Source: Spirosoma luteum DSM 19990
GTDB lineage: Bacteria > Bacteroidota > Bacteroidia > Cytophagales > Spirosomataceae
Direction: 5' to 3'
Assembly: GCF_000374065.1 (NCBI RefSeq)
Contig: NZ_KB893245.1
Coordinates: forward strand, 1 to 64,000
Length of the DNA: 64,000 bases
Shown here piece by piece: positions 1 to 64,000 of the stretch. The notes beneath the pieces were generated by a model, which was not told the origin of the DNA, ran no database searches, and saw only the letters and a program-made list of their open reading frames with translations. Position numbers and translations under genes: made by a program. How positions within the stretch are numbered: the stretch's first letter is position 1; every line of letters begins with the position of its first letter.

Positions 1-340
<340 letters not shown>

Positions 341-481
341 TAAAGAATTTGCTTTTATGACCGCGTTGTGTTTGTGATATTAATTGGTTTATTGATTGGT
401 CGAATCTCTCTCTGCGGGGCAAGAAACAACGACATTGACGGGTCAGGCAGCTAAGCCGGGCAGGTCAGAAGAGTCAATTGG

Positions 482-592
482 TTGGTGCTTTGAAGGCGGG
501 TGAACACCTCTCCCTTATCGAACAGAGCCGTTAAGCCCCGTACTGCCGATGGTACTGCTGTCACAGGTGGGAGAGTAGGAAGGTGCCACCTG
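482..592 (+). rRNA. 5S ribosomal RNA
   Basis: About 110 bases with the conserved 5S blocks: a GAACAGAGCCGTTAAGCCCC segment near 521-540, the GATGGTACTGC segment near 548-558 and GTGGGAGAGTAGG near 567-579. The ends pair weakly (GGTG near 484 with CACC near 587), so the termini are approximate. It is the last gene of the rRNA operon and is followed directly by a strong terminator. No tRNA is visible between 23S and 5S. Confidence 0.9.
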
Positions 593-601
593 ACTGAAAT
601 T

Positions 602-637
602 AAAAAGGCCAGTTCTTTCACAAGAACTGGCCTTTTT
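602..637 (+). terminator. rRNA operon terminator hairpin
   Basis: A perfect 16-bp stem (602-617 with 622-637) encloses a TCAC loop, with A-tract and T-tract as part of the stem. It can work in both directions, serving the rRNA operon on + and the LOG gene on -, which converge here. Confidence 0.9.
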
Positions 638-704
638 TCGTTTATAATTCCATGTAAAAGTGGGGTTGGCTAATCAGTAACCTGTTTACTTTGGGAGGAA
701 TTGG

Positions 705-1256
705 TCAAATTGCTTCCCAAAAATCGCTTATCATCTGTAACATCTCATCTACTGAATCCGCAATTAGTAGTAAAGCACGGTTTTCAATTTTTAAAAAGCC
801 ATCCGCTACCATACGGTCAAGTTGCTGAATCATGAGGTCATAATACCCGTTGGTATTAATGATACCTATTGGGCCATCATACAGTTTGAGTTGACGCCAT
901 GCCAGAATCTCAAATAGCTCGTCCAGTGTTCCATAGCCACCTGGTAATGCAATTACCCCTTTTGAAAGTTGAACCATTTTGAATTTCCGTTCATGCATGG
1001 TCTCAACAAAATGTAATTCTGTCAGTGTTTTATGAGCGACCTCAAGGTCAGCAAGAAAATTTGGAATAACGCCCGTCACCTCACCACCATTATTTAAAAC
1101 GGCATTAGCCACGTTACCCATTAATCCAAAACCTCCACCTCCGTAGATAAGACGAATGTTATGGATAGCCATTTTTTTTCCAAGTTCAATAGCAACTTCG
1201 TTGTAAATCGGGTTTTTACCTACACTTGATCCGCAGTAAACTACAAGGCTATTCAT
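705..1256 (-). CDS. LOG family protein (TIGR00730), nucleotide phosphoribohydrolase
   Basis: 183 residues. The Rossmann-like lysine-decarboxylase-fold family signature is present: GGGGFGLMG at residues 39-47 and PGGYGTLDELFE at 105-116, with a preceding MHERK. LOG proteins cleave cytokinin riboside monophosphates or, in many bacteria, AMP-like nucleotides to free base and ribose 5-phosphate; the physiological substrate here cannot be told from sequence. The length is normal for the family. It lies 50 bases downstream of mpl on the same strand and is probably co-transcribed, ending at the bidirectional hairpin at 602-637. It is often misannotated as lysine decarboxylase; it has no PLP site. 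Confidence 0.9.
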   Translation of the reverse strand: MNSLVVYCGSSVGKNPIYNEVAIELGKKMAIHNIRLIYGGGGFGLMGNVANAVLNNGGEVTGVIPNFLADLEVAHKTLTELHFVETMHERKFKMVQLSKGVIALPGGYGTLDELFEILAWRQLKLYDGPIGIINTNGYYDLMIQQLDRMVADGFLKIENRALLLIADSVDEMLQMISDFWEAI

Positions 1257-1306
1257 GAATTGGTGAAAAGAGTATTGGGGATAATTGACTGGTGAAAATG
1301 TTGTTG

Positions 1307-2665
1307 TCAGGCTAATTGATGTGCTAACCCTTCAACATCAATACCACCAAATGAACTTGAACTCATGAGCAAAAACACTTGAAACGAATTTCGTTGCTGA
1401 AGTAAGTAATCCTGAAAAGCGGATGCATTGGTGAAAACAAGCATATCAGGCCGATTGAACGCTTTTGCAACATCAGTTAAATCGATTGAGTTGTTATTGC
1501 TTGAAGACTGTGCAGCCATGAGTACAACGGCTGTGTCAGCGGCATCCATTGTGTCTCTATACTGCGACAGAAATGAATTGTTCAAATTATCAGAAGAGTG
1601 CAATTCAAAAGCCGCTAACATTTTTTTATCCGGATACTTTTGTTTCGTAGCTTCCGTAGTTGCTTCAACTTTAGCGGGTGAATGGGCAAAATCTCGGTAA
1701 ACAACCCTGTTATTATTTTCAGCAATTTTTTCCAGCCGTTTACTAACGTTCGTAAAGGTTGGGATAGCCTGGTAAAATTGTTCCTCTGTAATTCCTATGC
1801 GGTCGCATACAGTTAAGGCACCAGCAATGTTTTTTAGGTTGTGTTGACCAAATAGGTCTATGGGGATACGATTTTTTTGCTTTGTGACCAGATGGGTTTT
1901 ACCATTGATCGTTTCACTCGGGTGTGGAAAGTAAGGAAGCTTAGTTATGTCAGCCCGTTCCTTCTGTCCAATTACATCGAGCATATCGTCGGACTCATCA
2001 AAAATAAGGATGCCCGCCTTTGGCATAGCTTCTGCCAATGATTCAAACTGATCGACGTAGTCTTCCCAGGTTGGATACAAATTAATATGGTCCCAGGCGA
2101 TACCACTGATGAGCGCAATATGAGGCTGATAGTGCAGAAACTTAGGGCGTGAGTCGATGGGGGAGGATGCATACTCGTCACCCTCGATGATGATGAGTGG
2201 CGCCTGAGATGATAACCTAACAGTGGTATCGAAACCATGAACAGGTTCTCCAATCCAGTAGTCAAAAACCCGATTATGGTGCTTTAACACATGAAGGATT
2301 ATGGCTGCAATCGTCGTTTTTCCATGACTACCAGCTATGACTACGCGCTGTTTTTGCTGACTTTGCTGGTAAATGTACTCAGGATAAGAATAGACTGGTA
2401 GCCCCAATTCTAACGATTTTATTAATTCAGGATTATCGCTTCGGGCGTGCATTCCTACGATAACAATATCGATACCTGTGGTAATTTTATCAGGAAACCA
2501 ACCTGTTTGAGGAGGTAACAAACCGTATTGTTGTAGACGTGTCTTTGACGGTTCGTAGATTGTTTCATCGGAGCCGGTAACAGTATGACCTTGTTGTTGG
2601 AGCGCTAGTGCCAGATTGTGCATAGCACTGCCGCCGATAGAAATGAAGTGGATGGACTTTGGCAT
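1307..2665 (-). CDS. mpl: UDP-N-acetylmuramate:L-alanyl-gamma-D-glutamyl-meso-diaminopimelate ligase
   Basis: 452 residues of the Mur ligase family. The N-terminal domain starts with the MurC/Mpl-type FISIGGSAMHNLA motif. The ATP loop GSHGKTT is at 112-118, followed by the central ATPase (EGDEYASS near 160) and a C-terminal domain with DFAHSPAKVEAT. Mpl recycles tripeptide released from peptidoglycan by ligating it to UDP-MurNAc. The AHSP segment and overall length favour Mpl over MurC. First gene of a likely mpl-LOG operon; a -7-like box is visible upstream at 2691-2698. Confidence 0.92.
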   Translation of the reverse strand: MPKSIHFISIGGSAMHNLALALQQQGHTVTGSDETIYEPSKTRLQQYGLLPPQTGWFPDKITTGIDIVIVGMHARSDNPELIKSLELGLPVYSYPEYIYQQSQQKQRVVIAGSHGKTTIAAIILHVLKHHNRVFDYWIGEPVHGFDTTVRLSSQAPLIIIEGDEYASSPIDSRPKFLHYQPHIALISGIAWDHINLYPTWEDYVDQFESLAEAMPKAGILIFDESDDMLDVIGQKERADITKLPYFPHPSETINGKTHLVTKQKNRIPIDLFGQHNLKNIAGALTVCDRIGITEEQFYQAIPTFTNVSKRLEKIAENNNRVVYRDFAHSPAKVEATTEATKQKYPDKKMLAAFELHSSDNLNNSFLSQYRDTMDAADTAVVLMAAQSSSNNNSIDLTDVAKAFNRPDMLVFTNASAFQDYLLQQRNSFQVFLLMSSSSFGGIDVEGLAHQLA

Positions 2666-2690
2666 TCGATAACTAATCAGTGTAAAGAGA

Positions 2691-2698
2691 CAAAAGTA
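2691..2698 (-). promoter_or_regulatory. Candidate -7 element of mpl
   Basis: On the minus strand the sequence reads TACTTTTG, matching the Bacteroidetes TAnnTTTG element, about 25 bases before the mpl start codon. No convincing -33 TTTG is present at the right distance, so confidence is limited. Confidence 0.4.
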
Positions 2699-2932
2699 CG
2701 GCTTCTTTTTGGTTTGCCTGGTTAATCAGATAGGCCCATTAGCTCAAGATGTTTCGGAAGTGTTAATTTTCGTAACTCACCGAATCAAACCCTCCGTAAT
2801 TTGGTTTATTAACGTGCGAATATACTTCACTTGGAAAGCCCGGCTTTCGGGATCAAATTCGCATCTGTCTTATTAAAATGGCACTTGTTCTGCTGGTATA
2901 GAACTACCTCACTTTACGCGTTTAACGAAGGG

Positions 2933-4417
2933 ATGAAGACATACTATGACTTGATTGACCAGACTTTTGAGTTTCCAACTCGGGAGTTTAATGTTGAGAA
3001 CAATGAATTAATGTTTAATAATGTTCCATTGATGGATATTGTTAAAGAGTACGGTACTCCGCTGAAACTGACTTATTTGCCGAAGATTACAGAGCATATA
3101 GAGCATGCTAAACTGCTGTTCAGAAATGCAATGAAGCGGTATAATTATAAGGGTAACTATACATACTGTTATTGTACGAAGTCATCTCACTTCAAGTTTG
3201 TGCTTGATGAAGTGCTCAGAAATAATGTGCATCTGGAAACTTCATCAGCCTATGATATTCAAATTCTGAGGGAACTTTACAAATCTGAAAAGATCAATAA
3301 AGGGACTTATATAATCTGTAATGGCTACAAACGACCTCTGTATACCCAATACATTAGTGAACTGATTAATGAAGGATTTACGAACTGCATACCGGTACTT
3401 GATAATCTGAAGGAAATTGAAGCGTACGAAAATTCAATAACTGCGGACACCGTCAATTTCGGTTTTCGTATTGCTACCGACGAAGAGCCAAACTTTGCCT
3501 TCTACACCTCGCGTCTGGGTATTCGATACAGCGATGTAAATGAGTTGTATCGGAGCAAAATTCAGCCGAATGAAAAGTTCAAGCTGAAAATGCTTCACTT
3601 TTTCATTAATACGGGTATCAAAGACAGTGCTTATTACTGGAGTGAGCTTAGCCGGTTCATGTATAAGTACTGCGAACTAGCTAAAATTTGCCCAGATCTG
3701 GACTCAATTGATATTGGTGGAGGAATGCCAATTCAAACGTCTTTCCAGTTTACGTATGATTACCAAGCCATGATTGATCAAATTGTGGAAAGTATTCAAT
3801 GGATTTGTAATAAGAATAATGTTCCGGTACCTCATATTTTCACCGAATTTGGCTCCTTTACGGTTGGCGAAAGTGGGGCGGTGATTTATAAAGTAATCGA
3901 CCAGAAATTACAGAATGACAAAGAGTTGTGGTATATGATTGATGGTTCATTCATCACACAACTTCCCGATTCATGGGGATTGGGCCAGAAATATATAATG
4001 CTCTCGGTAAATAATTGGGAGAATCCCTATCAGAAAGTCAACCTCGGAGGCTTAACCTGCGATTCGCACGATTTTTATAATACTGAAGCCCATAGTGCAG
4101 ATTTGTATCTACCAATTTTTGATCAGGACGCTGAAGACCAATATATTGGTTTGTTTCATACGGGGGCTTATCAGGAATCGTTGGGTGGTTACGGTGGTAT
4201 ACAGCATTGCCTGATTCCTGCCCCACAGCACGTGATTGTCGATAAAGATGAAGAGGGGAACCTGCGCTCCCGACTATTTGCACCAGAGCAAAATAGCGAA
4301 GTGATGCTAAAAATTCTGGGATACGGTGGAGCCGAACCCGGTATGACAGAACTTGAAGCTACAGAAGCTGCTGAAGAACGCGAAGAGGAAGTTGAGTTGG
4401 TGCGGGAGGAAAATTAA
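2933..4417 (+). CDS. speA: Arginine decarboxylase, Bacteroidetes type (PLP fold III)
   Basis: 494 residues from the ATG at 2933, chosen because the upstream in-frame extension starts at a TTG and encodes a poorly matching leader. It has an alanine-racemase-like PLP barrel; the PLP lysine is K83 in YCTKSSHF. Later motifs are DIGGGMP (around 260), TEFGSF and, in the C-terminal beta domain, CDSHDFY and GAYQESLGGYGG. The enzyme makes agmatine for polyamine synthesis. An unusual acidic C-terminal tail of about 25 residues (many Glu) follows the conserved core. No agmatinase-type partner is next to it. Start choice moderately sure. Confidence 0.88.
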   Translation: MKTYYDLIDQTFEFPTREFNVENNELMFNNVPLMDIVKEYGTPLKLTYLPKITEHIEHAKLLFRNAMKRYNYKGNYTYCYCTKSSHFKFVLDEVLRNNVHLETSSAYDIQILRELYKSEKINKGTYIICNGYKRPLYTQYISELINEGFTNCIPVLDNLKEIEAYENSITADTVNFGFRIATDEEPNFAFYTSRLGIRYSDVNELYRSKIQPNEKFKLKMLHFFINTGIKDSAYYWSELSRFMYKYCELAKICPDLDSIDIGGGMPIQTSFQFTYDYQAMIDQIVESIQWICNKNNVPVPHIFTEFGSFTVGESGAVIYKVIDQKLQNDKELWYMIDGSFITQLPDSWGLGQKYIMLSVNNWENPYQKVNLGGLTCDSHDFYNTEAHSADLYLPIFDQDAEDQYIGLFHTGAYQESLGGYGGIQHCLIPAPQHVIVDKDEEGNLRSRLFAPEQNSEVMLKILGYGGAEPGMTELEATEAAEEREEEVELVREEN

Positions 4418-4504
4418 CACCTACCACTATGTTTTACGTATAGCTTTTGGCACTATTTTCGTTTAATAGTCTGACTACTAACGGTACAAATGGAAAATAG
4501 CTAT

Positions 4505-4630
4505 ATGAAAAAAATAATGGTTTTAGGTGTCGTATTAGCGACAATGTCTCTTGGATCCTGCGCCCGCAAGGCAAACTGTCCGGCCTATGGCAGCGTACAA
4601 AAACCTGTTTCTACTCAAGTCCGCGTGTAA
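4505..4630 (+). CDS. Small putative lipoprotein, 41 residues
   Basis: A short frame starting MKKIMVLGVV, with a hydrophobic stretch and a lipobox-like LGSC at residues ~16-19, then a 22-residue polar tail CARKANCPAYGSVQKPVSTQ. The signal-peptide logic, clear stop and a terminator 20 bases downstream support a real gene. An earlier in-frame ATG at 4490 would add MENSY. I recall similar tiny 'PAYGS' lipoproteins in Cytophagales but cannot verify this here. Function unknown; expected at the inner or outer membrane. Confidence 0.65.
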   Translation: MKKIMVLGVVLATMSLGSCARKANCPAYGSVQKPVSTQVRV

Positions 4631-4649
4631 ACGGTAATAGCTGATTTGC

Positions 4650-4686
4650 AAATCACGGCTCGGTTTTAAAAACTGAGCCGTGATTT
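4650..4686 (+). terminator. Bidirectional terminator hairpin between small lipoprotein and gmhB-like gene
   Basis: A 17-bp stem (4650-4666 with 4670-4686; one G-T pair) closes a three-base TAA loop and is followed by a T-run on the + strand. It separates two convergent genes; the minus-strand gene ends at 4688, just beside it. Confidence 0.85.
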
Positions 4687-4687
4687 T

Positions 4688-5206
4688 TTATGAAGTGGCT
4701 AATACATACCGTGAGGCTTCCAATAGATTGGTTGCACAGCTATCGTACTCTGATGACTGTTCTTTATCGGGTGCAATAAGCACCGTCTGGACCCCTACCC
4801 TTTTCCCTGCCTGCATATCACGCAAAGCGTCACCAATCATCCAGGAAGCGTCTGGATTGATGTTATACTTCGCCATTGCCTTTTCCAGCAATAAGGAGCC
4901 TGGTTTGCGGGTGAGTGATTCCGAGTTGTATTTTGGGTGATGAGGGCTAAAATAAATATCATCGATAAGGCGGCCGCATTGATCCTGCAAATAATGATAG
5001 CAGATCATCACATCGTTTCGGGTGTAAAGTCCCTTTGCAATTCCTGCCTGATTCGTGATAACAATGAGCAGATAACCCGCATCCTTCAACATGCGTAAGG
5101 CTTCAGGTACGCCCTCAGGAATGATAAAATCATCGACCCGATAAACATAATCGGTTCGATCTTCATTTAACACACCATCCCGGTCAAGAAAGATGCACTT
5201 GTTCAT
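4688..5206 (-). CDS. HAD-IIIA family phosphatase, GmhB-like (heptose/histidinol phosphatase)
   Basis: About 172 residues from the ATG at 5206 (MNKCIFLDRDGVLNED), chosen because family members begin at this point; an ATG two codons earlier (5212) is equally possible. HAD motif I is DRDGVLN, motif II VITNQAG, motif III includes RKPG and motif IV MIGDALRDMQAG. This matches D-glycero-D-manno-heptose 1,7-bisphosphate 7-phosphatase, which acts in LPS heptose synthesis. The zinc-binding cysteines of classical GmhB are missing: the loop reads SPHHPKYNSESLTRKP. No other heptose gene is nearby, so the substrate is uncertain. Confidence 0.78.
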   Translation of the reverse strand: MNKCIFLDRDGVLNEDRTDYVYRVDDFIIPEGVPEALRMLKDAGYLLIVITNQAGIAKGLYTRNDVMICYHYLQDQCGRLIDDIYFSPHHPKYNSESLTRKPGSLLLEKAMAKYNINPDASWMIGDALRDMQAGKRVGVQTVLIAPDKEQSSEYDSCATNLLEASRYVLATS

Positions 5207-5231
5207 ACTCATGTGGCCAATGTATGGAAAG

Positions 5232-5269
5232 CAATAATGCAATTATTTGGCCAAATAATTGCATTATTG
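5232..5269. repeat. Perfect 38-bp loopless palindrome between valS and gmhB-like gene
   Basis: The 19 bases at 5232-5250 (CAATAATGCAATTATTTGG) are followed at once by their exact reverse complement at 5251-5269. It lies in the 145-base gap between two minus-strand genes, 26 bases before the gmhB-like start. No T-run follows on the minus strand, so it is not a canonical intrinsic terminator. It may be a processing site, a terminator of another kind or a protein site. Confidence 0.9.
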
Positions 5270-5351
5270 AGTCAAAAAATAGAAAACAAATTTCAAGCCG
5301 CTGCTGGTATTTTGAAAGTCAATCAGGACGTAAATCCACACTGTACACCAC

Positions 5352-8003
5352 CTAAGCACCTAAATCCGTAAGACGTTGCTTCAATGATTGAATTTTAGCT
5401 TCTGCATCAGCCAGTTTCTGGCGTTCCCGCTCAATAACGTCAGGCTTTGCATTGGCTACAAACTTCTCATTCGATAGTTTTTTTAGTACTGAATCACGGA
5501 AACCATCATTGTAGTCCAAATCTTTACGGGTGTTGGTAATTTCCTGTTCTGTATCAATCTGACCGGCAATATTCACGAAAAATTCATCGCTCTTTATCAG
5601 GAAAGAGATGCTGGCTGAAGATTCTGTATCGGGCAAGTCGCTTACGTAGGCGATAGTTGAAACGTTAACCATCTTACGTATTAGTGACTCAAACGGCTGA
5701 AATCGGTCGGGCAATGTCGTTTTGATAGTGAGTGGTAAAGCCGTTTTTGGTGAAATCTGTTTAGTATTGCGAACATTTCGCACGTTGGAAATTATTTCAA
5801 AAAATTCCTCGAAAGAAGCTAGTATTTGCTGGTCAACTACTTCTGGCTTTGGGAATGGGGCAATGCAAATACTGGCACTGGATTCTCTCTCGCGAATATC
5901 CTGCCATATTTCTTCCGTAATGAACGGCATGAACGGATGCGCCAGACTCATGAGTTTCTCAAAGAAATTGATGGTAGCCTCAAACGTGGTTTGATCAATT
6001 GGCTGCTCGAAAGCTGGCTTAATTAGTTCAAGATACTGCGAACAGAAGTCGTCCCAAATAAGCTTGTAAATGGCTTGCAGGGCCTCCGAAATACGAAACT
6101 TGCTAAACAGGTCTTCGACATCGGTAAGCGTCTGGTTGAGTTTAGCATCAAACCAGCCGATGGACAACTCATTTTGAGTAACTCGTGGTAACGAAGAATC
6201 AACCGTCCAGCCCTTTACCAATCGGAATGCATTCCATACTTTATTACTAAAATTCCGACCCTGCTCCACCAGTTTCTCATCGAACATCAGGTCATTACCA
6301 GCTGCTGAACTGAACAACATGCCCGTTCGCACACCGTCGGCACCGTATTTTTCAATCAGGTCGAGTGGGTCGGGAGAATTACCGAGCGATTTCGACATTT
6401 TCCGACCTAGTTTATCCCGCACAATACCGGTCAGGTATACATTTTTGAACGGGGCTTCACCACGGTATTCGTAACCGGCGATAATCATTCGGGCTACCCA
6501 AAAAAACAGAATTTCGGGAGCTGTAACCAAATCATTAGTCGGATAATAATAATTGATATCGCCACTGTCGGGCTCTTTCAGCCCATTAAAAACCGACATG
6601 GGCCAGAGCCAGGCGGAGAACCAGGTATCCAGTACATCCTCATCCTGCGTCAGGTCGGCTTCGGTCATGGCAAACAGCAATTTTTCATGCTGTACTTTCT
6701 CCAAAGCCTCATGTTTATTTTTTGCCACGATGATTGTCCCATCCTGCATGTAAAACGCCGGAATGCGCTGTCCCCACCACAGCTGACGGCTAATGCACCA
6801 GTCGTGCGGATTTTCCATCCAGGAACGGTACATGTTCTTGAACTTAGCCGGGTGCAGCTGAACAGTGTCGTTCATGACGTTTTTGAACGCGGGCTTTGAT
6901 AGTTCATCCATTTTCAGGAACCACTGCAACGATAGTTTCGGCTCGATTACCGCTCCTGTGCGTTCAGATGTGCCAACGTTTGATTTATACTCTTCCGTTT
7001 TAACCAGATTGCCCGACTCCTCCAACAGCTTAATGATTGTTTTACGGGCCACAAAACGATCCTGCCCAACCAGAATCTGCGCTTTTTCATTCAGGGTGCC
7101 GTCATCGTTTAGAATGTCCAGAACGGGCAAATTATGCGTAATACCCAACGCATAGTCATTCGGGTCGTGGGCTGGGGTAACCTTCAAACCACCCGTACCA
7201 AAATCCATTGTGACGTACTCATCCGTGATGATCGGAATTTCGCGGTTGATGAGCGGAATAATGGCTTTTCTGCCATGCAGGTGTTTGTATCGTTCATCGT
7301 TCGGATTCACGGCAATGGCTGCGTCGGCCATAATCGTCTCCGGTCGAACGGTGGCAATGGTAATATAGTCCGCTTCCTGCCCTTGGGCCCCAGCTATTTT
7401 GTAGTTGATATAAACCAGTTTTTGCTGAAGTTCTTTTGTAATGACCTCTTCATCCGAAACCGCCGTTCCACCCTGCGGGTCCCAATTAACCATACGAACG
7501 CCCCTGTAAATCTGCCCCTTATTATAGAGGTCAACAAATACGTCGATAACGGAGTCGTGCAGATCGGGTTCCATCGTGAAGCGGGTCCGGTCCCAATCGC
7601 AGGATGCACCCAGTTTACGAAGCTGCTGGAGAATGATACCGCCGTATTTGTGGGTCCATTCCCAGGCATACTCCAGAAATTCGTCGCGGGTCAAATCATG
7701 CTTATTGATGCCCCGTTCTTTCAGCATAGCAACCACTTTTGCTTCGGTGGCAATGCTGGCGTGGTCGGTGCCCGGTACCCAGCAGGCATTTTTGCCTTCC
7801 ATACGCGCTTTCCGAACCAGTACATCCTGAATGGTATTGTTCAGCATGTGGCCCATGTGCAGCACGCCCGTCACGTTAGGGGGCGGGATAACAACTGTGT
7901 ACGGTTCCCGATCGTCGGGAGTTGATTTAAAGAATTGGTTATCAAGCCAATACTGATACCATTTTTCTTCTATTTCCTGGGGGGCGTATGTCTTCGAAAT
8001 CAT
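5352..8003 (-). CDS. valS: Valine--tRNA ligase
   Basis: 883 residues from the ATG at 8003 (MISKTYAPQEIEEKWYQYW), the usual N-terminus; a longer frame to 8087 adds an unlike leader. Class I signature HMGH at 49-52 after PPPNVTGVL; editing (CP1) domain with the RPETIMAD region; KMSKSLGN in the second half; anticodon-binding domain; and a C-terminal coiled-coil arm rich in K/E/R, typical of ValRS. It charges tRNA-Val in the cytoplasm. Upstream on the minus strand there is a TAATTTTG box at 8085-8092. Confidence 0.98.
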   Translation of the reverse strand: MISKTYAPQEIEEKWYQYWLDNQFFKSTPDDREPYTVVIPPPNVTGVLHMGHMLNNTIQDVLVRKARMEGKNACWVPGTDHASIATEAKVVAMLKERGINKHDLTRDEFLEYAWEWTHKYGGIILQQLRKLGASCDWDRTRFTMEPDLHDSVIDVFVDLYNKGQIYRGVRMVNWDPQGGTAVSDEEVITKELQQKLVYINYKIAGAQGQEADYITIATVRPETIMADAAIAVNPNDERYKHLHGRKAIIPLINREIPIITDEYVTMDFGTGGLKVTPAHDPNDYALGITHNLPVLDILNDDGTLNEKAQILVGQDRFVARKTIIKLLEESGNLVKTEEYKSNVGTSERTGAVIEPKLSLQWFLKMDELSKPAFKNVMNDTVQLHPAKFKNMYRSWMENPHDWCISRQLWWGQRIPAFYMQDGTIIVAKNKHEALEKVQHEKLLFAMTEADLTQDEDVLDTWFSAWLWPMSVFNGLKEPDSGDINYYYPTNDLVTAPEILFFWVARMIIAGYEYRGEAPFKNVYLTGIVRDKLGRKMSKSLGNSPDPLDLIEKYGADGVRTGMLFSSAAGNDLMFDEKLVEQGRNFSNKVWNAFRLVKGWTVDSSLPRVTQNELSIGWFDAKLNQTLTDVEDLFSKFRISEALQAIYKLIWDDFCSQYLELIKPAFEQPIDQTTFEATINFFEKLMSLAHPFMPFITEEIWQDIRERESSASICIAPFPKPEVVDQQILASFEEFFEIISNVRNVRNTKQISPKTALPLTIKTTLPDRFQPFESLIRKMVNVSTIAYVSDLPDTESSASISFLIKSDEFFVNIAGQIDTEQEITNTRKDLDYNDGFRDSVLKKLSNEKFVANAKPDVIERERQKLADAEAKIQSLKQRLTDLGA

Positions 8004-8084
8004 ATAGCTATTGATGCTCAACCAGACTGGACTTAAAAGGAAGGTTATCCCGTAAAATCCAGCGTTTGGGCTGCGAATAATGAG

Positions 8085-8092
8085 CAAAATTA
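8085..8092 (-). promoter_or_regulatory. Candidate -7 element of valS
   Basis: Minus-strand TAATTTTG matches TAnnTTTG and lies about 82 bases before the valS ATG. The -33 region is only T-rich (opposite GAAAAAAC near 8108-8115), not a clean TTTG. Confidence 0.45.
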
Positions 8093-8165
8093 ACTAAATT
8101 GGGTAGGGTGAAAAAACGAAAGCCAGCGTTTGCCCGTTTTACTGCTACTCTTCGTCAATACTGCT

Positions 8166-9107
8166 ATGGAATTTGGGAAAATACACAACCCTGACACCGT
8201 GAATTTTGCGTTGCCGCCCGGTTCACCGTTTAATGCTAAAATCTGGAATGCTGTTGAACACACGAGCGGCAATGTGAATGCAAGGCCGATGGTTTACATC
8301 GGCGGGCCGATATGGGCTAATAAAGACTATGTGGGTAAAGTGTATCCGTCGAATGCCAAGGAGCGTGATTTCCTGCATTACTACACCCGGCAATTCAATA
8401 CAATCGAACTCAATCTGACGCACTATCAAATCCCCACTGCGGGGATGATTGAAAAGTGGAAAACGGAAGCCACCGAAAATTTCACGTACTGTCCTAAATT
8501 TCCGCAGATAATCAGCCATGAACGTCAATTAGTCGCTACGGAAGGGTTAACCGAAGATTTTGTCAATGCGGTGTTAAATCTGGAAGAGTTCCTTGGAATG
8601 ACTTTCCTTCAGTTACCCCCAACATTCGGTCCCGATAAATGGCCGGTACTCGAAACCTATCTCAAAAGCTTACCGGACGAACTGGACGTGGCTGTCGAGT
8701 TTCGGCATGAGGATTGGTTTAGCAAAGAGAACCGCACCGGCGGACCGGTCTGGCAGCAAACGCTCGAACGGCTGTATCAAATGCGTCGGCATGTAGTTAT
8801 CACCGACGTATCGAGCAGACGCGACGTGCTGCACATGGGCCTCAGTAGCCCGGTACTTACGTTGCGGTTCAATGCCAACGCCGGCCACCCAACCGATCAT
8901 ACCCGTACGGATGCCTGGATACAACGGCTCAAAATATGGTTTGACAAAGGCTTACAAACGGCTTATCTGTTCATTCACGGCGGTGGCGACAATGATACAG
9001 CACCCGAACTTATCCTGTACTGGGTTCGTGAATTGAATAAGCATTGCGGCCTAAATCTGCGCGAACCAGTCCTGCAGCCCAAAGTGGTGCAGGGGAGTTT
9101 GTTTTGA
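8166..9107 (+). CDS. DUF72 domain-containing protein (YecE family)
   Basis: 313 residues from the ATG at 8166 (MEFGKIHNPDTVNF); a longer frame begins at 8130 but the extra 12 residues look unrelated. A TIM-barrel-like DUF72 core is visible: YIGGPIWANKDYVG, a central FTYCPKFP, FLGMTFLQLPPTFGP and AVEFRHEDWF, with C-terminal YLFIHGGGDNDTAPEL. The biochemical role of DUF72 is not established. It is divergent from valS. Its last codons overlap the promoter that drives the his leader. Confidence 0.85.
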   Translation: MEFGKIHNPDTVNFALPPGSPFNAKIWNAVEHTSGNVNARPMVYIGGPIWANKDYVGKVYPSNAKERDFLHYYTRQFNTIELNLTHYQIPTAGMIEKWKTEATENFTYCPKFPQIISHERQLVATEGLTEDFVNAVLNLEEFLGMTFLQLPPTFGPDKWPVLETYLKSLPDELDVAVEFRHEDWFSKENRTGGPVWQQTLERLYQMRRHVVITDVSSRRDVLHMGLSSPVLTLRFNANAGHPTDHTRTDAWIQRLKIWFDKGLQTAYLFIHGGGDNDTAPELILYWVRELNKHCGLNLREPVLQPKVVQGSLF

Positions 9108-9133
9108 ATTACAGATAGCACCCTTTACATTTG
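9103..9133 (+). promoter_or_regulatory. Promoter of the his attenuator/hisHAF
   Basis: -33 TTTG at 9103-9106 and -7 TACATTTG at 9126-9133 with 19 bases between them: an almost ideal Bacteroidetes sigma-A promoter. The -33 element overlaps the stop codon of the DUF72 gene. The expected start of transcription (about 9137-9138) coincides with the ATG of the leader peptide. Confidence 0.8.
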
Positions 9134-9137
9134 CCCC

Positions 9138-9185
9138 ATGATTTTGCAACTCATTACATATCGGCATCACCATTCTGAGCGGTAA
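9138..9185 (+). CDS. hisL: his operon leader peptide, 15 residues
   Basis: An ATG frame encodes MILQLITYRHHHSER followed by TAA. Three consecutive histidine codons (CAT CAC CAT, 9165-9173) lie just before the first arm of an RNA hairpin, and a terminator sits directly before hisH. This is the classical arrangement of an amino-acid attenuator: ribosomes stall at the His codons when charged tRNA-His is scarce. The ATG begins at or within 1-2 bases of the predicted transcription start, so translation would be leaderless. Too short for ordinary gene callers. Confidence 0.85.
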   Translation: MILQLITYRHHHSER

Positions 9186-9281
9186 CGCAGCAGAACGAGA
9201 TGCATTTGTTTGTGAGTCCGGATAGACAATTCTGATTTCCACAATATACAAAGCCCGGTTCTGCTCAAGAGCCGGGCTTTT
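9173..9281 (+). promoter_or_regulatory. his transcription attenuator (alternative hairpins)
   Basis: Hairpin 1:2: TTCTG (9173-9177) plus GC pairs with GC plus CAGAA (9191-9195). Antiterminator 2:3: AGCAGAAC (9189-9196) is exactly complementary to GTTCTGCT (9258-9265). Terminator 3:4: a 13-bp stem (9250-9262 with 9268-9280, one G-T pair), loop GCTCA. Forming 2:3 destroys the terminator stem. A ribosome stalled at His codons 9165-9173 would cover arm 1 and free arm 2; one that reaches the stop at 9183 would cover arm 2 and allow termination. hisH starts six bases after the stem. Confidence 0.85.
9250..9280 (+). terminator. Attenuator terminator directly before hisH
   Basis: A 13-bp G+C-rich stem with a five-base loop (GCTCA), followed by TACTTTATG; the hisH ATG is at 9287. 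The T-tract includes the last stem bases (TTTTACTTT). It can also end transcripts from the DUF72 gene. Confidence 0.85.
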
Positions 9282-9286
9282 ACTTT

Positions 9287-9892
9287 ATGAAAACGGTCAT
9301 TATAAAATACAACGCCGGCAATGTTCAGTCGGTTATGTACGCCCTGGAACGGTTGGGTGCCAGCTACCTGCTGACGGATGACGAAGCCGAAATACGTTCG
9401 GCTGACAAGGTTATCTTTCCGGGTGTGGGCGAAGCCAGCACGGCCATGGCTTACCTGCGGGAACGCGGACTGGATAAACTAATACCATCCCTGAAACAGC
9501 CTGTGCTGGGTACCTGCGTGGGTATGCAGCTCATGTGCCGGTATTCGGAAGAGAACAATACAACGTGTATGGGTATTTTTGATATTGATGTTCGGCGGTT
9601 TCCTGCTACGCCTGGCTTTAAAGTACCCCACACGGGCTGGAACAATATTCATTCGTTGCAGGGGCCGCTGACGGCAGGAATAACCGCAAATGCCTACGTT
9701 TACTTCGTCCATAGTTACGCGGCTGATGTTTGCCCGCAAACAACGGCTATTTGCGATTATATTCGTCCGTTTAGTGCAATGCTGCACCGCGATAATTTTT
9801 ACGCAGCCCAGTTTCACACGGAAATAAGTGGAGATACCGGGCAACGCATTCTGGATAATTTCCTTAACCTACAACACGGACAAGCAAAATAA
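9287..9892 (+). CDS. hisH: Imidazole glycerol phosphate synthase, glutaminase subunit
   Basis: 201 residues. Class I glutamine amidotransferase: oxyanion segment FPGVGEA near 46, nucleophile Cys in GTCVGMQLM around residue 77, and His/Glu of the triad in QFHTEIS near 178-184. HisH supplies ammonia to HisF to form IGP and AICAR. The triad segment is usually FHPE; here Pro is replaced by Thr, but His and Glu remain. It starts six bases after the attenuator stem with no Shine-Dalgarno sequence. First structural gene of hisH-hisA-hisF. Confidence 0.93.
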   Translation: MKTVIIKYNAGNVQSVMYALERLGASYLLTDDEAEIRSADKVIFPGVGEASTAMAYLRERGLDKLIPSLKQPVLGTCVGMQLMCRYSEENNTTCMGIFDIDVRRFPATPGFKVPHTGWNNIHSLQGPLTAGITANAYVYFVHSYAADVCPQTTAICDYIRPFSAMLHRDNFYAAQFHTEISGDTGQRILDNFLNLQHGQAK

Positions 9893-9918
9893 CAGTCGCA
9901 CAAGACGTCTACATCACT

Positions 9919-10641
9919 ATGTACATTATTCCCGCAATTGACCTTATTGATGGCAAAGCCGTTCGACTGACTCAGGGTGATTACAACCAAAAGAAAGAAT
10001 ACAATGCCCGGCCGCTCGAAGTGGCCAAACAATTTGAAGGGGCTGGGTTGAAGCGACTTCACCTCGTTGACCTCGATGGCGCTAAAGAAAAACGGGTTAT
10101 CAACTGGAAAGTGCTGGAACTGATAGCCTCCCAGACGAGCCTCAACGTCGACTTCGGAGGAGGAGTACAGTCCGATGAGGATTTACGCATTGTGTTCGAG
10201 TGCGGGGCCAAACAAGTTACAGGCGGCAGTATTGCCGTGAAGCAACCCGATGAGCTGGAGCGCTGGCTTTCGAAACATGGCCCGGAAAAAATAATTCTGG
10301 GAGCCGATGCAAAAAACGAGAAAATCGCGGTAAGTGGTTGGGAAGAAGGGACCGATGTCTGGATCTACGACTTTCTGGAGCAATGGGTCGATAAGGGAAT
10401 CAAGTACGTTATCAGCACTGATGTAGCCAAAGATGGGTTACTACAGGGACCTTCGTTTGACCTGTACCGAAATATGCAAGACCGCTTTCCCGACTTGCAG
10501 ATTATCGCTAGTGGTGGCGTAAGCAACATGGACGATATTGAAATCCTGGCTGATATGGGGGTTTTCGGTGTTATTGTGGGTAAGGCGATTTATGAAGGGC
10601 GTGTGACGTTGAGCGAATTACAGAAGATTAGTGGGATATAA
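9919..10641 (+). CDS. hisA: 1-(5-phosphoribosyl)-5-[(5-phosphoribosylamino)methylideneamino]imidazole-4-carboxamide isomerase
   Basis: 240 residues, (beta/alpha)8 barrel with the half-barrel duplication: IPAIDLIDGKAVRLTQG (catalytic Asp8) at the N-terminus, VDFGGGVQ in the first half, and STDVAKDG and ASGGVSN with a second phosphate-binding site in the second half. It performs the Amadori isomerisation of ProFAR before the HisHF reaction. It begins 26 bases after hisH, so the two are co-transcribed under the attenuator. Confidence 0.96.
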   Translation: MYIIPAIDLIDGKAVRLTQGDYNQKKEYNARPLEVAKQFEGAGLKRLHLVDLDGAKEKRVINWKVLELIASQTSLNVDFGGGVQSDEDLRIVFECGAKQVTGGSIAVKQPDELERWLSKHGPEKIILGADAKNEKIAVSGWEEGTDVWIYDFLEQWVDKGIKYVISTDVAKDGLLQGPSFDLYRNMQDRFPDLQIIASGGVSNMDDIEILADMGVFGVIVGKAIYEGRVTLSELQKISGI

Positions 10642-10733
10642 AATGAACGCTAACGAAAACGTGACCAGAGTAGTCAGTCAACTGTAAGAAATTCCGGGTT
10701 GAAATAGTCTACATACCCATTTGCTATTTCCTT

Positions 10734-10773
10734 TTTCCATCAGCGGGCGAATTAATTCGCCCGCTGATGGAAA
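10734..10773. repeat. Perfect 40-bp loopless palindrome between hisA and hisF
   Basis: TTTCCATCAGCGGGCGAATT at 10734-10753 is followed immediately by its exact reverse complement at 10754-10773. It lies in the 188-base gap between hisA and hisF. Neither strand has a T-run after it. It would form a very stable RNA hairpin within the his transcript and could act as a processing, stabilising or partial termination element. Confidence 0.92.
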
Positions 10774-10829
10774 GGTCAATACCACTGTTTTAAAGAGACC
10801 TAAACGCATTTTTAACATCAATAACAATA

Positions 10830-11585
10830 ATGCTCACAAAACGCATCATTCCCTGCCTTGATATTAAAGACGGCCGTACCGTAAAAGGCACTAATTTTGT
10901 CAACCTGCGCGACGCTGGCGATCCCGTTGCTCTGGCTGCTATCTATGCCGAGCAGGGTGCTGATGAACTGGTTTTTCTGGATATTACGGCTACCGTCGAC
11001 GAACGAAAGACCTTGATTGAACTCGTGCGCAATGTGGCGCATACCATCAATATACCGTTCACGGTTGGGGGCGGCATTTCATCCGTTGCCGATGTATCGG
11101 CGTTGCTCAATGCGGGAGCCGACAAGATTTCAATTAACTCCTCCGCCGTTCGAAATCCCCAACTGGTAAACGAACTGGCACTGGAATTTGGTAGCCAATG
11201 CATTGTAGTGGCCATTGATACCCGGTACGTGAACGGTGAACACATTGTTCATACGTATGGTGGTCGTCGACCCACAGCGTTACGAACAATTGCCTGGGCT
11301 AAAGAAGTTGAGGACCGGGGGGCTGGTGAGATTCTGTTAACCTCCATGGATACAGATGGTACTAAAGCCGGTTTTGCCATTAAATTGACTGCTCAAATTT
11401 CAGGCTCGGCCAATATTCCCGTCATTGCATCGGGTGGAGCCGGGTTAATGGAACATTTTGTCGATGTGTTTACTACGGGTAAGGCTGATGCAGGGTTGGC
11501 TGCCAGTATTTTTCACTTCAAGGAAATCGACATTCCTGTTCTAAAGCGCTATTTGCAAGAGAATGGGGTCGAAATGCGGTTGTGA
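10830..11585 (+). CDS. hisF: Imidazole glycerol phosphate synthase, cyclase subunit
   Basis: 251 residues, barrel partner of HisH. Catalytic Asp11 is in [12 protein letters not shown]. Other motifs are [16 protein letters not shown] (second half), [14 protein letters not shown] with the second catalytic Asp, and ASGGAG near 202. It uses ammonia channelled from HisH. It is separated from hisA by 188 bases that hold a 40-bp palindrome, so its expression could be set apart from hisHA. It converges with the outer-membrane gene that ends 20 bases away. Confidence 0.96.
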
Positions 11586-11604
11586 CAGATAACTGGAGTA
11601 GACA

Positions 11605-12504
11605 TTAAAACCGGAATCCTAACTCCATTGAAACAATACGGTTTTTGGATATCAACTCGCTGCTGCGAGATACGTTTATCAATCCTCGCTGGTAACTCAT
11701 GCCGATGTTGACGGCATTGTTCTGATTGATTTTGTACTGAATACCCGTACCGAGTAACAGTTCAATATCAACAAATCCATATTGCCTGCTGGTTCCGTTC
11801 TCCGCAGTATAAAGGCCATTTCGAGCCTGGTCCAGTGCTTTCTCTGCCAACTTCACACTAAACAAACCACCCGTCTGTACGTACAGACGCAGATTGGGCG
11901 CGATGTTGTTGGCAAACAGTTTCACCGTAGCCGGAATTTGCAGGTACTGTAAATTGTACACCGATTCTTTTCCGGGCGTGCCCGGATTCCAGCGGGCCTG
12001 ACCAAACGTGCCGGGCATCTGAAAACCTGAACGCTTTATGGTATACCAAAGGCCACTGCTAAAAGCATAGCGGTTTTTGAAGAAAAAGTAGTCCAGTGAT
12101 GGACCCACACTCATTCGAACCCCTGGTCCATTGTTCTGGAAACCGGCATAAGCACCCTTTCCTTCGGCGGTGTTCAGATTGAGGGAGGGAGCAAACCGGA
12201 TGCTCATTTCAATGAGGTGCGTTGGCCAGGCATAGTCAGGTCCGGAACCATAGCCATTATTCTCGGCCTCATCATTAGCTTGCCGGTCCTTTTTTCGTTT
12301 ACGGCCTTTTCTATCATCGTCGTAGTCCCGCTTATTCTGGTCCTGACCGTCGTAGTTATCACCCAGAATTTTGCGAAATCGCTTTTCTGTTACGCTGGAT
12401 TCTTTTGTCCGTAACCGGTATAATGCGTTCGAAGCCGTTTGTGCCCAACCGAGGCTACCTGCCCAGAGAACCAAAATCAACCCTAACCCTGCAACTTTTT
12501 TCAT
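11605..12504 (-). CDS. Outer membrane beta-barrel protein
   Basis: 299 residues. A signal peptide (MKKVAGLGLILVLWAGSLGWAQ) is followed by a very charged Asp/Arg/Lys-rich linker at about 40-85, then alternating amphipathic strands (e.g. YFFFKNRYAFSSGLWYTIKR, LQYLQIPATVKLF) ending in VSMELGFRF with a terminal Phe, as in outer-membrane barrels of the PorT/OmpA-like b-brl_2 type. Function unknown. It is divergent from gldB (40-base gap). The charged linker is unusual for these small barrels. Confidence 0.75.
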   Translation of the reverse strand: MKKVAGLGLILVLWAGSLGWAQTASNALYRLRTKESSVTEKRFRKILGDNYDGQDQNKRDYDDDRKGRKRKKDRQANDEAENNGYGSGPDYAWPTHLIEMSIRFAPSLNLNTAEGKGAYAGFQNNGPGVRMSVGPSLDYFFFKNRYAFSSGLWYTIKRSGFQMPGTFGQARWNPGTPGKESVYNLQYLQIPATVKLFANNIAPNLRLYVQTGGLFSVKLAEKALDQARNGLYTAENGTSRQYGFVDIELLLGTGIQYKINQNNAVNIGMSYQRGLINVSRSSELISKNRIVSMELGFRF

Positions 12505-12511
12505 AATTTTG
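12504..12511 (+). promoter_or_regulatory. Candidate -7 element of gldB
   Basis: TAATTTTG matches TAnnTTTG about 33 bases before the gldB ATG, overlapping by one base the start codon of the divergent barrel gene. No clear -33 element. Confidence 0.4.
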
Positions 12512-12543
12512 CACGTTTTCTATATTGAAAACTATCCCATTTC

Positions 12544-13518
12544 ATGCACCTACGCGCAGCCCTGACGGGGATTTTTTGTCTGTTTATAGTAGCTTCGTGT
12601 CAGAAGAACGAAGATATAGCGTTTGTCCGGCTCGATAAGCAACTCTTTTCCAGCAAGTCGCCCGACAGTGTCCGGGCTTTATTGAATAAATATCCGGCCG
12701 TTGCTCAATTGTACTTTAACGCGAACGATGCCGGAAATGATACAGCCCTGGTTCATGAATTGACCAACCGGACTTCCAATCCAGCACTTATTGCCTTTAA
12801 CCAGCAGATTCAGGACCAGTTTGGCGACATGGCCGACCTGCGTATGCAGCTAGCCGATGCTTTTGCCAACATCAGAAAAGACTTTCCTGACTTTAACTCT
12901 CCCAACGTCGTTACCGTTTCAACAGGCTTTATGGGGCCTGATCTGGTCGTTACGGATAGCCTTATTGTGATTGGGCTTGATTACTTCGCCGGTCCTAAAG
13001 CAAAATACCGCCCACCAGGTCAGGAATTTCCTGAATACATATTACGCCGTTATGCTAAGGAATACATCGTCCCGGCCATTGTTTTTGCTATTTCAGATAA
13101 ATACAATGCCACTAACCGTACCGATCAAACAATGCTGGCCGATATGATTTACTACGGTAAAGGGTATGTGTTCACTAAAAGCATGTTGCCCGAGGTGCCA
13201 GATAGTTTAATCATTGGTTACTCAGATAAGCAATTGACCCAAACGTTTAATGCCCAAGACGTTGTTTGGGCACATTTTATTGATAATCAATTGTTGTATC
13301 AAACGAATCCGGCCGTAAAACAGCGATATTTGAACGAAAGACCGTTTACCGCCGAAATTGGTCAGGCTGCTCCCGGTGCTATTGGTCGCTGGCTGGGATG
13401 GCGAATTGTCGGGAAATATCATGATGAACACGCCGGTGTTAGCATGGCCGAGCTGATGCGAAACGCCGATGCCCGACAGATCTTTGAACAATCGGGCTAC
13501 AAAGGACAAAAAGAATAA
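12544..13518 (+). CDS. gldB: Gliding motility lipoprotein GldB
   Basis: 324 residues. Lipoprotein signal MHLRAALTGIFCLFIVASC with the lipid Cys at 19. The mature part shows the GldB layout: VRLDKQLF, FPDFNSPNVVTVSTGFMGPDLVVTDSLIVIGLDYFAGP in the middle, and the C-terminal GRWLGWRIVGKYH with an SMAELM segment. GldB belongs to the gliding/type IX secretion-associated set of Bacteroidota, although its exact role is unclear and it also occurs in non-gliding species. Followed by an ABC exporter 85 bases on. Confidence 0.88.
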   Translation: MHLRAALTGIFCLFIVASCQKNEDIAFVRLDKQLFSSKSPDSVRALLNKYPAVAQLYFNANDAGNDTALVHELTNRTSNPALIAFNQQIQDQFGDMADLRMQLADAFANIRKDFPDFNSPNVVTVSTGFMGPDLVVTDSLIVIGLDYFAGPKAKYRPPGQEFPEYILRRYAKEYIVPAIVFAISDKYNATNRTDQTMLADMIYYGKGYVFTKSMLPEVPDSLIIGYSDKQLTQTFNAQDVVWAHFIDNQLLYQTNPAVKQRYLNERPFTAEIGQAAPGAIGRWLGWRIVGKYHDEHAGVSMAELMRNADARQIFEQSGYKGQKE

Positions 13519-13603
13519 TCGGCTTGTAACGGAGCAGGAGCGGCTAAAAGCATACATGCAACGAATGCTCTGACAAAAGACCGTTTATCAACTACCAGTA
13601 ACT

Positions 13604-15418
13604 ATGGCAAAACGAGGACGAAGTTTTGGTGAAGAAGCCAATCCGGAAGATAAAAAGAAACTAAGCAGCGAGGGAGTAAAAAAAGCCCTGAGTATATTCC
13701 GGTTCGTGAAACCGTACCGGACTCAATACATTATTGGGTTTTTGTTTCTGATTCTGTCGACGGGTACAACCATGAGTTTTGGCTTGCTCATTGGTCAGAT
13801 TACGAGTGTTATTCAGGGTAATTCGGCTTTTACGCTTAATCAGGTGACGCTGTTTTTTGTCGGCGTCCTGATAGCTCAGGCCATCTTTTCGTTTTTCCGT
13901 ATTTACTTTTTTTCTCAGGTAAGTGAGCGGGCCATGGCCGATGTACGCCGGGCAACCTACAGTAAAATTATCACCCTGCCCATTCCCTTTTTTGAACAAC
14001 GGCGGGTTGGTGAATTGACCAGTCGTATCTCGTCCGATATTTCGCAGTTACAGGATGTACTGACGCTAACAGTAGCCGAACTGTTTCGGCAGGTAGGCAC
14101 GCTCACGATTGGTACAGCTATCATTTTTTATGTATCCTGGAAGCTGACGCTGTTTATGCTGGCTACCTTTCCGATCATTATTGTGGCCGCTATGGTATTT
14201 GGTCGGTTTATTCGCAGCTTATCGAAAAAGGCGCAGGATTTACTGGCTCAGGCGAACATCATCGTTGAAGAAACACTCCAATCGGTCAATGTGGTGAAAG
14301 CATTCACCAACGAGAAACTGGAAATAAACCGCTATGGCTCGGCGCTGCAACTGGTTGTCGATACGGCGTTGCATGCCGCCAAATTCCGGGGAGTGTTCGT
14401 TTCGTTCATCATCTTCGCGCTCTTCGGTGGTATCATTGGCGTTGTCTGGTACGGCGGTTCACTGGTACTGTCTAATGAAATGCCTTTTGCCGATTTACTG
14501 ACGTTTATTGTATACACCACATTCATTGGTGGCTCCGTGGCTGGAATGGGCGATTTGTACGCTCAGTTGCAGAAAACGATTGGCTCGTCGGAGCGGATTC
14601 TGGAAATTCTAGAAGAGCCTTCGGAAGTGAACGCTGCTGAGGAATTGCCACTCTTTGTACCCGTACAGGGAAATGTAGAATTTACGGATGTCCGATTCGC
14701 TTACCCATCCCGTCCGGATATAACCGTGCTAAAAGGCATTTCACTATCCGTAGCTGCCGGGCGTAAAATTGCGCTGGTCGGGCAGAGTGGAGCCGGTAAA
14801 TCAACGATTGTTCAACTGCTAATGCGGTATTATCCGGTAGGTAGCGGAAACGTTACCGTTGATGGTCGTGATTTGGCCGGTTTTAATGTCACTGAGTTAC
14901 GTAAGAATATTGCCGTTGTACCACAGGAGGTTATGCTTTTCGGCGGTACCATTATGGAAAATATCCAGTACGGTAAGGCCGGAGCTTCGGAAACCGAGAT
15001 TCGGGAAGCAGCCCGCAAAGCAAATGCGCTCCAGTTTATCGACTCGTTTCCCGAAGGCCTGCAAACCATTGTGGGCGAACGGGGGGTTAAATTATCGGGC
15101 GGGCAACGGCAGCGAATTGCCATTGCCCGGGCCATCCTGAAAGACCCGGCTATTCTTATTCTTGATGAAGCAACGAGTTCGCTTGATGCCGAGTCGGAAC
15201 GGTTGGTGCAGGAAGCACTGGATAAACTGATGCAAAACCGTACGACCATTATCATTGCCCACCGCCTGGCAACCATCCGCAAAGTAGACCGAATTTATGT
15301 CATAAACGAAGGGCAGATTGCCGAATCCGGCACCCACGACGAGCTTGCCTTGCAGGAAGACGGTATCTACGCCAATCTGGTAAAGCTACAATTCGAAACG
15401 ACCGAAAACACATTGTAA
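13604..15418 (+). CDS. ABC transporter, fused permease and ATPase (MsbA/multidrug type)
   Basis: 604 residues. An N-terminal ABC_membrane domain with about six helices (first near 45-65, IIGFLFLILSTGTTMSFGLLIG) is followed by a nucleotide-binding domain: Walker A GQSGAGKST near 393-401, Q-loop VVPQEVMLF, signature LSGGQRQRIAIARA, Walker B ILILDEATSSLDAES and H-loop IIAHRL. A half-transporter expected to dimerise in the inner membrane; lipid A/lipid or drug export is typical, but the substrate is not readable. Downstream of gldB, upstream of the Fur gene by 31 bases. Confidence 0.92.
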   Translation: MAKRGRSFGEEANPEDKKKLSSEGVKKALSIFRFVKPYRTQYIIGFLFLILSTGTTMSFGLLIGQITSVIQGNSAFTLNQVTLFFVGVLIAQAIFSFFRIYFFSQVSERAMADVRRATYSKIITLPIPFFEQRRVGELTSRISSDISQLQDVLTLTVAELFRQVGTLTIGTAIIFYVSWKLTLFMLATFPIIIVAAMVFGRFIRSLSKKAQDLLAQANIIVEETLQSVNVVKAFTNEKLEINRYGSALQLVVDTALHAAKFRGVFVSFIIFALFGGIIGVVWYGGSLVLSNEMPFADLLTFIVYTTFIGGSVAGMGDLYAQLQKTIGSSERILEILEEPSEVNAAEELPLFVPVQGNVEFTDVRFAYPSRPDITVLKGISLSVAAGRKIALVGQSGAGKSTIVQLLMRYYPVGSGNVTVDGRDLAGFNVTELRKNIAVVPQEVMLFGGTIMENIQYGKAGASETEIREAARKANALQFIDSFPEGLQTIVGERGVKLSGGQRQRIAIARAILKDPAILILDEATSSLDAESERLVQEALDKLMQNRTTIIIAHRLATIRKVDRIYVINEGQIAESGTHDELALQEDGIYANLVKLQFETTENTL

Positions 15419-15449
15419 TTCGTTGTTAGAGAACAACCAATAAATAGGT

Positions 15450-15866
15450 ATGGCTTCTGCATCTAAAACATTGAAAGAATTTAACCTGCGCCATACAAAC
15501 GGGCGCGAGGAAGTACTTGATTTGTTTCTGAACGCGGGTCGGGCCCTGGCGCATAACGATGTTGAGAATGGTCTTGGCCCCGACCACGACCGGGTAACCA
15601 TTTACCGCACACTACGAACATTTCTGGACAAAGGCTTACTGCACAAAGTCCTGGATGATGAAGGGGGGACAAAATATGCCCTTTGCCGGGAAACCTGTGC
15701 GGATGGCCACCATCACCACGACCATATCCATTTCAAGTGTGAAGCCTGTGGTCAAACCACCTGCCTGGACGAGGTAGGCATTCCACCCATTACCCTACCC
15801 AAAGGGTACGACCGTAAAGAAACGAATCTGCTGATTCAAGGCGTTTGCCAGGGGTGTAATCAATAA
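15450..15866 (+). CDS. Fur family transcriptional regulator (Fur/Zur type)
   Basis: 138 residues. A winged-helix N-terminus (LKEFNLRHTNGREEVLDLFL, then DRVTIYRTLRTFLDKGLLHKV) and a metal-binding C-terminus with a His cluster GHHHHDHIHFKCEACG, followed by a second CQGC near the end: two CxxC pairs for structural zinc. Fur proteins repress metal-uptake genes when metal-loaded. Iron, zinc or peroxide sensing cannot be separated from sequence. It lies 31 bases after the ABC exporter and could be in its transcript. Confidence 0.9.
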   Translation: MASASKTLKEFNLRHTNGREEVLDLFLNAGRALAHNDVENGLGPDHDRVTIYRTLRTFLDKGLLHKVLDDEGGTKYALCRETCADGHHHHDHIHFKCEACGQTTCLDEVGIPPITLPKGYDRKETNLLIQGVCQGCNQ

Positions 15867-15937
15867 TGGGTGAAAACCTTGTCATTCATAGATTATAATT
15901 TCCGGTTACTACTCTGGTAAACCGGTTGTATTATTAT

Positions 15938-17743
15938 ATGCCCGAAACAATTTTCCTCCAGCGTCAACAGCAATTTAGCTATGCTGAACAAATTGCTCAG
16001 CAAAAACATAACCGACTGGCCTTCTGGCGGCTTGTGTGGTTTATCGGTAGTGTACTGGGGGTTTGGCTGCTTATCCGGCTCGACCAGCAACTGGCCGCAG
16101 TTGTTGCTCTGTTAGCTGGCATAGTGGGCTTCCTGATTCTGTTAAAAAAACACCAGCAGGTAAAGCGGGAGCGGGATCTGAATCATTATCTGGCGTTTAT
16201 TAATCAGGATGAAGCATCACGACTGAAACGGCAGTACCTGCGCCCCGACACGGGGGAACAATTCTCCAGTCCGACGCACAGCTACACGGGTGATCTGGAC
16301 GTGTTTGGGAAACACTCGCTTTTTCGACTTTTGAATAGAACCCACACGTATCTGGGGCAGAATCGACTAGCTACGTGGCTCAAAGCACCTGCCAATCCAG
16401 ATGCTATTCGTCTTCGCCAGGAAGCGGTGGCCGAGCTTGAGCCGGAGCTTAACTGGCGGCAGGAGTTTGAAGCACAGGCTTATCTGGAAGAAACGGTTAA
16501 TCGCTCGCCAGATGCATTGGTCAAGTGGGCAACGGCCGAATCTGTGCCACTGCCCGGCTACTTAAATGTTATCCGATTTCTTTTTCCTGCCATTACACTG
16601 GGCCTATTCGTTTCCTGGCTACTGGGTTATTTGCCCGGTTCAGGCGTATTATTCGGGCTGGCCATTCATGGGTTGGTGCTCAGTCGATTATCGGCGCGGG
16701 CTGTTGAGGTTAGCGAGCAAACGGTAGACATCTCAACTGCGTTGAAAGCCTTTCGGGAATTGTTCCAGCAGGCAGAGAAAGTTGCGGGTACTAGTGCTCG
16801 GATAGCGGCTATTCGGCAGTCATTGACAGCTGATTCTCACGCTGCGTCAACTGCGATTGGGCAGCTTTTCCGGTTGACCGAAGGCTTGAATTATCGCCGA
16901 AACCCGTATTTCTATTTATTATTTGGCGTTGCTACTCTATGGGATGTTCACTACTTGTTGAGACTCGAAGCCTGGCGCAAGCACTACGGCGCTGACCTCA
17001 GCGTTTGGTTCGACGCATTGGGCGAACTGGAAGCACTCAATAGCCTGGCCGGGTTTTCCTACGCCCACCCAGCCTACACTACGCCCGATATTGTCGATGA
17101 TACACTGACGCTGGATTTTAGTCAGGCCGCTCACCCGTTGCTGGCACCAGACCGCTCCATCGGAAATTCGCTGACGTTTGCTGGTAACGGGCAAACGATT
17201 TTGATAACCGGCTCTAATATGTCGGGAAAGAGCACTTTTTTGCGGACCGTTGGGGCCAATGTGGTGCTGGCACTGGCGGGAGCGGTTGTAAGTGCCGAAC
17301 GGTTCTGGTGTTCACCCGTTCGTGTATTCACCAGTATGCGCACACAGGATTCGCTGGAAGAGAGCACCTCATCATTCTATGCCGAACTTAAACGGTTGCA
17401 AACCTTGATTGGGTTAACCAAGCAACAAAAGGCAATCCCGGTACTGTATTTTCTGGATGAAATTCTAAAAGGAACCAACTCCGCCGACCGGCATCGGGGA
17501 GCCGAAGCCCTCATTCGACAAATGCACCAGACCACCGCTTCCGGCTTTGTATCAACCCATGATTTAGAATTAGGTCAACTCACCGATGCTGATAGTTTCG
17601 TGCGGAATTTTCATTTCCAGTCCGACCTCAACAATGGAGAACTTGTATTCGATTACAAACTCCGCACGGGTATTTGCGAGAGTTTTAATGCCAGCCAACT
17701 GATGCAGGCCATCGGTATTGAAATGGGTGAAGTACAAAAATAA
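15938..17743 (+). CDS. Membrane-anchored MutS-like ATPase
   Basis: 601 residues from the ATG at 15938. Two hydrophobic helices near 29-46 and 52-69, two more near 205-250, then a MutS lever/core region and a C-terminal MutS ATPase: Walker A GSNMSGKST at 425-433, SMRTQDSLEESTSSFYAEL, Walker B YFLDEILKGTNS near 503-514 and STHDLEL. The mismatch-recognition domain I of MutS is absent. These short MutS relatives with membrane helices are common in Bacteroidota but uncharacterised. It should not be named mutS or expected to do canonical mismatch repair. Confidence 0.82.
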   Translation: MPETIFLQRQQQFSYAEQIAQQKHNRLAFWRLVWFIGSVLGVWLLIRLDQQLAAVVALLAGIVGFLILLKKHQQVKRERDLNHYLAFINQDEASRLKRQYLRPDTGEQFSSPTHSYTGDLDVFGKHSLFRLLNRTHTYLGQNRLATWLKAPANPDAIRLRQEAVAELEPELNWRQEFEAQAYLEETVNRSPDALVKWATAESVPLPGYLNVIRFLFPAITLGLFVSWLLGYLPGSGVLFGLAIHGLVLSRLSARAVEVSEQTVDISTALKAFRELFQQAEKVAGTSARIAAIRQSLTADSHAASTAIGQLFRLTEGLNYRRNPYFYLLFGVATLWDVHYLLRLEAWRKHYGADLSVWFDALGELEALNSLAGFSYAHPAYTTPDIVDDTLTLDFSQAAHPLLAPDRSIGNSLTFAGNGQTILITGSNMSGKSTFLRTVGANVVLALAGAVVSAERFWCSPVRVFTSMRTQDSLEESTSSFYAELKRLQTLIGLTKQQKAIPVLYFLDEILKGTNSADRHRGAEALIRQMHQTTASGFVSTHDLELGQLTDADSFVRNFHFQSDLNNGELVFDYKLRTGICESFNASQLMQAIGIEMGEVQK

Positions 17744-17840
17744 AACCTGCCTCCGGGCAAAATCCAGTTAGGATATACCCCAAAACGGGCTGGACCACCC
17801 ACGTAACCTTCCGAAACAAATCCCTTCGGCCCTTTTGTTC

Positions 17841-17848
17841 TATCTTTG
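17841..17848 (+). promoter_or_regulatory. Candidate -7 element of prfB
   Basis: TATCTTTG matches TAnnTTTG, 68 bases before the prfB ATG at 17916. The -33 position is not obvious. Confidence 0.45.
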
Positions 17849-17915
17849 TATTCTTACATGAGCTGAAGGATTTTGCTCTTTCGCTCTTTCATTTTTCATC
17901 AAGTACGACAAGTTC

Positions 17916-18993
17916 ATGACAACCGACCAGTTGACCGACTTGAGAGCCAGAGTAGAGGCCCTGAGGAGGTATCTTTGACTACGATACTAAAAAAGAACAG
18001 TTAGCTGAACTGGAACAACAAACATTCCAGCCCGAATTCTGGACCGATGCCGCCCGTGCCGAAGGTGTGATGAAGCAGGTCCGCAACCTGAAAGGCTGGA
18101 CGTCCGGTTACGAAAAACTCAACGGTCAATTCGGAGACCTGGAAACGCTATTCGAGTTTTACGAAGGGGGAGAGGTAACCGAAGAAGAGGTTGATGAGGA
18201 GGGTGTAAAAGTCTCGGAAACACTCGACGATCTCGAACTCAAGAAAATGCTCGGTAATGAGGAAGATCAACTCAGCGCCGTGCTGGAAATAAACGCCGGT
18301 GCCGGTGGTACGGAAAGCCAGGACTGGGCCGATATGCTCTACCGCATGTATATGCGCTGGGCCGAAAAACACGGCTACAAGCTAAAGCAGGTCGACTATC
18401 AGGAGGGGGATACCGCTGGTATCAAATCAGCTACAATCGAAGTAGATGGCGCACTGGCCTACGGATTTCTGAAATCGGAGAATGGCGTCCATCGTCTGGT
18501 TCGTATCTCGCCCTTCGATTCCAACGCCCGTCGGCATACCTCTTTCGCTTCCGTGTTTGCGTACCCACTTGTTGATGATACCATTGAAATCGATGTCAAT
18601 CCTGCCGATATTCGCTGGGATACGTTCCGGTCGGGTGGAGCGGGTGGCCAGAACGTAAACAAGGTAGAAACGGCCGTCCGGTTGCACCACGCGCCATCGG
18701 GATTGGTTATTGAGTGTCAGCAGGAGCGGAGTCAGTTGATGAACAAGGAAGTAGCCATGCGGCTGCTGAAATCAAAACTCTACGAAATCGAGGTGCAGAA
18801 ACGTAATGCTGCCCGCGATGAGGTAGAAGCGGGTAAGCAAAAAATAGAATGGGGTTCCCAGATTCGTTCCTATGTTCTGGATGACCGACGGGTGAAGGAC
18901 CACCGCACCGGCTACCAGACATCTAACACTGATGCCGTGCTGGACGGCGACATTGACCCATTTATCAAAGCGTTTTTGCTGGAGCAGGAATAA
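17916..18993 (+). CDS. prfB: Peptide chain release factor 2 with programmed +1 frameshift
   Basis: Frame one from the ATG at 17916 encodes 20 residues ([20 protein letters not shown]) and stops at an in-frame TGA at 17976-17978. Reading past one T, the +1 frame continues from GAC at 17977 to 18993, giving 358 residues. The site AGGAGG TAT CTT TGA C contains the internal Shine-Dalgarno-like AGGAGG and the slippery CTT TGA, as in the RF2 autoregulatory frameshift. SPF (about 198-200) and GGQ (about 243-245) are the stop-codon recognition and hydrolysis motifs. Annotating from the downstream GTG at 18067 would be wrong. Confidence 0.97.
17964..17979 (+). promoter_or_regulatory. RF2 programmed frameshift site
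   Basis: AGGAGG (17964-17969), a three-base TAT spacer, then CTT TGA C. The AGGAGG pairs with the 16S anti-SD inside the elongating ribosome, and slow UGA decoding by RF2 promotes the +1 shift. Base for base it is close to the E. coli site. Confidence 0.95.
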
Positions 18994-19077
18994 AGTCCGG
19001 TTTGAGTAGTTGTAAAGGTAAAAGCAATCCAGGGAAAAAAACCGGACGTACATAACAGCACAGCTACTCAAACTATT

Positions 19078-19776
19078 ATGAAACTTATTTTTTTCATCAT
19101 TCCGTTTCTATTTTCCTGTACGAAGTCCACAACCGAACAGAATATGGTTGTTAATCCTAACGCCAGCGCGTCGATGTATTCCTTCCTGTCGCTGGGAGAC
19201 TCATACACCATTGGTGAAAGCGTATCGGCTGCCGACCGCTGGAGCGTTCAATTGGCCGGTATGCTTCGTAATCAGGGGCTGGACGTGGCAGACCCGGATA
19301 TCATTGCCCGTACAGGGTGGACCACCGCCGAACTACAGGACGCTATAACTAGTAGTGGTAATCAAAAAAAATATGCCCTGGTTTCGTTGATGATTGGGGT
19401 CAACAATCAATACCGGGGCCAGAGTCAGGACCGCTACCGTACCGAGTTTAAATCGTTGCTCCAAACGGCCGTCAACTTCGCCAATGGTAAAGCCGACCAT
19501 GTTTTTGTGCTGTCTACCCCCGATTGGGGACGTTCACCCTACGCATCGTCACAGAACAAAACGCAGATTGGTGAGCAGATTGACCAATTCAACGCCATCG
19601 CGAAGGATGAGTGCCAGAAAGCCGGTATCGCTTTTGTTGATATTACTCCGGCAACCCGGGCAGCCGCTGGCGACGATTCTCAGTTTGCCAGCGATGGTCT
19701 GCATTATTCGGGCAAGCAGATGCGAAAGTGGGCCGAAGCGGCCATCCCGACCGTAAAGGAAATCCTGAAAAAATAA
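19078..19776 (+). CDS. SGNH/GDSL-family hydrolase, probable lipoprotein
   Basis: 232 residues. Short signal MKLIFFIIPFLFSC with a lipobox-type FSC (Cys ~14). Block I is SLGDSYTIGESV with the nucleophilic Ser, block III is LMIGVNNQYRGQS (Asn), and block V is DGLHYSGKQM (Asp/His). Family members are esterases, lipases or acylhydrolases acting on lipids or acylated carbohydrates; substrate unknown. Its end is 4 bases from the end of the convergent membrane-protein gene, with no room for a terminator. Confidence 0.88.
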   Translation: MKLIFFIIPFLFSCTKSTTEQNMVVNPNASASMYSFLSLGDSYTIGESVSAADRWSVQLAGMLRNQGLDVADPDIIARTGWTTAELQDAITSSGNQKKYALVSLMIGVNNQYRGQSQDRYRTEFKSLLQTAVNFANGKADHVFVLSTPDWGRSPYASSQNKTQIGEQIDQFNAIAKDECQKAGIAFVDITPATRAAAGDDSQFASDGLHYSGKQMRKWAEAAIPTVKEILKK

Positions 19777-19780
19777 TATC

Positions 19781-20476
19781 CTACACTATAGATGCCCTGC
19801 GTCCGCTAAACTTTTGGCGGTAGAACTTCACCGTCCGGCTAATGATAGCTCCGCCAATTATAGAAGGCAAAATCCAGCTCATTGTATACGTCCATTCTGG
19901 AGCAGTAGCGGGCAGGACCCGCCCAACATTAGTTACCAGAGCGGCCGTAAACGTAGCAATGTATGAGCCGCCCATGCGGGTAAAGTGCTGAAAGAACCAA
20001 TGCATCTTTTCCGTTGGCTTAGCCATCAGTTGAACATCCCGACCGGCAAATACAAGGGTTAGTACGCCGAAAAAAGTAAACACAATTGGCAGAAACGATG
20101 TGCCGTTTGTGGTTAATAGGTAAAGGCCAAACCCAATCATTGCCAAACTAACAAACAGCGTTACGAGTGTCAATGCCTTATCCGCTGTCGTTGGGCCGGA
20201 TTTCTTTTGCTTCGTGGCCCGCCAGCCGGTTATGCACAGGTAAAAACTAAACACGGCAATGCCCGCCAGAAACAGGCGCATCATCTTGAAGGGTTGTAAT
20301 GTGCATAATAGTAGTGCCGTCAGGGCAACGATAATCATGCAGTACACGTAAATCAGGCCGGTCCGTTTATGAAGCTGATTTCCTTTCTCAAAAAACATGG
20401 GAATCAGACCAGCTATCAGGGCTGTAAACCCAGCCGCAATGTGTGTAATCAGAAGGGATAAGATAAGCGTTTTCAT
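19781..20476 (-). CDS. Multi-pass membrane protein (DUF2306-like)
   Basis: 231 residues, mostly hydrophobic with about six to seven predicted helices (for example LITHIAAGFTALIAGLIPMFF at 9-29 and ALTLVTLFVSLAMIGFGLYLL in the middle). A conserved-looking His before an Ala/Gly-rich helix and NQLHKRTGLIYVY resemble the DUF2306 family, but I could not confirm the family. Function unknown. It has its own good promoter at 20506-20538 and converges with the SGNH gene. Confidence 0.65.
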   Translation of the reverse strand: MKTLILSLLITHIAAGFTALIAGLIPMFFEKGNQLHKRTGLIYVYCMIIVALTALLLCTLQPFKMMRLFLAGIAVFSFYLCITGWRATKQKKSGPTTADKALTLVTLFVSLAMIGFGLYLLTTNGTSFLPIVFTFFGVLTLVFAGRDVQLMAKPTEKMHWFFQHFTRMGGSYIATFTAALVTNVGRVLPATAPEWTYTMSWILPSIIGGAIISRTVKFYRQKFSGRRASIV

Positions 20477-20505
20477 GACCGTTTTGCGTTTGTCGTTCGT
20501 TGAAA

Positions 20506-20538
20506 CAAACCTACGACAAGCACCTTACCAGGTCCAAA
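20506..20538 (-). promoter_or_regulatory. Promoter of the 19781-20476 membrane-protein gene
   Basis: On the minus strand, TTTG (20538-20535), 21 bases, then TAGGTTTG (20513-20506), matching the Bacteroidetes -33/-7 consensus. The predicted transcript start is about 25 bases before the ATG. Confidence 0.65.
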
Positions 20539-20611
20539 AAAGAGGGATAAACAGCAAGCTTAGGGACGTTTGGCAATGGAAAAAGAGGACAGGGACGAAC
20601 GGTGGGCTGTT

Positions 20612-21520
20612 TTACAAGGCTTTCAACTCCACCACCAAACTTTCATTATATTGCCGCGAAACGGGCACCTGTACCAAACCATTGGCCAAATGTAATCGGT
20701 AACCCTGCGCATTACCCGTAACCCGCTCAACCCGATCGAGGTTGACCACATACGACCGGTGGCAGCGCACAATGCGCGGCCGATTAATCTGTCCTTCCAA
20801 CCGGCTCAGGCTACTACGCAGAAGCGGTTTTACCAGCTGGTTATCTTTCTGATAAACGACCGTGCAGTAGTTATCGCTCGATTCAATATAGAGCAATTGA
20901 GCCGCGTCTAACGTTATAATATCCTTTTCATTATCCGAAACCAGCGTCAACGGAGTTTCTTCCCGTCTGGGAGTAGGTATAGAGATGGTTTCTGTACAAT
21001 TCGCTGGCTCTGCCGGCGTTGGTGGATATACGGGAAAACCAGCCGCCGACTGACTGTACTTTCTCAGCTTACGTATATAATTGAACACAACGGCCCCCGT
21101 TGTGGGGAACAGCCCGAGAAGAAAGGTGACCAGTATCATTCCAAGCCAACTGGTGTAGTCTTTGTAGCCTTCCTGACTGAGCATCCACTCCAGATAAAGT
21201 CGGTTGCCAATCGCAATCAGCAAAATATTGCCCGTTATGAGCATAATTTGCCGACCTACGTTCCAGCGTTCATCAGCAAATTGCCGGGGGAATAATTGGG
21301 GCCAAACCGTAAAGTTGAATGCCGTAATGACAAACGTGACCAGGCCAAAACCGAGTATCTTCAGCGGCTTATCAGGTGTTTGCCAAAAACTCAGACCGAA
21401 GGGCTGAAAAACCAATAAGAATAAGCCAACGAACAGCCCAATTATAGCCGCCTGACGCATTTCCCGAGTGGGCGATTCAGTTGAGGGATAGGGCTGCCTG
21501 AATAACTCGGGTATACGCAT
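20612..21520 (-). CDS. LytTR-family transcriptional regulator with N-terminal membrane domain
   Basis: 302 residues. Four hydrophobic helices in the first ~150 residues (starting AAIIGLFVGLFLLVFQPFGLSF), then a linker and a LytTR DNA-binding domain at about 195-300: ITLDAAQLLYIESSDNYCTVVY, LLRSSLSRLEGQ and IVRCHRSYVVNLDRVE with the typical cis-regulatory HRSYVVN core. A one-component regulator that would sense at the membrane; no response-regulator receiver domain. It lies 5 bases after the rhomboid gene on the same strand, so the two are likely co-transcribed. Confidence 0.88.
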   Translation of the reverse strand: MRIPELFRQPYPSTESPTREMRQAAIIGLFVGLFLLVFQPFGLSFWQTPDKPLKILGFGLVTFVITAFNFTVWPQLFPRQFADERWNVGRQIMLITGNILLIAIGNRLYLEWMLSQEGYKDYTSWLGMILVTFLLGLFPTTGAVVFNYIRKLRKYSQSAAGFPVYPPTPAEPANCTETISIPTPRREETPLTLVSDNEKDIITLDAAQLLYIESSDNYCTVVYQKDNQLVKPLLRSSLSRLEGQINRPRIVRCHRSYVVNLDRVERVTGNAQGYRLHLANGLVQVPVSRQYNESLVVELKAL

Positions 21521-21525
21521 AATAC

Positions 21526-22146
21526 CTAAAATAACCGCCAGCTTGAAATTTGCTCAAAGAAGTTAGGCAGAATTGAGGGGTACGCCAAAACCATAAACAG
21601 AACGCCAAACAGCGCTCCGTAAAAGTGGGCATCGTGGTTAATATTACCTGCTCCCCGTCGGGACTCGTAGTAGGAGTAGCCCAAATACAATACGCCGAAA
21701 ATAAAGCCGGGTATACAAAACGCGAAGTAAAGACAGATATCTGTCAATGGACGGAACAATATACCAGCAAAAATAATGGCTGATACACCCCCCGATGCGC
21801 CCAGTGAGTTGTAGCCGGGGTTGTTACGGTGTTTTAGAAAGGTCGGGATATCAGAAACCAGAATGGCTGCCAGATAGAAGCCAATTACATACAGAGGTGC
21901 CATTGGTCCAAATAACAAGCCGAATACCTGCTCAATGAATCCCCCGAAGAAGTACAGACTAATCATATTGAAAATCAAATGACCCCAGTCGGCGTGTAGA
22001 AAGCCTGAGGTTATCAGTCGGTAATACTGCCCCCGGTTTGCCACCTGATAGGGGTTCATGATCCAGCGGTTCATCAGGCTGTAATTATTCCAGGCCATAA
22101 TACTGATGATGGCGGTGATAACAATAATGATAAGGGTAACGCTCAT
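21526..22146 (-). CDS. Rhomboid family intramembrane serine protease
   Basis: 206 residues with six hydrophobic helices. Rhomboid motifs: HADWGHLIFNM at 51-61, the nucleophile Ser118 in GASGGVSA, and the His dyad partner in NHDAHFYGALFG (His174). It cleaves membrane-helix substrates in the inner membrane; substrates are not known. It probably forms an operon with the LytTR regulator 5 bases downstream. Confidence 0.92.
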   Translation of the reverse strand: MSVTLIIIVITAIISIMAWNNYSLMNRWIMNPYQVANRGQYYRLITSGFLHADWGHLIFNMISLYFFGGFIEQVFGLLFGPMAPLYVIGFYLAAILVSDIPTFLKHRNNPGYNSLGASGGVSAIIFAGILFRPLTDICLYFAFCIPGFIFGVLYLGYSYYESRRGAGNINHDAHFYGALFGVLFMVLAYPSILPNFFEQISSWRLF

Positions 22147-22228
22147 GTGATGTATACTATAGGATGAAGTTATATGATGTATGATCGATAAAATGGTTAA
22201 CTGTGCGGTCTACATCATACTTCTTTAA

Positions 22229-23212
22229 TCAGCTTTCCCGCTCAACTAATTGATGGGCAAATTGAATCAATAACTTTTTCCGGTCAGGGTCTGCATCAAC
22301 CTGGTCGAAATTGGCAAAGCCCCGGTCAAAGTAACCCGTAATGCGGGATTCGGTAAGCTGACGAATACCCAGTTGGTCGTAAATAGCCGTAACGGCCTGC
22401 ACCTTCTCGGCTTTATCGAATGTCGTTTTGGTTAACCAGTCAGTCAGTTCTTCTCTTACTGAACCCTGAGCCTGTTGAAGGGCCTCAATGAGGAGAAACG
22501 TTTTCTTGTTCGCAATAATATCGCCCCCCACCTGCTTGCCAAATTTGGCTGGGTCACCATACACATCCAATAAATCGTCTTTCAGCTGAAAACCAACCCC
22601 AATGTTCATTCCGCCTTCGTACAGATGTTGCCGGGTGGTTTCACCTGCACCCGCAATTAAGCCGCCCAGTTCAAGCGCGTAGCCCAGCAGAACCGACGTT
22701 TTAAGGCGAATCATATCGATGTATTCGCCTTCGGTAACGTCCCAGCGGGTCTCGAAATTCATATCCATCTGCTGGCCTTCGCACACCTCGGCAGCTGTCC
22801 GGCTGAACCGCTCCAGCGCCGGCTTTAATTTGTCGCCTTCAACAGATAACAACAGTTGGTAGGCATTAACCAGCATCACATCACCGGACAGAATAGCCAC
22901 ATTACCATTCCATTTTTCGTGAACTGTTGGCTGATTACGACGTAGTGGAGCCTGGTCCATGATATCGTCGTGCATGAGCGTGAAGTTATGAAATACCTCA
23001 ACCGCCAGCGCCGGACGAACTGCTTTTTGCCAGTCATCCGTAAACAGGTAGGTAGCCATAAGCGTCATCAGGGGACGCATACGCTTACCGCCAAGACTCA
23101 TAATATACCGAATAGGGTCGTAGAGTTCGGCAGGGGAGTGCCCATATTGAATAGACTGAAGTTCGTTTTGGAGGGCATCAACAAAAATAGCTGGACTCAT
23201 TCGGCTAAGCAT
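22229..23212 (-). CDS. Polyprenyl synthetase family protein
   Basis: 327 residues, trans-isoprenyl diphosphate synthase fold. First aspartate-rich motif MHDDIMD, followed by LRRNQPTVH; second motif LKDDLLDVYGD; and a GGKRMRP diphosphate-binding segment near the N-terminus. It elongates farnesyl or geranylgeranyl diphosphate to a quinone side chain or related polyprenyl; chain length cannot be read safely. The start may be M1 (23212) or M5 (MSPAIF, 23200). It sits 45 bases after the barrel gene 23258-24082. Confidence 0.92.
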   Translation of the reverse strand: MLSRMSPAIFVDALQNELQSIQYGHSPAELYDPIRYIMSLGGKRMRPLMTLMATYLFTDDWQKAVRPALAVEVFHNFTLMHDDIMDQAPLRRNQPTVHEKWNGNVAILSGDVMLVNAYQLLLSVEGDKLKPALERFSRTAAEVCEGQQMDMNFETRWDVTEGEYIDMIRLKTSVLLGYALELGGLIAGAGETTRQHLYEGGMNIGVGFQLKDDLLDVYGDPAKFGKQVGGDIIANKKTFLLIEALQQAQGSVREELTDWLTKTTFDKAEKVQAVTAIYDQLGIRQLTESRITGYFDRGFANFDQVDADPDRKKLLIQFAHQLVERES

Positions 23213-23257
23213 TACTGCCTGTTTTGGACCAAAAATACGGGAAAAGCCCCCAAAAGC

Positions 23258-24082
23258 CTAACGGCCAATCTGACGGCGATAACTGCGTTGACCGGGGGTA
23301 ATCAGGATAAAAACCAGCCGACCGGCCAGGATAAAGTACCCATCATTTTTACCCGTATTGCCGCGCTGCTCCCCCGGTTGATTGGCAACAGTACCGAGTT
23401 CGGCCCGCCGGTCAGACAAAGACGTAGCCAGCGAATTAAAGTTGCTGCGGTCTGGGTATACCGAACTAACATCGTCCAGATAATCGCTCAATACGTGCGT
23501 ATAGGTTCCTTCCAGATGAAACTGAAGCCGTTCGGAAGTGAGTAGCGGTAATCCCAGACCGTAGCGGATAATACCAGCCAAACGATTATAATGGATGCCT
23601 TCGGTCTGGAGCGGGGCCAGGCTGTACGTCTGGCCCTCATACAATGCTTTGGGTATTATGTACGTAATGCCAGCACCCGCCAGTGCATAGGGTATAACGG
23701 CCCGGTAGCGGTCATCAACCCGCCAGAAATCAACCTGTACACCTGCCCACACATCAGGATTCAGACTCCTGAACGACAGATTGTTGTAGTAATTCCGGGT
23801 ATATTTTTGGTGCGCGTATAGGTAATAAAGCTGGGCTTCCACCCGATACGACAGTTGATAGGAAACCCGATAGGCTGCGGCCAGATTAACGGATGCTCCC
23901 AACTGCAGATGCCCAAGATTACCCAACTCGCTCAGGTCACCTGTGTAATGGGTTAGCCCAACTCCGCCATTAAGCAGCCAGGTTCCCGGTTTTTCACGCC
24001 AGATTTCAGATCGTTGCCCTGCTCCTGGAAATGGAATAACAACACCAACCAGGATGAGAAGGAGGACGCGAGAAAAATACAA
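23258..24082 (-). CDS. Outer membrane beta-barrel protein, DUF6089/PorG-like
   Basis: 274 residues, beginning at a TTG codon; no in-frame ATG precedes it before a stop, and the signal peptide MYFSRVLLLILVGVVIPFPGAGQ follows directly. The mature start GTWLLNGGVGLTHYTGDLSELG resembles DUF6089 proteins, the family that includes the type IX secretion protein PorG; this link is a tentative recollection. Later parts alternate as outer-membrane strands. Likely co-transcribed with the polyprenyl synthase downstream. Confidence 0.65.
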   Translation of the reverse strand: MYFSRVLLLILVGVVIPFPGAGQRSEIWREKPGTWLLNGGVGLTHYTGDLSELGNLGHLQLGASVNLAAAYRVSYQLSYRVEAQLYYLYAHQKYTRNYYNNLSFRSLNPDVWAGVQVDFWRVDDRYRAVIPYALAGAGITYIIPKALYEGQTYSLAPLQTEGIHYNRLAGIIRYGLGLPLLTSERLQFHLEGTYTHVLSDYLDDVSSVYPDRSNFNSLATSLSDRRAELGTVANQPGEQRGNTGKNDGYFILAGRLVFILITPGQRSYRRQIGR

Positions 24083-24092
24083 AGGGGCTATT

Positions 24093-24127
24093 TGATATGG
24101 TGCAGCTCATGTGACGGTACCATATCA
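24093..24127. repeat. 9-bp inverted repeat upstream of barrel gene
   Basis: TGATATGGT at 24093-24101 and ACCATATCA at 24119-24127, separated by 17 bases, in the gap between the cytosine deaminase stop and the barrel gene start. Could be a terminator stem or a regulator site. Confidence 0.4.
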
Positions 24128-24150
24128 TAATAGTAACGTAAGTCCCTCAA

Positions 24151-24585
24151 TTACAACTCGCCAATATCTTCATTCCAGATTGCTGGTTTTTCGGTGATAA
24201 ACTGATTCATCATCTCAACACACTCCGGTAAATCAAGATCAATTACTTCAACACCGTGTTCTTCCATAAATGCCCGTGCTCCGGGGAATGTACGGGATTC
24301 GCCGACAATGACTTTGGGGATTTTGAACTGCACAATGGTTCCGGCGCACATGTAGCAGGGCATCAGCGTTGAATAAATAACGGTATCCCGAAATGAACCA
24401 ACGCGCCCTGCATTGTTCAGGCAGTCCATCTCGCCGTGTAAAATTGGGTTGTCTTCCTGCACCCGCTTATTGTGGCCAGATGCTACTAATTTGCCATGCT
24501 TAATCAGGGCAGAACCAATGGGAATACCCCCTTCACTCAAACTTTTTCGGGCCTGGTCAATGGCCTCCTGCATAAATTCATCCAT
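24151..24585 (-). CDS. Cytosine deaminase, yeast Fcy1-like
   Basis: 144 residues. Zinc site HGE at 50-52 (His50 ligand, Glu52 proton shuttle) and PCYMC with Cys77 and Cys80. The whole protein lines up with fungal cytosine deaminase from GGIPIGSALI to the C-terminal WNEDIGE, including an arrangement of short C-terminal helix residues typical of that enzyme rather than tRNA adenosine deaminase or guanine deaminase. Expected to convert cytosine to uracil in pyrimidine salvage. Subfamily call rests on recalled similarity; bacterial CodA-type enzymes are unrelated. Confidence 0.8.
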   Translation of the reverse strand: MDEFMQEAIDQARKSLSEGGIPIGSALIKHGKLVASGHNKRVQEDNPILHGEMDCLNNAGRVGSFRDTVIYSTLMPCYMCAGTIVQFKIPKVIVGESRTFPGARAFMEEHGVEVIDLDLPECVEMMNQFITEKPAIWNEDIGEL

Positions 24586-24691
24586 AGTTAGTATAGTTTT
24601 TGGTTTGCAATATCTGGTTCATGGTGGTTGATGCAGGCAAAATCATCATTACAACTCACCGAAAGCCGAAGCCAATCACCGTAAGCCTGCT

Positions 24692-25372
24692 TCACAACAA
24701 TTTCATCGTCTCGTAATCGCCAATGTGTTTCAGGTACAGGAAATGGATTAGTAATCCATTCACGTTCGTAACGAGTTTATGGGCTTCCGGCAGCGTGGCC
24801 ACCACACTGGTGATGCGCTCATATTCGGATTGATTGCCCATGTTTTTGAGATGAAAGGCCATAATCTCATCGCGGGTCATTTCGCGCTCGATGAAGAAAA
24901 AATGCATGCCCTCATCGCTGGTGCCGGTACTTGGAAACCAGACGTGCGGGTTTAACTTCGTTAATTCATCTGCGGTGACTACCAGCCCAATTTCCTCCCC
25001 GATTTCACGGGCGGCTACATCAATAGGTGCATCACTGGCATCCACCATCCCGGCTGGGTGTTCGTAGGTTTGAGAGCCATCGGCAATACGACGTTGCTTT
25101 ACCAAGACTACAAATTTCTCACGGGTGTCTTTATCAATCAGGCAAACCAGCATACTCGCTGCGTGGCCTTTTAAAAACAGCGCAGGAGGTATTTTGTCAC
25201 CTTCGGGCGTGTCGGCATCGACTTCCAACATGGCAAACAGCACTTCGCCATTATGCCTGCGCCGAATGTAAAAATCTTTAATATCGTTAATTTTCAACCC
25301 ATTGGCTTCGGCCTGACTTTTCCAATAACGAAATTTGTGAGCGTCCTCAAGCGCTTCCTGTTGCTTACTCAT
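24692..25372 (-). CDS. NUDIX hydrolase
   Basis: 226 residues from the ATG at 25372 (MSKQQEALEDAHKFRYWKSQ); upstream ATGs at 25405 and 25423 lie in a terminator hairpin and are less likely. The 23-residue Nudix box is GMVDASDAPIDVAAREIGEEIGL (shown as G, D at 7, REIGEE, G, L); position 7 is Asp instead of the usual Glu, while the metal-binding REuxEE core is intact. The N-terminal extension and Thr/Gly pattern resemble ADP-sugar pyrophosphatases, but the substrate is not certain. Confidence 0.85.
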   Translation of the reverse strand: MSKQQEALEDAHKFRYWKSQAEANGLKINDIKDFYIRRRHNGEVLFAMLEVDADTPEGDKIPPALFLKGHAASMLVCLIDKDTREKFVVLVKQRRIADGSQTYEHPAGMVDASDAPIDVAAREIGEEIGLVVTADELTKLNPHVWFPSTGTSDEGMHFFFIEREMTRDEIMAFHLKNMGNQSEYERITSVVATLPEAHKLVTNVNGLLIHFLYLKHIGDYETMKLL

Positions 25373-25398
25373 ACGGTCAATGTCGTAGAAATAGAAAA

Positions 25399-25433
25399 AC
25401 GTCATCAGATGGCAGTTGACCATCTGATGACGT
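25399..25433 (-). terminator. Intrinsic terminator before the Nudix gene
   Basis: A 14-bp perfect stem (25399-25412 with 25420-25433) with a seven-base loop; on the minus strand it is followed by TTTTTCTATTTC. It ends the transcript of the secreted-protein gene (25468-26130) only 27 bases before the Nudix start codon. Confidence 0.8.
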
Positions 25434-25467
25434 AAAGGTACTTTGCAGAACGATTGTAAGGGCCTGC

Positions 25468-26130
25468 TTACTTCATTTTCAGTCTCACTAGGCCGTCAGT
25501 AATAACAATCGTATCTTCTTTCGCCTGCTTTTTATAGCCGTTCCCTTCGGGGTGAATGTCGGAATCGTAGCCCGAGGCTTTAGTGATGACTTTATCTTCC
25601 ATTTTATTCATCAGTCGCCCCATGCCGCCAAAAACCGTTGCCGCAGCTTTCTCTTTCCAGTAACTACCTGCCAATTTTGTATTGAAGGTTGCTTCCAGGA
25701 ATCCGTCAGCTCCCAGTTGAACCTCCACCGTTTCGCTCGCATTCGTTGACTTCCCAACGTGATATTCCATCCGGGGCTCGCGGGTTTCTTCAACGTACTT
25801 AATCGTGGCAACCCCTTTGTATTGGCCTGCCATATCCGTGTACCGCTTTCGGTTTTCTTTCGTATCAGGCTTGTCGGCATCCACAACCAGGTATGTGCCG
25901 GGCTCAACGATGTCCTGATTGGTATAGTTGCCCAGCCATATACGGAGCGATTTGTCGGGCTTGATGGTATTGGCCGTTATCCACCAGAACTGGCCAATAC
26001 GTACCCGGCGGGGTTGGGTTGTAAATTCTTTCCCGTCAATCTGTGCTTTTAATGTGTTATCGTTCGCAATCTGCCCGAAGGCACTGGAAGCCGTTAGGAA
26101 CAGCGTGACTAGTAGATGGCTTTTGTTCAT
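25468..26130 (-). CDS. Secreted protein of unknown function
   Basis: 220 residues from the ATG at 26130 (MNKSHLLVTLFLTASSAFGQ), which gives a clean signal peptide; a longer frame runs to 26226. The mature part looks mainly beta-stranded (KSLRIWLGNYTNQDIVEPGTYLVVD) with a central DADKPDTKENRKRYTDMAG and a C-terminal ITDGLVRLKMK. I do not recognise a family. It lies downstream of the S9 peptidase on the same strand (95-base gap) and may share its transcript, which ends at 25399. Confidence 0.7.
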   Translation of the reverse strand: MNKSHLLVTLFLTASSAFGQIANDNTLKAQIDGKEFTTQPRRVRIGQFWWITANTIKPDKSLRIWLGNYTNQDIVEPGTYLVVDADKPDTKENRKRYTDMAGQYKGVATIKYVEETREPRMEYHVGKSTNASETVEVQLGADGFLEATFNTKLAGSYWKEKAAATVFGGMGRLMNKMEDKVITKASGYDSDIHPEGNGYKKQAKEDTIVITDGLVRLKMK

Positions 26131-26225
26131 GAGGATAAAGTGGGTTTGTTTCTGAGCAAAGAAACCAAATTTGCCCTGTGATACACCGCTAAATTGAGTA
26201 TGCGGTAACAAAGCCACTGCATCCA

Positions 26226-28469
26226 TTATTTCTGCGTCAAGCCCTGGGCATCGGGGCCAATGTAGCGTTCAAAGAATTCATAAATACGCAGTAGCCGGTC
26301 TATTCGCTGCCGAACATCACCAGACCGGCTCAGTTCGTGCGTGGCGCCGGGCATACGGACGTACTCAACCGGGCGGCCCAGAATCTTCAGGCTTTTGTAC
26401 AGCATTTCGCTCTGCGACACACCCGTTCGGAGGTCATTTTCGCCGTGCTTGATGAGCAGGGGTGTATGAATATTTTCGACGAACGTATAGGGGGAGTTAC
26501 TGTCCAGCACCTTTTTGGCTTCGGGCTGCCAGGGATAACCCCCAAAATAATTTGGTACTAACCGCCAGGCGTTGGCTTCACCCATAAACGTAGTCAGGTC
26601 ATAAACGCCCCGTTGGGCAAAAGCGGCTTTGAAGCGGTTATCGTGCCCAACAATCCAGGCCGTAAGATACCCCGCATACGAACCGCCCGTAATCACCTGT
26701 CGGCTGGTATCGACCCAGGCTTCCCTAGCGGCATCGGTTGTTGCGGCCAGCACATCTTCCGTTGGACCGGTACCCCAATCCTTCATGTTTGCCCGCTGGA
26801 AATTGATGCCGTACCCACCAGACCCACGCGGATTGGTATAAACGATGCCATAGCCCTGGCTGCACATATACTGAAATTCATGCCACATGGATGGTTCGCC
26901 CGGGCCCCACATGGCCGTTGGGCCACCGTGCATATTAAGAAGCAGCGGGTATTTTTTCGACGCGTCGAAAAAGGCAGGTTTCATAATCCAGTAGTCAATC
27001 GTCTGTCCGATGGAGTTTTTGTAGGTTCGCTTTGTTGGAAAACTTAACTGACGTTGCGCTACCCAGTCATTATGATTACTCAGTTTAACCTGTGTTTTAG
27101 CGACACCATCGGCCCGATATAGCTCCGACGGGTTAGCTACTTCCGTTTTGGCAAAAATAAGCTGATTGCCCTGCACATCGAAATTGGTGATGCCGCTCTC
27201 TATGTCGGTTAACTGCGTAACTTGTTTTGTAGCCGGGTCAAGTCGATACAGCGGAATGCCACCGTTTGATGAGGCTGTAAAATAAACGACGTAATTCGTT
27301 GTCGCTTTTTTCCCTTTCGTAGCCGATGGAACGGTTGCCCAGGTGAAATTGCCAGCTGCCCGGTCAAATGTAATGGGGGTTATGTTCGATACGGTTGAGC
27401 CGTTTAGTGTCGCTACCGTAATCTGGGGATAATTGACGCCAGAGGAGGGACTAACGAAAAATATGAGCTGTTTGCCATCGGGTGATATCTCCGGTGAGCC
27501 ATAACTTTTACCCGTTTCTCCCAGGACTATCGTTCGTTTTCCTGAACCGTCTGATGGAATAAATTGAATGGCATTGTCCTGTTCCCGGTCGGGGTGGGTA
27601 AGCGAATCGCGGTCGGTTACGGCCAGCAAGCCCTTACCATCGGGGAGCCAGGTCGCTGCGACAAAAGACCCGTACCCACGGGTAAGGGGTTTCGGGGTTG
27701 CGGGCGTTGCGGCACTCTCTGGCACATCGATACTGTACAGATGTGTAAACGAGGGGTCTGGTTCGGTAGTCGCTTCGCCCTGAAGGTTAAGCCGATTGAT
27801 AACTTTGGCCTTTTTATCCGTAACATCTTTAGCCAGATACGCCCGAATTTCGGCCAGTGACCCATCTGGATTGGGTTTTGTTTTTTTGTCCGGTTTAATA
27901 AAATCATTGCCGGTAAAGCCTGGCTTCTCCAGCGACCAGGATGGCCCACCTTTTCCCGGATTCAGCAGGGAGTCCGTCATCATCTGCGCCATCGTTACGG
28001 GGCTGGAAAACGCAATCCGCTTCCCATCCGGAGACCAGAGCGGTCCAGAAGCACCGTATTCACTATTGGTCAGTTGCCAGGCTTCGCCCCCATCCAGCGG
28101 CATGATAAATACCTGATTTTTTCCTTTTACCGTTCGCACAAACGCAATGCGCTTCCCATCGGGTGACCAGGTTGGCTGCCGGGCCGATTCTGCGCCGTGC
28201 GTTAATGCCCGGGTGTCGCCGGGTTTTAGTCCTGTCAGGTAAATGTGGGTTTTGTACTCGTAATCATTGGGCTGGCTATCGCTTTTTTTGTCGGGGTTGG
28301 CAGCCTCAATCGTTGTGAGTGTGTACAGGGCGCGTTGCCCGTCGGGAGCCAGTTCAATACCACCGACCTGTTTGATTTTGGTCAGGTCGGTAACCGTAAC
28401 TTTTGACTTTGTCTGGGCGCAAACAATCTGCGCCGTCAGGGCGATGAAGAGTAACGTATGTTTCAGCAT
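26226..28469 (-). CDS. S9 family peptidase (acylaminoacyl-/dipeptidyl-peptidase type), exported
   Basis: 747 residues. Signal peptide to about residue 18 (LLFIALTAQIVCAQ). A TolB/WD40-like beta-propeller with repeats such as PTWSPDGKRIAFVR and PLWSPDGKRIAFSS fills the first ~480 residues, then an alpha/beta-hydrolase catalytic domain with Ser597 (GGSYAGY), Asp679 (HGENDLRTG) and His711 (GATHEL). It trims oligopeptides in the periplasm. It sits upstream of the secreted protein and downstream of a DinB gene, close to the S46 peptidase, which suggests a peptide-use locus. Confidence 0.93.
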   Translation of the reverse strand: MLKHTLLFIALTAQIVCAQTKSKVTVTDLTKIKQVGGIELAPDGQRALYTLTTIEAANPDKKSDSQPNDYEYKTHIYLTGLKPGDTRALTHGAESARQPTWSPDGKRIAFVRTVKGKNQVFIMPLDGGEAWQLTNSEYGASGPLWSPDGKRIAFSSPVTMAQMMTDSLLNPGKGGPSWSLEKPGFTGNDFIKPDKKTKPNPDGSLAEIRAYLAKDVTDKKAKVINRLNLQGEATTEPDPSFTHLYSIDVPESAATPATPKPLTRGYGSFVAATWLPDGKGLLAVTDRDSLTHPDREQDNAIQFIPSDGSGKRTIVLGETGKSYGSPEISPDGKQLIFFVSPSSGVNYPQITVATLNGSTVSNITPITFDRAAGNFTWATVPSATKGKKATTNYVVYFTASSNGGIPLYRLDPATKQVTQLTDIESGITNFDVQGNQLIFAKTEVANPSELYRADGVAKTQVKLSNHNDWVAQRQLSFPTKRTYKNSIGQTIDYWIMKPAFFDASKKYPLLLNMHGGPTAMWGPGEPSMWHEFQYMCSQGYGIVYTNPRGSGGYGINFQRANMKDWGTGPTEDVLAATTDAAREAWVDTSRQVITGGSYAGYLTAWIVGHDNRFKAAFAQRGVYDLTTFMGEANAWRLVPNYFGGYPWQPEAKKVLDSNSPYTFVENIHTPLLIKHGENDLRTGVSQSEMLYKSLKILGRPVEYVRMPGATHELSRSGDVRQRIDRLLRIYEFFERYIGPDAQGLTQK

Positions 28470-28511
28470 GAAGTAGTCTGGTGATGTAGTAATATGGTCC
28501 GGGGTAGGCTG

Positions 28512-29033
28512 CTACGAAAGCAGCGGCAGGTAACGTTCACGAATGATTTTGGCGTGGTGGCGGGCATGGCCAACCAGTACAAAACCCAGCGCCAGCACGG
28601 AAATGTTCTGATGGAAACAAACGCCCGTTCGCAGTAGCATCTCATTATCGAAGCTATTGAAAAGCAGGATACTTGACTGCCGTACGGCGGCAAACTCGGC
28701 GTATAAGTCAGCTATTGTCCGGCGGGTGGCGTGGGCCGTTTGGCCAAACATCTCTTCATCGTAACCGGGCAGTTCTGTTTTATCATTCCGGGCGAAGCGT
28801 AATGCCCGATACCCCATAATGCGCTCGTTATCAATCACGTGCTGTAGGATATCCTTCACCATCCACTTGTTGGGCGCGTACCGAAGGTCACCAATGGCTT
28901 CGAGGGTCGACGCGGGAATGTATTGATCGAAGGTGGGCGTCTGCCGCAACGCATCCATGAGGAATACGTTATCGACCTGATTGATATATCGGTCGAAAAA
29001 TTGCGGCATAACCGGAATTTCGGATTTGGTCAT
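28512..29033 (-). CDS. DinB family protein (putative metal-dependent hydrolase/transferase)
   Basis: 173 residues, four-helix bundle of the DinB/YfiT superfamily. Metal-ligand-type histidines: His66 region in KDILQHVIDNE and a C-terminal GHARHHAKII. The family includes mycothiol- and bacillithiol-dependent transferases; a specific reaction cannot be assigned. On the same strand as, and 43 bases upstream of, the S9 peptidase. Confidence 0.82.
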   Translation of the reverse strand: MTKSEIPVMPQFFDRYINQVDNVFLMDALRQTPTFDQYIPASTLEAIGDLRYAPNKWMVKDILQHVIDNERIMGYRALRFARNDKTELPGYDEEMFGQTAHATRRTIADLYAEFAAVRQSSILLFNSFDNEMLLRTGVCFHQNISVLALGFVLVGHARHHAKIIRERYLPLLS

Positions 29034-29064
29034 TTTTGTTTTGTTTGATGTTCGACATTTATGC

Positions 29065-29118
29065 TTTGTCGTTGCGCAAAGCGGTATTCAACTTAGCCTA
29101 AACCGCATCAACGACAAA
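29065..29118 (-). terminator. Nested inverted repeat between S46 peptidase and DinB gene
   Basis: TTTGTCGTTG (29065-29074) pairs with CAACGACAAA (29109-29118) and inside it GCGGT (29081-29085) with ACCGC (29102-29106), giving a two-part stem just after the S46 stop codon in the minus direction. No T-run follows, so termination is likely but not proved. Confidence 0.5.
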
Positions 29119-29126
29119 CCACAAAC

Positions 29127-31235
29127 CTATTTCTTCACCCCCACCAACTCATTGACCAGTCGGTCGGCTTTGTAAATATACCGCATGGCAGCAATGATTC
29201 CGCCAGCGTGAACGGAGATGGTTCGATTCTTATCGGGAACAAAAATGAACTCTCCAGGCAAACTTTCCATGTTGCCATCGAACGCTAAACCAACTGCCTC
29301 CAGCTTTTTATTGATCATTGGACTGCCCGAATTGCCACCAATAATATCGTTGGAAGAAATGAAGCACATCGGCTCTTTCAACAAAGCCATCGGCGGGTTT
29401 TTCCAGCGGGCGGGCAGGCTCCAGGGAAATTTATCATTGAACGAGTAATTCCGATCGTATAAACCAGCGAAAGTCGTCTTGATGGGCGCTACCGTGCCAT
29501 TGTAGGCGTACGATTTCACCACACCATCGTTGATTCGAAGCGAGAATGTAGCATCCGGGGGGACGGCTGTTCCGTATACATCATATAACATCCGGCCCAG
29601 CTGCCCGCGCAAAACTTCCTGTTTCTGGCTCAGTTGCCGGGCCTGACGGGCAGCGGTCAAGTAACGGGGGAAACCGATTTTGGCCAGTGCCAGCATGGGG
29701 TCGTTCGATGCACTGGCGGCATTAGGACGAGTGGTTAGCTCGCCTATGAAAGCAGGGTCGGTAAGCTTTGTATTTTTGACCAGATAAGCAGCCGCTTCTT
29801 TCGGTGTCCGGGATTTCCCATCCGGACCTGTTAACGCTGCTTTCACATAGGGGTCATCATTGCCAAGGGCCGCCTGGGCTTCAGTTAGATGAGCCGCCAG
29901 GTAGGCTTCCTCTAGCGCCCTGTTCTTTACCGTTGGCGGCACCATGAGCTCTTTAGCACGCTCGGCATCTTCAGGGCGGCTAGCCAGCAGCTCGCTGAAC
30001 TGCGTGGCAACATTGGCGAAGGTCATCAACTCGCCCATTGTTCGTTCGCTGGGGGCGAGGTAATTGGCATCTTTGAAGATAGTTCGTAGCTGCGCCGTGT
30101 TGGCGGCAATCTCATCCCAGGCTTTAAGCTGGTCGGCAGGGAGGCTTTTGGCCTGGGCGGCTGCCTTGAACTGATTCTCGAAAACCGCCTTGCGGGCTAT
30201 CAGACTGGCATCGCGCAAACCCTCCAGTTGACCGCCATAGGCTTTAAGGCTATTCTCGTAGCTAAAAATTTCATTCATCACGCTGTCGCTCTTGGCCGTA
30301 GCATTATAAGCCTGCAAGGCTGCGGAACGGTTTTTCAGGAGTTGAATGGTAGCGGGAGTTTGCAAATCTCGGTCAAATTCCAGTTCAGCTACAGTCTTTA
30401 GTCGTTCGGTATGGCCGGGATTCCCAATAACAAAAATGGGTTCTCCATCGCGAATGCCGTCAGGATTGAATTTAAAAAAGTGCGTTGTCTGCAAAGGCTT
30501 CCCATTGTCATAAACCCGAAAAAATGAGCAGTCGAGGGCATAGCGGGGGTAGGTAAAGTTATCGTAATCACCACCGAAAAAGCCAAGCTGTAGTTCAGGC
30601 ATAAACACCAGTCGTACGTCGGTATAGCGTTTAAATCCGTATAGGGAATATCGGCCACCATTGTAAAAAACGATAGTTTGCAACTCCAGCCCTTTCCAGC
30701 CTTCCTTTTGACCATATTCCTGTTTTACAGCCGCAAAAGCCTGCTCACGGGCTTGCAGTTGGGCCTGTTCGGAGGTGCCACTGTTCATGGCATCCTGTAC
30801 GCGCTTGGTAATATCCTCAATCTTTACCAACTGGTCGACGAACAGCCCATCAACTTTCCGCTCCTCGGTGGGCGTTTTGGCAAAAAAGCCCGTCGCGTTT
30901 AAGTCCTCCCCTTTGCGGGTGACACCAGTACCCGATTCGCGGGCGCAGTGATGGTTCGTCATCACAAGGCCATTAGCCGACACGAAGGAGGCCGAGCAAT
31001 AATCGGCAAAACGCAGAGAAGCCAGCCGGGCCTCGTCGAACCACTTTTCGTCGGCGCTAAAATTGTATGTTTTCTGAAAATAGTCCTTCGGTGGATTGTC
31101 GAACGTCCACATCTTGCCCAAATCGAGCGGTCCTCCTTTGGTGGTATCGGATATTGATTGAGCGGGAGCGACCCCAACTTGTGATGCCAGAAAAGCCCCT
31201 ATCAACAGGATGGCGTGAATTTTCGTAGGACGCAT
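29127..31235 (-). CDS. S46 family dipeptidyl-peptidase, DPP7-like
   Basis: 702 residues from the ATG at 31235 (signal MRPTKIHAILLIGAFLASQVGVAPAQ). Chymotrypsin-like S46 family: catalytic His in TNHHCARES (about residue 80), Asp in the GDYDNFTYPR region and Ser in GGNSGSPMIN near the C-terminus. The substrate-defining stretch reads AFDGNMES; a Gly here is known from DPP7 (hydrophobic P1) while DPP11 has Arg (acidic P1), so DPP7-like specificity is inferred. It releases dipeptides from peptides in the periplasm. Divergent from the gene at 31395. Confidence 0.93.
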   Translation of the reverse strand: MRPTKIHAILLIGAFLASQVGVAPAQSISDTTKGGPLDLGKMWTFDNPPKDYFQKTYNFSADEKWFDEARLASLRFADYCSASFVSANGLVMTNHHCARESGTGVTRKGEDLNATGFFAKTPTEERKVDGLFVDQLVKIEDITKRVQDAMNSGTSEQAQLQAREQAFAAVKQEYGQKEGWKGLELQTIVFYNGGRYSLYGFKRYTDVRLVFMPELQLGFFGGDYDNFTYPRYALDCSFFRVYDNGKPLQTTHFFKFNPDGIRDGEPIFVIGNPGHTERLKTVAELEFDRDLQTPATIQLLKNRSAALQAYNATAKSDSVMNEIFSYENSLKAYGGQLEGLRDASLIARKAVFENQFKAAAQAKSLPADQLKAWDEIAANTAQLRTIFKDANYLAPSERTMGELMTFANVATQFSELLASRPEDAERAKELMVPPTVKNRALEEAYLAAHLTEAQAALGNDDPYVKAALTGPDGKSRTPKEAAAYLVKNTKLTDPAFIGELTTRPNAASASNDPMLALAKIGFPRYLTAARQARQLSQKQEVLRGQLGRMLYDVYGTAVPPDATFSLRINDGVVKSYAYNGTVAPIKTTFAGLYDRNYSFNDKFPWSLPARWKNPPMALLKEPMCFISSNDIIGGNSGSPMINKKLEAVGLAFDGNMESLPGEFIFVPDKNRTISVHAGGIIAAMRYIYKADRLVNELVGVKK

Positions 31236-31394
31236 GAAACAGACAAGATTAGAATGGAACGAATCTAAAACGTGAAAATACGGCAAACGTTTTATCCGTG
31301 CGCCGATAGCCAGGAACTCTACTACTAGAAATATACTTTATCCATCAATTAGTACCTACTTACTTTTTTACCACCAGCACTTACGTAACTTAAT

Positions 31395-32222
31395 ATGAAC
31401 GGTAAACCTCTACTGGTTGCATGGCTATTGTATTGCCTTTGTCATTCTGTATCTGCCCAACAAAGCCTTCCTAACAACACTATAAAACTGGGCAAAATGC
31501 ACGGTGTCTTCTATGTTAACTGGGGCTACAATCGGGATTGGTACACGAAGAGCACGATTCACTTCCAAAATACAACGACGGATAATTATGATTTTACATT
31601 CATCGATGCGAAGGCGCATGACCGGCCTGATTTCCAGGATTTCTATAAAATTACCAGCCTGACAGTTCCACAGTACGACTTGAATATTGGCTATTTTTTT
31701 GATAATAAGTGGGACCTGGGTATCGAAGTCGCCTGGAATCACCTTAAATATATTGTTACCGACAATCAAGTCATCCACGTACAGGGCCAGGTGAGAGGGC
31801 ACCAAATTGATAAAGACACACTGGTAACGCCCGCTTTCGTACATCTACAACATACCAACGGTAATAACTACTTGATGCTGAATCTGATAAAGCGTCAGAA
31901 GCTATGGTATTATAAGAAGTTACGGTTGAGTGCTATTGGCAAAGTAGGGGGTGGCCCACTTATTTCATACACTATATCCAGTATTCTGGGTAACGGTGAT
32001 GAAGGTTATTTTCACTACCACGGCGTAGTAGCGGGAGTAAGTGCGGGATTGAAACTTGACCTGCTCACCTATTTTTTCCTGCAAACGGACCTACAGGGTG
32101 CCTGGGTCAATTATACCAATACTAAACTTGGTGCCGACCATCAGGGATTGGCAACCCATCATTTTTATTCGCTTCAATACAGCCTGGCCTTTGGATTCAA
32201 TTATCCTATCGGAAAACTATAG
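31395..32222 (+). CDS. Putative outer membrane protein of unknown function
   Basis: 275 residues. Signal peptide MNGKPLLVAWLLYCLCHSVSAQ, then a pattern of aromatic-rich alternating segments (GVFYVNWGYNRDWYTKS, YDLNIGYFFDNKWDLGIEVAWNHLKY) ending FGFNYPIGKL, which fits a small outer-membrane barrel. I do not recognise a named family. It is divergent from the S46 peptidase (about 160 bases apart) and its end is 31 bases from the convergent NDH-2 gene, with no hairpin. Confidence 0.65.
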   Translation: MNGKPLLVAWLLYCLCHSVSAQQSLPNNTIKLGKMHGVFYVNWGYNRDWYTKSTIHFQNTTTDNYDFTFIDAKAHDRPDFQDFYKITSLTVPQYDLNIGYFFDNKWDLGIEVAWNHLKYIVTDNQVIHVQGQVRGHQIDKDTLVTPAFVHLQHTNGNNYLMLNLIKRQKLWYYKKLRLSAIGKVGGGPLISYTISSILGNGDEGYFHYHGVVAGVSAGLKLDLLTYFFLQTDLQGAWVNYTNTKLGADHQGLATHHFYSLQYSLAFGFNYPIGKL

Positions 32223-32253
32223 GCAACCGGATTAACTTATCATGAATACCCCC

Positions 32254-33594
32254 TCACGCTATTTCGTTTTGTGCGGCAATCTCTTTACCCACTTTGTCAT
32301 CTACCCGCACGAATGGACGTATAATGAGTCGCGTACTGCGCTGATAGGTGAATAGACGATACATCCAGTTCGTAAATACCGATAGTTTACTACGGAAGCC
32401 TACCAAAAACGAGATATGGACAAACAGCCAGGCCATCCAGGCAATAAATCCGCCGAGGTGAAAATTGCCGGGTAAATCGGCAACGGCCCTACTGCGCCCT
32501 ACAATGGCCAGTGAGCCTTTATCGAAATAGTCGAAGGGCTTGGTTGGCTCGTTTTTCAGCATCCGGCTTAAGTTTTTGGCGAGGTGTTTGCCCTGCTGAA
32601 TAGCGGGTTGCGCTACGCCAGGATGCCCTCTCGGATAATCCGGTAGTTTCATAAGAGCAATGTCGCCAATGGCAAAAATATTGGTTAAGCCCTGAATCTG
32701 ATTGATAGGATCAACCAGGATGCGCCCTTTCTCCACGGCCTCTGCCGGAATACCATCAATGATTGCCCCAGTCACACCCGCACCCCAAACAAGCGTTTGC
32801 GTCCTTATTTGTTCGCCCCCTTTAAACGTCACGGTTTCACCATCGTACGATTCAACCATCGTGTTAAGCTTTATGATAACACCCAGGTCTTCGAGATAAC
32901 GCTGCGCCCGCTTCCCGGACTCGTCCGACATGGGCGGTAAAACCTTGCCCAATCCTTCCACAACATAAATATTCATCCGGCTAAAATCCATACCGGGATA
33001 GTCATTCGGCAGCACATACTTGCGCATTTCTGCCAGTGATCCCGCCATCTCGACACCGGTTGGGCCAGCACCGGCAATGACGAAATTGAGTAAACTCTGT
33101 TGCTCCTCAGGGTCGGTAGTCATACTGGCCTGCTCGAAACACTGCAAAAACTGACTGCGTATATTAAGCGCTTCCGGAATCGTTTTAAGGGGAAAAGCGT
33201 ACTTCTGAATCTGCTCGTTCCCAAAAAAGTTGGTTTTTGAACCCGTTGCTATTATTAGATAATCATAATGCAATTCCCCAATAACGGTGGAAACTATCTT
33301 TGTCTCAGGGTTAATCTTACTTACCCGCACCATGCGGTAGAAGAAATCCTTATACCCATCGAACATTTTCCGGAAAGGCTCGGCAATGGCATCGGGTTCC
33401 AGACCGGCCGTGCCAACCTGATATAGTAATGGCCAAAAACCATTGTAGTTTTGTTTGTCGAAAAGCACTACCTGCACATCCACACCGCGCAGTGCTTTTA
33501 CCAGATTCATGCCACCAAATCCACCCCCAATGATAACGACGCGGGGTTTGGTAGTGTCGGGTATGTTGAGTGAAAGTTTATCGAATTGAAGCAT
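32254..33594 (-). CDS. ndh: Type II NADH dehydrogenase (NAD(P)/FAD-dependent oxidoreductase)
   Basis: 446 residues. FAD-binding GGGFGGMNL near residue 22-30 and the second Rossmann segment IAGAGPTGVEMAGSL near 170, TGSKTNF between them, then IFAIGDIA and a hydrophobic C-terminal region (GFIAWMAWLFVHISFLVGF) followed by a basic amphipathic end typical of membrane-associated NDH-2. It passes electrons from NADH to quinone without proton pumping. Alternative: a related sulfide:quinone-like enzyme, less likely given the C-terminal anchor. It is convergent with 31395-32222. Confidence 0.9.
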   Translation of the reverse strand: MLQFDKLSLNIPDTTKPRVVIIGGGFGGMNLVKALRGVDVQVVLFDKQNYNGFWPLLYQVGTAGLEPDAIAEPFRKMFDGYKDFFYRMVRVSKINPETKIVSTVIGELHYDYLIIATGSKTNFFGNEQIQKYAFPLKTIPEALNIRSQFLQCFEQASMTTDPEEQQSLLNFVIAGAGPTGVEMAGSLAEMRKYVLPNDYPGMDFSRMNIYVVEGLGKVLPPMSDESGKRAQRYLEDLGVIIKLNTMVESYDGETVTFKGGEQIRTQTLVWGAGVTGAIIDGIPAEAVEKGRILVDPINQIQGLTNIFAIGDIALMKLPDYPRGHPGVAQPAIQQGKHLAKNLSRMLKNEPTKPFDYFDKGSLAIVGRSRAVADLPGNFHLGGFIAWMAWLFVHISFLVGFRSKLSVFTNWMYRLFTYQRSTRLIIRPFVRVDDKVGKEIAAQNEIA

Positions 33595-33781
33595 AGTTAT
33601 ACGTGCCTCACGGGCACCGTTAATTCTCAGGTATAGTACCTACTAGTCAGTCGTTTTGTTCAAATTCTAACGTACGAAACAGGCAATGGTTTCGTGATTT
33701 CACCGTTTCGTTATAGGCTTTCTCTTTTAGTAACTGTTTTGGTCCTCTTCGCATTTTACCCGGATACTTATCGCTTACCCC

Positions 33782-36199
33782 ATGCAGAAACTTGTACTGT
33801 TAGTACTTTCTTTCCTTTGTTCAATCAGTCTGGTCAGGGCGCAGGATGCACTAGCCAAAGTAACCCTCAGTGGCTACGTTCGGGAAGCGGGTAGTCTGGA
33901 AGCGTTGATTGGGGTAAACGTCTATCTGCCGGGTACAACAACCGGCACAACGACCAATACATACGGCTTCTATTCCCTAACGTTACCCGCTCAGGATAGT
34001 ATTAAACTGGCGTATTCATTCGTCGGTTACGAAACGACAGCCCAATCCGTTTCGCTCCGGACTAACCAAACCCGGAATGTACTGCTCACGCCCGGTCGAC
34101 TGCTGACAGAAGTTGATGTGAAGGCCGGAATCACTGTAGAGAAAGTCAGCGAGAGTGCCCGGATGAGTACCATTGATATTCCGGTTGCTCAGATTAAGAA
34201 GATACCCGCTTTTTTGGGGGAAAAAGACGTACTGAAAGTGCTGCAACTGATGCCGGGGGTGCAGAAAGGCTCTGAAGGGCAAACGGGAATTTATGTACGT
34301 GGTGGTGGACCCGACCAGAATCTGATTATTCTGGATGATGCCGTTGTGTACAATGCCAATCACCTGTTTGGTTTTTTCTCGGTCTTCAATGGTGATGCTA
34401 TCAAGAGTGTGGAGTTGATTAAGGGTGGTTTCCCGGCCCGGTATGGTGGTCGGCTTTCCTCCGTCATTGACCTGAACATGAAAGACGGAAACCGGGAAAA
34501 ACTCCATGGCGAAGGCGGCATCGGTCTGATTGCTTCCCGGCTTATGCTGGAGGGGCCACTAACCAAAAACAAAAAAGCATCTTTCCTGATTAGCGGTCGA
34601 CGGACCTATCTGGATGTACTGGCCGCTCCCCTGATACGGGCACAGTCGGGCGGAACAACCACTGCCGGATATTATTTCTACGACCTGAACGCCAAAGCGA
34701 ATTATGATTTTAGCCCCAAAGATAAATTATACCTCAGTGGCTATTTTGGCCGGGACCGGTTTTACGCGTCAGACAAAAGTCAGAATACGGAAACTGGCTT
34801 GAGTTGGGGCAACGCTACCGGAACGCTCCGCTGGAATCATCTATTCAATCAGAAACTATTTGCGAACCTGTCCCTGATTTTCAGCGACTATAAATTCCAG
34901 ATTTCAGCCGTTGAGAAGAGTACGCAGGGCATTGATACCTATTCGCTTCAGTACAACTCCGGCATTCGGGATTTCTCACTGAAATATGACGTGGATTATT
35001 ATCCATCGCCCCAGCATTCCGTTCGGGCAGGGGTTCAGAGCATCTACCACCGGTTTACGCCGAGTGCGGTGGTGTTGCAAAATGCGGGAATCAATCAGTC
35101 AATAAACAACGTCGATAACATCGATGTACTGGAGTCCGGTATATACGCCGAAGATACCTGGCGACCATCCAGCCGCCTGCGCGTCAATGCGGGGTTAAGG
35201 CTAAGTAACTTTCAGCATAAAGCGGTGAGTTATGTCCGGCCCGAACCCCGAATTTCTGCCGCCCTTACCCTAAAGCCCGACTTGTCCGTTAAAGCGTCGT
35301 ACGCCATGATGAATCAATACGTTCACTTGCTGTCGAATACCGGTATTGGTCTTCCTACGGATTTATGGGTGCCCACTACCGACCAGGTGAAGCCGCAGCA
35401 ATCCCAACAGGTAGCGATTGGTATTGCCAAAGACTTTACGACCGGGGGCGCACTCGCTAAGGGATTGACACTAACGGTAGAGGGCTATTATAAAACGATG
35501 AGTAATATCATCAACTACAAAGAGGGGGCCAGTTTTCTACTTATTAATGACCCAACGTCAGCCAATAGCGTGCGCTGGGAAGATAACGTAACGGCGGGCC
35601 GGGGCTGGAGCTATGGGGCGGAATTTTTCCTGCAAAAGAAAGTAGGGCGTTTTTCGGGCTGGGCGGGTTATACGTTATCCTGGACCCAATGGCAGTTTGC
35701 CGAGTTGAACGGTGGCCAACCCTACTACCCCCGCTACGACCGTCGGCACGACATGTCATTGGTGGGCATTTATGAACTGAACAAGCGCATTACGCTATCG
35801 GCTGTTTGGGTCTATGGCACGGGGAATGCCCTGACTATTCCATCCGGGCGTTATGATACATACCGGGCCAGCAATACGCTGGTGTACGGCGGAAGCCCCG
35901 GCATTGCGCAAACCTTTTTCCAAAATCCCCGCACGACGGATGATTATGGTACGCAAAAAAACAGTTTCCGGGCTGAAGCCTACCACCGCTTCGATTTTGG
36001 CATTCAGTTTCATAAGCAGAAAAAGCACCACGAACGAACTTGGGAGATTAGTTTTTATAACCTGTACAATCGTCGAAATCCATTTTTCTACCGACTTGAG
36101 TCCATAGCCGCTACAGCAACCGAGCCAACCCGTACCGCTCTGTTTCGCTATTCTGTATTTCCGATTGTACCAGCGTTCAGCTATAATTTTAAATTCTGA
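33782..36199 (+). CDS. TonB-dependent receptor with N-terminal carboxypeptidase-like domain
   Basis: 805 residues. Signal peptide (LVLLVLSFLCSISLVRAQ), a CarboxypepD_reg-like domain at about 25-110 (LSGYVREAGSLEALIGVNVYLPGT), plug domain (VLKVLQLMPGVQKGSEGQTGIYVRGGGPDQNLIILDDAVVYNANHLFGFF), then a 22-strand barrel ending YNFKF. It imports a ligand across the outer membrane using TonB energy. It overlaps by one base (TGATG) with the DUF4249 lipoprotein gene, so they are translationally coupled. Not SusC type: no QGxxxG/RGxxS-style plug. Confidence 0.93.
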   Translation: MQKLVLLVLSFLCSISLVRAQDALAKVTLSGYVREAGSLEALIGVNVYLPGTTTGTTTNTYGFYSLTLPAQDSIKLAYSFVGYETTAQSVSLRTNQTRNVLLTPGRLLTEVDVKAGITVEKVSESARMSTIDIPVAQIKKIPAFLGEKDVLKVLQLMPGVQKGSEGQTGIYVRGGGPDQNLIILDDAVVYNANHLFGFFSVFNGDAIKSVELIKGGFPARYGGRLSSVIDLNMKDGNREKLHGEGGIGLIASRLMLEGPLTKNKKASFLISGRRTYLDVLAAPLIRAQSGGTTTAGYYFYDLNAKANYDFSPKDKLYLSGYFGRDRFYASDKSQNTETGLSWGNATGTLRWNHLFNQKLFANLSLIFSDYKFQISAVEKSTQGIDTYSLQYNSGIRDFSLKYDVDYYPSPQHSVRAGVQSIYHRFTPSAVVLQNAGINQSINNVDNIDVLESGIYAEDTWRPSSRLRVNAGLRLSNFQHKAVSYVRPEPRISAALTLKPDLSVKASYAMMNQYVHLLSNTGIGLPTDLWVPTTDQVKPQQSQQVAIGIAKDFTTGGALAKGLTLTVEGYYKTMSNIINYKEGASFLLINDPTSANSVRWEDNVTAGRGWSYGAEFFLQKKVGRFSGWAGYTLSWTQWQFAELNGGQPYYPRYDRRHDMSLVGIYELNKRITLSAVWVYGTGNALTIPSGRYDTYRASNTLVYGGSPGIAQTFFQNPRTTDDYGTQKNSFRAEAYHRFDFGIQFHKQKKHHERTWEISFYNLYNRRNPFFYRLESIAATATEPTRTALFRYSVFPIVPAFSYNFKF

Positions 36200-37146
36200 T
36201 GCGTATACCCGTACGAATTGACCATACATTTTTTGCCCTGCTGGGAGTCATTTTCTTTTGGGGCTGCACTAATCTGCGGAACGAGATTTCTCCCGGCTTG
36301 CTGGGAATAGAGCCGCCAAAACTGGTTGTTACCTGTTTTCTCTCCCCACAGGATACTACACTGGCGGTGAAAGTGACCCGCTCGAGTACTGTAGTGGGGG
36401 ATAGTATCAGCCTGTTGCAAACAAGTAATAACGTAAGGAATGCAAGCGTCACGCTCGCCCAGGGCGACCGATCCGTTACGCTGCGGTATGATAATCGCCC
36501 TGTCGACAGTACCAGCGTACAGGCTTACTACAGCATTAGCGCCCGGTTGTTCCCTATCATTGTGGGGCAAACGTATATACTTACGGTAGTAACGCCCGAC
36601 GGCCAGCGCGCCAGTAGTACCTGTACAATTCCGGCTGCCGTTTCTCCAACGGCTATCACATTCGACTCACTTGATGATACCCAAAACCGCACGCAAGTGC
36701 GCCGGTACTTCGTGAAGAGTCAATGGCAGGACCCGGCAAATCAGGCCAACTACTATCAGGTTATCGGTATTTTTCGTTACACTACCCCTACGGTTACTAA
36801 AGAAGAAAAATACAACAGCCTTACGTTCGATGATGACAACCGGGGGCTATTTACGGATGCGGGGCTCGATGGCACTACGTTTGTTTCAGGGCGGGCGTTC
36901 GTGGCAACCTCATCCAGCAGTAGCCAGCAATCAAGTTTTTACAACCAATATAAAACCGCTGTTGTAACGGTTAATCTGATAAGCATTAACCAGGCTTATT
37001 ATCGATTCCAGGAAGCCATTATCCGGCAACGCCGGTCTCGTAATAATCCCTTCGCCGAACCAGTCCTGATACCCAGTAATATAGCCGGTGGGCTCGGGTG
37101 CTTTGCTGGCTACAACAATGCCATTCTGACGAAAAGCCTGAAATGA
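36199..37146 (+). CDS. DUF4249 lipoprotein, partner of the TonB receptor
   Basis: 315 residues. Lipobox-like FFWGCTN near residue 20-26, then the DUF4249 features: PPKLVVTCFLSPQDTTLAVKVTRS, NASVTLAQGDRSVTL and YILTVVTPDGQRASSTCTIPA. DUF4249 genes typically follow TonB receptors of this class and are thought to act as surface-exposed accessory lipoproteins, analogous in position to SusD. It overlaps the receptor stop codon by one base. The TGA stop lies inside a 27-bp terminator stem. Confidence 0.85.
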   Translation: MRIPVRIDHTFFALLGVIFFWGCTNLRNEISPGLLGIEPPKLVVTCFLSPQDTTLAVKVTRSSTVVGDSISLLQTSNNVRNASVTLAQGDRSVTLRYDNRPVDSTSVQAYYSISARLFPIIVGQTYILTVVTPDGQRASSTCTIPAAVSPTAITFDSLDDTQNRTQVRRYFVKSQWQDPANQANYYQVIGIFRYTTPTVTKEEKYNSLTFDDDNRGLFTDAGLDGTTFVSGRAFVATSSSSSQQSSFYNQYKTAVVTVNLISINQAYYRFQEAIIRQRRSRNNPFAEPVLIPSNIAGGLGCFAGYNNAILTKSLK

Positions 37147-37197
37147 AAACGGGTGAATAAGTGGCATATAATGCCACTTATTCACCCGTTTTCATTT
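37141..37197. terminator. 27-bp perfect-stem bidirectional terminator with ATA loop
   Basis: 37141-37167 and 37171-37197 are exact reverse complements over 27 bases, around a three-base ATA loop. The stem includes the stop codon of the DUF4249 gene (37144-37146). It separates two convergent genes; the next gene ends at 37219. Confidence 0.9.
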
Positions 37198-37218
37198 CTT
37201 CTGCCGCGACTATCGAAA

Positions 37219-38322
37219 CTACACGTTTTGTGGCGCGCTATGGATAATTTCAGTCTGCTTCCGTATCGACTCCATATGAATGATTTTGTAGATTTCTTCT
37301 ACTAACTCAGGATATAGCCCCAGTTTCTGACCCATTTTGGTGCGGGTTTCCAGAATCTCTTTCCAGCGGTCGGGTTGAAACAGCGTTACGTTATTATCAC
37401 GCTTGTATTCGGCCAGACGTTCTACTAGGGCCATTCGTGCGCCCAGCATTTCAACAAGTTGCCGGTCAACATTGTCAATGTTACGGCGGGACTGCTCCAT
37501 AAACGTCTGAAACTCCCGGTTCGATGATTCAACCTGACGAATTTCCAGGTGGTCGAGCATCTCACCAAAGGCGGTAGGTGTTAGCTGCTGAGCTGCGTCG
37601 CTCCAGGCATTATCCGGGTCGATGTGCGATTCAACAATCAGCCCGTCATAGTTTAGATCCATCGCCATCTGCGACAGCTCGTTTAGGTAAGCACGCTTGC
37701 CCGCCATGTGACTTGGGTCGCCAATGATAGGTAATTGAGGGAAGATAGACTTCAACTCAATGGCCATCTGCCACATAGGCACGTTACGGTATTTGCTGGC
37801 TTCACCCGTAGCAAACCCACGGTGAATAGCCCCCAATTTGTTAATACCAGCACCTGCTATACGCTCAAAGGCACCCACCCACAGGGCCAGATCGGGGTTG
37901 ACCGGGTTTTTGATCAGTACCGGTACATCTACACCACGCAGGGCATCGGCAATTTCCTGAACATTAAAGGGATTAACGGTTGTGCGGGCACCTATCCACA
38001 AAATATCCACACCATATTTCAAGGCCAGTTCGATATGCTCCGGCGTCGCTACTTCAACCGCAAAAGGCAAACCGGTTTCGGCCTTCGCGCGCTGAATCCA
38101 GGGCAAGGCTGCTTCGCCCATACCCTCAAAGCTACCGGGCCGTGTACGGGGTTTCCACACACCCGCCCGTATCACGTGCACGGCTCCCAGGTCTTTTAAC
38201 TGCCGGGCAGTTTCTACTAACTGATCTTCCGTTTCGGCACTACAGGGGCCGGCAATGATCAGTGGTTTCCCGTTGGTGTCAATCCACGACCCAAGCGGCT
38301 CTACAGCTAATTCAACTTTCAT
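37219..38322 (-). CDS. aroF: Bifunctional 3-deoxy-7-phosphoheptulonate synthase / chorismate mutase (type II)
   Basis: 367 residues. The first ~260 residues are a class I-beta DAHP synthase: AGPCSAETEDQLVETARQL near 23-41, GVWKPRTRPGSFEG, IGDPSHMAGKR and DGLIVESH. The last ~90 residues are an AroQ-type chorismate mutase (NIDNVDRQLVEMLGARMALVERLAEYKRDNNVTLFQPDRW). It links the first step of the shikimate pathway with the first step to Phe/Tyr; the mutase domain is usually the allosteric sensor. Divergent from proline dehydrogenase. Confidence 0.93.
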   Translation of the reverse strand: MKVELAVEPLGSWIDTNGKPLIIAGPCSAETEDQLVETARQLKDLGAVHVIRAGVWKPRTRPGSFEGMGEAALPWIQRAKAETGLPFAVEVATPEHIELALKYGVDILWIGARTTVNPFNVQEIADALRGVDVPVLIKNPVNPDLALWVGAFERIAGAGINKLGAIHRGFATGEASKYRNVPMWQMAIELKSIFPQLPIIGDPSHMAGKRAYLNELSQMAMDLNYDGLIVESHIDPDNAWSDAAQQLTPTAFGEMLDHLEIRQVESSNREFQTFMEQSRRNIDNVDRQLVEMLGARMALVERLAEYKRDNNVTLFQPDRWKEILETRTKMGQKLGLYPELVEEIYKIIHMESIRKQTEIIHSAPQNV

Positions 38323-38388
38323 ATATTAGATACTTATTCTACGAGTAATCCTACTACTCTATGGGGAACTTTCAAGTTAAAATAATGG

Positions 38389-38396
38389 TATCTTTG
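38389..38396 (+). promoter_or_regulatory. Candidate -7 element upstream of proline dehydrogenase
   Basis: TATCTTTG matches TAnnTTTG, about 180 bases before the gene. The -33 region holds only TTTC at a short distance, so the promoter is uncertain. Confidence 0.4.
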
Positions 38397-38399
38397 CAG

Positions 38400-38431
38400 A
38401 GGGAATTGGCTGTTTTTCAAGCCGGTTCCCT
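38400..38431 (+). promoter_or_regulatory. Hairpin at the predicted 5' end of the putA leader
   Basis: AGGGAATTGGCT (38400-38411) pairs with AGCCGGTTCCCT (38420-38431) over 12 bases with two G-T pairs; loop GTTTTTCA; then ATTTTAT. It begins right after the TATCTTTG box. It could stabilise or attenuate the leader RNA, or just terminate minor readthrough. Confidence 0.45.
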
Positions 38432-38491
38432 ATTTTATCTAAAACAGTTTTTAGTTTACTAAAAAGAGCTGTGGCGGTAAATTAATCGTCA

Positions 38492-38519
38492 GACCGAATT
38501 TTCGTTATATATTTCGGTC
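38492..38519. promoter_or_regulatory. Operator-like inverted repeat upstream of proline dehydrogenase
   Basis: GACCGAA (38492-38498) and TTCGGTC (38513-38519) are exact inverted repeats separated by 14 bases, 59 bases before the chosen start codon at 38578. The half-site spacing of about 21 bases suggests a dimeric regulator; none is known. Confidence 0.4.
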
Positions 38520-38577
38520 GTCTTTGCCGACACAAATTTACGCTATGCACATAGCACCGCCCAAACGGAGCACTGAT

Positions 38578-39810
38578 ATGTCGAACCGAAGTAATCTAAT
38601 GCCGGAGGCAGTCCAAGGCTTTACTAACGTAAAACCCGTTTCATTTGAGGACACTTCCATTGCTTTTTCAAGTCAGTCGGACTTTAAACTCCGAAAAACC
38701 TACTGGTTATTTGCGTTGATGAATAAGGGATGGGTTGTAAAATTAGGTACTTTTTTCATAAAGATTGCCTTACGACTTCATCTTCCCATTAAATTGCTCA
38801 TTAAGAATACGATTTTTGACCAATTCTGCGGGGGCGAAAGTATCCGTGATTGTGAAAAAACGATTCGGAGCCTGCACGATGTTCACGTCGGTACAATTCT
38901 GGACTACTCGGTAGAAGGAGAAGATACCGAAAAAAGCTTTGATGAAACGACGCTCGAAATTCTCCGCACAATAGAGCGTGCCAGTGAATCCAAAGATATT
39001 CCGTTCTCCGTTTTTAAAGTGACGGGTATTGCTTCTACGGAATTGCTGGAAGCCATACAGATTGGCGATTCATTGAATAAAGAGCAGAAGGCTGAATTTG
39101 ATCGGGTTATGCATCGGGTTGACACGCTGTGTCGACGCGCCTATGAGCGGAACGTTCGTATTTTTATTGATGCCGAAGAAAGCTGGATTCAGGATACTAT
39201 TGATACACTGGCGTATGAAATGATGGATCGCTACAACCATGAGCGACCTGTTGTGTATAATACCTACCAAATGTACCGTTGGGAAAGCTTTGCTCACCTC
39301 CAGCGCGACACAGCTGAAGCCCAGGCCAAAGGCTACTACTTAGGTGTAAAACTTGTTCGGGGTGCCTACCTGGAAAAGGAACGGCTGCGCGCGCACGAGG
39401 AAGAGTATCAGGACCCTATTCAGGCAACGAAAGAAGATACTGACCGCGACTTCAATATGGCCATTGAGTTCTGTTTGCAACATCGGGACATTATATCCAT
39501 TTGCCTGGGTACGCACAATGAAGAAAGTTGTGAGTATTGTATGGAACATATGAAGGAGCTGGGTATTGAGCCAGGTGACTCGCATATTTACTTTGCTCAG
39601 CTATTGGGTATGAGTGACAATATATCCTACAATTTGGCTAATGCAGGCTACAATGTAGCCAAATACGTGCCCTATGGGCCGGTTGACACCGTGATGCCTT
39701 ACTTATTTCGGCGAGCTGATGAGAATAAGTCCATTGCCGGACAGAGCAGCCGTGAGTTTAATTTGGTTAGTGATGAATTGAAGCGCCGGAAGAATTGTCG
39801 GTCAAAATGA
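38578..39810 (+). CDS. putA: Proline dehydrogenase
   Basis: 410 residues from the ATG at 38578 (MSNRSNLMPEA), preferred because GGAG precedes it by 7 bases; an ATG at 38545 and a TTG further up are alternatives. TIM-barrel PRODH domain: LDYSVEGEDTEKS, FSVFKVTGIAS, VRIFIDAEESWIQ, YKLVRGAY-type motif as VKLVRGAYLEKER, GTHNEES, and C-terminal YVPYGPVDTVMPYLFRRADENKS with the conserved RR. It oxidises proline to pyrroline-5-carboxylate with FAD, feeding electrons to the quinone pool. Monofunctional: no P5C dehydrogenase domain. Confidence 0.92.
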   Translation: MSNRSNLMPEAVQGFTNVKPVSFEDTSIAFSSQSDFKLRKTYWLFALMNKGWVVKLGTFFIKIALRLHLPIKLLIKNTIFDQFCGGESIRDCEKTIRSLHDVHVGTILDYSVEGEDTEKSFDETTLEILRTIERASESKDIPFSVFKVTGIASTELLEAIQIGDSLNKEQKAEFDRVMHRVDTLCRRAYERNVRIFIDAEESWIQDTIDTLAYEMMDRYNHERPVVYNTYQMYRWESFAHLQRDTAEAQAKGYYLGVKLVRGAYLEKERLRAHEEEYQDPIQATKEDTDRDFNMAIEFCLQHRDIISICLGTHNEESCEYCMEHMKELGIEPGDSHIYFAQLLGMSDNISYNLANAGYNVAKYVPYGPVDTVMPYLFRRADENKSIAGQSSREFNLVSDELKRRKNCRSK

Positions 39811-39946
39811 GCGTTTATAAATAAAATCAGGTCGCGGTCGGTAAACAAACTCAACGTATAACTGGCAAATCCCCTTCACTGGCACAGCCGACCGGACAAC
39901 CACCGGAACACCGGAACGGACCCTATAGTGTGCCGATTTTTTTACC

Positions 39947-40729
39947 ATGATTCAGAAAAGTCCCTTTAAATTTTTCCTGCTAACCCTGGTCTTAATCGCA
40001 CTTGACCAAAGTGTAAAACTGGCCGTTCATTTTTATATGGCTCCTGGCTTTGCAGGTCAGGTCAAAATCGTTGGTGACTGGCTCAAACTGCACTACGTAT
40101 TAAATCCGGGTATGGCTTTTGGTATGCAACTGGGTCATGAATATGGGAAGTTGCTGCTGAGTGTGTTCCGGCTGTTTGCCATGGTTGGTATCGGTTACTA
40201 TTTGGTAATGTTGGCCCACCGGGGCGCCCCTAATGGGCTGTTGTGGGCAATGGCGATGATTCTGGCTGGTGCTGTTGGCAATGTAATCGACAGCACGTTT
40301 TACGGAGTTTTTCTGAATAATGCCCCCTATGGGTCGCCAACCCCCTGGTTTCATGGGCAGGTAATCGATATGGTTTTTGTGGACGTTTGGGAAGGGTTTA
40401 TTCCAGACTGGGTACCACTTTGGGGAGGTCAATATTATTCGACACCGATTTTCAACATTGCCGACTCCTGCATTTTTATTGGCGTTTGCCTTATTCTGTT
40501 TTTTCAGCGTCGTTTTTTTGGTGATCAGTCCGTTGAAGACAGCATGTTGCCCGTTTCTGGCTCAGACCCGGTAGAGGCATCTGTATTACCCGCTGCCGAT
40601 TTTATTAGGGAAGAATCTCAGGATACAAATCAGTCTGATAATCAAACAGAAGCCCGGATACGTACAGATGAGGGACAAATCATTGTATCAGAGTCGGGCT
40701 TAACCGACGAAAAGAAGGCTACAGAATAA
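39947..40729 (+). CDS. lspA: Lipoprotein signal peptidase with C-terminal extension
   Basis: 260 residues; usual members are ~160-210. Four helices with catalytic Asp115 in GNVIDS and Asp173 in FNIADSCIF; ALDQSVKLAVHF in the first helix and NPGMAFGM after it are family motifs. An insert (VFLNNAPYGSPTPWFHGQVIDMVF) is typical of Bacteroidota LspA. About 65 acidic, Ser/Gln-rich residues follow the last helix. It removes signal peptides from diacylglyceryl-modified prolipoproteins, needed by the many lipoproteins of this window. Confidence 0.95.
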   Translation: MIQKSPFKFFLLTLVLIALDQSVKLAVHFYMAPGFAGQVKIVGDWLKLHYVLNPGMAFGMQLGHEYGKLLLSVFRLFAMVGIGYYLVMLAHRGAPNGLLWAMAMILAGAVGNVIDSTFYGVFLNNAPYGSPTPWFHGQVIDMVFVDVWEGFIPDWVPLWGGQYYSTPIFNIADSCIFIGVCLILFFQRRFFGDQSVEDSMLPVSGSDPVEASVLPAADFIREESQDTNQSDNQTEARIRTDEGQIIVSESGLTDEKKATE

Positions 40730-40741
40730 AGGCTGTTGAAC

Positions 40742-40790
40742 TACAAATGAAGAGGGCCAATCTGTATCAGATTGGCCCTCTTCATTTGTA
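40742..40790. terminator. 23-bp perfect-stem bidirectional terminator with TAT loop
   Basis: 40742-40764 and 40768-40790 are exact reverse complements around a TAT loop, in the 75-base gap between convergent lspA and the OmpA-family gene. Confidence 0.9.
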
Positions 40791-40804
40791 CAATTTTGTT
40801 ACTA

Positions 40805-41689
40805 TTACTTGCTTCCGCCAGCCTGACCACTTGACAATAAGTTGAAAAACTGATCCATCTTCGGCGTAATGATAATCTCGGTCCGGCGGTTTTGTTGACG
40901 ACCAGTAGACGTTGTATTATCATCTTTCGGTGCAAACTCCGACCGTCCACCAGCCGTTAGGCGACCAGGAGCAACGCCAAATTTGTTCTGCATTGTCCGC
41001 ACAACCGACGTAGCACGCAGTGCACTCAAGTCCCAGTTATCTTTGATTGACGCAGTAGAGATGGGAACGGCATCTGTATGCCCTTCCACTAGAATATCTA
41101 GGTCTTTATGGTCATTTACTACCTTAGCCACTTTACTCAACACGTTCTCAGCGGCAGGGAGTACTTCATAGCTTCCCGATCTGAACAGCAGTTTATCTGA
41201 CAGAGAAACGTAAACGACACCCTTCTTCACCTCAACCTGCACATCCTGGTCATTGATATCATCCAATGACCGTTTCAGGCTCATTACCAATGCCAGATTA
41301 ATCGAGTCCTTACGCTGGATAGAAGCATTCAGGTTGTTCGTGTACTTAGTCTGCTCGTTCAATGTTTCCAGTGACTTCTTGATGCTCTCAGCACCTGACT
41401 TACTCACAATCGACAAATCCGACATCCTGTCGAGGAGATTCGTATTGGTTTTTTTGAGGTAATCAATCTGTGCCTGCAAATCAGAAGCCTGCTTAGACTT
41501 GCTTTGCAGGTCGGTATCTTTTGCCGTTAGCTGCGTACGAAGATCAGCCGTGCGCTGGTCGCAATCATTAAGTGAGGCAACGGCTTTATCACGGGCTTCC
41601 TGTAGGGTTTTAATTTCGGCCAGGCGCTTTTTACTATTGCAGGAAGCCAGCATAGTAACAGCGGCAATAACAATCAAAAATCGTTTCAT
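40805..41689 (-). CDS. OmpA-family peptidoglycan-binding lipoprotein
   Basis: 294 residues. Lipoprotein signal MKRFLIVIAAVTMLASC with the Cys at about 17; residues 20-150 are a long predicted coiled coil (LAEIKTLQEARDKAVASLND..., LQSKSKQASDLQAQIDYLKK); then an OmpA_C domain with VEGHTDAVPIS, NWDLSALRATSVVRTM, AGGRSEFAP and NRRTEIIITP. Anchors the outer membrane or a MotB-like complex to peptidoglycan. Not MotB proper: no transmembrane helix besides the signal. A TAATTTTG -7-like box lies on the minus strand upstream (41772-41779). Confidence 0.9.
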   Translation of the reverse strand: MKRFLIVIAAVTMLASCNSKKRLAEIKTLQEARDKAVASLNDCDQRTADLRTQLTAKDTDLQSKSKQASDLQAQIDYLKKTNTNLLDRMSDLSIVSKSGAESIKKSLETLNEQTKYTNNLNASIQRKDSINLALVMSLKRSLDDINDQDVQVEVKKGVVYVSLSDKLLFRSGSYEVLPAAENVLSKVAKVVNDHKDLDILVEGHTDAVPISTASIKDNWDLSALRATSVVRTMQNKFGVAPGRLTAGGRSEFAPKDDNTTSTGRQQNRRTEIIITPKMDQFFNLLSSGQAGGSK

Positions 41690-41771
41690 ACTGATTTGGG
41701 GAAAAATAACGTGTACTGAAAAAGTTAGGTTAACAAACGATATAGGCTACAAAACGTATTAAATCGCACTG

Positions 41772-41779
41772 CAAAATTA
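41772..41779 (-). promoter_or_regulatory. Candidate -7 element of the OmpA-family gene
   Basis: Minus-strand TAATTTTG, 83 bases before the ATG. A TTTG lies only 11 bases further upstream, too close for a normal -33 element. Confidence 0.35.
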
Positions 41780-41827
41780 AGAGATTCTGGCAAACCGTTT
41801 TGCTAACGCCTTTCATATATAACGACT

Positions 41828-41873
41828 ATAATAGTATTATTTCTTTATTTTTCTGAAAAAACTTCGAGTTTTT
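41828..41873. repeat. Two short inverted repeats upstream of the lactonase gene
   Basis: ATAATA-G-TATTAT at 41828-41840 and AAAAACT-TCG-AGTTTTT at 41857-41873, in the AT-rich 268-base gap before the lactonase gene. The second resembles a weak terminator; the first could be a regulator site. Confidence 0.35.
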
Positions 41874-41957
41874 GCCAATATAAGGGATATAAAATGAGAC
41901 CTTCACGCGTTAGTTTATAGCTGTTTTAACCTTACCAAGCTAACTCATCCGCGTTTT

Positions 41958-43079
41958 ATGAATAAGATAATAGCTATGCTTTTGTTATCTATGAGCTTAA
42001 GTGCCCTGGCACAGCCCGCTAAAGAAATTATGTATGTTGGTACTTATTCCGTCCGGGGAAGTGAGGGGGTATATGTGTTTGAGTTTGACCGGAAAGAGGG
42101 TACTATGCATCAGATACAGTCCGTTTCAAATGCAAAAAGCCCTTCATTCCTGGCGGTCCACCCGTCGGGTAACTACTTGTATTCTGTTGATGAGGGAGCT
42201 GAAAAAGCGGGCGGTGTGAGTTCCTACACCGTCGATAAGAAGACAGGAAAGCTAACCTACCTGAACAGTCAGTCATCAATGGGGTCAGGCCCCTGTCATA
42301 TAAGTGTGGATCATACCGGCAAGACAGCCTTCGTCTCTAACTATGGAGGTGGTAGCCTAACAGTACTGCCTATAAAAACCGATGGTACATTAGGTGTGGC
42401 AACGGATACAGTGCAGGATGCAGGCAGCGGGCCAAACGCACAGCGGCAGGAAAAACCGCACGTTCACTCGGCTACCCTGGCACCCGATAACCGGTTCGTC
42501 TACGTGGCTGACCTGGGGCTCGACCGGCTTAACATCTTTGCCGTTAATCCTAAGGCAAGTACGGTAAAACCGGCTTCTATCCCCTATGTTACGGTAAAAC
42601 CCGGTTCGGGACCGCGCCATTTTACCTTTCATCCGAACGGTAAATATGCCTATCTGGTTGAGGAAATAACATCGGCAGTGGCCGTGTTTTCACGTGATGC
42701 CAAAACGGGGGCACTAACGTTGATAGAGGATAATGTGAAAACCTTACCCGCCGATTTTAACGCCCAGAATACGAGTGCCGATATTCATATCGACCCCGCG
42801 GGTAAGTTTCTTTATCAGTCGAATCGGGGATATAATGCGCTGACTATTTTTGCCATTGGGAATGATGGAAAACTAACCAAAGTAGGTGACCAGCCGACAG
42901 AAGGGAAAACACCCCGTAATTTTCTGATTGATCCTAAGGGTGAATTTATATTCGTAGCCAACCAGGAATCTGACAATATCACTATCTTCAGACGTGACCA
43001 GAAAACGGGAAAGCTAACTTTCAATGGCCAATCAGTAAAAGTACCTGCTGCCGTTTGTATCATCATGCCAAATCTGTAA
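41958..43079 (+). CDS. Lactonase family protein (6-phosphogluconolactonase-like, beta-propeller), exported
   Basis: 373 residues. Signal peptide MNKIIAMLLLSMSLSALAQ. Seven-bladed propeller of the Lactonase family with repeats such as SPSFLAVHPSGNYLYSV, GPCHISVDHTGKTAFVSNYGGG, KPHVHSATLAPDNRFVYVADLGLDRLNIF and GPRHFTFHPNGKYAYLVEE. Cytoplasmic Pgl acts on 6-phosphogluconolactone; a signal peptide here makes a periplasmic sugar lactone more likely. It heads a group with a DUF1080 gene 39 bases downstream. Confidence 0.88.
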   Translation: MNKIIAMLLLSMSLSALAQPAKEIMYVGTYSVRGSEGVYVFEFDRKEGTMHQIQSVSNAKSPSFLAVHPSGNYLYSVDEGAEKAGGVSSYTVDKKTGKLTYLNSQSSMGSGPCHISVDHTGKTAFVSNYGGGSLTVLPIKTDGTLGVATDTVQDAGSGPNAQRQEKPHVHSATLAPDNRFVYVADLGLDRLNIFAVNPKASTVKPASIPYVTVKPGSGPRHFTFHPNGKYAYLVEEITSAVAVFSRDAKTGALTLIEDNVKTLPADFNAQNTSADIHIDPAGKFLYQSNRGYNALTIFAIGNDGKLTKVGDQPTEGKTPRNFLIDPKGEFIFVANQESDNITIFRRDQKTGKLTFNGQSVKVPAAVCIIMPNL

Positions 43080-43118
43080 ATTTCAACTAGTCTCAACAAC
43101 CCTAAATACGCATAGTTA

Positions 43119-43715
43119 ATGAAATACTGCCTTGCCTTTTGTCTTGTAATCAGTGCGCTGGCCTTTGTTGCCCCCACAAAAACCATCAAGCTCTTTAATG
43201 GTAAAAACCTGAAGGGTTGGAAAATTTATGGCACTGAAAAGTGGTACGTCGAAAACGGTGAACTCATCTGCGAAAGTGGCCCTGATAAAAAGTATGGTTA
43301 TTTAGCAACCGAAAAGTTCTATAAGGATTTCGACCTGACGGTGGAATTCAAGGAAGAAGCAAATGGTAATAGTGGCGTATTTTTCCGCTCGACTATTGAA
43401 GGAACCAAAGTAAACGGCTGGCAGGTGGAAGTTGCCCCGCCAAACCACGACACGGGCGGGGTTTATGAGTCGTACGGACGGGGCTGGCTCGTACAGATTC
43501 CCGATGAAAAAGAAACCATTTTAAAACCTACCGATTGGAATACGCTTCGTATTAAGGTAGAAGGAGATCACGTACAAACGTACCTCAATGGCACTGAAAT
43601 GGTAGATATGCACGATGAGAAGATTGGTCAGGCTGATGGCTCCATTGCCCTGCAAATTCACGATGGGGGCGGCATTAAGGTTCGGTGGCGGAATTTTAAA
43701 CTTCAAACACTCTAA
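43119..43715 (+). CDS. DUF1080 domain-containing protein (3-keto-disaccharide hydrolase-like), exported
   Basis: 198 residues. Signal peptide MKYCLAFCLVISALAFVA; single DUF1080 lectin/laminarinase-like sandwich: IKLFNGKNLKGWKIYGTEKWYVENGELICES, DFDLTVEFKEEANGNSGVFFRS, WNTLRIKVEGDHVQTYLNG, and GSIALQIHDGG. Some family members hydrolyse 3-keto-glycosides; this one is unproved. It follows the lactonase gene by 39 bases and is likely in its operon. The TAA stop is inside a 27-bp terminator stem. Confidence 0.87.
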   Translation: MKYCLAFCLVISALAFVAPTKTIKLFNGKNLKGWKIYGTEKWYVENGELICESGPDKKYGYLATEKFYKDFDLTVEFKEEANGNSGVFFRSTIEGTKVNGWQVEVAPPNHDTGGVYESYGRGWLVQIPDEKETILKPTDWNTLRIKVEGDHVQTYLNGTEMVDMHDEKIGQADGSIALQIHDGGGIKVRWRNFKLQTL

Positions 43716-43764
43716 ACAAAAACGGGGCGAATCATAGTGATTCGCCCCGTTTTTGTTTAGAGTG
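43708..43764. terminator. 27-bp perfect-stem bidirectional terminator with TAG loop
   Basis: 43708-43734 and 43738-43764 are exact reverse complements over 27 bases around a TAG loop. The stop codon of the DUF1080 gene (43713-43715) is inside the stem. The convergent gene ends at 43770. Confidence 0.9.
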
Positions 43765-43769
43765 AGTTC

Positions 43770-44873
43770 TTATTTTGCCAAATCAATATAGGACATGGTA
43801 TGAATGCTATCCGCTTTAGTATTGACAAATCTCTTATTTGGGTTGTCATAGTCGGTTATGTACAGCCGGTTACCTTTTAGTAATACTTCGGCTGGCTGGT
43901 CGATTCGACCATCTTTACCATCCGTATCACCATTCTGGACTAAAGTGCTGACCTTGCCATCAGGAGCGACGGTCATAATTGCGTTCATCCGTGAATTACA
44001 GAGGTATATCATATCCGTTTTCCGGTCGATGATGAGTCCATCTACGCATAGTACTTTTTCACTGACGTTGACTACCTCTTTCGATGCCAGCTTACCGTCG
44101 GATGTGAGGGTTAATTTATAAAGTGTGCCATCCCCAAAAGAACCCGTATAGAAATTTCCTTTACTGTCGTAATCAAGTCCGTCCGCACCATTGTCGACGC
44201 CTGTTTCATTCACTTCCGTCGTGAATGTGGCTAAAACATGGGAGTCCATTGTTTTGGGTTTCAGTACGATTGGCCCTTTTTTTAATTCATCGAGCGTAAA
44301 GTGGAAAATGGCACTTCCCTTATCGTTATCGGGCATATCCCATTGGCTGTCAGTAACGTAAATCGTATTGCCTTTCCAGACAACGGCATTAGACAAACCA
44401 AATCCGGTTACTACTGGCTCCACGCCAGCCGCCTTACCGTTTTGCATGTTAATCCGCATGAGTCGGGACTTGTAGTTTTTATCGTTCTCGTACTGATTAT
44501 CGGCGTAATAAAGATTACCATCAGGACCGAACGCTAAATCCATTGGGCAGGCGTGTTTCGTATCTGGATGTACAGGCAAACTGGTGAAAAACTGTACCGA
44601 ATCTGGCGCGAACTTCACGATTACGCCAGGATAGCTGTTGTCCGCCAGATTCGGTACAGACAGGTAAACTGAGCCATCGGGGGCCAGTGCCAGCCCGTCG
44701 GGTGTGTTGTACCTGTCGGCTAACGTGTATAGTAGTTTGGGGTCACCAATAGTGGAAACAGACTCTTGAGTACTATCCAGATTACCAGTGTCAACACTTT
44801 TGGCGTTCTCTTTTTTTTGACAACCGGTAGCCAGGCCTACCCCAAGTAGAATGGGCATAATAAAGTGTTTCAT
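43770..44873 (-). CDS. SMP-30/gluconolactonase-type beta-propeller lipoprotein
   Basis: 367 residues. Lipoprotein signal MKHFIMPILLGVGLATGCQ with Cys 18. A propeller with repeats TPDGLALAPDGSVYLSVPN, PMDLAFGPDGNLYYADNQYEND, GLDYDSKGNFYTGSFGDGTLY and DGLIIDRKTDMIYLCNSRMN, as in SMP-30/strictosidine synthase-like (SGL) proteins. Enzyme activity (gluconolactonase-like) is plausible but not certain. It is divergent from the second DUF1080 gene and convergent with the first, forming a three-unit sugar-lactone locus. Confidence 0.8.
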   Translation of the reverse strand: MKHFIMPILLGVGLATGCQKKENAKSVDTGNLDSTQESVSTIGDPKLLYTLADRYNTPDGLALAPDGSVYLSVPNLADNSYPGVIVKFAPDSVQFFTSLPVHPDTKHACPMDLAFGPDGNLYYADNQYENDKNYKSRLMRINMQNGKAAGVEPVVTGFGLSNAVVWKGNTIYVTDSQWDMPDNDKGSAIFHFTLDELKKGPIVLKPKTMDSHVLATFTTEVNETGVDNGADGLDYDSKGNFYTGSFGDGTLYKLTLTSDGKLASKEVVNVSEKVLCVDGLIIDRKTDMIYLCNSRMNAIMTVAPDGKVSTLVQNGDTDGKDGRIDQPAEVLLKGNRLYITDYDNPNKRFVNTKADSIHTMSYIDLAK

Positions 44874-44962
44874 GAGTTTACGTTGAGTGATTGTTTGGTC
44901 GTAACCGATTGTTCTTTTTTTTGTTACGAAACGCTCTGGTTTACTCTTTTAAGCTCTTTATC

Positions 44963-45787
44963 ATGAAATCATTATCTTTTGCCGTATGCGTTTGGTTTTT
45001 TTCGGCTTTCCCCGTTTTTGGGCAGCTGACTAGGTCAGCAGGCTGGCAAACCCTCTTCAATGGGAAAGATTTTACCGGTTGGGAGACGTACCTGGACCGC
45101 CCTTATGCGAAAGATGACCAGCCAAAAGGAGCACCCTTGGGGTTGAATAACGACCCGAATCATGTCTTTTCAGTTGTTCAGGAAGATGGCAAGCCGGCCC
45201 TGCGTGTATCAGGCGAAACATTCGGGGGTATCAATACCCTGACTGATTTTGAAAACTATCATCTTCGGTTCGAATTCAAATGGGGTACTAAGAAGTGGCC
45301 ACCCAGGCTCGACCGCCCCCGCGATAGCGGCTTGCTTTATCATAGTGTTGGCCCGCATGGAACGCCTATGCTTTGGATGGAATCGTTTGAGTTTCAGATT
45401 CAGGAAGGCGACACGGGCGATTATTGGGGGGTGATGAATGTAATAGCCGATATTACAGCGCAGAAAAATGAAAAAGGAAATTATGTGTATCGTCCCGATG
45501 CCACACCCGTAACATTTCAGGATAAAACCCCGATTGGACGGTGGTGCATTAAAAATCCAGACAGCGAAAAATCATCCGGTGAGTGGAATACCCTTGACCT
45601 CTACTGTCTGGGTGGGACCTGTGTCCATATGCTCAATGGTAAAGTCAATATGAAGATAACGGATACCCGTCACCTAATCGATGGAAAAGCGGTGCCCCTC
45701 ACCAAAGGGAAAATTCAGATTCAGTCAGAAGGAGCAGAGGTATTCTATCGAAACATTCAGGTTGAGGGAATCAAGAGCTTGCCTTGA
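44963..45787 (+). CDS. DUF1080 domain-containing protein (larger form), exported
   Basis: 274 residues from the ATG at 44963, which begins a clean signal peptide (MKSLSFAVCVWFFSAFPVFGQ); a TTG 24 codons earlier is not needed. DUF1080 core with an insertion: WQTLFNGKDFTGWETYLD, YHLRFEFKWGTKKWPP, DSGLLYHSVGPHG, MESFEFQIQEGDTGDYWGV, EWNTLDLYCLGGTCVHMLNGK, GKIQIQSEGAEVFYRNIQVEGI. Likely acts on a glycoside in the periplasm. Divergent partner of the SMP-30-like lipoprotein. Confidence 0.87.
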   Translation: MKSLSFAVCVWFFSAFPVFGQLTRSAGWQTLFNGKDFTGWETYLDRPYAKDDQPKGAPLGLNNDPNHVFSVVQEDGKPALRVSGETFGGINTLTDFENYHLRFEFKWGTKKWPPRLDRPRDSGLLYHSVGPHGTPMLWMESFEFQIQEGDTGDYWGVMNVIADITAQKNEKGNYVYRPDATPVTFQDKTPIGRWCIKNPDSEKSSGEWNTLDLYCLGGTCVHMLNGKVNMKITDTRHLIDGKAVPLTKGKIQIQSEGAEVFYRNIQVEGIKSLP

Positions 45788-46032
45788 AATTATAATTCTT
45801 AAACTAGTCCCGCTACATCACTCTGTACAACAATACCTGGCCAAAGCTGGTGTTGGGAAAGAGCCAGTACATGGGTAACAAAGCACAGCTTCATGTCACG
45901 TTTGAAACTGGAATTATGCGGCAATAGGCCCGTAAAGCACGAAATTATGGGCAGGGTGATGGATTTGTTAAGGTGCTCAATCATTAAAACGGTACTCATT
46001 CAATATGACAAGCAGATTTTTTTTGGTACCTG
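45788..46032. other. Non-coding stretch before tRNA-Asp, no gene seen
   Basis: About 245 bases without a convincing frame on either strand; both short open frames here (45799-45999 on - and 45893-46099 on +) lack family signals and continue into tRNA or non-coding sequence. Near its right end lies the tRNA promoter. Confidence 0.5.
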
Positions 46033-46064
46033 CTTGCAAAGAAGAATGCTAAACCATACTTTTG
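46033..46064 (+). promoter_or_regulatory. Promoter of tRNA-Asp
   Basis: CTTG at 46033-46036 and TACTTTTG at 46057-46064 with 20 bases between them, fitting the -33/-7 pattern. The start would be about 35 bases upstream of the tRNA. Confidence 0.55.
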
Positions 46065-46104
46065 TGCCACGATCAAGGAAAACGGCAGCGTTTTTCTGAA
46101 AGTT

Positions 46105-46181
46105 GGTTCGGTAGTTCAGTTGGTTAGAATACCTGCCTGTCACGCAGGGGGTCGCGGGTTCGAGTCCCGTCCGGACCGCCA
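46105..46181 (+). tRNA. tRNA-Asp (anticodon GTC)
   Basis: 77 bases. Acceptor GGTTCGG pairs with CCGGACC (one G-T pair); anticodon loop CTGTCAC with GTC; T-loop GTTCGAGTC; discriminator G and encoded CCA at the 3' end. Closely similar in sequence to enterobacterial tRNA-Asp. Single gene with its own promoter and terminator. A minus-strand open frame 46000-46182 is antisense to it and not real. Confidence 0.97.
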
Positions 46182-46190
46182 ACAGCCATA

Positions 46191-46225
46191 ATAAGCCTCT
46201 AATTCACAGCGAGTTAGAGGCTTAT
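46191..46225 (+). terminator. tRNA-Asp terminator
   Basis: ATAAGCCTCTAA (46191-46202) pairs with TTAGAGGCTTAT (46214-46225) over 12 bases, then GTGTTTTG. Ten bases after the CCA. Confidence 0.75.
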
Positions 46226-46335
46226 GTGTTTTGTAGACTTTTCAATCGCCTGTTCTATCAGGAGACGAAAAACGGAAGTCAGTTCAGAAACACTGTTGTT
46301 ACTCCTGATGCAGATACATTGGCTTGGCAAAACTG

Positions 46336-46893
46336 TTACTTCCAGTTCCACAGAACAATCACCCATGTTTCGCCAATAGTCGGGTCATGAAACTCATAAA
46401 CTGGCTCAAACCCTACCCGTTTATGAGCGCGTAGAGAGCGGGTGTTGTTGGCCGAAATATCCGTTATGAGTAATTGAAAGCGGTTGCCATACACCTCGTA
46501 GTGATGCTGAAAAAGCTTATCGAACACCTGTTGACCCCGGTAGGCTTCGGCGACACAAACCTGCCCCATTACATACCAGGAATAATCGTAAATCGGTTTC
46601 TCCTGATAAGTTAGGGATTTAATCAGGGCAAAAAGAGGTAGCAGTTCAGGCACATCAGCTCCAAACTCAGGAAGCATGGTCAGCGCATAACCGACTACCG
46701 TATCGCCATCTTTGGCAATAACACTTGGTGCTGCCTGGTTCATTCGACTCAGCACCTGCGGGTCGTGCTCCACTGTTACAAAACCCTGCTCGACCTGAAT
46801 GTGAGCTGGTACATTTTTACGAAGATTAGCCTGTTGTAATGTAAGGATACCAAGTACGTCGGCTTTGGATTGAACGGTAGTAATGGTGAGCAT
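46336..46893 (-). CDS. GNAT family N-acetyltransferase
   Basis: 185 residues from the ATG at 46893 (MLTITTVQSKADVLG); a TTG four codons earlier lies inside the previous gene. GNAT fold: KDGDTVVGYALTML (beta4), QVCVAEAYRGQQVFDKLF (acetyl-CoA loop, here R-G-Q-Q), and LLITDISANNTRSLRAHKRVGFEPVYEF. Substrate unknown. It begins 4 bases after the dipeptide epimerase stop codon, so the two are co-transcribed; acetylation of an amino acid or peptide product is conceivable. Confidence 0.82.
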   Translation of the reverse strand: MLTITTVQSKADVLGILTLQQANLRKNVPAHIQVEQGFVTVEHDPQVLSRMNQAAPSVIAKDGDTVVGYALTMLPEFGADVPELLPLFALIKSLTYQEKPIYDYSWYVMGQVCVAEAYRGQQVFDKLFQHHYEVYGNRFQLLITDISANNTRSLRAHKRVGFEPVYEFHDPTIGETWVIVLWNWK

Positions 46894-46897
46894 AACG

Positions 46898-47998
46898 TTA
46901 GGCAATAGTCTTCGCCAGCATGTTTTTTAGAAAGGCTGGATCTATTTCCGCCCCAATACCAGACGTTTTGGGTAATTCGATGTGATAGCCATTATATAGG
47001 ATACCCCCTTGAACAGGATCATCGGCATGTTCAAAACAGCCATCCAAGTCGCAGAAGCGTACATTCTGGCGGGCTGCTGCGAAGTGGGCATTGGCCGTTA
47101 AGCCCAGCCGCGACTCCGACATGCAACCAATCATGCAGGGTACACCAGCGGCTTCGGCAATGGCGTTGATGGCTACCGCTTCAAAAATGCCCCCGCTTTT
47201 GGATAGTTTGATGTTAAAGTAATCGACCGCTTCCTCACGCACGAGCCGGAGGGCATCGGTAGCATCGAACAGGCTCTCGTCGGCCATGATGGGTACGGGT
47301 GAGTGCTGACGCAAGTGTCGCAAACCGGCTATGTCCCGACGTTTGACAGGTTGTTCACAATACTGAACATTGTCGTTGCCAATAGCTCGCAATACGGACA
47401 ATGCCGTTACGACATCCCAACCCTGGTTGGCATCAGTGCGGATGGGCGTTTCGTGGCCGATAGCGGCTCGAATGGCTTTTACACGGGCAACATCATCCCG
47501 CAGGTTCGTACCCAATTTTACTTTTATTGCTTCGGCACCCTTCGTCTGGATCCGTAGGGCATCTTCGGCCATTCGTTCGGGCGTGTTGATATAAATCGTT
47601 TCGTCGGTGATGAGCGTATGGCTGGTACCACCCAGAAACTGGTAAAGGGGCATTCGGGCGGCTTTGGCGGCAATATCATACAAGGCCATGTCGAAGGCCG
47701 AGCGCGTTGTAGGATGTCCGGGCAAATAACGAATGAGGGTGTGCAGGCATTGTTCGATGGCGAGCGGGTTTTCTCCAATCAGCAGCTTGGCCATATCCTC
47801 CGCTGCGGCCATACCCGATGCCTGTGTTTCACCCACAATCATCCAGAACGGAGAACCTTCGCCCCATCCCGTAACTCCTTCATCGGTTTGAATCTCAATC
47901 AGTATATTCCGGGCATGCTCGATGCTGCCCAGTGAGATGGCAACCGGGGCTTTGAGCGGAATGTCGTAGCGGTAGAGTTTTACGGACGTAATTTTCAT
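46898..47998 (-). CDS. Dipeptide epimerase (L-Ala-D/L-Glu epimerase type), enolase superfamily
   Basis: 366 residues. N-terminal capping domain (PLKAPVAISLGSIEHARNILIEIQT), barrel with Lys-x-Lys KVKLGTN near 160, Asp in RTDANQGW, Glu in CEQPV, Asp in MADESLF, and a C-terminal NIKLSKSGG. These are the metal ligands and acid/base Lys of the MLE subgroup. It epimerises L-Ala-D-Glu from peptidoglycan peptides to L-Ala-L-Glu, or other dipeptides. Together with Mpl and AmpG-like permease in this window it suggests murein recycling. Confidence 0.9.
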   Translation of the reverse strand: MKITSVKLYRYDIPLKAPVAISLGSIEHARNILIEIQTDEGVTGWGEGSPFWMIVGETQASGMAAAEDMAKLLIGENPLAIEQCLHTLIRYLPGHPTTRSAFDMALYDIAAKAARMPLYQFLGGTSHTLITDETIYINTPERMAEDALRIQTKGAEAIKVKLGTNLRDDVARVKAIRAAIGHETPIRTDANQGWDVVTALSVLRAIGNDNVQYCEQPVKRRDIAGLRHLRQHSPVPIMADESLFDATDALRLVREEAVDYFNIKLSKSGGIFEAVAINAIAEAAGVPCMIGCMSESRLGLTANAHFAAARQNVRFCDLDGCFEHADDPVQGGILYNGYHIELPKTSGIGAEIDPAFLKNMLAKTIA

Positions 47999-48094
47999 GG
48001 TTCTGGCAAGGCCATACGGAGATAATAAAAACCGGGAACGGGGATGATCAGAGGGTGGAACACGGCAGGGCTATGTGCCTTACACGATCACAGG

Positions 48095-48808
48095 CTATTT
48101 TTGCACCAGATTCTCATCGAGCAGGCTTGACAGCGTTTCCTGCGTTTGAAAGCCAATGAACCTATTTGCCACACTACCCTTCTTTATAAAAAGCAACGTT
48201 GGGATTTCGTCAACCTGATACGCCTGCATCAGTTCTTTACTGGCATCCGCATCAACTTTTACGATAGTCACCTTCCCTGCATACTTCGCTTCCAACTGCG
48301 CTATGATAGGCAGCATTTTCTGGCATGGGGCACACCAGGATGCGTAAAAATCGACTAGTACCAGTTGGTTTGAAGCTAGCACCTTCGTCAGCTCATTTGG
48401 CGTCATAGCCATAGCTTTAACCAAAGGTTTTGCGGGTACGCCTTCAACGGGCTTTTGCTGTCCCGACCATTTCAGGTAGCCGCCCTGAAGTTCGTAGACC
48501 TGAGAAAACCCATCTTTCCGCAACACCTCGGCTGCCTGTGCTGACCGCCCACCCGATAGGCAATACACAAACACGGGTTGGGTTTTGTCAAGGCGCGTTA
48601 GGCTATCGCGGAAAGCAACGTTCCGATAATCAATATTTTGGGCGTTGGGCAGATGCCCTCCGCCAAACTCGCCCGGAGTCCGGACATCGAGCAGTTGGGG
48701 ATTGGCCGTTTGCCGGAGTTGCTGGTCAAATGCGTCGGCTGGTAATACCTGCGCTGATACGGCTGAGAGGCAGACGAATAGGGCAAGGGATAAAATGAAT
48801 GTTTTCAT
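48095..48808 (-). CDS. Rhodanese-thioredoxin fusion protein, exported
   Basis: 237 residues. Signal peptide MKTFILSLALFVCLSAVSAQ; rhodanese domain at about 22-120 with DVRTPGEFGGGHLPNA and the active Cys83 in VYCLSGGRS; thioredoxin domain at about 135-235 with WCAPC (Cys159, Cys162). The fusion would couple persulfide carried by the rhodanese Cys to reduction by the thioredoxin pair in the periplasm; this is an inference. It starts 7 bases after the amidohydrolase gene, so they share a transcript. Confidence 0.9.
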   Translation of the reverse strand: MKTFILSLALFVCLSAVSAQVLPADAFDQQLRQTANPQLLDVRTPGEFGGGHLPNAQNIDYRNVAFRDSLTRLDKTQPVFVYCLSGGRSAQAAEVLRKDGFSQVYELQGGYLKWSGQQKPVEGVPAKPLVKAMAMTPNELTKVLASNQLVLVDFYASWCAPCQKMLPIIAQLEAKYAGKVTIVKVDADASKELMQAYQVDEIPTLLFIKKGSVANRFIGFQTQETLSSLLDENLVQK

Positions 48809-48815
48809 GATTGGA

Positions 48816-49952
48816 TCAGTTTGGAAACTGGCTTTTATCCAGTCCTGGAATAATGCGGAGCGCGTTTTTGTAGTATACTTTTTTTAGTACCTCGTCGGGT
48901 AACCCCATACCATACATCCGCCAAAATGCGTGGTATTTTTTATGGTAAGGAAAATACTCATCATCGGTTTCTAGCACGCGGAAGTAAGTTGCGTATTCGG
49001 CAGGGACCCAACTGTCTTTACCAAATAGAATCCGGTCCTGGTATTTCTCAAAGAACTTTCGGCCAGCTCTGGGCTGACGGCCCAATTCCGCAATCACCGC
49101 CCCAATCTCGACGTTCATGTTTGGAAAAACCTGCATCAGGCTGTCCAGCTTGCTAAGGTCGTTTGGGTACCAGCCCATGTGAGCGGCAATAAATGTTGTT
49201 TTAGGATGCTTCCGGAATACGTTGTGCTGCTCGGCAATGAGTTTATCCCAGGGGACGGGGTCGGTAGGAGAGCGCTTGCGGCCACCGTGTAGTTTGAGTT
49301 CGAGCCATCGTTCGTTATAGCGATCCATTGGGTCCCAAAAGGGCTTGGGGTCAGCGGTGTGAATCAGGACGGGTATGCCTAGTTCACCACACTTTGCCCA
49401 AATTGGGTCAAGGCGCGGGTCGTCCACCTGAACGCGATTGCCCTTATCATCTTTAACACTGAAGCCCAGACTCTTGTAAATTTTCAGCCCTTTAGCGCCT
49501 TTCTTTACATCGTCTTCGAGCGTTTTTACGGCTTCTGCTGTCCAGCCTTTATCGTTCACACTGGAGAAATTGATATTCGTGAACAAAGCCAGACGCTTTG
49601 GGTCAGTCTTCTGAATATTAGTCAGCGCGTTATCGAAAAAGGCGGTCGCATCACTTGTATTACTGCTAAAGCCACGACCGCTCAGGTTAACCATCAGCCC
49701 CATATTCATCGAGTCCATGTCGGTGAGGAGCTTGCTCAAATCGCCTTTATCCATCTGATATTGGTGGTTATGCACATCGATGAACGGGTATTTGGATCGT
49801 GTCAGTTTATGCTCCGGCACTTTCAGCGTAGACACGGGGTCGTATTCCTCAAAGCCCAGGGGCATGTCGACGGGTTTGTTGGCGGGTGCCGATTGACCGC
49901 AGGCTACCAAACCGGGTAGTATCAGGACAAAAGCGTAAATCAGATGCTTCAC
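48816..49952 (-). CDS. Amidohydrolase family lipoprotein
   Basis: 378 residues. Lipobox VACG near residue 18 (MKHLIYAFVLILPGLVACGQ). Amidohydro_2-type TIM barrel: FIDVHNHQYQMDKGDL with HxH metal site, VLIHTADPKPFWDP, TFIAAHMGWYPNDLSKLD and ILFGKDSWVP with the late Asp. Related enzymes act on aromatic or cyclic carboxylates; substrate unknown. First gene of a two-gene unit with the rhodanese-thioredoxin gene. Confidence 0.86.
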   Translation of the reverse strand: MKHLIYAFVLILPGLVACGQSAPANKPVDMPLGFEEYDPVSTLKVPEHKLTRSKYPFIDVHNHQYQMDKGDLSKLLTDMDSMNMGLMVNLSGRGFSSNTSDATAFFDNALTNIQKTDPKRLALFTNINFSSVNDKGWTAEAVKTLEDDVKKGAKGLKIYKSLGFSVKDDKGNRVQVDDPRLDPIWAKCGELGIPVLIHTADPKPFWDPMDRYNERWLELKLHGGRKRSPTDPVPWDKLIAEQHNVFRKHPKTTFIAAHMGWYPNDLSKLDSLMQVFPNMNVEIGAVIAELGRQPRAGRKFFEKYQDRILFGKDSWVPAEYATYFRVLETDDEYFPYHKKYHAFWRMYGMGLPDEVLKKVYYKNALRIIPGLDKSQFPN

Positions 49953-49976
49953 AGGTGGTTTTTTTTATGCTAATGG

Positions 49977-50043
49977 AGGAAGCATCTTCGCTAACAGCGG
50001 TTTAGTTATACACAGCACTGGGCACTCAACGAAGATGCTTCCT
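49977..50043. repeat. 14-bp inverted repeat with long spacer downstream of ispF
   Basis: AGGAAGCATCTTCG (49977-49990) and CGAAGATGCTTCCT (50030-50043) are exact inverted repeats over 14 bases, 39 bases apart, between the ispF stop and the amidohydrolase start. No T-run on the minus strand, so a typical terminator is uncertain. Confidence 0.6.
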
Positions 50044-50061
50044 TCGTTGGCTCACTAAAAG

Positions 50062-50538
50062 TCAACGGTAAATAAGGGCTACGCAGTGCGCGGCAATGCC
50101 TTCACCCCGGCCTACAAACCCAATATGTTCGGAGGTAGTGGCTTTGATAGAGATATCTTCTTCGGGAATGTTCATAACTCCGGCCAGGCAGGTTTTCATG
50201 GCTGGTATATGCGGGTTGAGTTTGGGTTCCTGCAACACTACCGTTACATCTACGTTCGAAACCTCATAGCTGGCTTCCCGAACCATTCGTAGCACCTCGG
50301 CCAGCAGAATTTTACTATCCACCCCTTTCCAGCGTGGGTCTTTATCGGAAAAATGGTAACCAATGTTCCGCATATTGGCCGCTCCCAGCAGCGCATCGCA
50401 CAACACATGGCAAACTACATCGGCATCCGAATGGCCTATCGGGCCGAACTCGCATGGAATCTGAATGCCTCCCAGCCAGAACGGACGACCCGCTTCGAGC
50501 CGATGCACATCATAACCCTGCCCTACGCGAATTTTCAT
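50062..50538 (-). CDS. ispF: 2-C-methyl-D-erythritol 2,4-cyclodiphosphate synthase
   Basis: 158 residues. Metal ligands Asp10 and His12 in GYDVHRL and His44 in VCHVLCDALLGA; GHSDAD, IGYHFSDKDPRWKG with the active loop, and the C-terminal GFVGRGEGIAAHCVALI. It catalyses the fifth step of the MEP isoprenoid pathway. Its ATG overlaps the HEPN gene stop by four bases (ATGA), so translation depends at least partly on that gene. No ispD adjacent. Confidence 0.95.
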   Translation of the reverse strand: MKIRVGQGYDVHRLEAGRPFWLGGIQIPCEFGPIGHSDADVVCHVLCDALLGAANMRNIGYHFSDKDPRWKGVDSKILLAEVLRMVREASYEVSNVDVTVVLQEPKLNPHIPAMKTCLAGVMNIPEEDISIKATTSEHIGFVGRGEGIAAHCVALIYR

Positions 50539-50936
50539 AAATCAAAACCGTTTTGGCGGAGGTACGCTTTTGTCAGACTAAGGAATTCTGTTGCTTTTTC
50601 AACGTCCTCCTGGGCGTCTTCCAGCGAACTATCAAAGTCAATCTCATAATCGCCACCCTGCCGAAGGTTAACCAATTCAGTAATCGTATCACTGTATATG
50701 CGCTCAAAAAGACCCGTTAAGATAAACTGCCTTCTGAATTCGGTATGAGCTCCCGTATGTGTTTTGAGAATCGGTCCATCCGTTGAATGCAAAAGTGTCA
50801 GCAGACAATCAAACAAGGCGTAATAAGCACGGTTACAGGTCCCATCGGGATAATTGGCTTCCAACAGAATACGCGATTCTGCCAAATCGTTTTCAGCCTT
50901 TAGTAAGTAACTTATAAAACGGTTCTTATCACTCAT
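50535..50936 (-). CDS. HEPN domain protein (MNT/HEPN pair)
   Basis: 133 residues, mostly helical. The HEPN-type core is NRAYYALFDCLLTLLHS near 35-52 and KTHTGAHTEFRRQFI. In this family RxYYAxFH commonly gives an R-x6-H catalytic pair; here the Arg36 has Asp43 where His is usual, so RNase activity is doubtful. HEPN partners of MNT nucleotidyltransferases form toxin-antitoxin systems. It overlaps both neighbours by 4 bases: the MNT gene upstream and ispF downstream. Confidence 0.85.
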   Translation of the reverse strand: MSDKNRFISYLLKAENDLAESRILLEANYPDGTCNRAYYALFDCLLTLLHSTDGPILKTHTGAHTEFRRQFILTGLFERIYSDTITELVNLRQGGDYEIDFDSSLEDAQEDVEKATEFLSLTKAYLRQNGFDL

Positions 50937-51283
50937 ACCATTGTTCCTTCCTGCTGTACAGCTTGATAGAAAGGTGTATACCCTAAAAGGTATTTCTCCA
51001 TAGCTACCGGAAATATGGATACTTCCACGGCATATTTTAATGATAAAGGGCCAATAACCGGAGCCATTCGTCTCACTTCTTTCCCAGCCTTCACGTCATC
51101 CCGCAACACCACCAGATAATCAACATCCGATTCGGCGTGAAAATCGCCCCTGGCGTAGGAGCCATACAGAACCACCTGTTCCAACCGCTCTCCGTAAAGC
51201 TCGGTTAGCACCTGTTTCACGTCCCGCGATAGGGTTTGTAGCTGGCTGTTTGTGAGGGGTTTAGGGTCGTAGGTGATGTTCAT
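50933..51283 (-). CDS. MNT-family nucleotidyltransferase (antitoxin of HEPN pair)
   Basis: 116 residues from the ATG at 51283; a TTG codon further upstream would add 11 residues. Minimal polymerase-beta fold with the GSYARGDFHAESDVDYLVV motif (GS...DxD). Such small proteins adenylylate or otherwise neutralise the HEPN partner. Its stop overlaps the HEPN start codon (ATGA). It lies 29 bases after the M16 peptidase gene. Confidence 0.88.
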   Translation of the reverse strand: MNITYDPKPLTNSQLQTLSRDVKQVLTELYGERLEQVVLYGSYARGDFHAESDVDYLVVLRDDVKAGKEVRRMAPVIGPLSLKYAVEVSIFPVAMEKYLLGYTPFYQAVQQEGTMV

Positions 51284-51312
51284 ATTGGCTGTTGTTTTGT
51301 TATACCACTGTA

Positions 51313-52554
51313 TCAACCAACGGCCCGCCGGTAATACAACGTCGAGCAGTTGTCCTTACGGAGTATCTGCCGGGCCATTGTCTGCACATCATCCGCCGTT
51401 ACGGCCTGAATCAGTTCCGCTTCCTTATTCACCAGGTCCGGGTCACCCGCATTGGCTGCAAAGGCAAGGTTCATGGCGCGGTTCAGTAACTCGACTTCAG
51501 AAAAGGCGAGTGTGGCTTCGGCCTGATTTTTTACTTTGGCCAGTTCCTCTTCCGGTACCGGCTGGTCGATAAACTCCTGCAGGAGGGCTTCTACAGCGGC
51601 ATCGGCTTCTTCGAGCGATACGCCTTCATTTAGTTTACCCTGTACCACTAGCAGGCCCGGCTCAATGGAAGCCGTAATGTAGGCGTTAATGCTACTGAAC
51701 AACGGGTTATCCCGTAGTAATTGCTGATATAATCGGGACGATTTACTCCGGCCCAGCATATCGCCCAGCAGGTCGGCAGCCGGGAAACCAGCATCAAAAC
51801 GACCCGGCATATGGTACGCTTTGTACAACCCGTTTAACGGAACGTTAGCCGACATTTCCAGCTTTCTGGCCTCGGTTTGCACCGGTTCCAGCGGAAGTTG
51901 GCGAGCATATGCATCACCCGCCGGTATAAGCGCAAACCATTTGTCACACAGCTGTTTTACCTGCTCCACTGTCACATTTCCGGCAACGACCAGAATGGCA
52001 TTATTGGGCAGATAGTACTTGAAAAAGAACGCCTTCACATCATCGAGCGTAGCTTCCTCGATGTGACTTATATCTTTCCCGATGGTTGCCCAGCGGTAGG
52101 GGTGCTGTTGGTAAGCCAATGGGCGAAGCTTGAGCCAAATGTCGCCGTAAGGCTGGTTTAGGTAACGCTGCTTAAACTCCTCAATTACTACTTTCTGCTG
52201 CACATCGAGCACCTGCGGATCGAAGGAGAGACTAAGCATCCGGTCTGATTCGAGCCAGAAAGCGGTTTCCAGATTAGCCGCGGGGAGGGTGATGTAATAA
52301 TTAGTGATATCGGGGCTGGTAAACGCGTTGTTCTCGCCCCCTACTTTCTGCAAAGGCTCGTCGTAGCTCGGAATGTTTTTTGAGCCACCAAACATCAAAT
52401 GCTCGAACAAATGGGCAAAACCTGTTTGGGCCGGGTCTTCGTCTCGGGAGCCAACATTGTATAAAATATTAACGGCCGCAATGGGCGTAGACGCGTCCTC
52501 ATGAACAAACACCTGTAGCCCATTGTCTAAAACAAATTTCTCGTAATGAATCAT
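51313..52554 (-). CDS. M16 family zinc metallopeptidase
   Basis: 413 residues, no signal peptide. Inverted zinc motif HLFEH at about 47-51 (GFAHLFEHLMFGGS) with Glu further along (residue ~130), then the second M16 half with GLYKAYHMPG and RSKSSRLYQQLLRDNPLFSSI. This single-length form usually pairs with a second M16 protein; no partner is visible, though it may work as a homodimer. Possibly cytoplasmic. First gene of a minus-strand unit M16-MNT-HEPN-ispF. Confidence 0.9.
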   Translation of the reverse strand: MIHYEKFVLDNGLQVFVHEDASTPIAAVNILYNVGSRDEDPAQTGFAHLFEHLMFGGSKNIPSYDEPLQKVGGENNAFTSPDITNYYITLPAANLETAFWLESDRMLSLSFDPQVLDVQQKVVIEEFKQRYLNQPYGDIWLKLRPLAYQQHPYRWATIGKDISHIEEATLDDVKAFFFKYYLPNNAILVVAGNVTVEQVKQLCDKWFALIPAGDAYARQLPLEPVQTEARKLEMSANVPLNGLYKAYHMPGRFDAGFPAADLLGDMLGRSKSSRLYQQLLRDNPLFSSINAYITASIEPGLLVVQGKLNEGVSLEEADAAVEALLQEFIDQPVPEEELAKVKNQAEATLAFSEVELLNRAMNLAFAANAGDPDLVNKEAELIQAVTADDVQTMARQILRKDNCSTLYYRRAVG

Positions 52555-52654
52555 GAATAAAACTTTTGCGTAAAGCCCTCGTTAGATAATACGCCACAAA
52601 CAAAAGTACAGTTCCGACGGTATAGAATCAAACGACGAAATCTGGTCATCTGCT

Positions 52655-53767
52655 TTGTTCATTCTGACACGTATCTTCCCGGCTTTACTCGGGCTTTTTT
52701 TGCCCCTGCTAGCTCCGGCGCAGGTAATGAATGACCCGGCTTCGCAGAAACTGGTTCTAACAATCCTCGACAATATCTATAACCTGGAATTTTCGGAAGC
52801 CGATGGTCTGATCAAACAACTTCAGGTACGCTATCCGCACCACCCCGTCGGTCCGGTTCTGCGGGCAACGCAGATTGAATTACAGCATATCCCCCTGTCG
52901 GATAATAAAGCCGCTTCGGCGCAATTCGCGCAGGCCGTTGACCAGGGGATGCAACTGGCCAGGCGTATGCTCGATAAAAATGAGAAGGACCCGGAAGCAG
53001 TTTTTTTCATGCTGACTTGCCACAGTTACCTTGCTTCGTTGTATAACAACCAGGGCGAATCGCTGAAAGCAGTTGGAGAGTCGAAAAAGGCGTATGATTT
53101 TATACGGGATGGCTTTAAGCTGGTTGATAAAAACTCCGATTTTTACTTTACCACGGGGCTTTACAATTACTACGTCGAACGTTATCCAATTGAGCACCCG
53201 ATTGTGAAGCCAATCATGTTTTTTTTCGCGGATGGCAACATGGCTAAGGGATTACAGCAGATGGACGTAGCCGCCCAGCGCGGCTTATTTATGCGAACGG
53301 TGGCCAACTACTACCTCGCTCACATCCAGCTTAAGTACGAGAGTAATCCTGCCAAAGCGGTTGCCTACTCCAACTATTTGATTGATAAATTTCCGGCTAA
53401 TCCACTCTTTACCATGATTTATGCGGAAGCTCTGCTGCTTTCAGGTCGTTACAGTGAAGCCCGCCCTTACGTGCAGCGGCTCAAACAGATGCCCGGCAAG
53501 CTGGTGCCGTTAGCTGTCAGCACGTTTTCCGGCCTGCTGGCAGAGATGGCCGACAAAAAAGATAAAGAAGCTGCCGAATTTTACGAAGCGGCCCTCCGGT
53601 TACCCGTTAACGTAACCTATACAAAGGAATACCAGGCCTTTGCTTACGCGGGTCTGGCGCGTATTGCCTCCCGCGCCAGGGACCGGAAGAAAGCCGATAT
53701 GTATTACAAAAAAGTACTAGCTATTGCTCAGTACAAATCGTTGATACGGGAAGCGCGGGCCTATTGA
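52655..53767 (+). CDS. Exported tetratricopeptide-like protein of unknown function
   Basis: 370 residues starting at a TTG codon: no in-frame ATG is available upstream, and an internal Met would lose the signal peptide MFILTRIFPALLGLFLPLLAPAQ. Helical repeats are suggested by segments such as DPEAVFFMLTCHSYLASLYNNQGESLKAVGESKKAYDFI, LAHIQLKYESNPAKAVAYSNYLIDKFP and FAYAGLARIASRARDRKKADMYYKKVLAIA. Likely a periplasmic protein-protein adaptor. Divergent from the M16 gene. Confidence 0.75.
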   Translation: MFILTRIFPALLGLFLPLLAPAQVMNDPASQKLVLTILDNIYNLEFSEADGLIKQLQVRYPHHPVGPVLRATQIELQHIPLSDNKAASAQFAQAVDQGMQLARRMLDKNEKDPEAVFFMLTCHSYLASLYNNQGESLKAVGESKKAYDFIRDGFKLVDKNSDFYFTTGLYNYYVERYPIEHPIVKPIMFFFADGNMAKGLQQMDVAAQRGLFMRTVANYYLAHIQLKYESNPAKAVAYSNYLIDKFPANPLFTMIYAEALLLSGRYSEARPYVQRLKQMPGKLVPLAVSTFSGLLAEMADKKDKEAAEFYEAALRLPVNVTYTKEYQAFAYAGLARIASRARDRKKADMYYKKVLAIAQYKSLIREARAY

Positions 53768-54069
53768 CCCTTAGCTGAGTCCCTTCTTGTACGAGTTATG
53801 TAAGACTCTTCACATTACGCTAACATTGACGGCTTCACGCCAGCCGGTTAGGTAATGTATTAGCTAAGAGTTTGCTTGCTGATCTGCGCTGCAAGTACAG
53901 CCAGCGACTGCCACAAAAATTCACCTTATTCAATCCCGTATAATCCTAAGAAATGTTGCTATTTTGCAAAAAACTAGCAGTGTTTTAAGTTTCCTTTAAG
54001 TTTAGGAAACGGACTCTGTTGTTGGAATAAATGAAAGAGTTTTGCGTCTAGTAACAAACCCCCACTGAT
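53768..54069. other. 302-base gap before susC, regulatory repeats only
   Basis: No gene is visible. It holds a 9-bp direct repeat TTTAAGTTT at 53984-53992 and 53995-54003 (11-base period, one helix turn) and an inverted repeat GTTTCCT/AGGAAAC (53989-53995 with 54004-54010) overlapping it. These lie 60-85 bases before the susC start codon and could be the binding site for a regulator. Confidence 0.5.
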
Positions 54070-57000
54070 ATGGTATTTTTTTACTCATTCCCTCCTCCGT
54101 TTATAAGAAAATGGAGCCTGATGTTCTGCTTGTTGCTAGCTATCAATTCGCTGGCCATTGCAGAAAAAAATCGTTCACTGGCTGATATAACCGTGAACGG
54201 ACGCGTTATCGATGCGGCAACAAATGAAGGACTTGCCGGAGCCAGTGTTGTATTGAAAGGTACCCAACGAGGTACAACGACTGATTCTAATGGTGAGTAC
54301 AAAATCGTAGTACCGGATGGTAATGCAGTGCTGGTTGTCGGGTTTATCGGCTTCGTCTCGCAAGAGGTAGTTGTTGGTAACCGCAGTACCGTTAATGTAT
54401 CCCTTGCCGCGTCGGCTTCCGATCTGGCGCAGGTGGTGGTGGTAGGATACGGCAGCACGGCCAAGAAAGACATTACCGGTGCCGTTGCATCCATCAAAAG
54501 TTCGGAGTTCAACCGGGGCGTTATCAACTCACCGGAGCAGCTTATCCAGGGTAAAGTTGCCGGGGTGAACGTAACCTCGGCCAGTGGTGAACCGGGTGCC
54601 CAGCAGCGGATTACGGTGCGCGGTCCCGGTGGCGTTCGCACGGGGAGTACGCCGTTGTTTGTCCTTGACGGGCTGGCCCTCGACAACTCCAGCACGGGCG
54701 GTTCAACCAATCCGCTCACCTTCCTGAATCCGCAGGACATTGAAAGCATCGACGTACTGAAAGATGCGTCGGCAACGGCTATCTACGGTTCGCGCGGGGC
54801 CAATGGCGTCATTCTAATAACGACGAAACGGGGTAAATCGGGGGCGTCAACGCTTAATGCCTCGGCCAGTATCGGCATCTCCAACCTGAGTCGGCCCCTG
54901 GGGTTGTTCTCTGCCGACGAATACCGCAAGCAGGTAGTAGCCCTGGGTGGGGTGCTGGACGACAAGGGAGCCAATACCGACTGGCAAAAGGAAATTACCC
55001 GCGTGGCCTACACCAAAAACTACAACCTGGCGTTTGGCGGAGGAAGTGCCAAAACAACGTATTACGGTTCGGTAGGCGTGCAGAATCAGGAAGGTATCCT
55101 CAGAAATAGTAACCTCAACCGCTACACGGGCCGCATCAACGTGTCGCAGAAATTGCTCGAAGACCGGCTCACGCTGGATGTTAACCTGAACGCAGCCTAC
55201 ACGGATAACCAACGCCCACCCATCGACAATTCGTCGGGCGGCTCGGCGCCGGGCAGTCCGGGCAGCCTGGTGGGTGGTGCCCTCGCGGCTAATCCGACCT
55301 ACCCGGCCTACGATGCCGACGGTACGCCGTTCAAATACCAGAGTGGCAACCCGCTTACGACGCTGGCTCTCCAGAAAGACGTAACGTCCACGACCCGGAT
55401 TATTGCTAACATCAGTCCTTCGTTTAAAATCATCGACGGGCTGGTTTATAAACTGAACCTCGGTGCCGATTATTCGACGGCTACGCAGGATTTACAGTCG
55501 CTGGCGAGTGCGGTGCCGCAGCAGGACGGCCGGTTTGAAACGGTGTCTTCCGTTAATCGCAACACGCTGGTGGAGAATTACCTGACCTACACGCTGAATC
55601 AGACCAACCATGACCTGACAGCATTGGTGGGGCATTCGTACCAGAAGTTCTTCATTCAGGGTCGGGACTTCAGCATCAACAAGTTTCCTATTTCGCCCAT
55701 CGAACCGATTTTTAACCCCGGTCTGGGACAGGATTTGTCGCTGGCCAATAACAAGCCTACTGGTTTTGCCATCCAGAATGAACTCCAGTCATTTTTTGGC
55801 CGCGTCAACTACCAGTATCACGATAAATACCTCGCTACGGCAACTGTCCGGGCCGACGGCTCGAGCAAGTTTGGGTCCAACAATAAGTACGGCGTGTTCC
55901 CGTCGTTCTCACTCGGCTGGCGAATTTCGGAAGAAGCGTTCCTGAAAAGTGGTCCCTTCACCGACCTGAAACTCCGCGCGGGCTACGGGCGCACCGGCAA
56001 TCAGGAAATTCCGGCGAAAATTACGCAGGCTCTGTTTACCTCGCAGGTTGGCCCCACCACCAGCTACCCGCTCGATAACGGCACTACCTTTCCCGCCGGT
56101 ACATCGTATACCCGACTGGCCAACCCCGATATTCAGTGGGAAGTCTCGAACCAGACCAATATCGGCCTTGATTTTGGGCTGTTTAAGGGCGCATTCTCTG
56201 GCTCGGTCGATTACTTCCGCAAAGTGTCGAACAACATTCTGCTCGAAGTTATCCCGGCCGACCCCGTGCAGCCCGCCAGCACATTCTGGACCAACGTGCC
56301 AGACATGACTATTACCAACCAGGGTGTTGAACTGACGCTGAATTACCGGTACGCCAGCCTTAGTGGCTTCCGCTTTGATATTGGTGGTAACATGACATTC
56401 ATCGACAATATCGTTCGTAACTCACCGTATTCGGTTATTCAGTCGGGATCGGCCTCCGGGTCGGGGCTTACGTCGGCTACCATCAACGGTTACATCAATG
56501 GGCAACCCATCGGTACGTTCTTCCTGAAAGAATTTACGGGTTTTGATGAGAAAGGTATCAGCACCTACCGCGATACGGACGGCGACGGCATCGTGACGGA
56601 TAAAGACCGGGTTGCGGCTGGGTCGGCCCTGCCCACCAAGCAGTTTAACATCAACACCAGTACGTCCTGGAAAGGCTTCGATCTGTCGCTGAACTTCAAT
56701 GGCGTGTCTGGTAATAAGATTTACGATAACACGGCCAACGCCAATTTCTACAAACTGAGGCTCTCGAAGGGATTGAACACCACGGTCGAAGCCATTCAGT
56801 ACCCGAATGAATCGGTCAATAACTCAGCCCCTGTGTCGAGTCGCTACCTGAAAAACGGTTCCTTTTTTAGGCTCAACAATGCCACGCTGGGCTACAGCCT
56901 AAGCCCCAAACTGATTGGTATGGGTCGCTGGATTCAGGGCATCCGGTTGTCGGCAACGGGACAAAACCTGTTCGTGATTACGAAATACGATGGTTTTGAC

Positions 57001-57111
57001 CCTGAAGTCAACACCGACCGCACCGTGAACGGCATTTCGTCGTACGGCATCGACTACCTAAGCTATCCCAAGCCCCGCACGTTTGTGCTGGGATTAAATC
57101 TGACATTTTAA
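54070..57111 (+). CDS. SusC/RagA family TonB-linked outer membrane protein
   Basis: 1013 residues. Signal peptide-like hydrophobic start (LMFCLLLAINSLAIAE), CarboxypepD_reg domain (ITVNGRVIDAATNEGLAGASVVLKGTQRGTTTDSNGEY), SusC-type plug with RVxx-like RGPGGVRTGSTPLFVLDG and the following LNPQDIESIDVLKDASATAIYGSRGANGVILITTKRG, and a barrel ending FVLGLNLTF. It imports glycans or other polymers with its SusD partner. The stop overlaps the SusD start by one base (TAATG). Not obviously linked to an anti-sigma factor or glycoside hydrolase here. Confidence 0.97.
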   Translation: MVFFYSFPPPFIRKWSLMFCLLLAINSLAIAEKNRSLADITVNGRVIDAATNEGLAGASVVLKGTQRGTTTDSNGEYKIVVPDGNAVLVVGFIGFVSQEVVVGNRSTVNVSLAASASDLAQVVVVGYGSTAKKDITGAVASIKSSEFNRGVINSPEQLIQGKVAGVNVTSASGEPGAQQRITVRGPGGVRTGSTPLFVLDGLALDNSSTGGSTNPLTFLNPQDIESIDVLKDASATAIYGSRGANGVILITTKRGKSGASTLNASASIGISNLSRPLGLFSADEYRKQVVALGGVLDDKGANTDWQKEITRVAYTKNYNLAFGGGSAKTTYYGSVGVQNQEGILRNSNLNRYTGRINVSQKLLEDRLTLDVNLNAAYTDNQRPPIDNSSGGSAPGSPGSLVGGALAANPTYPAYDADGTPFKYQSGNPLTTLALQKDVTSTTRIIANISPSFKIIDGLVYKLNLGADYSTATQDLQSLASAVPQQDGRFETVSSVNRNTLVENYLTYTLNQTNHDLTALVGHSYQKFFIQGRDFSINKFPISPIEPIFNPGLGQDLSLANNKPTGFAIQNELQSFFGRVNYQYHDKYLATATVRADGSSKFGSNNKYGVFPSFSLGWRISEEAFLKSGPFTDLKLRAGYGRTGNQEIPAKITQALFTSQVGPTTSYPLDNGTTFPAGTSYTRLANPDIQWEVSNQTNIGLDFGLFKGAFSGSVDYFRKVSNNILLEVIPADPVQPASTFWTNVPDMTITNQGVELTLNYRYASLSGFRFDIGGNMTFIDNIVRNSPYSVIQSGSASGSGLTSATINGYINGQPIGTFFLKEFTGFDEKGISTYRDTDGDGIVTDKDRVAAGSALPTKQFNINTSTSWKGFDLSLNFNGVSGNKIYDNTANANFYKLRLSKGLNTTVEAIQYPNESVNNSAPVSSRYLKNGSFFRLNNATLGYSLSPKLIGMGRWIQGIRLSATGQNLFVITKYDGFDPEVNTDRTVNGISSYGIDYLSYPKPRTFVLGLNLTF

Positions 57112-58799
57112 TGAAAAAGAAACTAACTTCCACGCTGGCTCTGGCTGGCTTACTGTTCATCAGCAGTTGCACTAATTTAGCCGAAAAAGTCCTGGACGAA
57201 GCGTCGGTATCGGGTCTGTCGGATCGGCAGGCGGCCGATGGTATCCTGACTCCGGTATATGCCCGACTACCGGATTTGTATAACCACACGACGTATTTTG
57301 CCTTGCAGGAAATTTCGACCGATGAGGCTATTCTGCCGTATCGGGGGGGGACCGATTGGGGTGATAACGGCATTTACCTGTCGCTGCATCAGCACACCAC
57401 CACCAGCACCGACCCGAACGTTCGGAGTGCCTGGTTGCTGGCCTTACAGGGCATTTCGCGGAGTATAACCGCGCTAAATACGCTACCCACACTCAATGAC
57501 CCAACTACGAAACCGTACATTGCCGAAGCGCGGGGGATGCGGGCGTTTTACAACATGATGCTGCTGGATATGTTCGGGCTGGCATTCGTGAAGGAAGACG
57601 TAAACGCCACATCCATCATTCTGCGGGGCAACGACGCCGTTGAGTATATCAAAAAAGAATTGCTGGCTATTGAACCGGACTTAACCAACGTTACCGATCC
57701 CGGCCGGTTGAGTAAAAACGCGGTTTATGGTCTGCTGGCGCGACTGTATTTGAATGCTGCCGTGTACCGCGACCGATACGCTACGGCGCTTACCTTCAAG
57801 CCTGAAGATATGGATAAGGTAGTCGAATATACCGATAAGATTATCAACTCCGGACAGTACCAGCTGGCTCCCGAATACTTCTCGCTCTTTGATTCGGACA
57901 ACCACACTAATAAAGAAATCGTGTTTGCCGTTGACCAGCGGGCCGAACTGAACGGGCACAACCGCCTGGCTTATTTTTCGCTCTCCGGCGACCAGTTTCC
58001 GCTACCCGCTTTCCCAGCCGCCAACGGTACCGACGGACCAGCCATCACACCTGATTTCTACCGCTCATGGGTAGATGCCAACGTCACCAAAGACCCATCG
58101 GCAGACCCGCGGTTTTACAAACAGAACCTGTCCATTTACTCCAATCCGGGCGATTCGTGCGTGTCGGCCAGTGATTTCAATATCAACCGGGGTATTTTGC
58201 GCGGGCAGCAATATGGCCTGTTGCGGGTGAACGGCGCGTTTGTGAAATGTGCCAACGGCAATTACAAGGTGGGCAAACTCTTTAACGTGACCCGCAACCG
58301 ACCCACGCTGGCGGTTAATTTTACAGAACAGATCGACTACACCGTGCCGGGTAGCGATTACAACACGGGCTACCGGGTAGAAAAGTACGAGTTCAGCAAA
58401 AAATCGACCAGCGGGCGTAACCTCGGCGAGGCCGACATCGTAATTTTCCGGGCAGCCGATGCGTATTTGATGCGTGCCGAAGCCAAACTCCGCAAGGGGG
58501 GTGACGCTGCTGCTGCCCTCGCCGACGTGAACACTGTTCGGGCCAGCCGTACCGCCCGAAAGCCCGCTCCAATTGCCCTGACGACGATGAACCTGGACTT
58601 GCTCCTGCGTGAGCGCGGGTTTGAGTTTTACTGGGAAAGCCAGCGCCGGACGGACCTGATTCGTTTCGGTAAATACGAAGGTACCTGGACTGAAAAAACC
58701 AATGCTGACCCCAAAAAGCGGCTCTTCCCCATCCCCCAAACTGCCATTGACGGGGCCTCTAATTTACCGGGGTATCTGGTGCAGAATGACGGGTACTAA
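57111..58799 (+). CDS. RagB/SusD family nutrient-binding lipoprotein
   Basis: 562 residues. Lipid Cys20 in LLFISSCTN. SusD_like N-terminal region and RagB C-terminal region are suggested by SGLSDRQAADGILTPVYARLPDLY, EISTDEAILPYRGGTDWGD, RGMRAFYNMMLLDMFGLAFV and the C-terminal ADAYLMRAEAKLRKGGDAAAALADVNTVRASR and LLRERGFEFYWESQRRTDLIRFGKY. It caps the SusC barrel at the cell surface. One-base overlap with susC. Substrate unknown. Confidence 0.95.
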   Translation: MKKKLTSTLALAGLLFISSCTNLAEKVLDEASVSGLSDRQAADGILTPVYARLPDLYNHTTYFALQEISTDEAILPYRGGTDWGDNGIYLSLHQHTTTSTDPNVRSAWLLALQGISRSITALNTLPTLNDPTTKPYIAEARGMRAFYNMMLLDMFGLAFVKEDVNATSIILRGNDAVEYIKKELLAIEPDLTNVTDPGRLSKNAVYGLLARLYLNAAVYRDRYATALTFKPEDMDKVVEYTDKIINSGQYQLAPEYFSLFDSDNHTNKEIVFAVDQRAELNGHNRLAYFSLSGDQFPLPAFPAANGTDGPAITPDFYRSWVDANVTKDPSADPRFYKQNLSIYSNPGDSCVSASDFNINRGILRGQQYGLLRVNGAFVKCANGNYKVGKLFNVTRNRPTLAVNFTEQIDYTVPGSDYNTGYRVEKYEFSKKSTSGRNLGEADIVIFRAADAYLMRAEAKLRKGGDAAAALADVNTVRASRTARKPAPIALTTMNLDLLLRERGFEFYWESQRRTDLIRFGKYEGTWTEKTNADPKKRLFPIPQTAIDGASNLPGYLVQNDGY

Positions 58800-58817
58800 G
58801 CCTCCGAAAGAGGGCCC

Positions 58818-58885
58818 TTCTGAAATCGGTTTTTTGGCTGACTACAATGCATTGCAATAATCGGTCAGGAAAACTGATTTCAGAA
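58818..58885 (+). terminator. Long imperfect hairpin downstream of susD
   Basis: TTCTGAAATCGGTTTT (58818-58833) pairs with AAAACTGATTTCAGAA (58870-58885) with one G-T pair, and an inner CTGAC/GTCAG adds to the stem. It lies between susD and the next gene and could partially end transcription or protect susCD mRNA. Confidence 0.6.
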
Positions 58886-58907
58886 GATACCTCAAACCAC
58901 TAGCAAA

Positions 58908-59840
58908 ATGGAAAAGCTCCCCCCTAACCGAAGGTCTTTTTTTAAAACAATGCTGGCCGGTGTACCCCTTGCGGCTGGCGCCGAAAGACTAGGGTTACCT
59001 GCGTCTGTAATGGGGCCAACTGGCGAAAAAGCCGACCATCTCCGCCTGAGCTGCAACCTTTATTCATTTAACGAGCCCCTAACAACTGGGCAAATGACAC
59101 TGGAGGAGGTCATCACATTTTGCGCTGAAATTGGCTTTGATGCCGTTGATCCAACGGGTTATTATTTTCCGAAATACCCGGTAGTGCCAGACGATAATTA
59201 CGTGTATCAGATTAAACGAAAGGCGTTTCGGCTGGGCCTCGACATAAGCGGAACGGGCGTCCGCAACGATTTCACGTTGCCCGATGCCGCCCGTCGAAAA
59301 GCGGAAGTTGAGTTGGTGACGAAATGGACGGACCTAGCCGCCAAACTTGGAGCACCCGTTATTCGAATTTTTGCCGGTACAGGTAAAGAACTGACGGTGG
59401 GCTATAATCGGGAAGAAGTTACGGGTTGGGCAGTCGAAGCTATTCGGGAATGTACGGACTATGCCGCCAAACGAGGAGTAATGATTGTGCTACAGAACCA
59501 CGCTGATTTTATCCAAACGGCCGATCATATCCTCGATATATTGCAACGGGTCAACTCCGAGTGGCTGGCCGTTAATCTGGATATTGGCAGTTTCCGGATT
59601 GGGGACCCCTACCAGCAGATTGCCCGTGTAGCTCCGTACGCAGCCACCTGGCAAATAAAAGAAAACATGTTCGTTGATGGCAAAGAAGTAGAAACCGACC
59701 TGAACAGGATTATGCAGATTGTGCGCGAATCTGGTTATCGGGGCTATCTGCCCATTGAAACACTTGGCAAGGGAGACCCCCGCCAGAAAGTACCGGCCTT
59801 TTACGAAAAAGTAAAAAAGGCGTTGACGGTCACTCAATAA
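58908..59840 (+). CDS. Sugar phosphate isomerase/epimerase-like protein, Tat-exported
   Basis: 310 residues. Twin-arginine signal NRRSFFKTMLAG at about 7-18, then AP endonuclease 2/xylose-isomerase-like TIM barrel: LSCNLYSFNEPLTTGQMTLEEVITFCAEIGFDAVDPTGYYFP, IRIFAGTG, VLQNHADFIQTADHILDIL, NLDIGSFR, and GYLPIETLGKGD near the C-terminus. Such exported members often act on sugar acids or keto-sugars. It lies 108 bases after susD and may belong to the same locus. Its last 7 bases overlap convergent dnaX. Confidence 0.87.
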   Translation: MEKLPPNRRSFFKTMLAGVPLAAGAERLGLPASVMGPTGEKADHLRLSCNLYSFNEPLTTGQMTLEEVITFCAEIGFDAVDPTGYYFPKYPVVPDDNYVYQIKRKAFRLGLDISGTGVRNDFTLPDAARRKAEVELVTKWTDLAAKLGAPVIRIFAGTGKELTVGYNREEVTGWAVEAIRECTDYAAKRGVMIVLQNHADFIQTADHILDILQRVNSEWLAVNLDIGSFRIGDPYQQIARVAPYAATWQIKENMFVDGKEVETDLNRIMQIVRESGYRGYLPIETLGKGDPRQKVPAFYEKVKKALTVTQ

Positions 59841-61756
59841 TCCACATCCAGGTTTAGCACCTTCCGCAACTCATGAAGGGCGGGGTTTTTCTGGGCCAGG
59901 AAATTGTACTTATCCTGCGAACTGTAAATCATCTTCTTGACTTCCTGTTGCGTTACAGTATGCTCTAGTTGGATCTGGCTGTTCTGGAGTTCATTTCGCA
60001 TATAGCCCAGTAATTCGGGTTTCAATTCAGTCAGGTAGCCCACCTGAAGTGTATTGTCAAGGTTGATATGGATAATTGCCCCCTCCAGCACCAGTTCCCG
60101 GTTGAGCACCAGTTGCTCCGTAGCGGAATCATTCTGCTGTTGCCGGATTTTAGCAAATGAGACCCATATATCCTGTAACTGCTCTAAATCGAATGGCTTG
60201 TCAGGGCGCGCTGGAGCGACTACCGCCGGAGTATCATCTGCCTGAGTAGTTTGCTTCACGGCCCCCGTTGTCAACGGTACCGTTGAACGCAGTTTGCTGG
60301 TGGCCGGGCGTTGCAGTGGGGTAATTTTCGGTTTAGCGGTAGCGGCTGGTTCCTGCGTCGTAATAGCACCTGGCGAAGCCATTATGTCTTTCACACTGGC
60401 GGCATCTGAATAGCCATTCTCCGTTACAGGCAACGCTTCTGCGGAGGCTTCTGCCAATACAGGGGCAGTGGCTACGTAGCCGTTGACCGGTTCACTCGTA
60501 ATTGGATGACTTTCTGTTAGTTGGGGGCCAGGATCAGGCTGGGGAGAGCTGGGCTTCGGATTGCCGTTTTTTTTTTCGGGACTGACCAATTCGACAGCAC
60601 CAGACTCTTTACCGTGAGCACCATTCAGCGGAAGGTCGGGCAAGGTTTCCCAGTTGAGCAGATTCCGCAGATTAGCCAGTTTCATCAGCCACAGTTCCGT
60701 GTGTAGTCGTTGGTCTTTGGCCTGCTTGTAATTCATGTCGCACTGCCCGCCCAGACTGAGTGCCGATAGCAAAAAGGACATCGGTGCCCGCGCCGACTGG
60801 TCAAGGTATTGTCGACGAACGTTTTCAGTTACCTGGAGTAACTGAACCGTGGCCGCATCCTTACAAACCAGTAAATCGCGAAAGTGCCGACACAGACCCA
60901 CCACAAACTGGTGCCCATCGAAACCCTTGCGCAGAATTTCATCAACCGTCAGGAGGCTTTGAGGTAGGCTGCCAGACAGCAGTAAATCGGTCAATTTAAA
61001 ATAGTAATCATAATCCAGAATGTGTAGGTTATCCAGCACTTCCTTGTACCGAATAACCCGGTCGGCGGCAAAGGTCACATTCAGGTCGAACATGGACAGG
61101 GCGTCGCGCAGACCGCCATCAGCTTTCTGGGCAATGAGGTCGAGGGCTTCGGGTTCGGCGGTAATGCCTTCCTTCTCCGAAATAGTTGCCAAATGACTGG
61201 CAATGTGCCCTGGCTGAATCCGGTTAAAATCGAAAATCTGACACCGCGACAGAATGGTTGGCAGAATCTTGTGCTTCTCCGTCGTGGCCAGAATAAAAAT
61301 GGCGTAGGCCGGTGGTTCTTCCAGCGTTTTTAAAAACGCGTTGAAAGCCGCCGACGAAAGCATGTGTACCTCGTCAATAATATAAATCTTGTATTTCCCT
61401 GACTGTGGCGGATAGCGTACCTGGTCAATCAGGTTCCGGATATCCTCAACCGAATTGTTGGAAGCGGCATCCAGTTCGTGAATATTAAAGGATGCGTTCT
61501 GATTGAAGCTCACGCATGACTCGCAGGTATCGCAGGCTTCTCCTTCGGCATTCAGGTTTTGGCAGTTGATGGTTTTGGCCAGGATGCGGGCACAAGTGGT
61601 CTTGCCAACTCCGCGAGGCCCGCAGAATAGAAACGCCGATGCTAAGTGATTGGTCTTGATGGCATTCTTGAGCGTAGTTGTAATGTGCTCCTGCCCCACC
61701 ACCGTATCGAAGGTAGCCGGGCGGTACTTGCGGGCCGAAACCACAAAATTTTCCAT
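59834..61756 (-). CDS. dnaX: DNA polymerase III subunit gamma/tau
   Basis: 640 residues from the ATG at 61756 (MENFVVSARKYRPATFDTVVGQ), the usual N-terminus; a longer frame to 61816 is unlikely. AAA+ clamp-loader: Walker A GPRGVGKTT near 46-54, zinc cysteines in CQNLNAEGEACDTCESC, Walker B IIDEVHML, sensor ATTEKHKILPTILSRCQ. A Pro/Ala-rich linker of about 150 residues separates it from a C-terminal tau-like domain. No internal tau/gamma frameshift site was identified. It converges with and overlaps the Tat-protein gene by 7 bases. Confidence 0.96.
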   Translation of the reverse strand: MENFVVSARKYRPATFDTVVGQEHITTTLKNAIKTNHLASAFLFCGPRGVGKTTCARILAKTINCQNLNAEGEACDTCESCVSFNQNASFNIHELDAASNNSVEDIRNLIDQVRYPPQSGKYKIYIIDEVHMLSSAAFNAFLKTLEEPPAYAIFILATTEKHKILPTILSRCQIFDFNRIQPGHIASHLATISEKEGITAEPEALDLIAQKADGGLRDALSMFDLNVTFAADRVIRYKEVLDNLHILDYDYYFKLTDLLLSGSLPQSLLTVDEILRKGFDGHQFVVGLCRHFRDLLVCKDAATVQLLQVTENVRRQYLDQSARAPMSFLLSALSLGGQCDMNYKQAKDQRLHTELWLMKLANLRNLLNWETLPDLPLNGAHGKESGAVELVSPEKKNGNPKPSSPQPDPGPQLTESHPITSEPVNGYVATAPVLAEASAEALPVTENGYSDAASVKDIMASPGAITTQEPAATAKPKITPLQRPATSKLRSTVPLTTGAVKQTTQADDTPAVVAPARPDKPFDLEQLQDIWVSFAKIRQQQNDSATEQLVLNRELVLEGAIIHINLDNTLQVGYLTELKPELLGYMRNELQNSQIQLEHTVTQQEVKKMIYSSQDKYNFLAQKNPALHELRKVLNLDVDY

Positions 61757-61847
61757 ACCGCAAGTTAGCACGGGCGGGTCGGATTTCAAATGGATTTGAT
61801 GGAGTGGCCAGAGCAAAGAACGTATGTGGGAAGGAGCATTCGTTTAC

Positions 61848-62645
61848 CTAAATCTCGCGACCACAGTGCGGACACATACGCTTCGACGGGTCTTTTCTGG
61901 TGCGTACCTGCTCCGTGAAACCGGATACCAGAATACCCGTTGGTAAGGCAAATAGACCGATGCCGACAATGGCTGAAATGCCTCCCAATAGCTTACCGAG
62001 GGGCGTAATGGGGAGGATGTCGCCGTAGCCGACAGTGGTCATTGCGCTTACTCCCCACCACATAGTGGCCGGAATGCTGGTGAATTTGTCGGGTTGAACC
62101 GGGTGCTCAACGAAATACATCACGCTGGATAGGATGATGAGCATAAATACTACAAAGGAGAGACTTAGGACGAGTTCCTCCTTTTTTTCTTCTACCACGC
62201 GCTGAATCATTCGGAACGCCTGGGAGTAACGGGATATGCGGAATAATCGAAAAATACGAAAGAGCCGCAAAATTCGTACTACACCTAGGTCAGTAGCGAA
62301 CAATGAGAAATAAAATGGGAAAATAGCCAGGAAGTCAATGATAGCCGAGGCCGAAACGATGTAGCGCAGCCTTCCTAAAATAGGGTGATGGTATTTTTCA
62401 TTCTCCACGCACACCCATACCCGCATCAGGTATTCGATAGAGAAAAAAAGGACGGAGAAAAGCTCGAAGTCAACAAATAGCTGTGCGTACCGCTGATTGT
62501 ATTCAGGCACGGTGTGAAGCACAATGGCAATGGCATTCAGGGTAATAATTGTAATGAGTACCAGATTGAAAACCAGGCTTATACCCCGGCGTTTACCGGC
62601 GGACGTTTCGAGTACACGGTAAAGAAGCTTACGTAGATGGAGCAT
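61848..62645 (-). CDS. Voltage-gated-type potassium channel (6TM) with a zinc-ribbon-like tail
   Basis: 265 residues. S1-S6 helices; S4 is a run of Arg-spaced residues (VRILRLFRIFRLFRISRYSQ) and the pore filter is TTVGYGD near 195-200. The N-terminal half matches the ion_trans family. The C-terminus ends KRMCPHCGREI; a single CxxC is short for a full zinc ribbon but may bind metal as a dimer. Expected in the inner membrane for K+ flux. A regulatory RCK domain is absent. Confidence 0.93.
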   Translation of the reverse strand: MLHLRKLLYRVLETSAGKRRGISLVFNLVLITIITLNAIAIVLHTVPEYNQRYAQLFVDFELFSVLFFSIEYLMRVWVCVENEKYHHPILGRLRYIVSASAIIDFLAIFPFYFSLFATDLGVVRILRLFRIFRLFRISRYSQAFRMIQRVVEEKKEELVLSLSFVVFMLIILSSVMYFVEHPVQPDKFTSIPATMWWGVSAMTTVGYGDILPITPLGKLLGGISAIVGIGLFALPTGILVSGFTEQVRTRKDPSKRMCPHCGREI

Positions 62646-62719
62646 GGCAGATTGGAGTCGTAAGGCGATGGTGCAAGCTACTCACCAAAACCTAAATTTG
62701 TCTCACCTATACTGCCTGA

Positions 62720-64000
62720 TTAAGGTAGAGAAACTGATTCATCGTTTGGCCGAATGCGTCGGTAATACCGTATGGTTAGCCCGGCAATAACTAAGGCAAT
62801 GAGGACCATGGCACCGGCAAAGAAGCCAATAATGGGTGCATTGACGAAAAGTAAAGCACGGCCCGCTAAATACGTTCCGCCAATGTCGCACAGGTTAACC
62901 AGAGCCATGTAGGTAGTAAACTGAGAGCCCTCTACTCCTTTTCGGCAAATACTCATCAGTACTGGCATGGCTGCGGCACTCACGGCCGGGTCCAGAAAAT
63001 ATAGCGCAACCAGTCCGTTTTGCGCAACCGAGTGTTGGACCCAAAAGCCCGAACCTATATTGAATCCAAGCAGGTAAACAACAGTACATCCCAGAACAAG
63101 GATCAACAGCCGCTGCGCTCCAAACCGATCAGCTAAATAGCCCCCCGCTAGTGCAACCACCGTTGCCAGTAACATGCCGTATGTTCCCGTCAGCACTGAC
63201 ACATCCGTATCCTGCCAGCCAAGTGCATTGATCAGATGGTAGTTGTAAGCCCGTATAAACAGAGAATTGCTGGTATAGGCCAGTAGAATGGCTCCAAAAA
63301 GCAATAGGCTTCGTCGGGTAAACAGGCCACGAAACAGCTCGGTAAACAGCCAACGGAAATCCGGTACGGGTTCAGGCGATTGGTTCTCTTTTACAGAAAC
63401 AAGCTGCCTATGGGGTAGTGACCGCCGGGAGAAGGTGGGCCATAAATTATCGCCGGGCATCTCCCGGATAAAGCCAGTTAACAGAACTCCTGTCAGCAGG
63501 AAGCCCATTTGCGCCAGTGCAGCTTCGTGAAATCCGTACCGACGCAGGATAGTAGCAAATACGGCCGCTCCAATGCCAGTACCAACCAGGTAACCTGCCC
63601 GCATGAACGCATTTACGCGTCCGCGTTCTCCGGCCGGTATGACCGTAATGGCCATCGCGTCTACACTGGCATCCTGAATGGCGGCAAACAGACTCCGCAG
63701 GCAAAATAACCAGGCCAGTGTACTTATTTGGGCAATGGGATTCTTAACCAACAATAGCATCGCAGAGGCTAGTAACGTCATTAACTGCGAGCCTACCACC
63801 CACGGCTTACGTCGGCCCATGGGTGAACCCTGAAAGCGGTCAATAAGGGGCCCCCAGATAAATTGAAAAGCCCAGGGTAAACCGATAATGGCTATAAACG
63901 ACCCGACTACATCTGGTCCAACACCTTCGGCGGTGAAGTAGTTGGCTAATGCTGTCAGATAAAACCCGGACGGAATACCCTGCATGACATACAGGTAGAA
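62720..64000 (-). CDS. AmpG-like MFS permease, N-terminus cut by the window edge
   Basis: At least 421 residues; the frame stays open to the window edge (coding FYLYV before the first visible Met at 63985), so the true start is outside. MFS fold with about 12 helices; the N-terminal half is AmpG/SLC33-like: GIPSGFYLTALANYFTAEGVGPDVVG, GLPWAFQFIWGPLIDRF, GRRKPWVV and FAAIQDASVDAMAI. AmpG imports GlcNAc-anhMurNAc-peptides for murein recycling; other SLC33-like substrates are possible. No ampD or nagZ is visible. Confidence 0.85.
   Translation of the reverse strand, partial: FYLYVMQGIPSGFYLTALANYFTAEGVGPDVVGSFIAIIGLPWAFQFIWGPLIDRFQGSPMGRRKPWVVGSQLMTLLASAMLLLVKNPIAQISTLAWLFCLRSLFAAIQDASVDAMAITVIPAGERGRVNAFMRAGYLVGTGIGAAVFATILRRYGFHEAALAQMGFLLTGVLLTGFIREMPGDNLWPTFSRRSLPHRQLVSVKENQSPEPVPDFRWLFTELFRGLFTRRSLLLFGAILLAYTSNSLFIRAYNYHLINALGWQDTDVSVLTGTYGMLLATVVALAGGYLADRFGAQRLLILVLGCTVVYLLGFNIGSGFWVQHSVAQNGLVALYFLDPAVSAAAMPVLMSICRKGVEGSQFTTYMALVNLCDIGGTYLAGRALLFVNAPIIGFFAGAMVLIALVIAGLTIRYYRRIRPNDESVSLP

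Follow-up and report, generated by a model that had tools for sequence, protein, structure and literature searches.

Control of his genes by a leader peptide is stated, in the consulted excerpts of PMC9413887, for E. coli and other gamma-proteobacteria, and is predicted there for three Firmicutes lineages. The locus described here resembles the enterobacterial hisL attenuator in having a short leader with consecutive His codons and mutually exclusive antiterminator and terminator structures before his genes, and it shares with the Firmicutes attenuators the His codons (three to five in those systems), the terminator and antiterminator hairpins and recognition by comparative genomics (PMC9413887, excerpts). 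The leader ORF predicted here at the 5' end of the RNA has counterparts in the leaderless leader peptides of Streptomyces lividans (PMC8079986, excerpts) and in trpL of Sinorhizobium meliloti (PMC7298713, excerpts), with a terminator hairpin following in several of these cases. Within the Bacteroidota, excerpts of PMC9723704 report clues of leader-peptide attenuation before amino-acid operons of Flavobacterium psychrophilum, and the Bacteroid-trp motif RF01692 represents the same general idea in the same phylum (PMC2864571, excerpts).

We analyzed the region before hisH in the window, by which we mean the whole 64,000-nt stretch of DNA. The closest match to this hisH is that of Spirosoma spitsbergense (94% identical), a member of the Cytophagales, Bacteroidota, in the NCBI taxonomy, and hisH, hisA and hisF all score above their NCBIfam equivalog cut-offs. 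Taken together with its relatives, the locus is, by its sequence, a real and conserved His attenuator of the classical type. The regulation that we infer, and consider very likely, is that hisHAF would be controlled by ribosome-mediated transcription attenuation, with a His leader peptide read from a leaderless transcript. The features, in order along the DNA, are:

9103..9133, forward strand: Bacteroidota-type promoter, -33 element TTTG at 9103-9106 and -7 element TACATTTG at 9126-9133 (motif; spacing of the -7 element in relatives)
9138..9138, forward strand: predicted transcription start, the A of the leader ATG (4-nt gap in 81/86; G at -5 of the -7 element, PMC6847099, excerpts)
9138..9185, forward strand: leader ORF MILQLITYRHHHSER, 15 codons, stop TAA at 9183-9185 (sequence; His-rich ORF conserved in 86/110)
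9164..9203, forward strand: putative pause hairpin 1:2, pairing 9164-9168/9199-9203, 9173-9177/9191-9195 and 9179-9181/9186-9188, with the stop codon in the loop (fold)
9165..9173, forward strand: three His control codons CAT CAC CAT (sequence; aligned codon cells of relatives)
9173..9177, forward strand: arm 1, TTCTG (sequence)
9189..9196, forward strand: arm 2, the 5' side of the antiterminator, AGCAGAAC (sequence, duplex folding, swaps, covariation)
9250..9286, forward strand: terminator hairpin 9250-9280 and T-rich tail 9281-9286 (fold, scan, relatives, covariation)
9258..9265, forward strand: arm 3, the 3' side of the antiterminator, GTTCTGCT, inside the 5' arm and loop of the terminator (sequence, swaps, covariation)
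9287..9892, forward strand: hisH (NCBIfam TIGR01855, 188.2 bits, cut-off 105.4)
9919..10641, forward strand: hisA (NCBIfam TIGR00007, 240.2 bits, cut-off 228.95)
10830..11585, forward strand: hisF (NCBIfam TIGR00735, 360.1 bits, cut-off 294.55)

The gap between hisA and hisF holds a perfect inverted repeat of 20 bp without spacer (10734-10773).

A sequence-only reading had proposed the promoter, the 15-codon leader, its His codons, arms 1 and 2, the terminator and an exact 8-base complementarity between arm 2 and the 5' arm and loop of the terminator. Direct reading found every part exactly where it had been placed, and AGCAGAAC (9189-9196) and GTTCTGCT (9258-9265) are indeed exact complements. 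The terminator hairpin has 13 bp and a 5-nt loop at -22.5 kcal/mol, with none of 200 shuffles as good, and the fold of 9134-9300 gave z = -4.28, unmatched by any of 200 shuffles. Taken by itself, the 5' half (9138-9206), which contains the putative pause hairpin, was not unusual, as 16 of 200 shuffles folded as well. The weak point of the window's terminator is the T-tract after the stem (TACTTTATGA), which is interrupted. A search of Rfam gave no family at gathering score in the region. With E up to 5 there were 12 matches, none near the gathering score; two Thr_leader matches covered the terminator hairpin only, and His_leader (which we take to be RF00514) and T-box were absent.

For the comparison with relatives, hisH was found in 195 of the 200 genomes searched in the window's family. 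We used 110 of these 195 upstream regions, the 30 best-scoring (the source genome included) and 80 picked for spread over genera, and scored a leader wherever a short ORF carrying two or more His codons began 0-8 nt after a TAnnTTT[G/A] box. Such a promoter-linked ORF precedes hisH in 86 of the 110 genomes and in 20 of 27 genera (the hisH start being set 3 nt off in G056); the same scan found a mean of 0.61 and a maximum of 3 of 110 in 200 shuffles, and 0 on the reverse complement. The leader peptides diverge strongly across genera and keep the His cluster, as in MNSTITHHHHHLIS, MLTAETYHLHHGLLAFGRLG and MNCTVFHHHSHVWLR. At three aligned codon positions in 64 sequences, His occupies 161 of 191 cells (128 CAT and 33 CAC). 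A set of 80 named hisH loci, which partially overlaps the first, contains 13 with a His leader: three Spirosoma, seven Dyadobacter, two Siphonobacter and one labelled Cellulophaga sp. BC115SP.

The remaining 24 of the 110 sampled family genomes gave no leader match. The contig ends less than 150 nt upstream of hisH in three of them (G009, G033, G042). All seven genomes of genus g31 are without a match, and hisH there comes after the end of another gene, which we take to be ribH, closely in six and distantly in G075. Genus g12 (five of five without a match) has a promoter-like box at most. The -7 box of G067 (locus L120) directly adjoins the terminator, with no leader ORF left; since the assembly is just 71% complete, this may be an artefact.

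Scoring of the hairpins before hisH put a terminator-like one first in 85 of the 86 matches, that of G069 being assigned by hand. The position of this hairpin bears on a different reading of the locus, in which the 3:4 hairpin mainly blocks the start of hisH translation, that is, translational attenuation with the same leader peptide and the same sensing by the ribosome. The window itself would suit this arrangement, since 6 nt separate its hairpin from the hisH ATG and its T-tract is interrupted; in many relatives, however, the hairpin lies tens of nucleotides or more before hisH (to about 130 in the window's genus) and is followed by a T-run. We consider translational attenuation improbable and retain transcription attenuation as the preferred reading. 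Within the window's genus, G079, G089, G121, G126, G146, G149, G152, G161 and G188 have an extra stretch of about 40-130 nt between hairpin and hisH; by eye, some of these stretches contain repeats or inverted repeats.

The leader also has a characteristic place relative to its promoter. A scan for E. coli-type promoters found none at 9103-9133, as expected for a -33/-7 pair of the Bacteroidota type. Across the 86 hisH matches in the family, the gap between the TAnnTTTG box and the leader ATG is 4 nt in 81, 3 nt in three and 5 nt in two. The -7 element of F. johnsoniae spans -12 to -5 (PMC6847099, excerpts); with this geometry and a 4-nt gap, position +1 would coincide with the A of the ATG, which would make the leader peptide leaderless. 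On these sequence grounds, the his leader of the window probably has its start codon at +1. A TTG begins at -36 to -32 in 50 of the 81 genomes with the 4-nt gap, compared with 2-19 of 81 in control windows, which fits a -33 element; a second TTG peak lies at -39 (31 of 81). Leaderless transcripts make up 5.5% of mapped mRNAs in F. psychrophilum (PMC9723704, excerpts), and about 3.7% have a 5' UTR below 10 nt in B. thetaiotaomicron (PMC7366714, excerpts). As far as measured in the phylum, leaderless mRNAs are thus the exception, which makes the almost invariant predicted start at +1 conspicuous; neither figure comes from Spirosoma. As a background for the -7-to-ATG spacing within the window, a usable motif was present for 4 of 54 predicted genes, all leadered, which is too few to weigh.

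We next consider the two exclusive helices. Alignment A1 reduced the 86 sequences to 64 by dropping genera g32, g23 and g15 and two identical rows. The terminator stem shows compensatory changes (for example GCCCGG/CCGGGC, GCCTGA/TCAGGC and GCCCGA/TCGGGC), 92.8% of its cells pair and 33 cells have changed on both sides; its covariation score was reached by 0 of 500 shuffles, while pairs altered on both sides and further pair types were no more numerous than in shuffles (139 and 130 of 500 did as well). In the 2:3 helix, 83.2% of cells pair, compared with at most 48.9% when slid, and the covariation score was reached by 12 of 500 shuffles; two-sided changes and pair types were again no better than in shuffles (186 and 107 of 500).

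Because MAFFT cannot follow the register shifts between genera, arm swaps were added, with one genome for each of 19 genera and 5000 permutations, uncorrected for ancestry. G023, with a doubtful leader 418 nt upstream and a 5-nt gap, was left out. Native 2:3 duplexes had a mean of -14.15 kcal/mol, compared with -11.44 kcal/mol for cross-genus combinations, and native 3:4 duplexes -20.22 compared with -14.82 kcal/mol; for both helices, 0 of the 5000 ancestry-uncorrected permutations did as well. The native 2:3 duplex was better than the cross-genus mean in 16 of the 19 genera. Genus g32 (18 matches) has a different geometry, arm 2 having been chosen there within the terminal part of the ORF. 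An exact-helix shuffle test of arm 2 in 41 genomes, in which at most 10 of 200 shuffles were as good in 10 genomes, is weak because the arms are short, and duplex folding and swaps were used instead. For the pause hairpin the A1 covariation counts were favorable and the swap test was not (1855 of 5000). An inner antiterminator stem was positive in the alignment count and negative in the swaps (337 of 5000 when each genus was represented once, 4589 of 5000 for the full set); we do not claim it.

These results also bear on whether the hairpin could be a plain terminator of the preceding gene, with the His ORF arising by chance. That gene (8130-9107) lies on the same strand and ends about 140 bp before the hairpin, as such a reading would want; against it, the spacing between the -7 box and the His ORF is constant in 81 of 86 matches and arm 2 co-varies with arm 3. 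We regard this explanation as very unlikely, and continue with the attenuator.

The switch itself was modelled in 85 genomes (G023 left out), the ribosome being assumed to cover 14 nt counted from the A site. A ribosome placed at the last His codon of the longest run lets upstream sequence of the nascent RNA form at least 4 pairs with the 5' arm of the terminator in all genomes but one (84 of 85). Moved to the stop codon, it allows the terminator to form in every genome (85 of 85); competing pairing is then reduced relative to the stall in 79 genomes, yet 42 of the 85 retain 4 or more competing pairs. For the window, the stalled nascent RNA folded at -23.1 kcal/mol with 11 cross pairs, a number that dropped to 5 once the ribosome had been moved to the stop codon. 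The sequence-only reading had stated that ribosome position, at the His codons or at the stop, would switch the folds, and the model agrees (antiterminator in 84 and terminator in 85 of the 85 genomes). Beyond this, the His cluster, the stop codon and the arm complementarity are conserved before hisH in most sampled relatives (86 of 110 with a leader), and the swaps and covariation counts revealed compensatory change in the alternative helices, a check that had been set beforehand. Conservation, arm complementarity and compensatory change thus bear out the earlier interpretation as a leader-peptide his attenuator; the parts, their conservation and the co-variation of the two exclusive helices can be read in the sequences themselves.

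From these parts we infer the start site, translation, stalling, termination and response to histidine, as follows. The promoter at 9103-9133 would start the RNA at or beside A9138, and the first ribosome would load on the 5'-terminal AUG. When charged tRNA-His is scarce, this ribosome would stall at the His codons (9165-9173) and cover arm 1; arm 2 (9189-9196) would then pair with arm 3 (9258-9265), no terminator would form and the polymerase would continue into hisH. With ample histidine, translation would proceed to the stop codon (9183-9185), the ribosome would cover arm 2, and the terminator (9250-9280) would form. The short terminated RNA or its peptide might instead exert most of its effect in trans, as do rnTrpL/peTrpL of S. 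meliloti, since a leaderless RNA of small size that ends in a strong hairpin resembles rnTrpL in its layout (PMC7298713, excerpts); the non-His residues of the leader vary widely between genera, and we judge action in trans to be highly unlikely. Action in cis, by attenuation, remains our reading.

The his genes of the source genome are scattered: hisHAF on contig 1, hisG, hisD and a hisC-like gene on contig 68, hisIE on contig 2 after a trpA-like gene, and hisB on contig 20 (hisC and trpA were named by reading). No comparable attenuator was recognised at the hisG-hisD-hisC, hisIE or hisB loci, so the switch would cover only part of the pathway. The genome has three histidinol dehydrogenase genes in differing neighbourhoods (L194, L195, L196). 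In L195, three further genes (3920-5394) separate hisD from hisC; presumably one is deformylase-like and two resemble an Xre/RES toxin-antitoxin pair. The order of a trpA-like gene and then hisIE is seen in L201 (554-2025, contig 2), and through this position downstream of the trpA-like gene part of histidine synthesis may be under tryptophan control.

His-rich leaders occur elsewhere in the phylum before hisG. Outside the family, 84 rows were examined (30 best-scoring and 54 picked) from the 171 of 198 with a match, a number that includes the source genome and G031. A His-rich leader follows a TAnnTTTG box in 33 of these 84 sampled Bacteroidota, in 10 of 21 families (shuffle mean 0.02, maximum 1). 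The gap from box to ATG is 4 to 48 nt, so most of these leaders have a real 5' UTR. Very His-rich leaders, such as MKELLLHIHHLSGDVHHAHRGHHHIHVH, are found among these upstream regions (L202-L286). Inside the family, 4 of 32 hisG rows (31 genomes, G031 twice) have a leader, each with a gap of 4 nt. The hisG of the source genome has a weaker leader ORF, picked up by a looser filter: the leaderless MISHWATHSPLRHCRPSCDC at about 8140-8210 of L195, minus strand. At this place, relatives show more distinct His runs (MISQRATHSPFRHRRHHRGC, MNSQQTDATFFRHRHHHGC); no terminator was seen. We rejected an attenuator before the source genome's own hisG, where the His codons of the leaderless ORF are scattered, no terminator was seen and a second -7 box lies nearer hisG.

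Within the source genome, no His leader was found before hisB, and a strict scan found no leaderless leaders before trpE, ilvD (two), the homoserine dehydrogenase gene or hisIE. The trpE gene has a leadered Trp leader, MNNSVSMIWWWHSSQPR, some 57 nt after a TATCTTTG box (seen and counted by eye). This 5' UTR means that leaderlessness is no rule for all leaders of the genome. The region before trpE (L197, about 1180-1440, contig 2) looks attenuator-like, with MNNSVSMIWWWHSSQPR followed by a strong hairpin and T-run, and part of its 5' UTR resembles, by eye, a tRNA T-arm. Two leaderless ORFs of WWW type in the window were set aside, one at 20694 on the minus strand, inside a gene (which we take to be of the LytTR type) and therefore due to chance, and a second at 23189, also inside an ORF.

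Tentatively, and with somewhat less than even confidence, we suggest that leaderlessness is a selected part of the switch: keeping the leader AUG at +1 would let the sensing ribosome engage the RNA the moment it emerges from the polymerase, with coupling from codon 1 onward. Under this proposal, the splitting of the operon would have been the occasion on which a his attenuator, of the kind that presumably often precedes hisG in other Bacteroidota, was established anew and in leaderless form on hisHAF, leaving a decayed copy before hisG.

The attenuator of the window differs from enterobacterial hisL in phylum and promoter type, in being probably leaderless and in serving hisHAF only, and its region is without an Rfam His_leader match, whether at gathering score or with E up to 5. 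The Firmicutes attenuators belong to another phylum and stand before the his operon, with no leaderless design mentioned in the excerpts of PMC9413887. The leaders of S. lividans and S. meliloti concern Leu, Trp, Ilv and other amino acids, with no His in the excerpts, and come from other phyla (PMC8079986, PMC7298713). The F. psychrophilum clues share the phylum and the general idea, and the excerpts of PMC9723704 name no his operon, arms or leaderless design. We found no report of a his attenuator for Bacteroidota in the open-licence literature, as far as its excerpts extend, and within that literature the attenuator is apparently unreported for this taxon. The probable leaderless start, the 24 of 110 family genomes without a match and the His leaders before hisG in the phylum go beyond the sequence-only reading.

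The locus thus offers a concrete, conserved Bacteroidota example with testable parts where the literature, in the excerpts consulted, offers hints, together with a larger group of His leaders upstream of hisG. The phylum is without Shine-Dalgarno sequences. Such a locus is a natural system for asking how ribosomes without this signal load fast enough to control RNA polymerase. The mechanism would be that of the classical his attenuator; the taxon, the probable leaderless design and the split operon are what is new.
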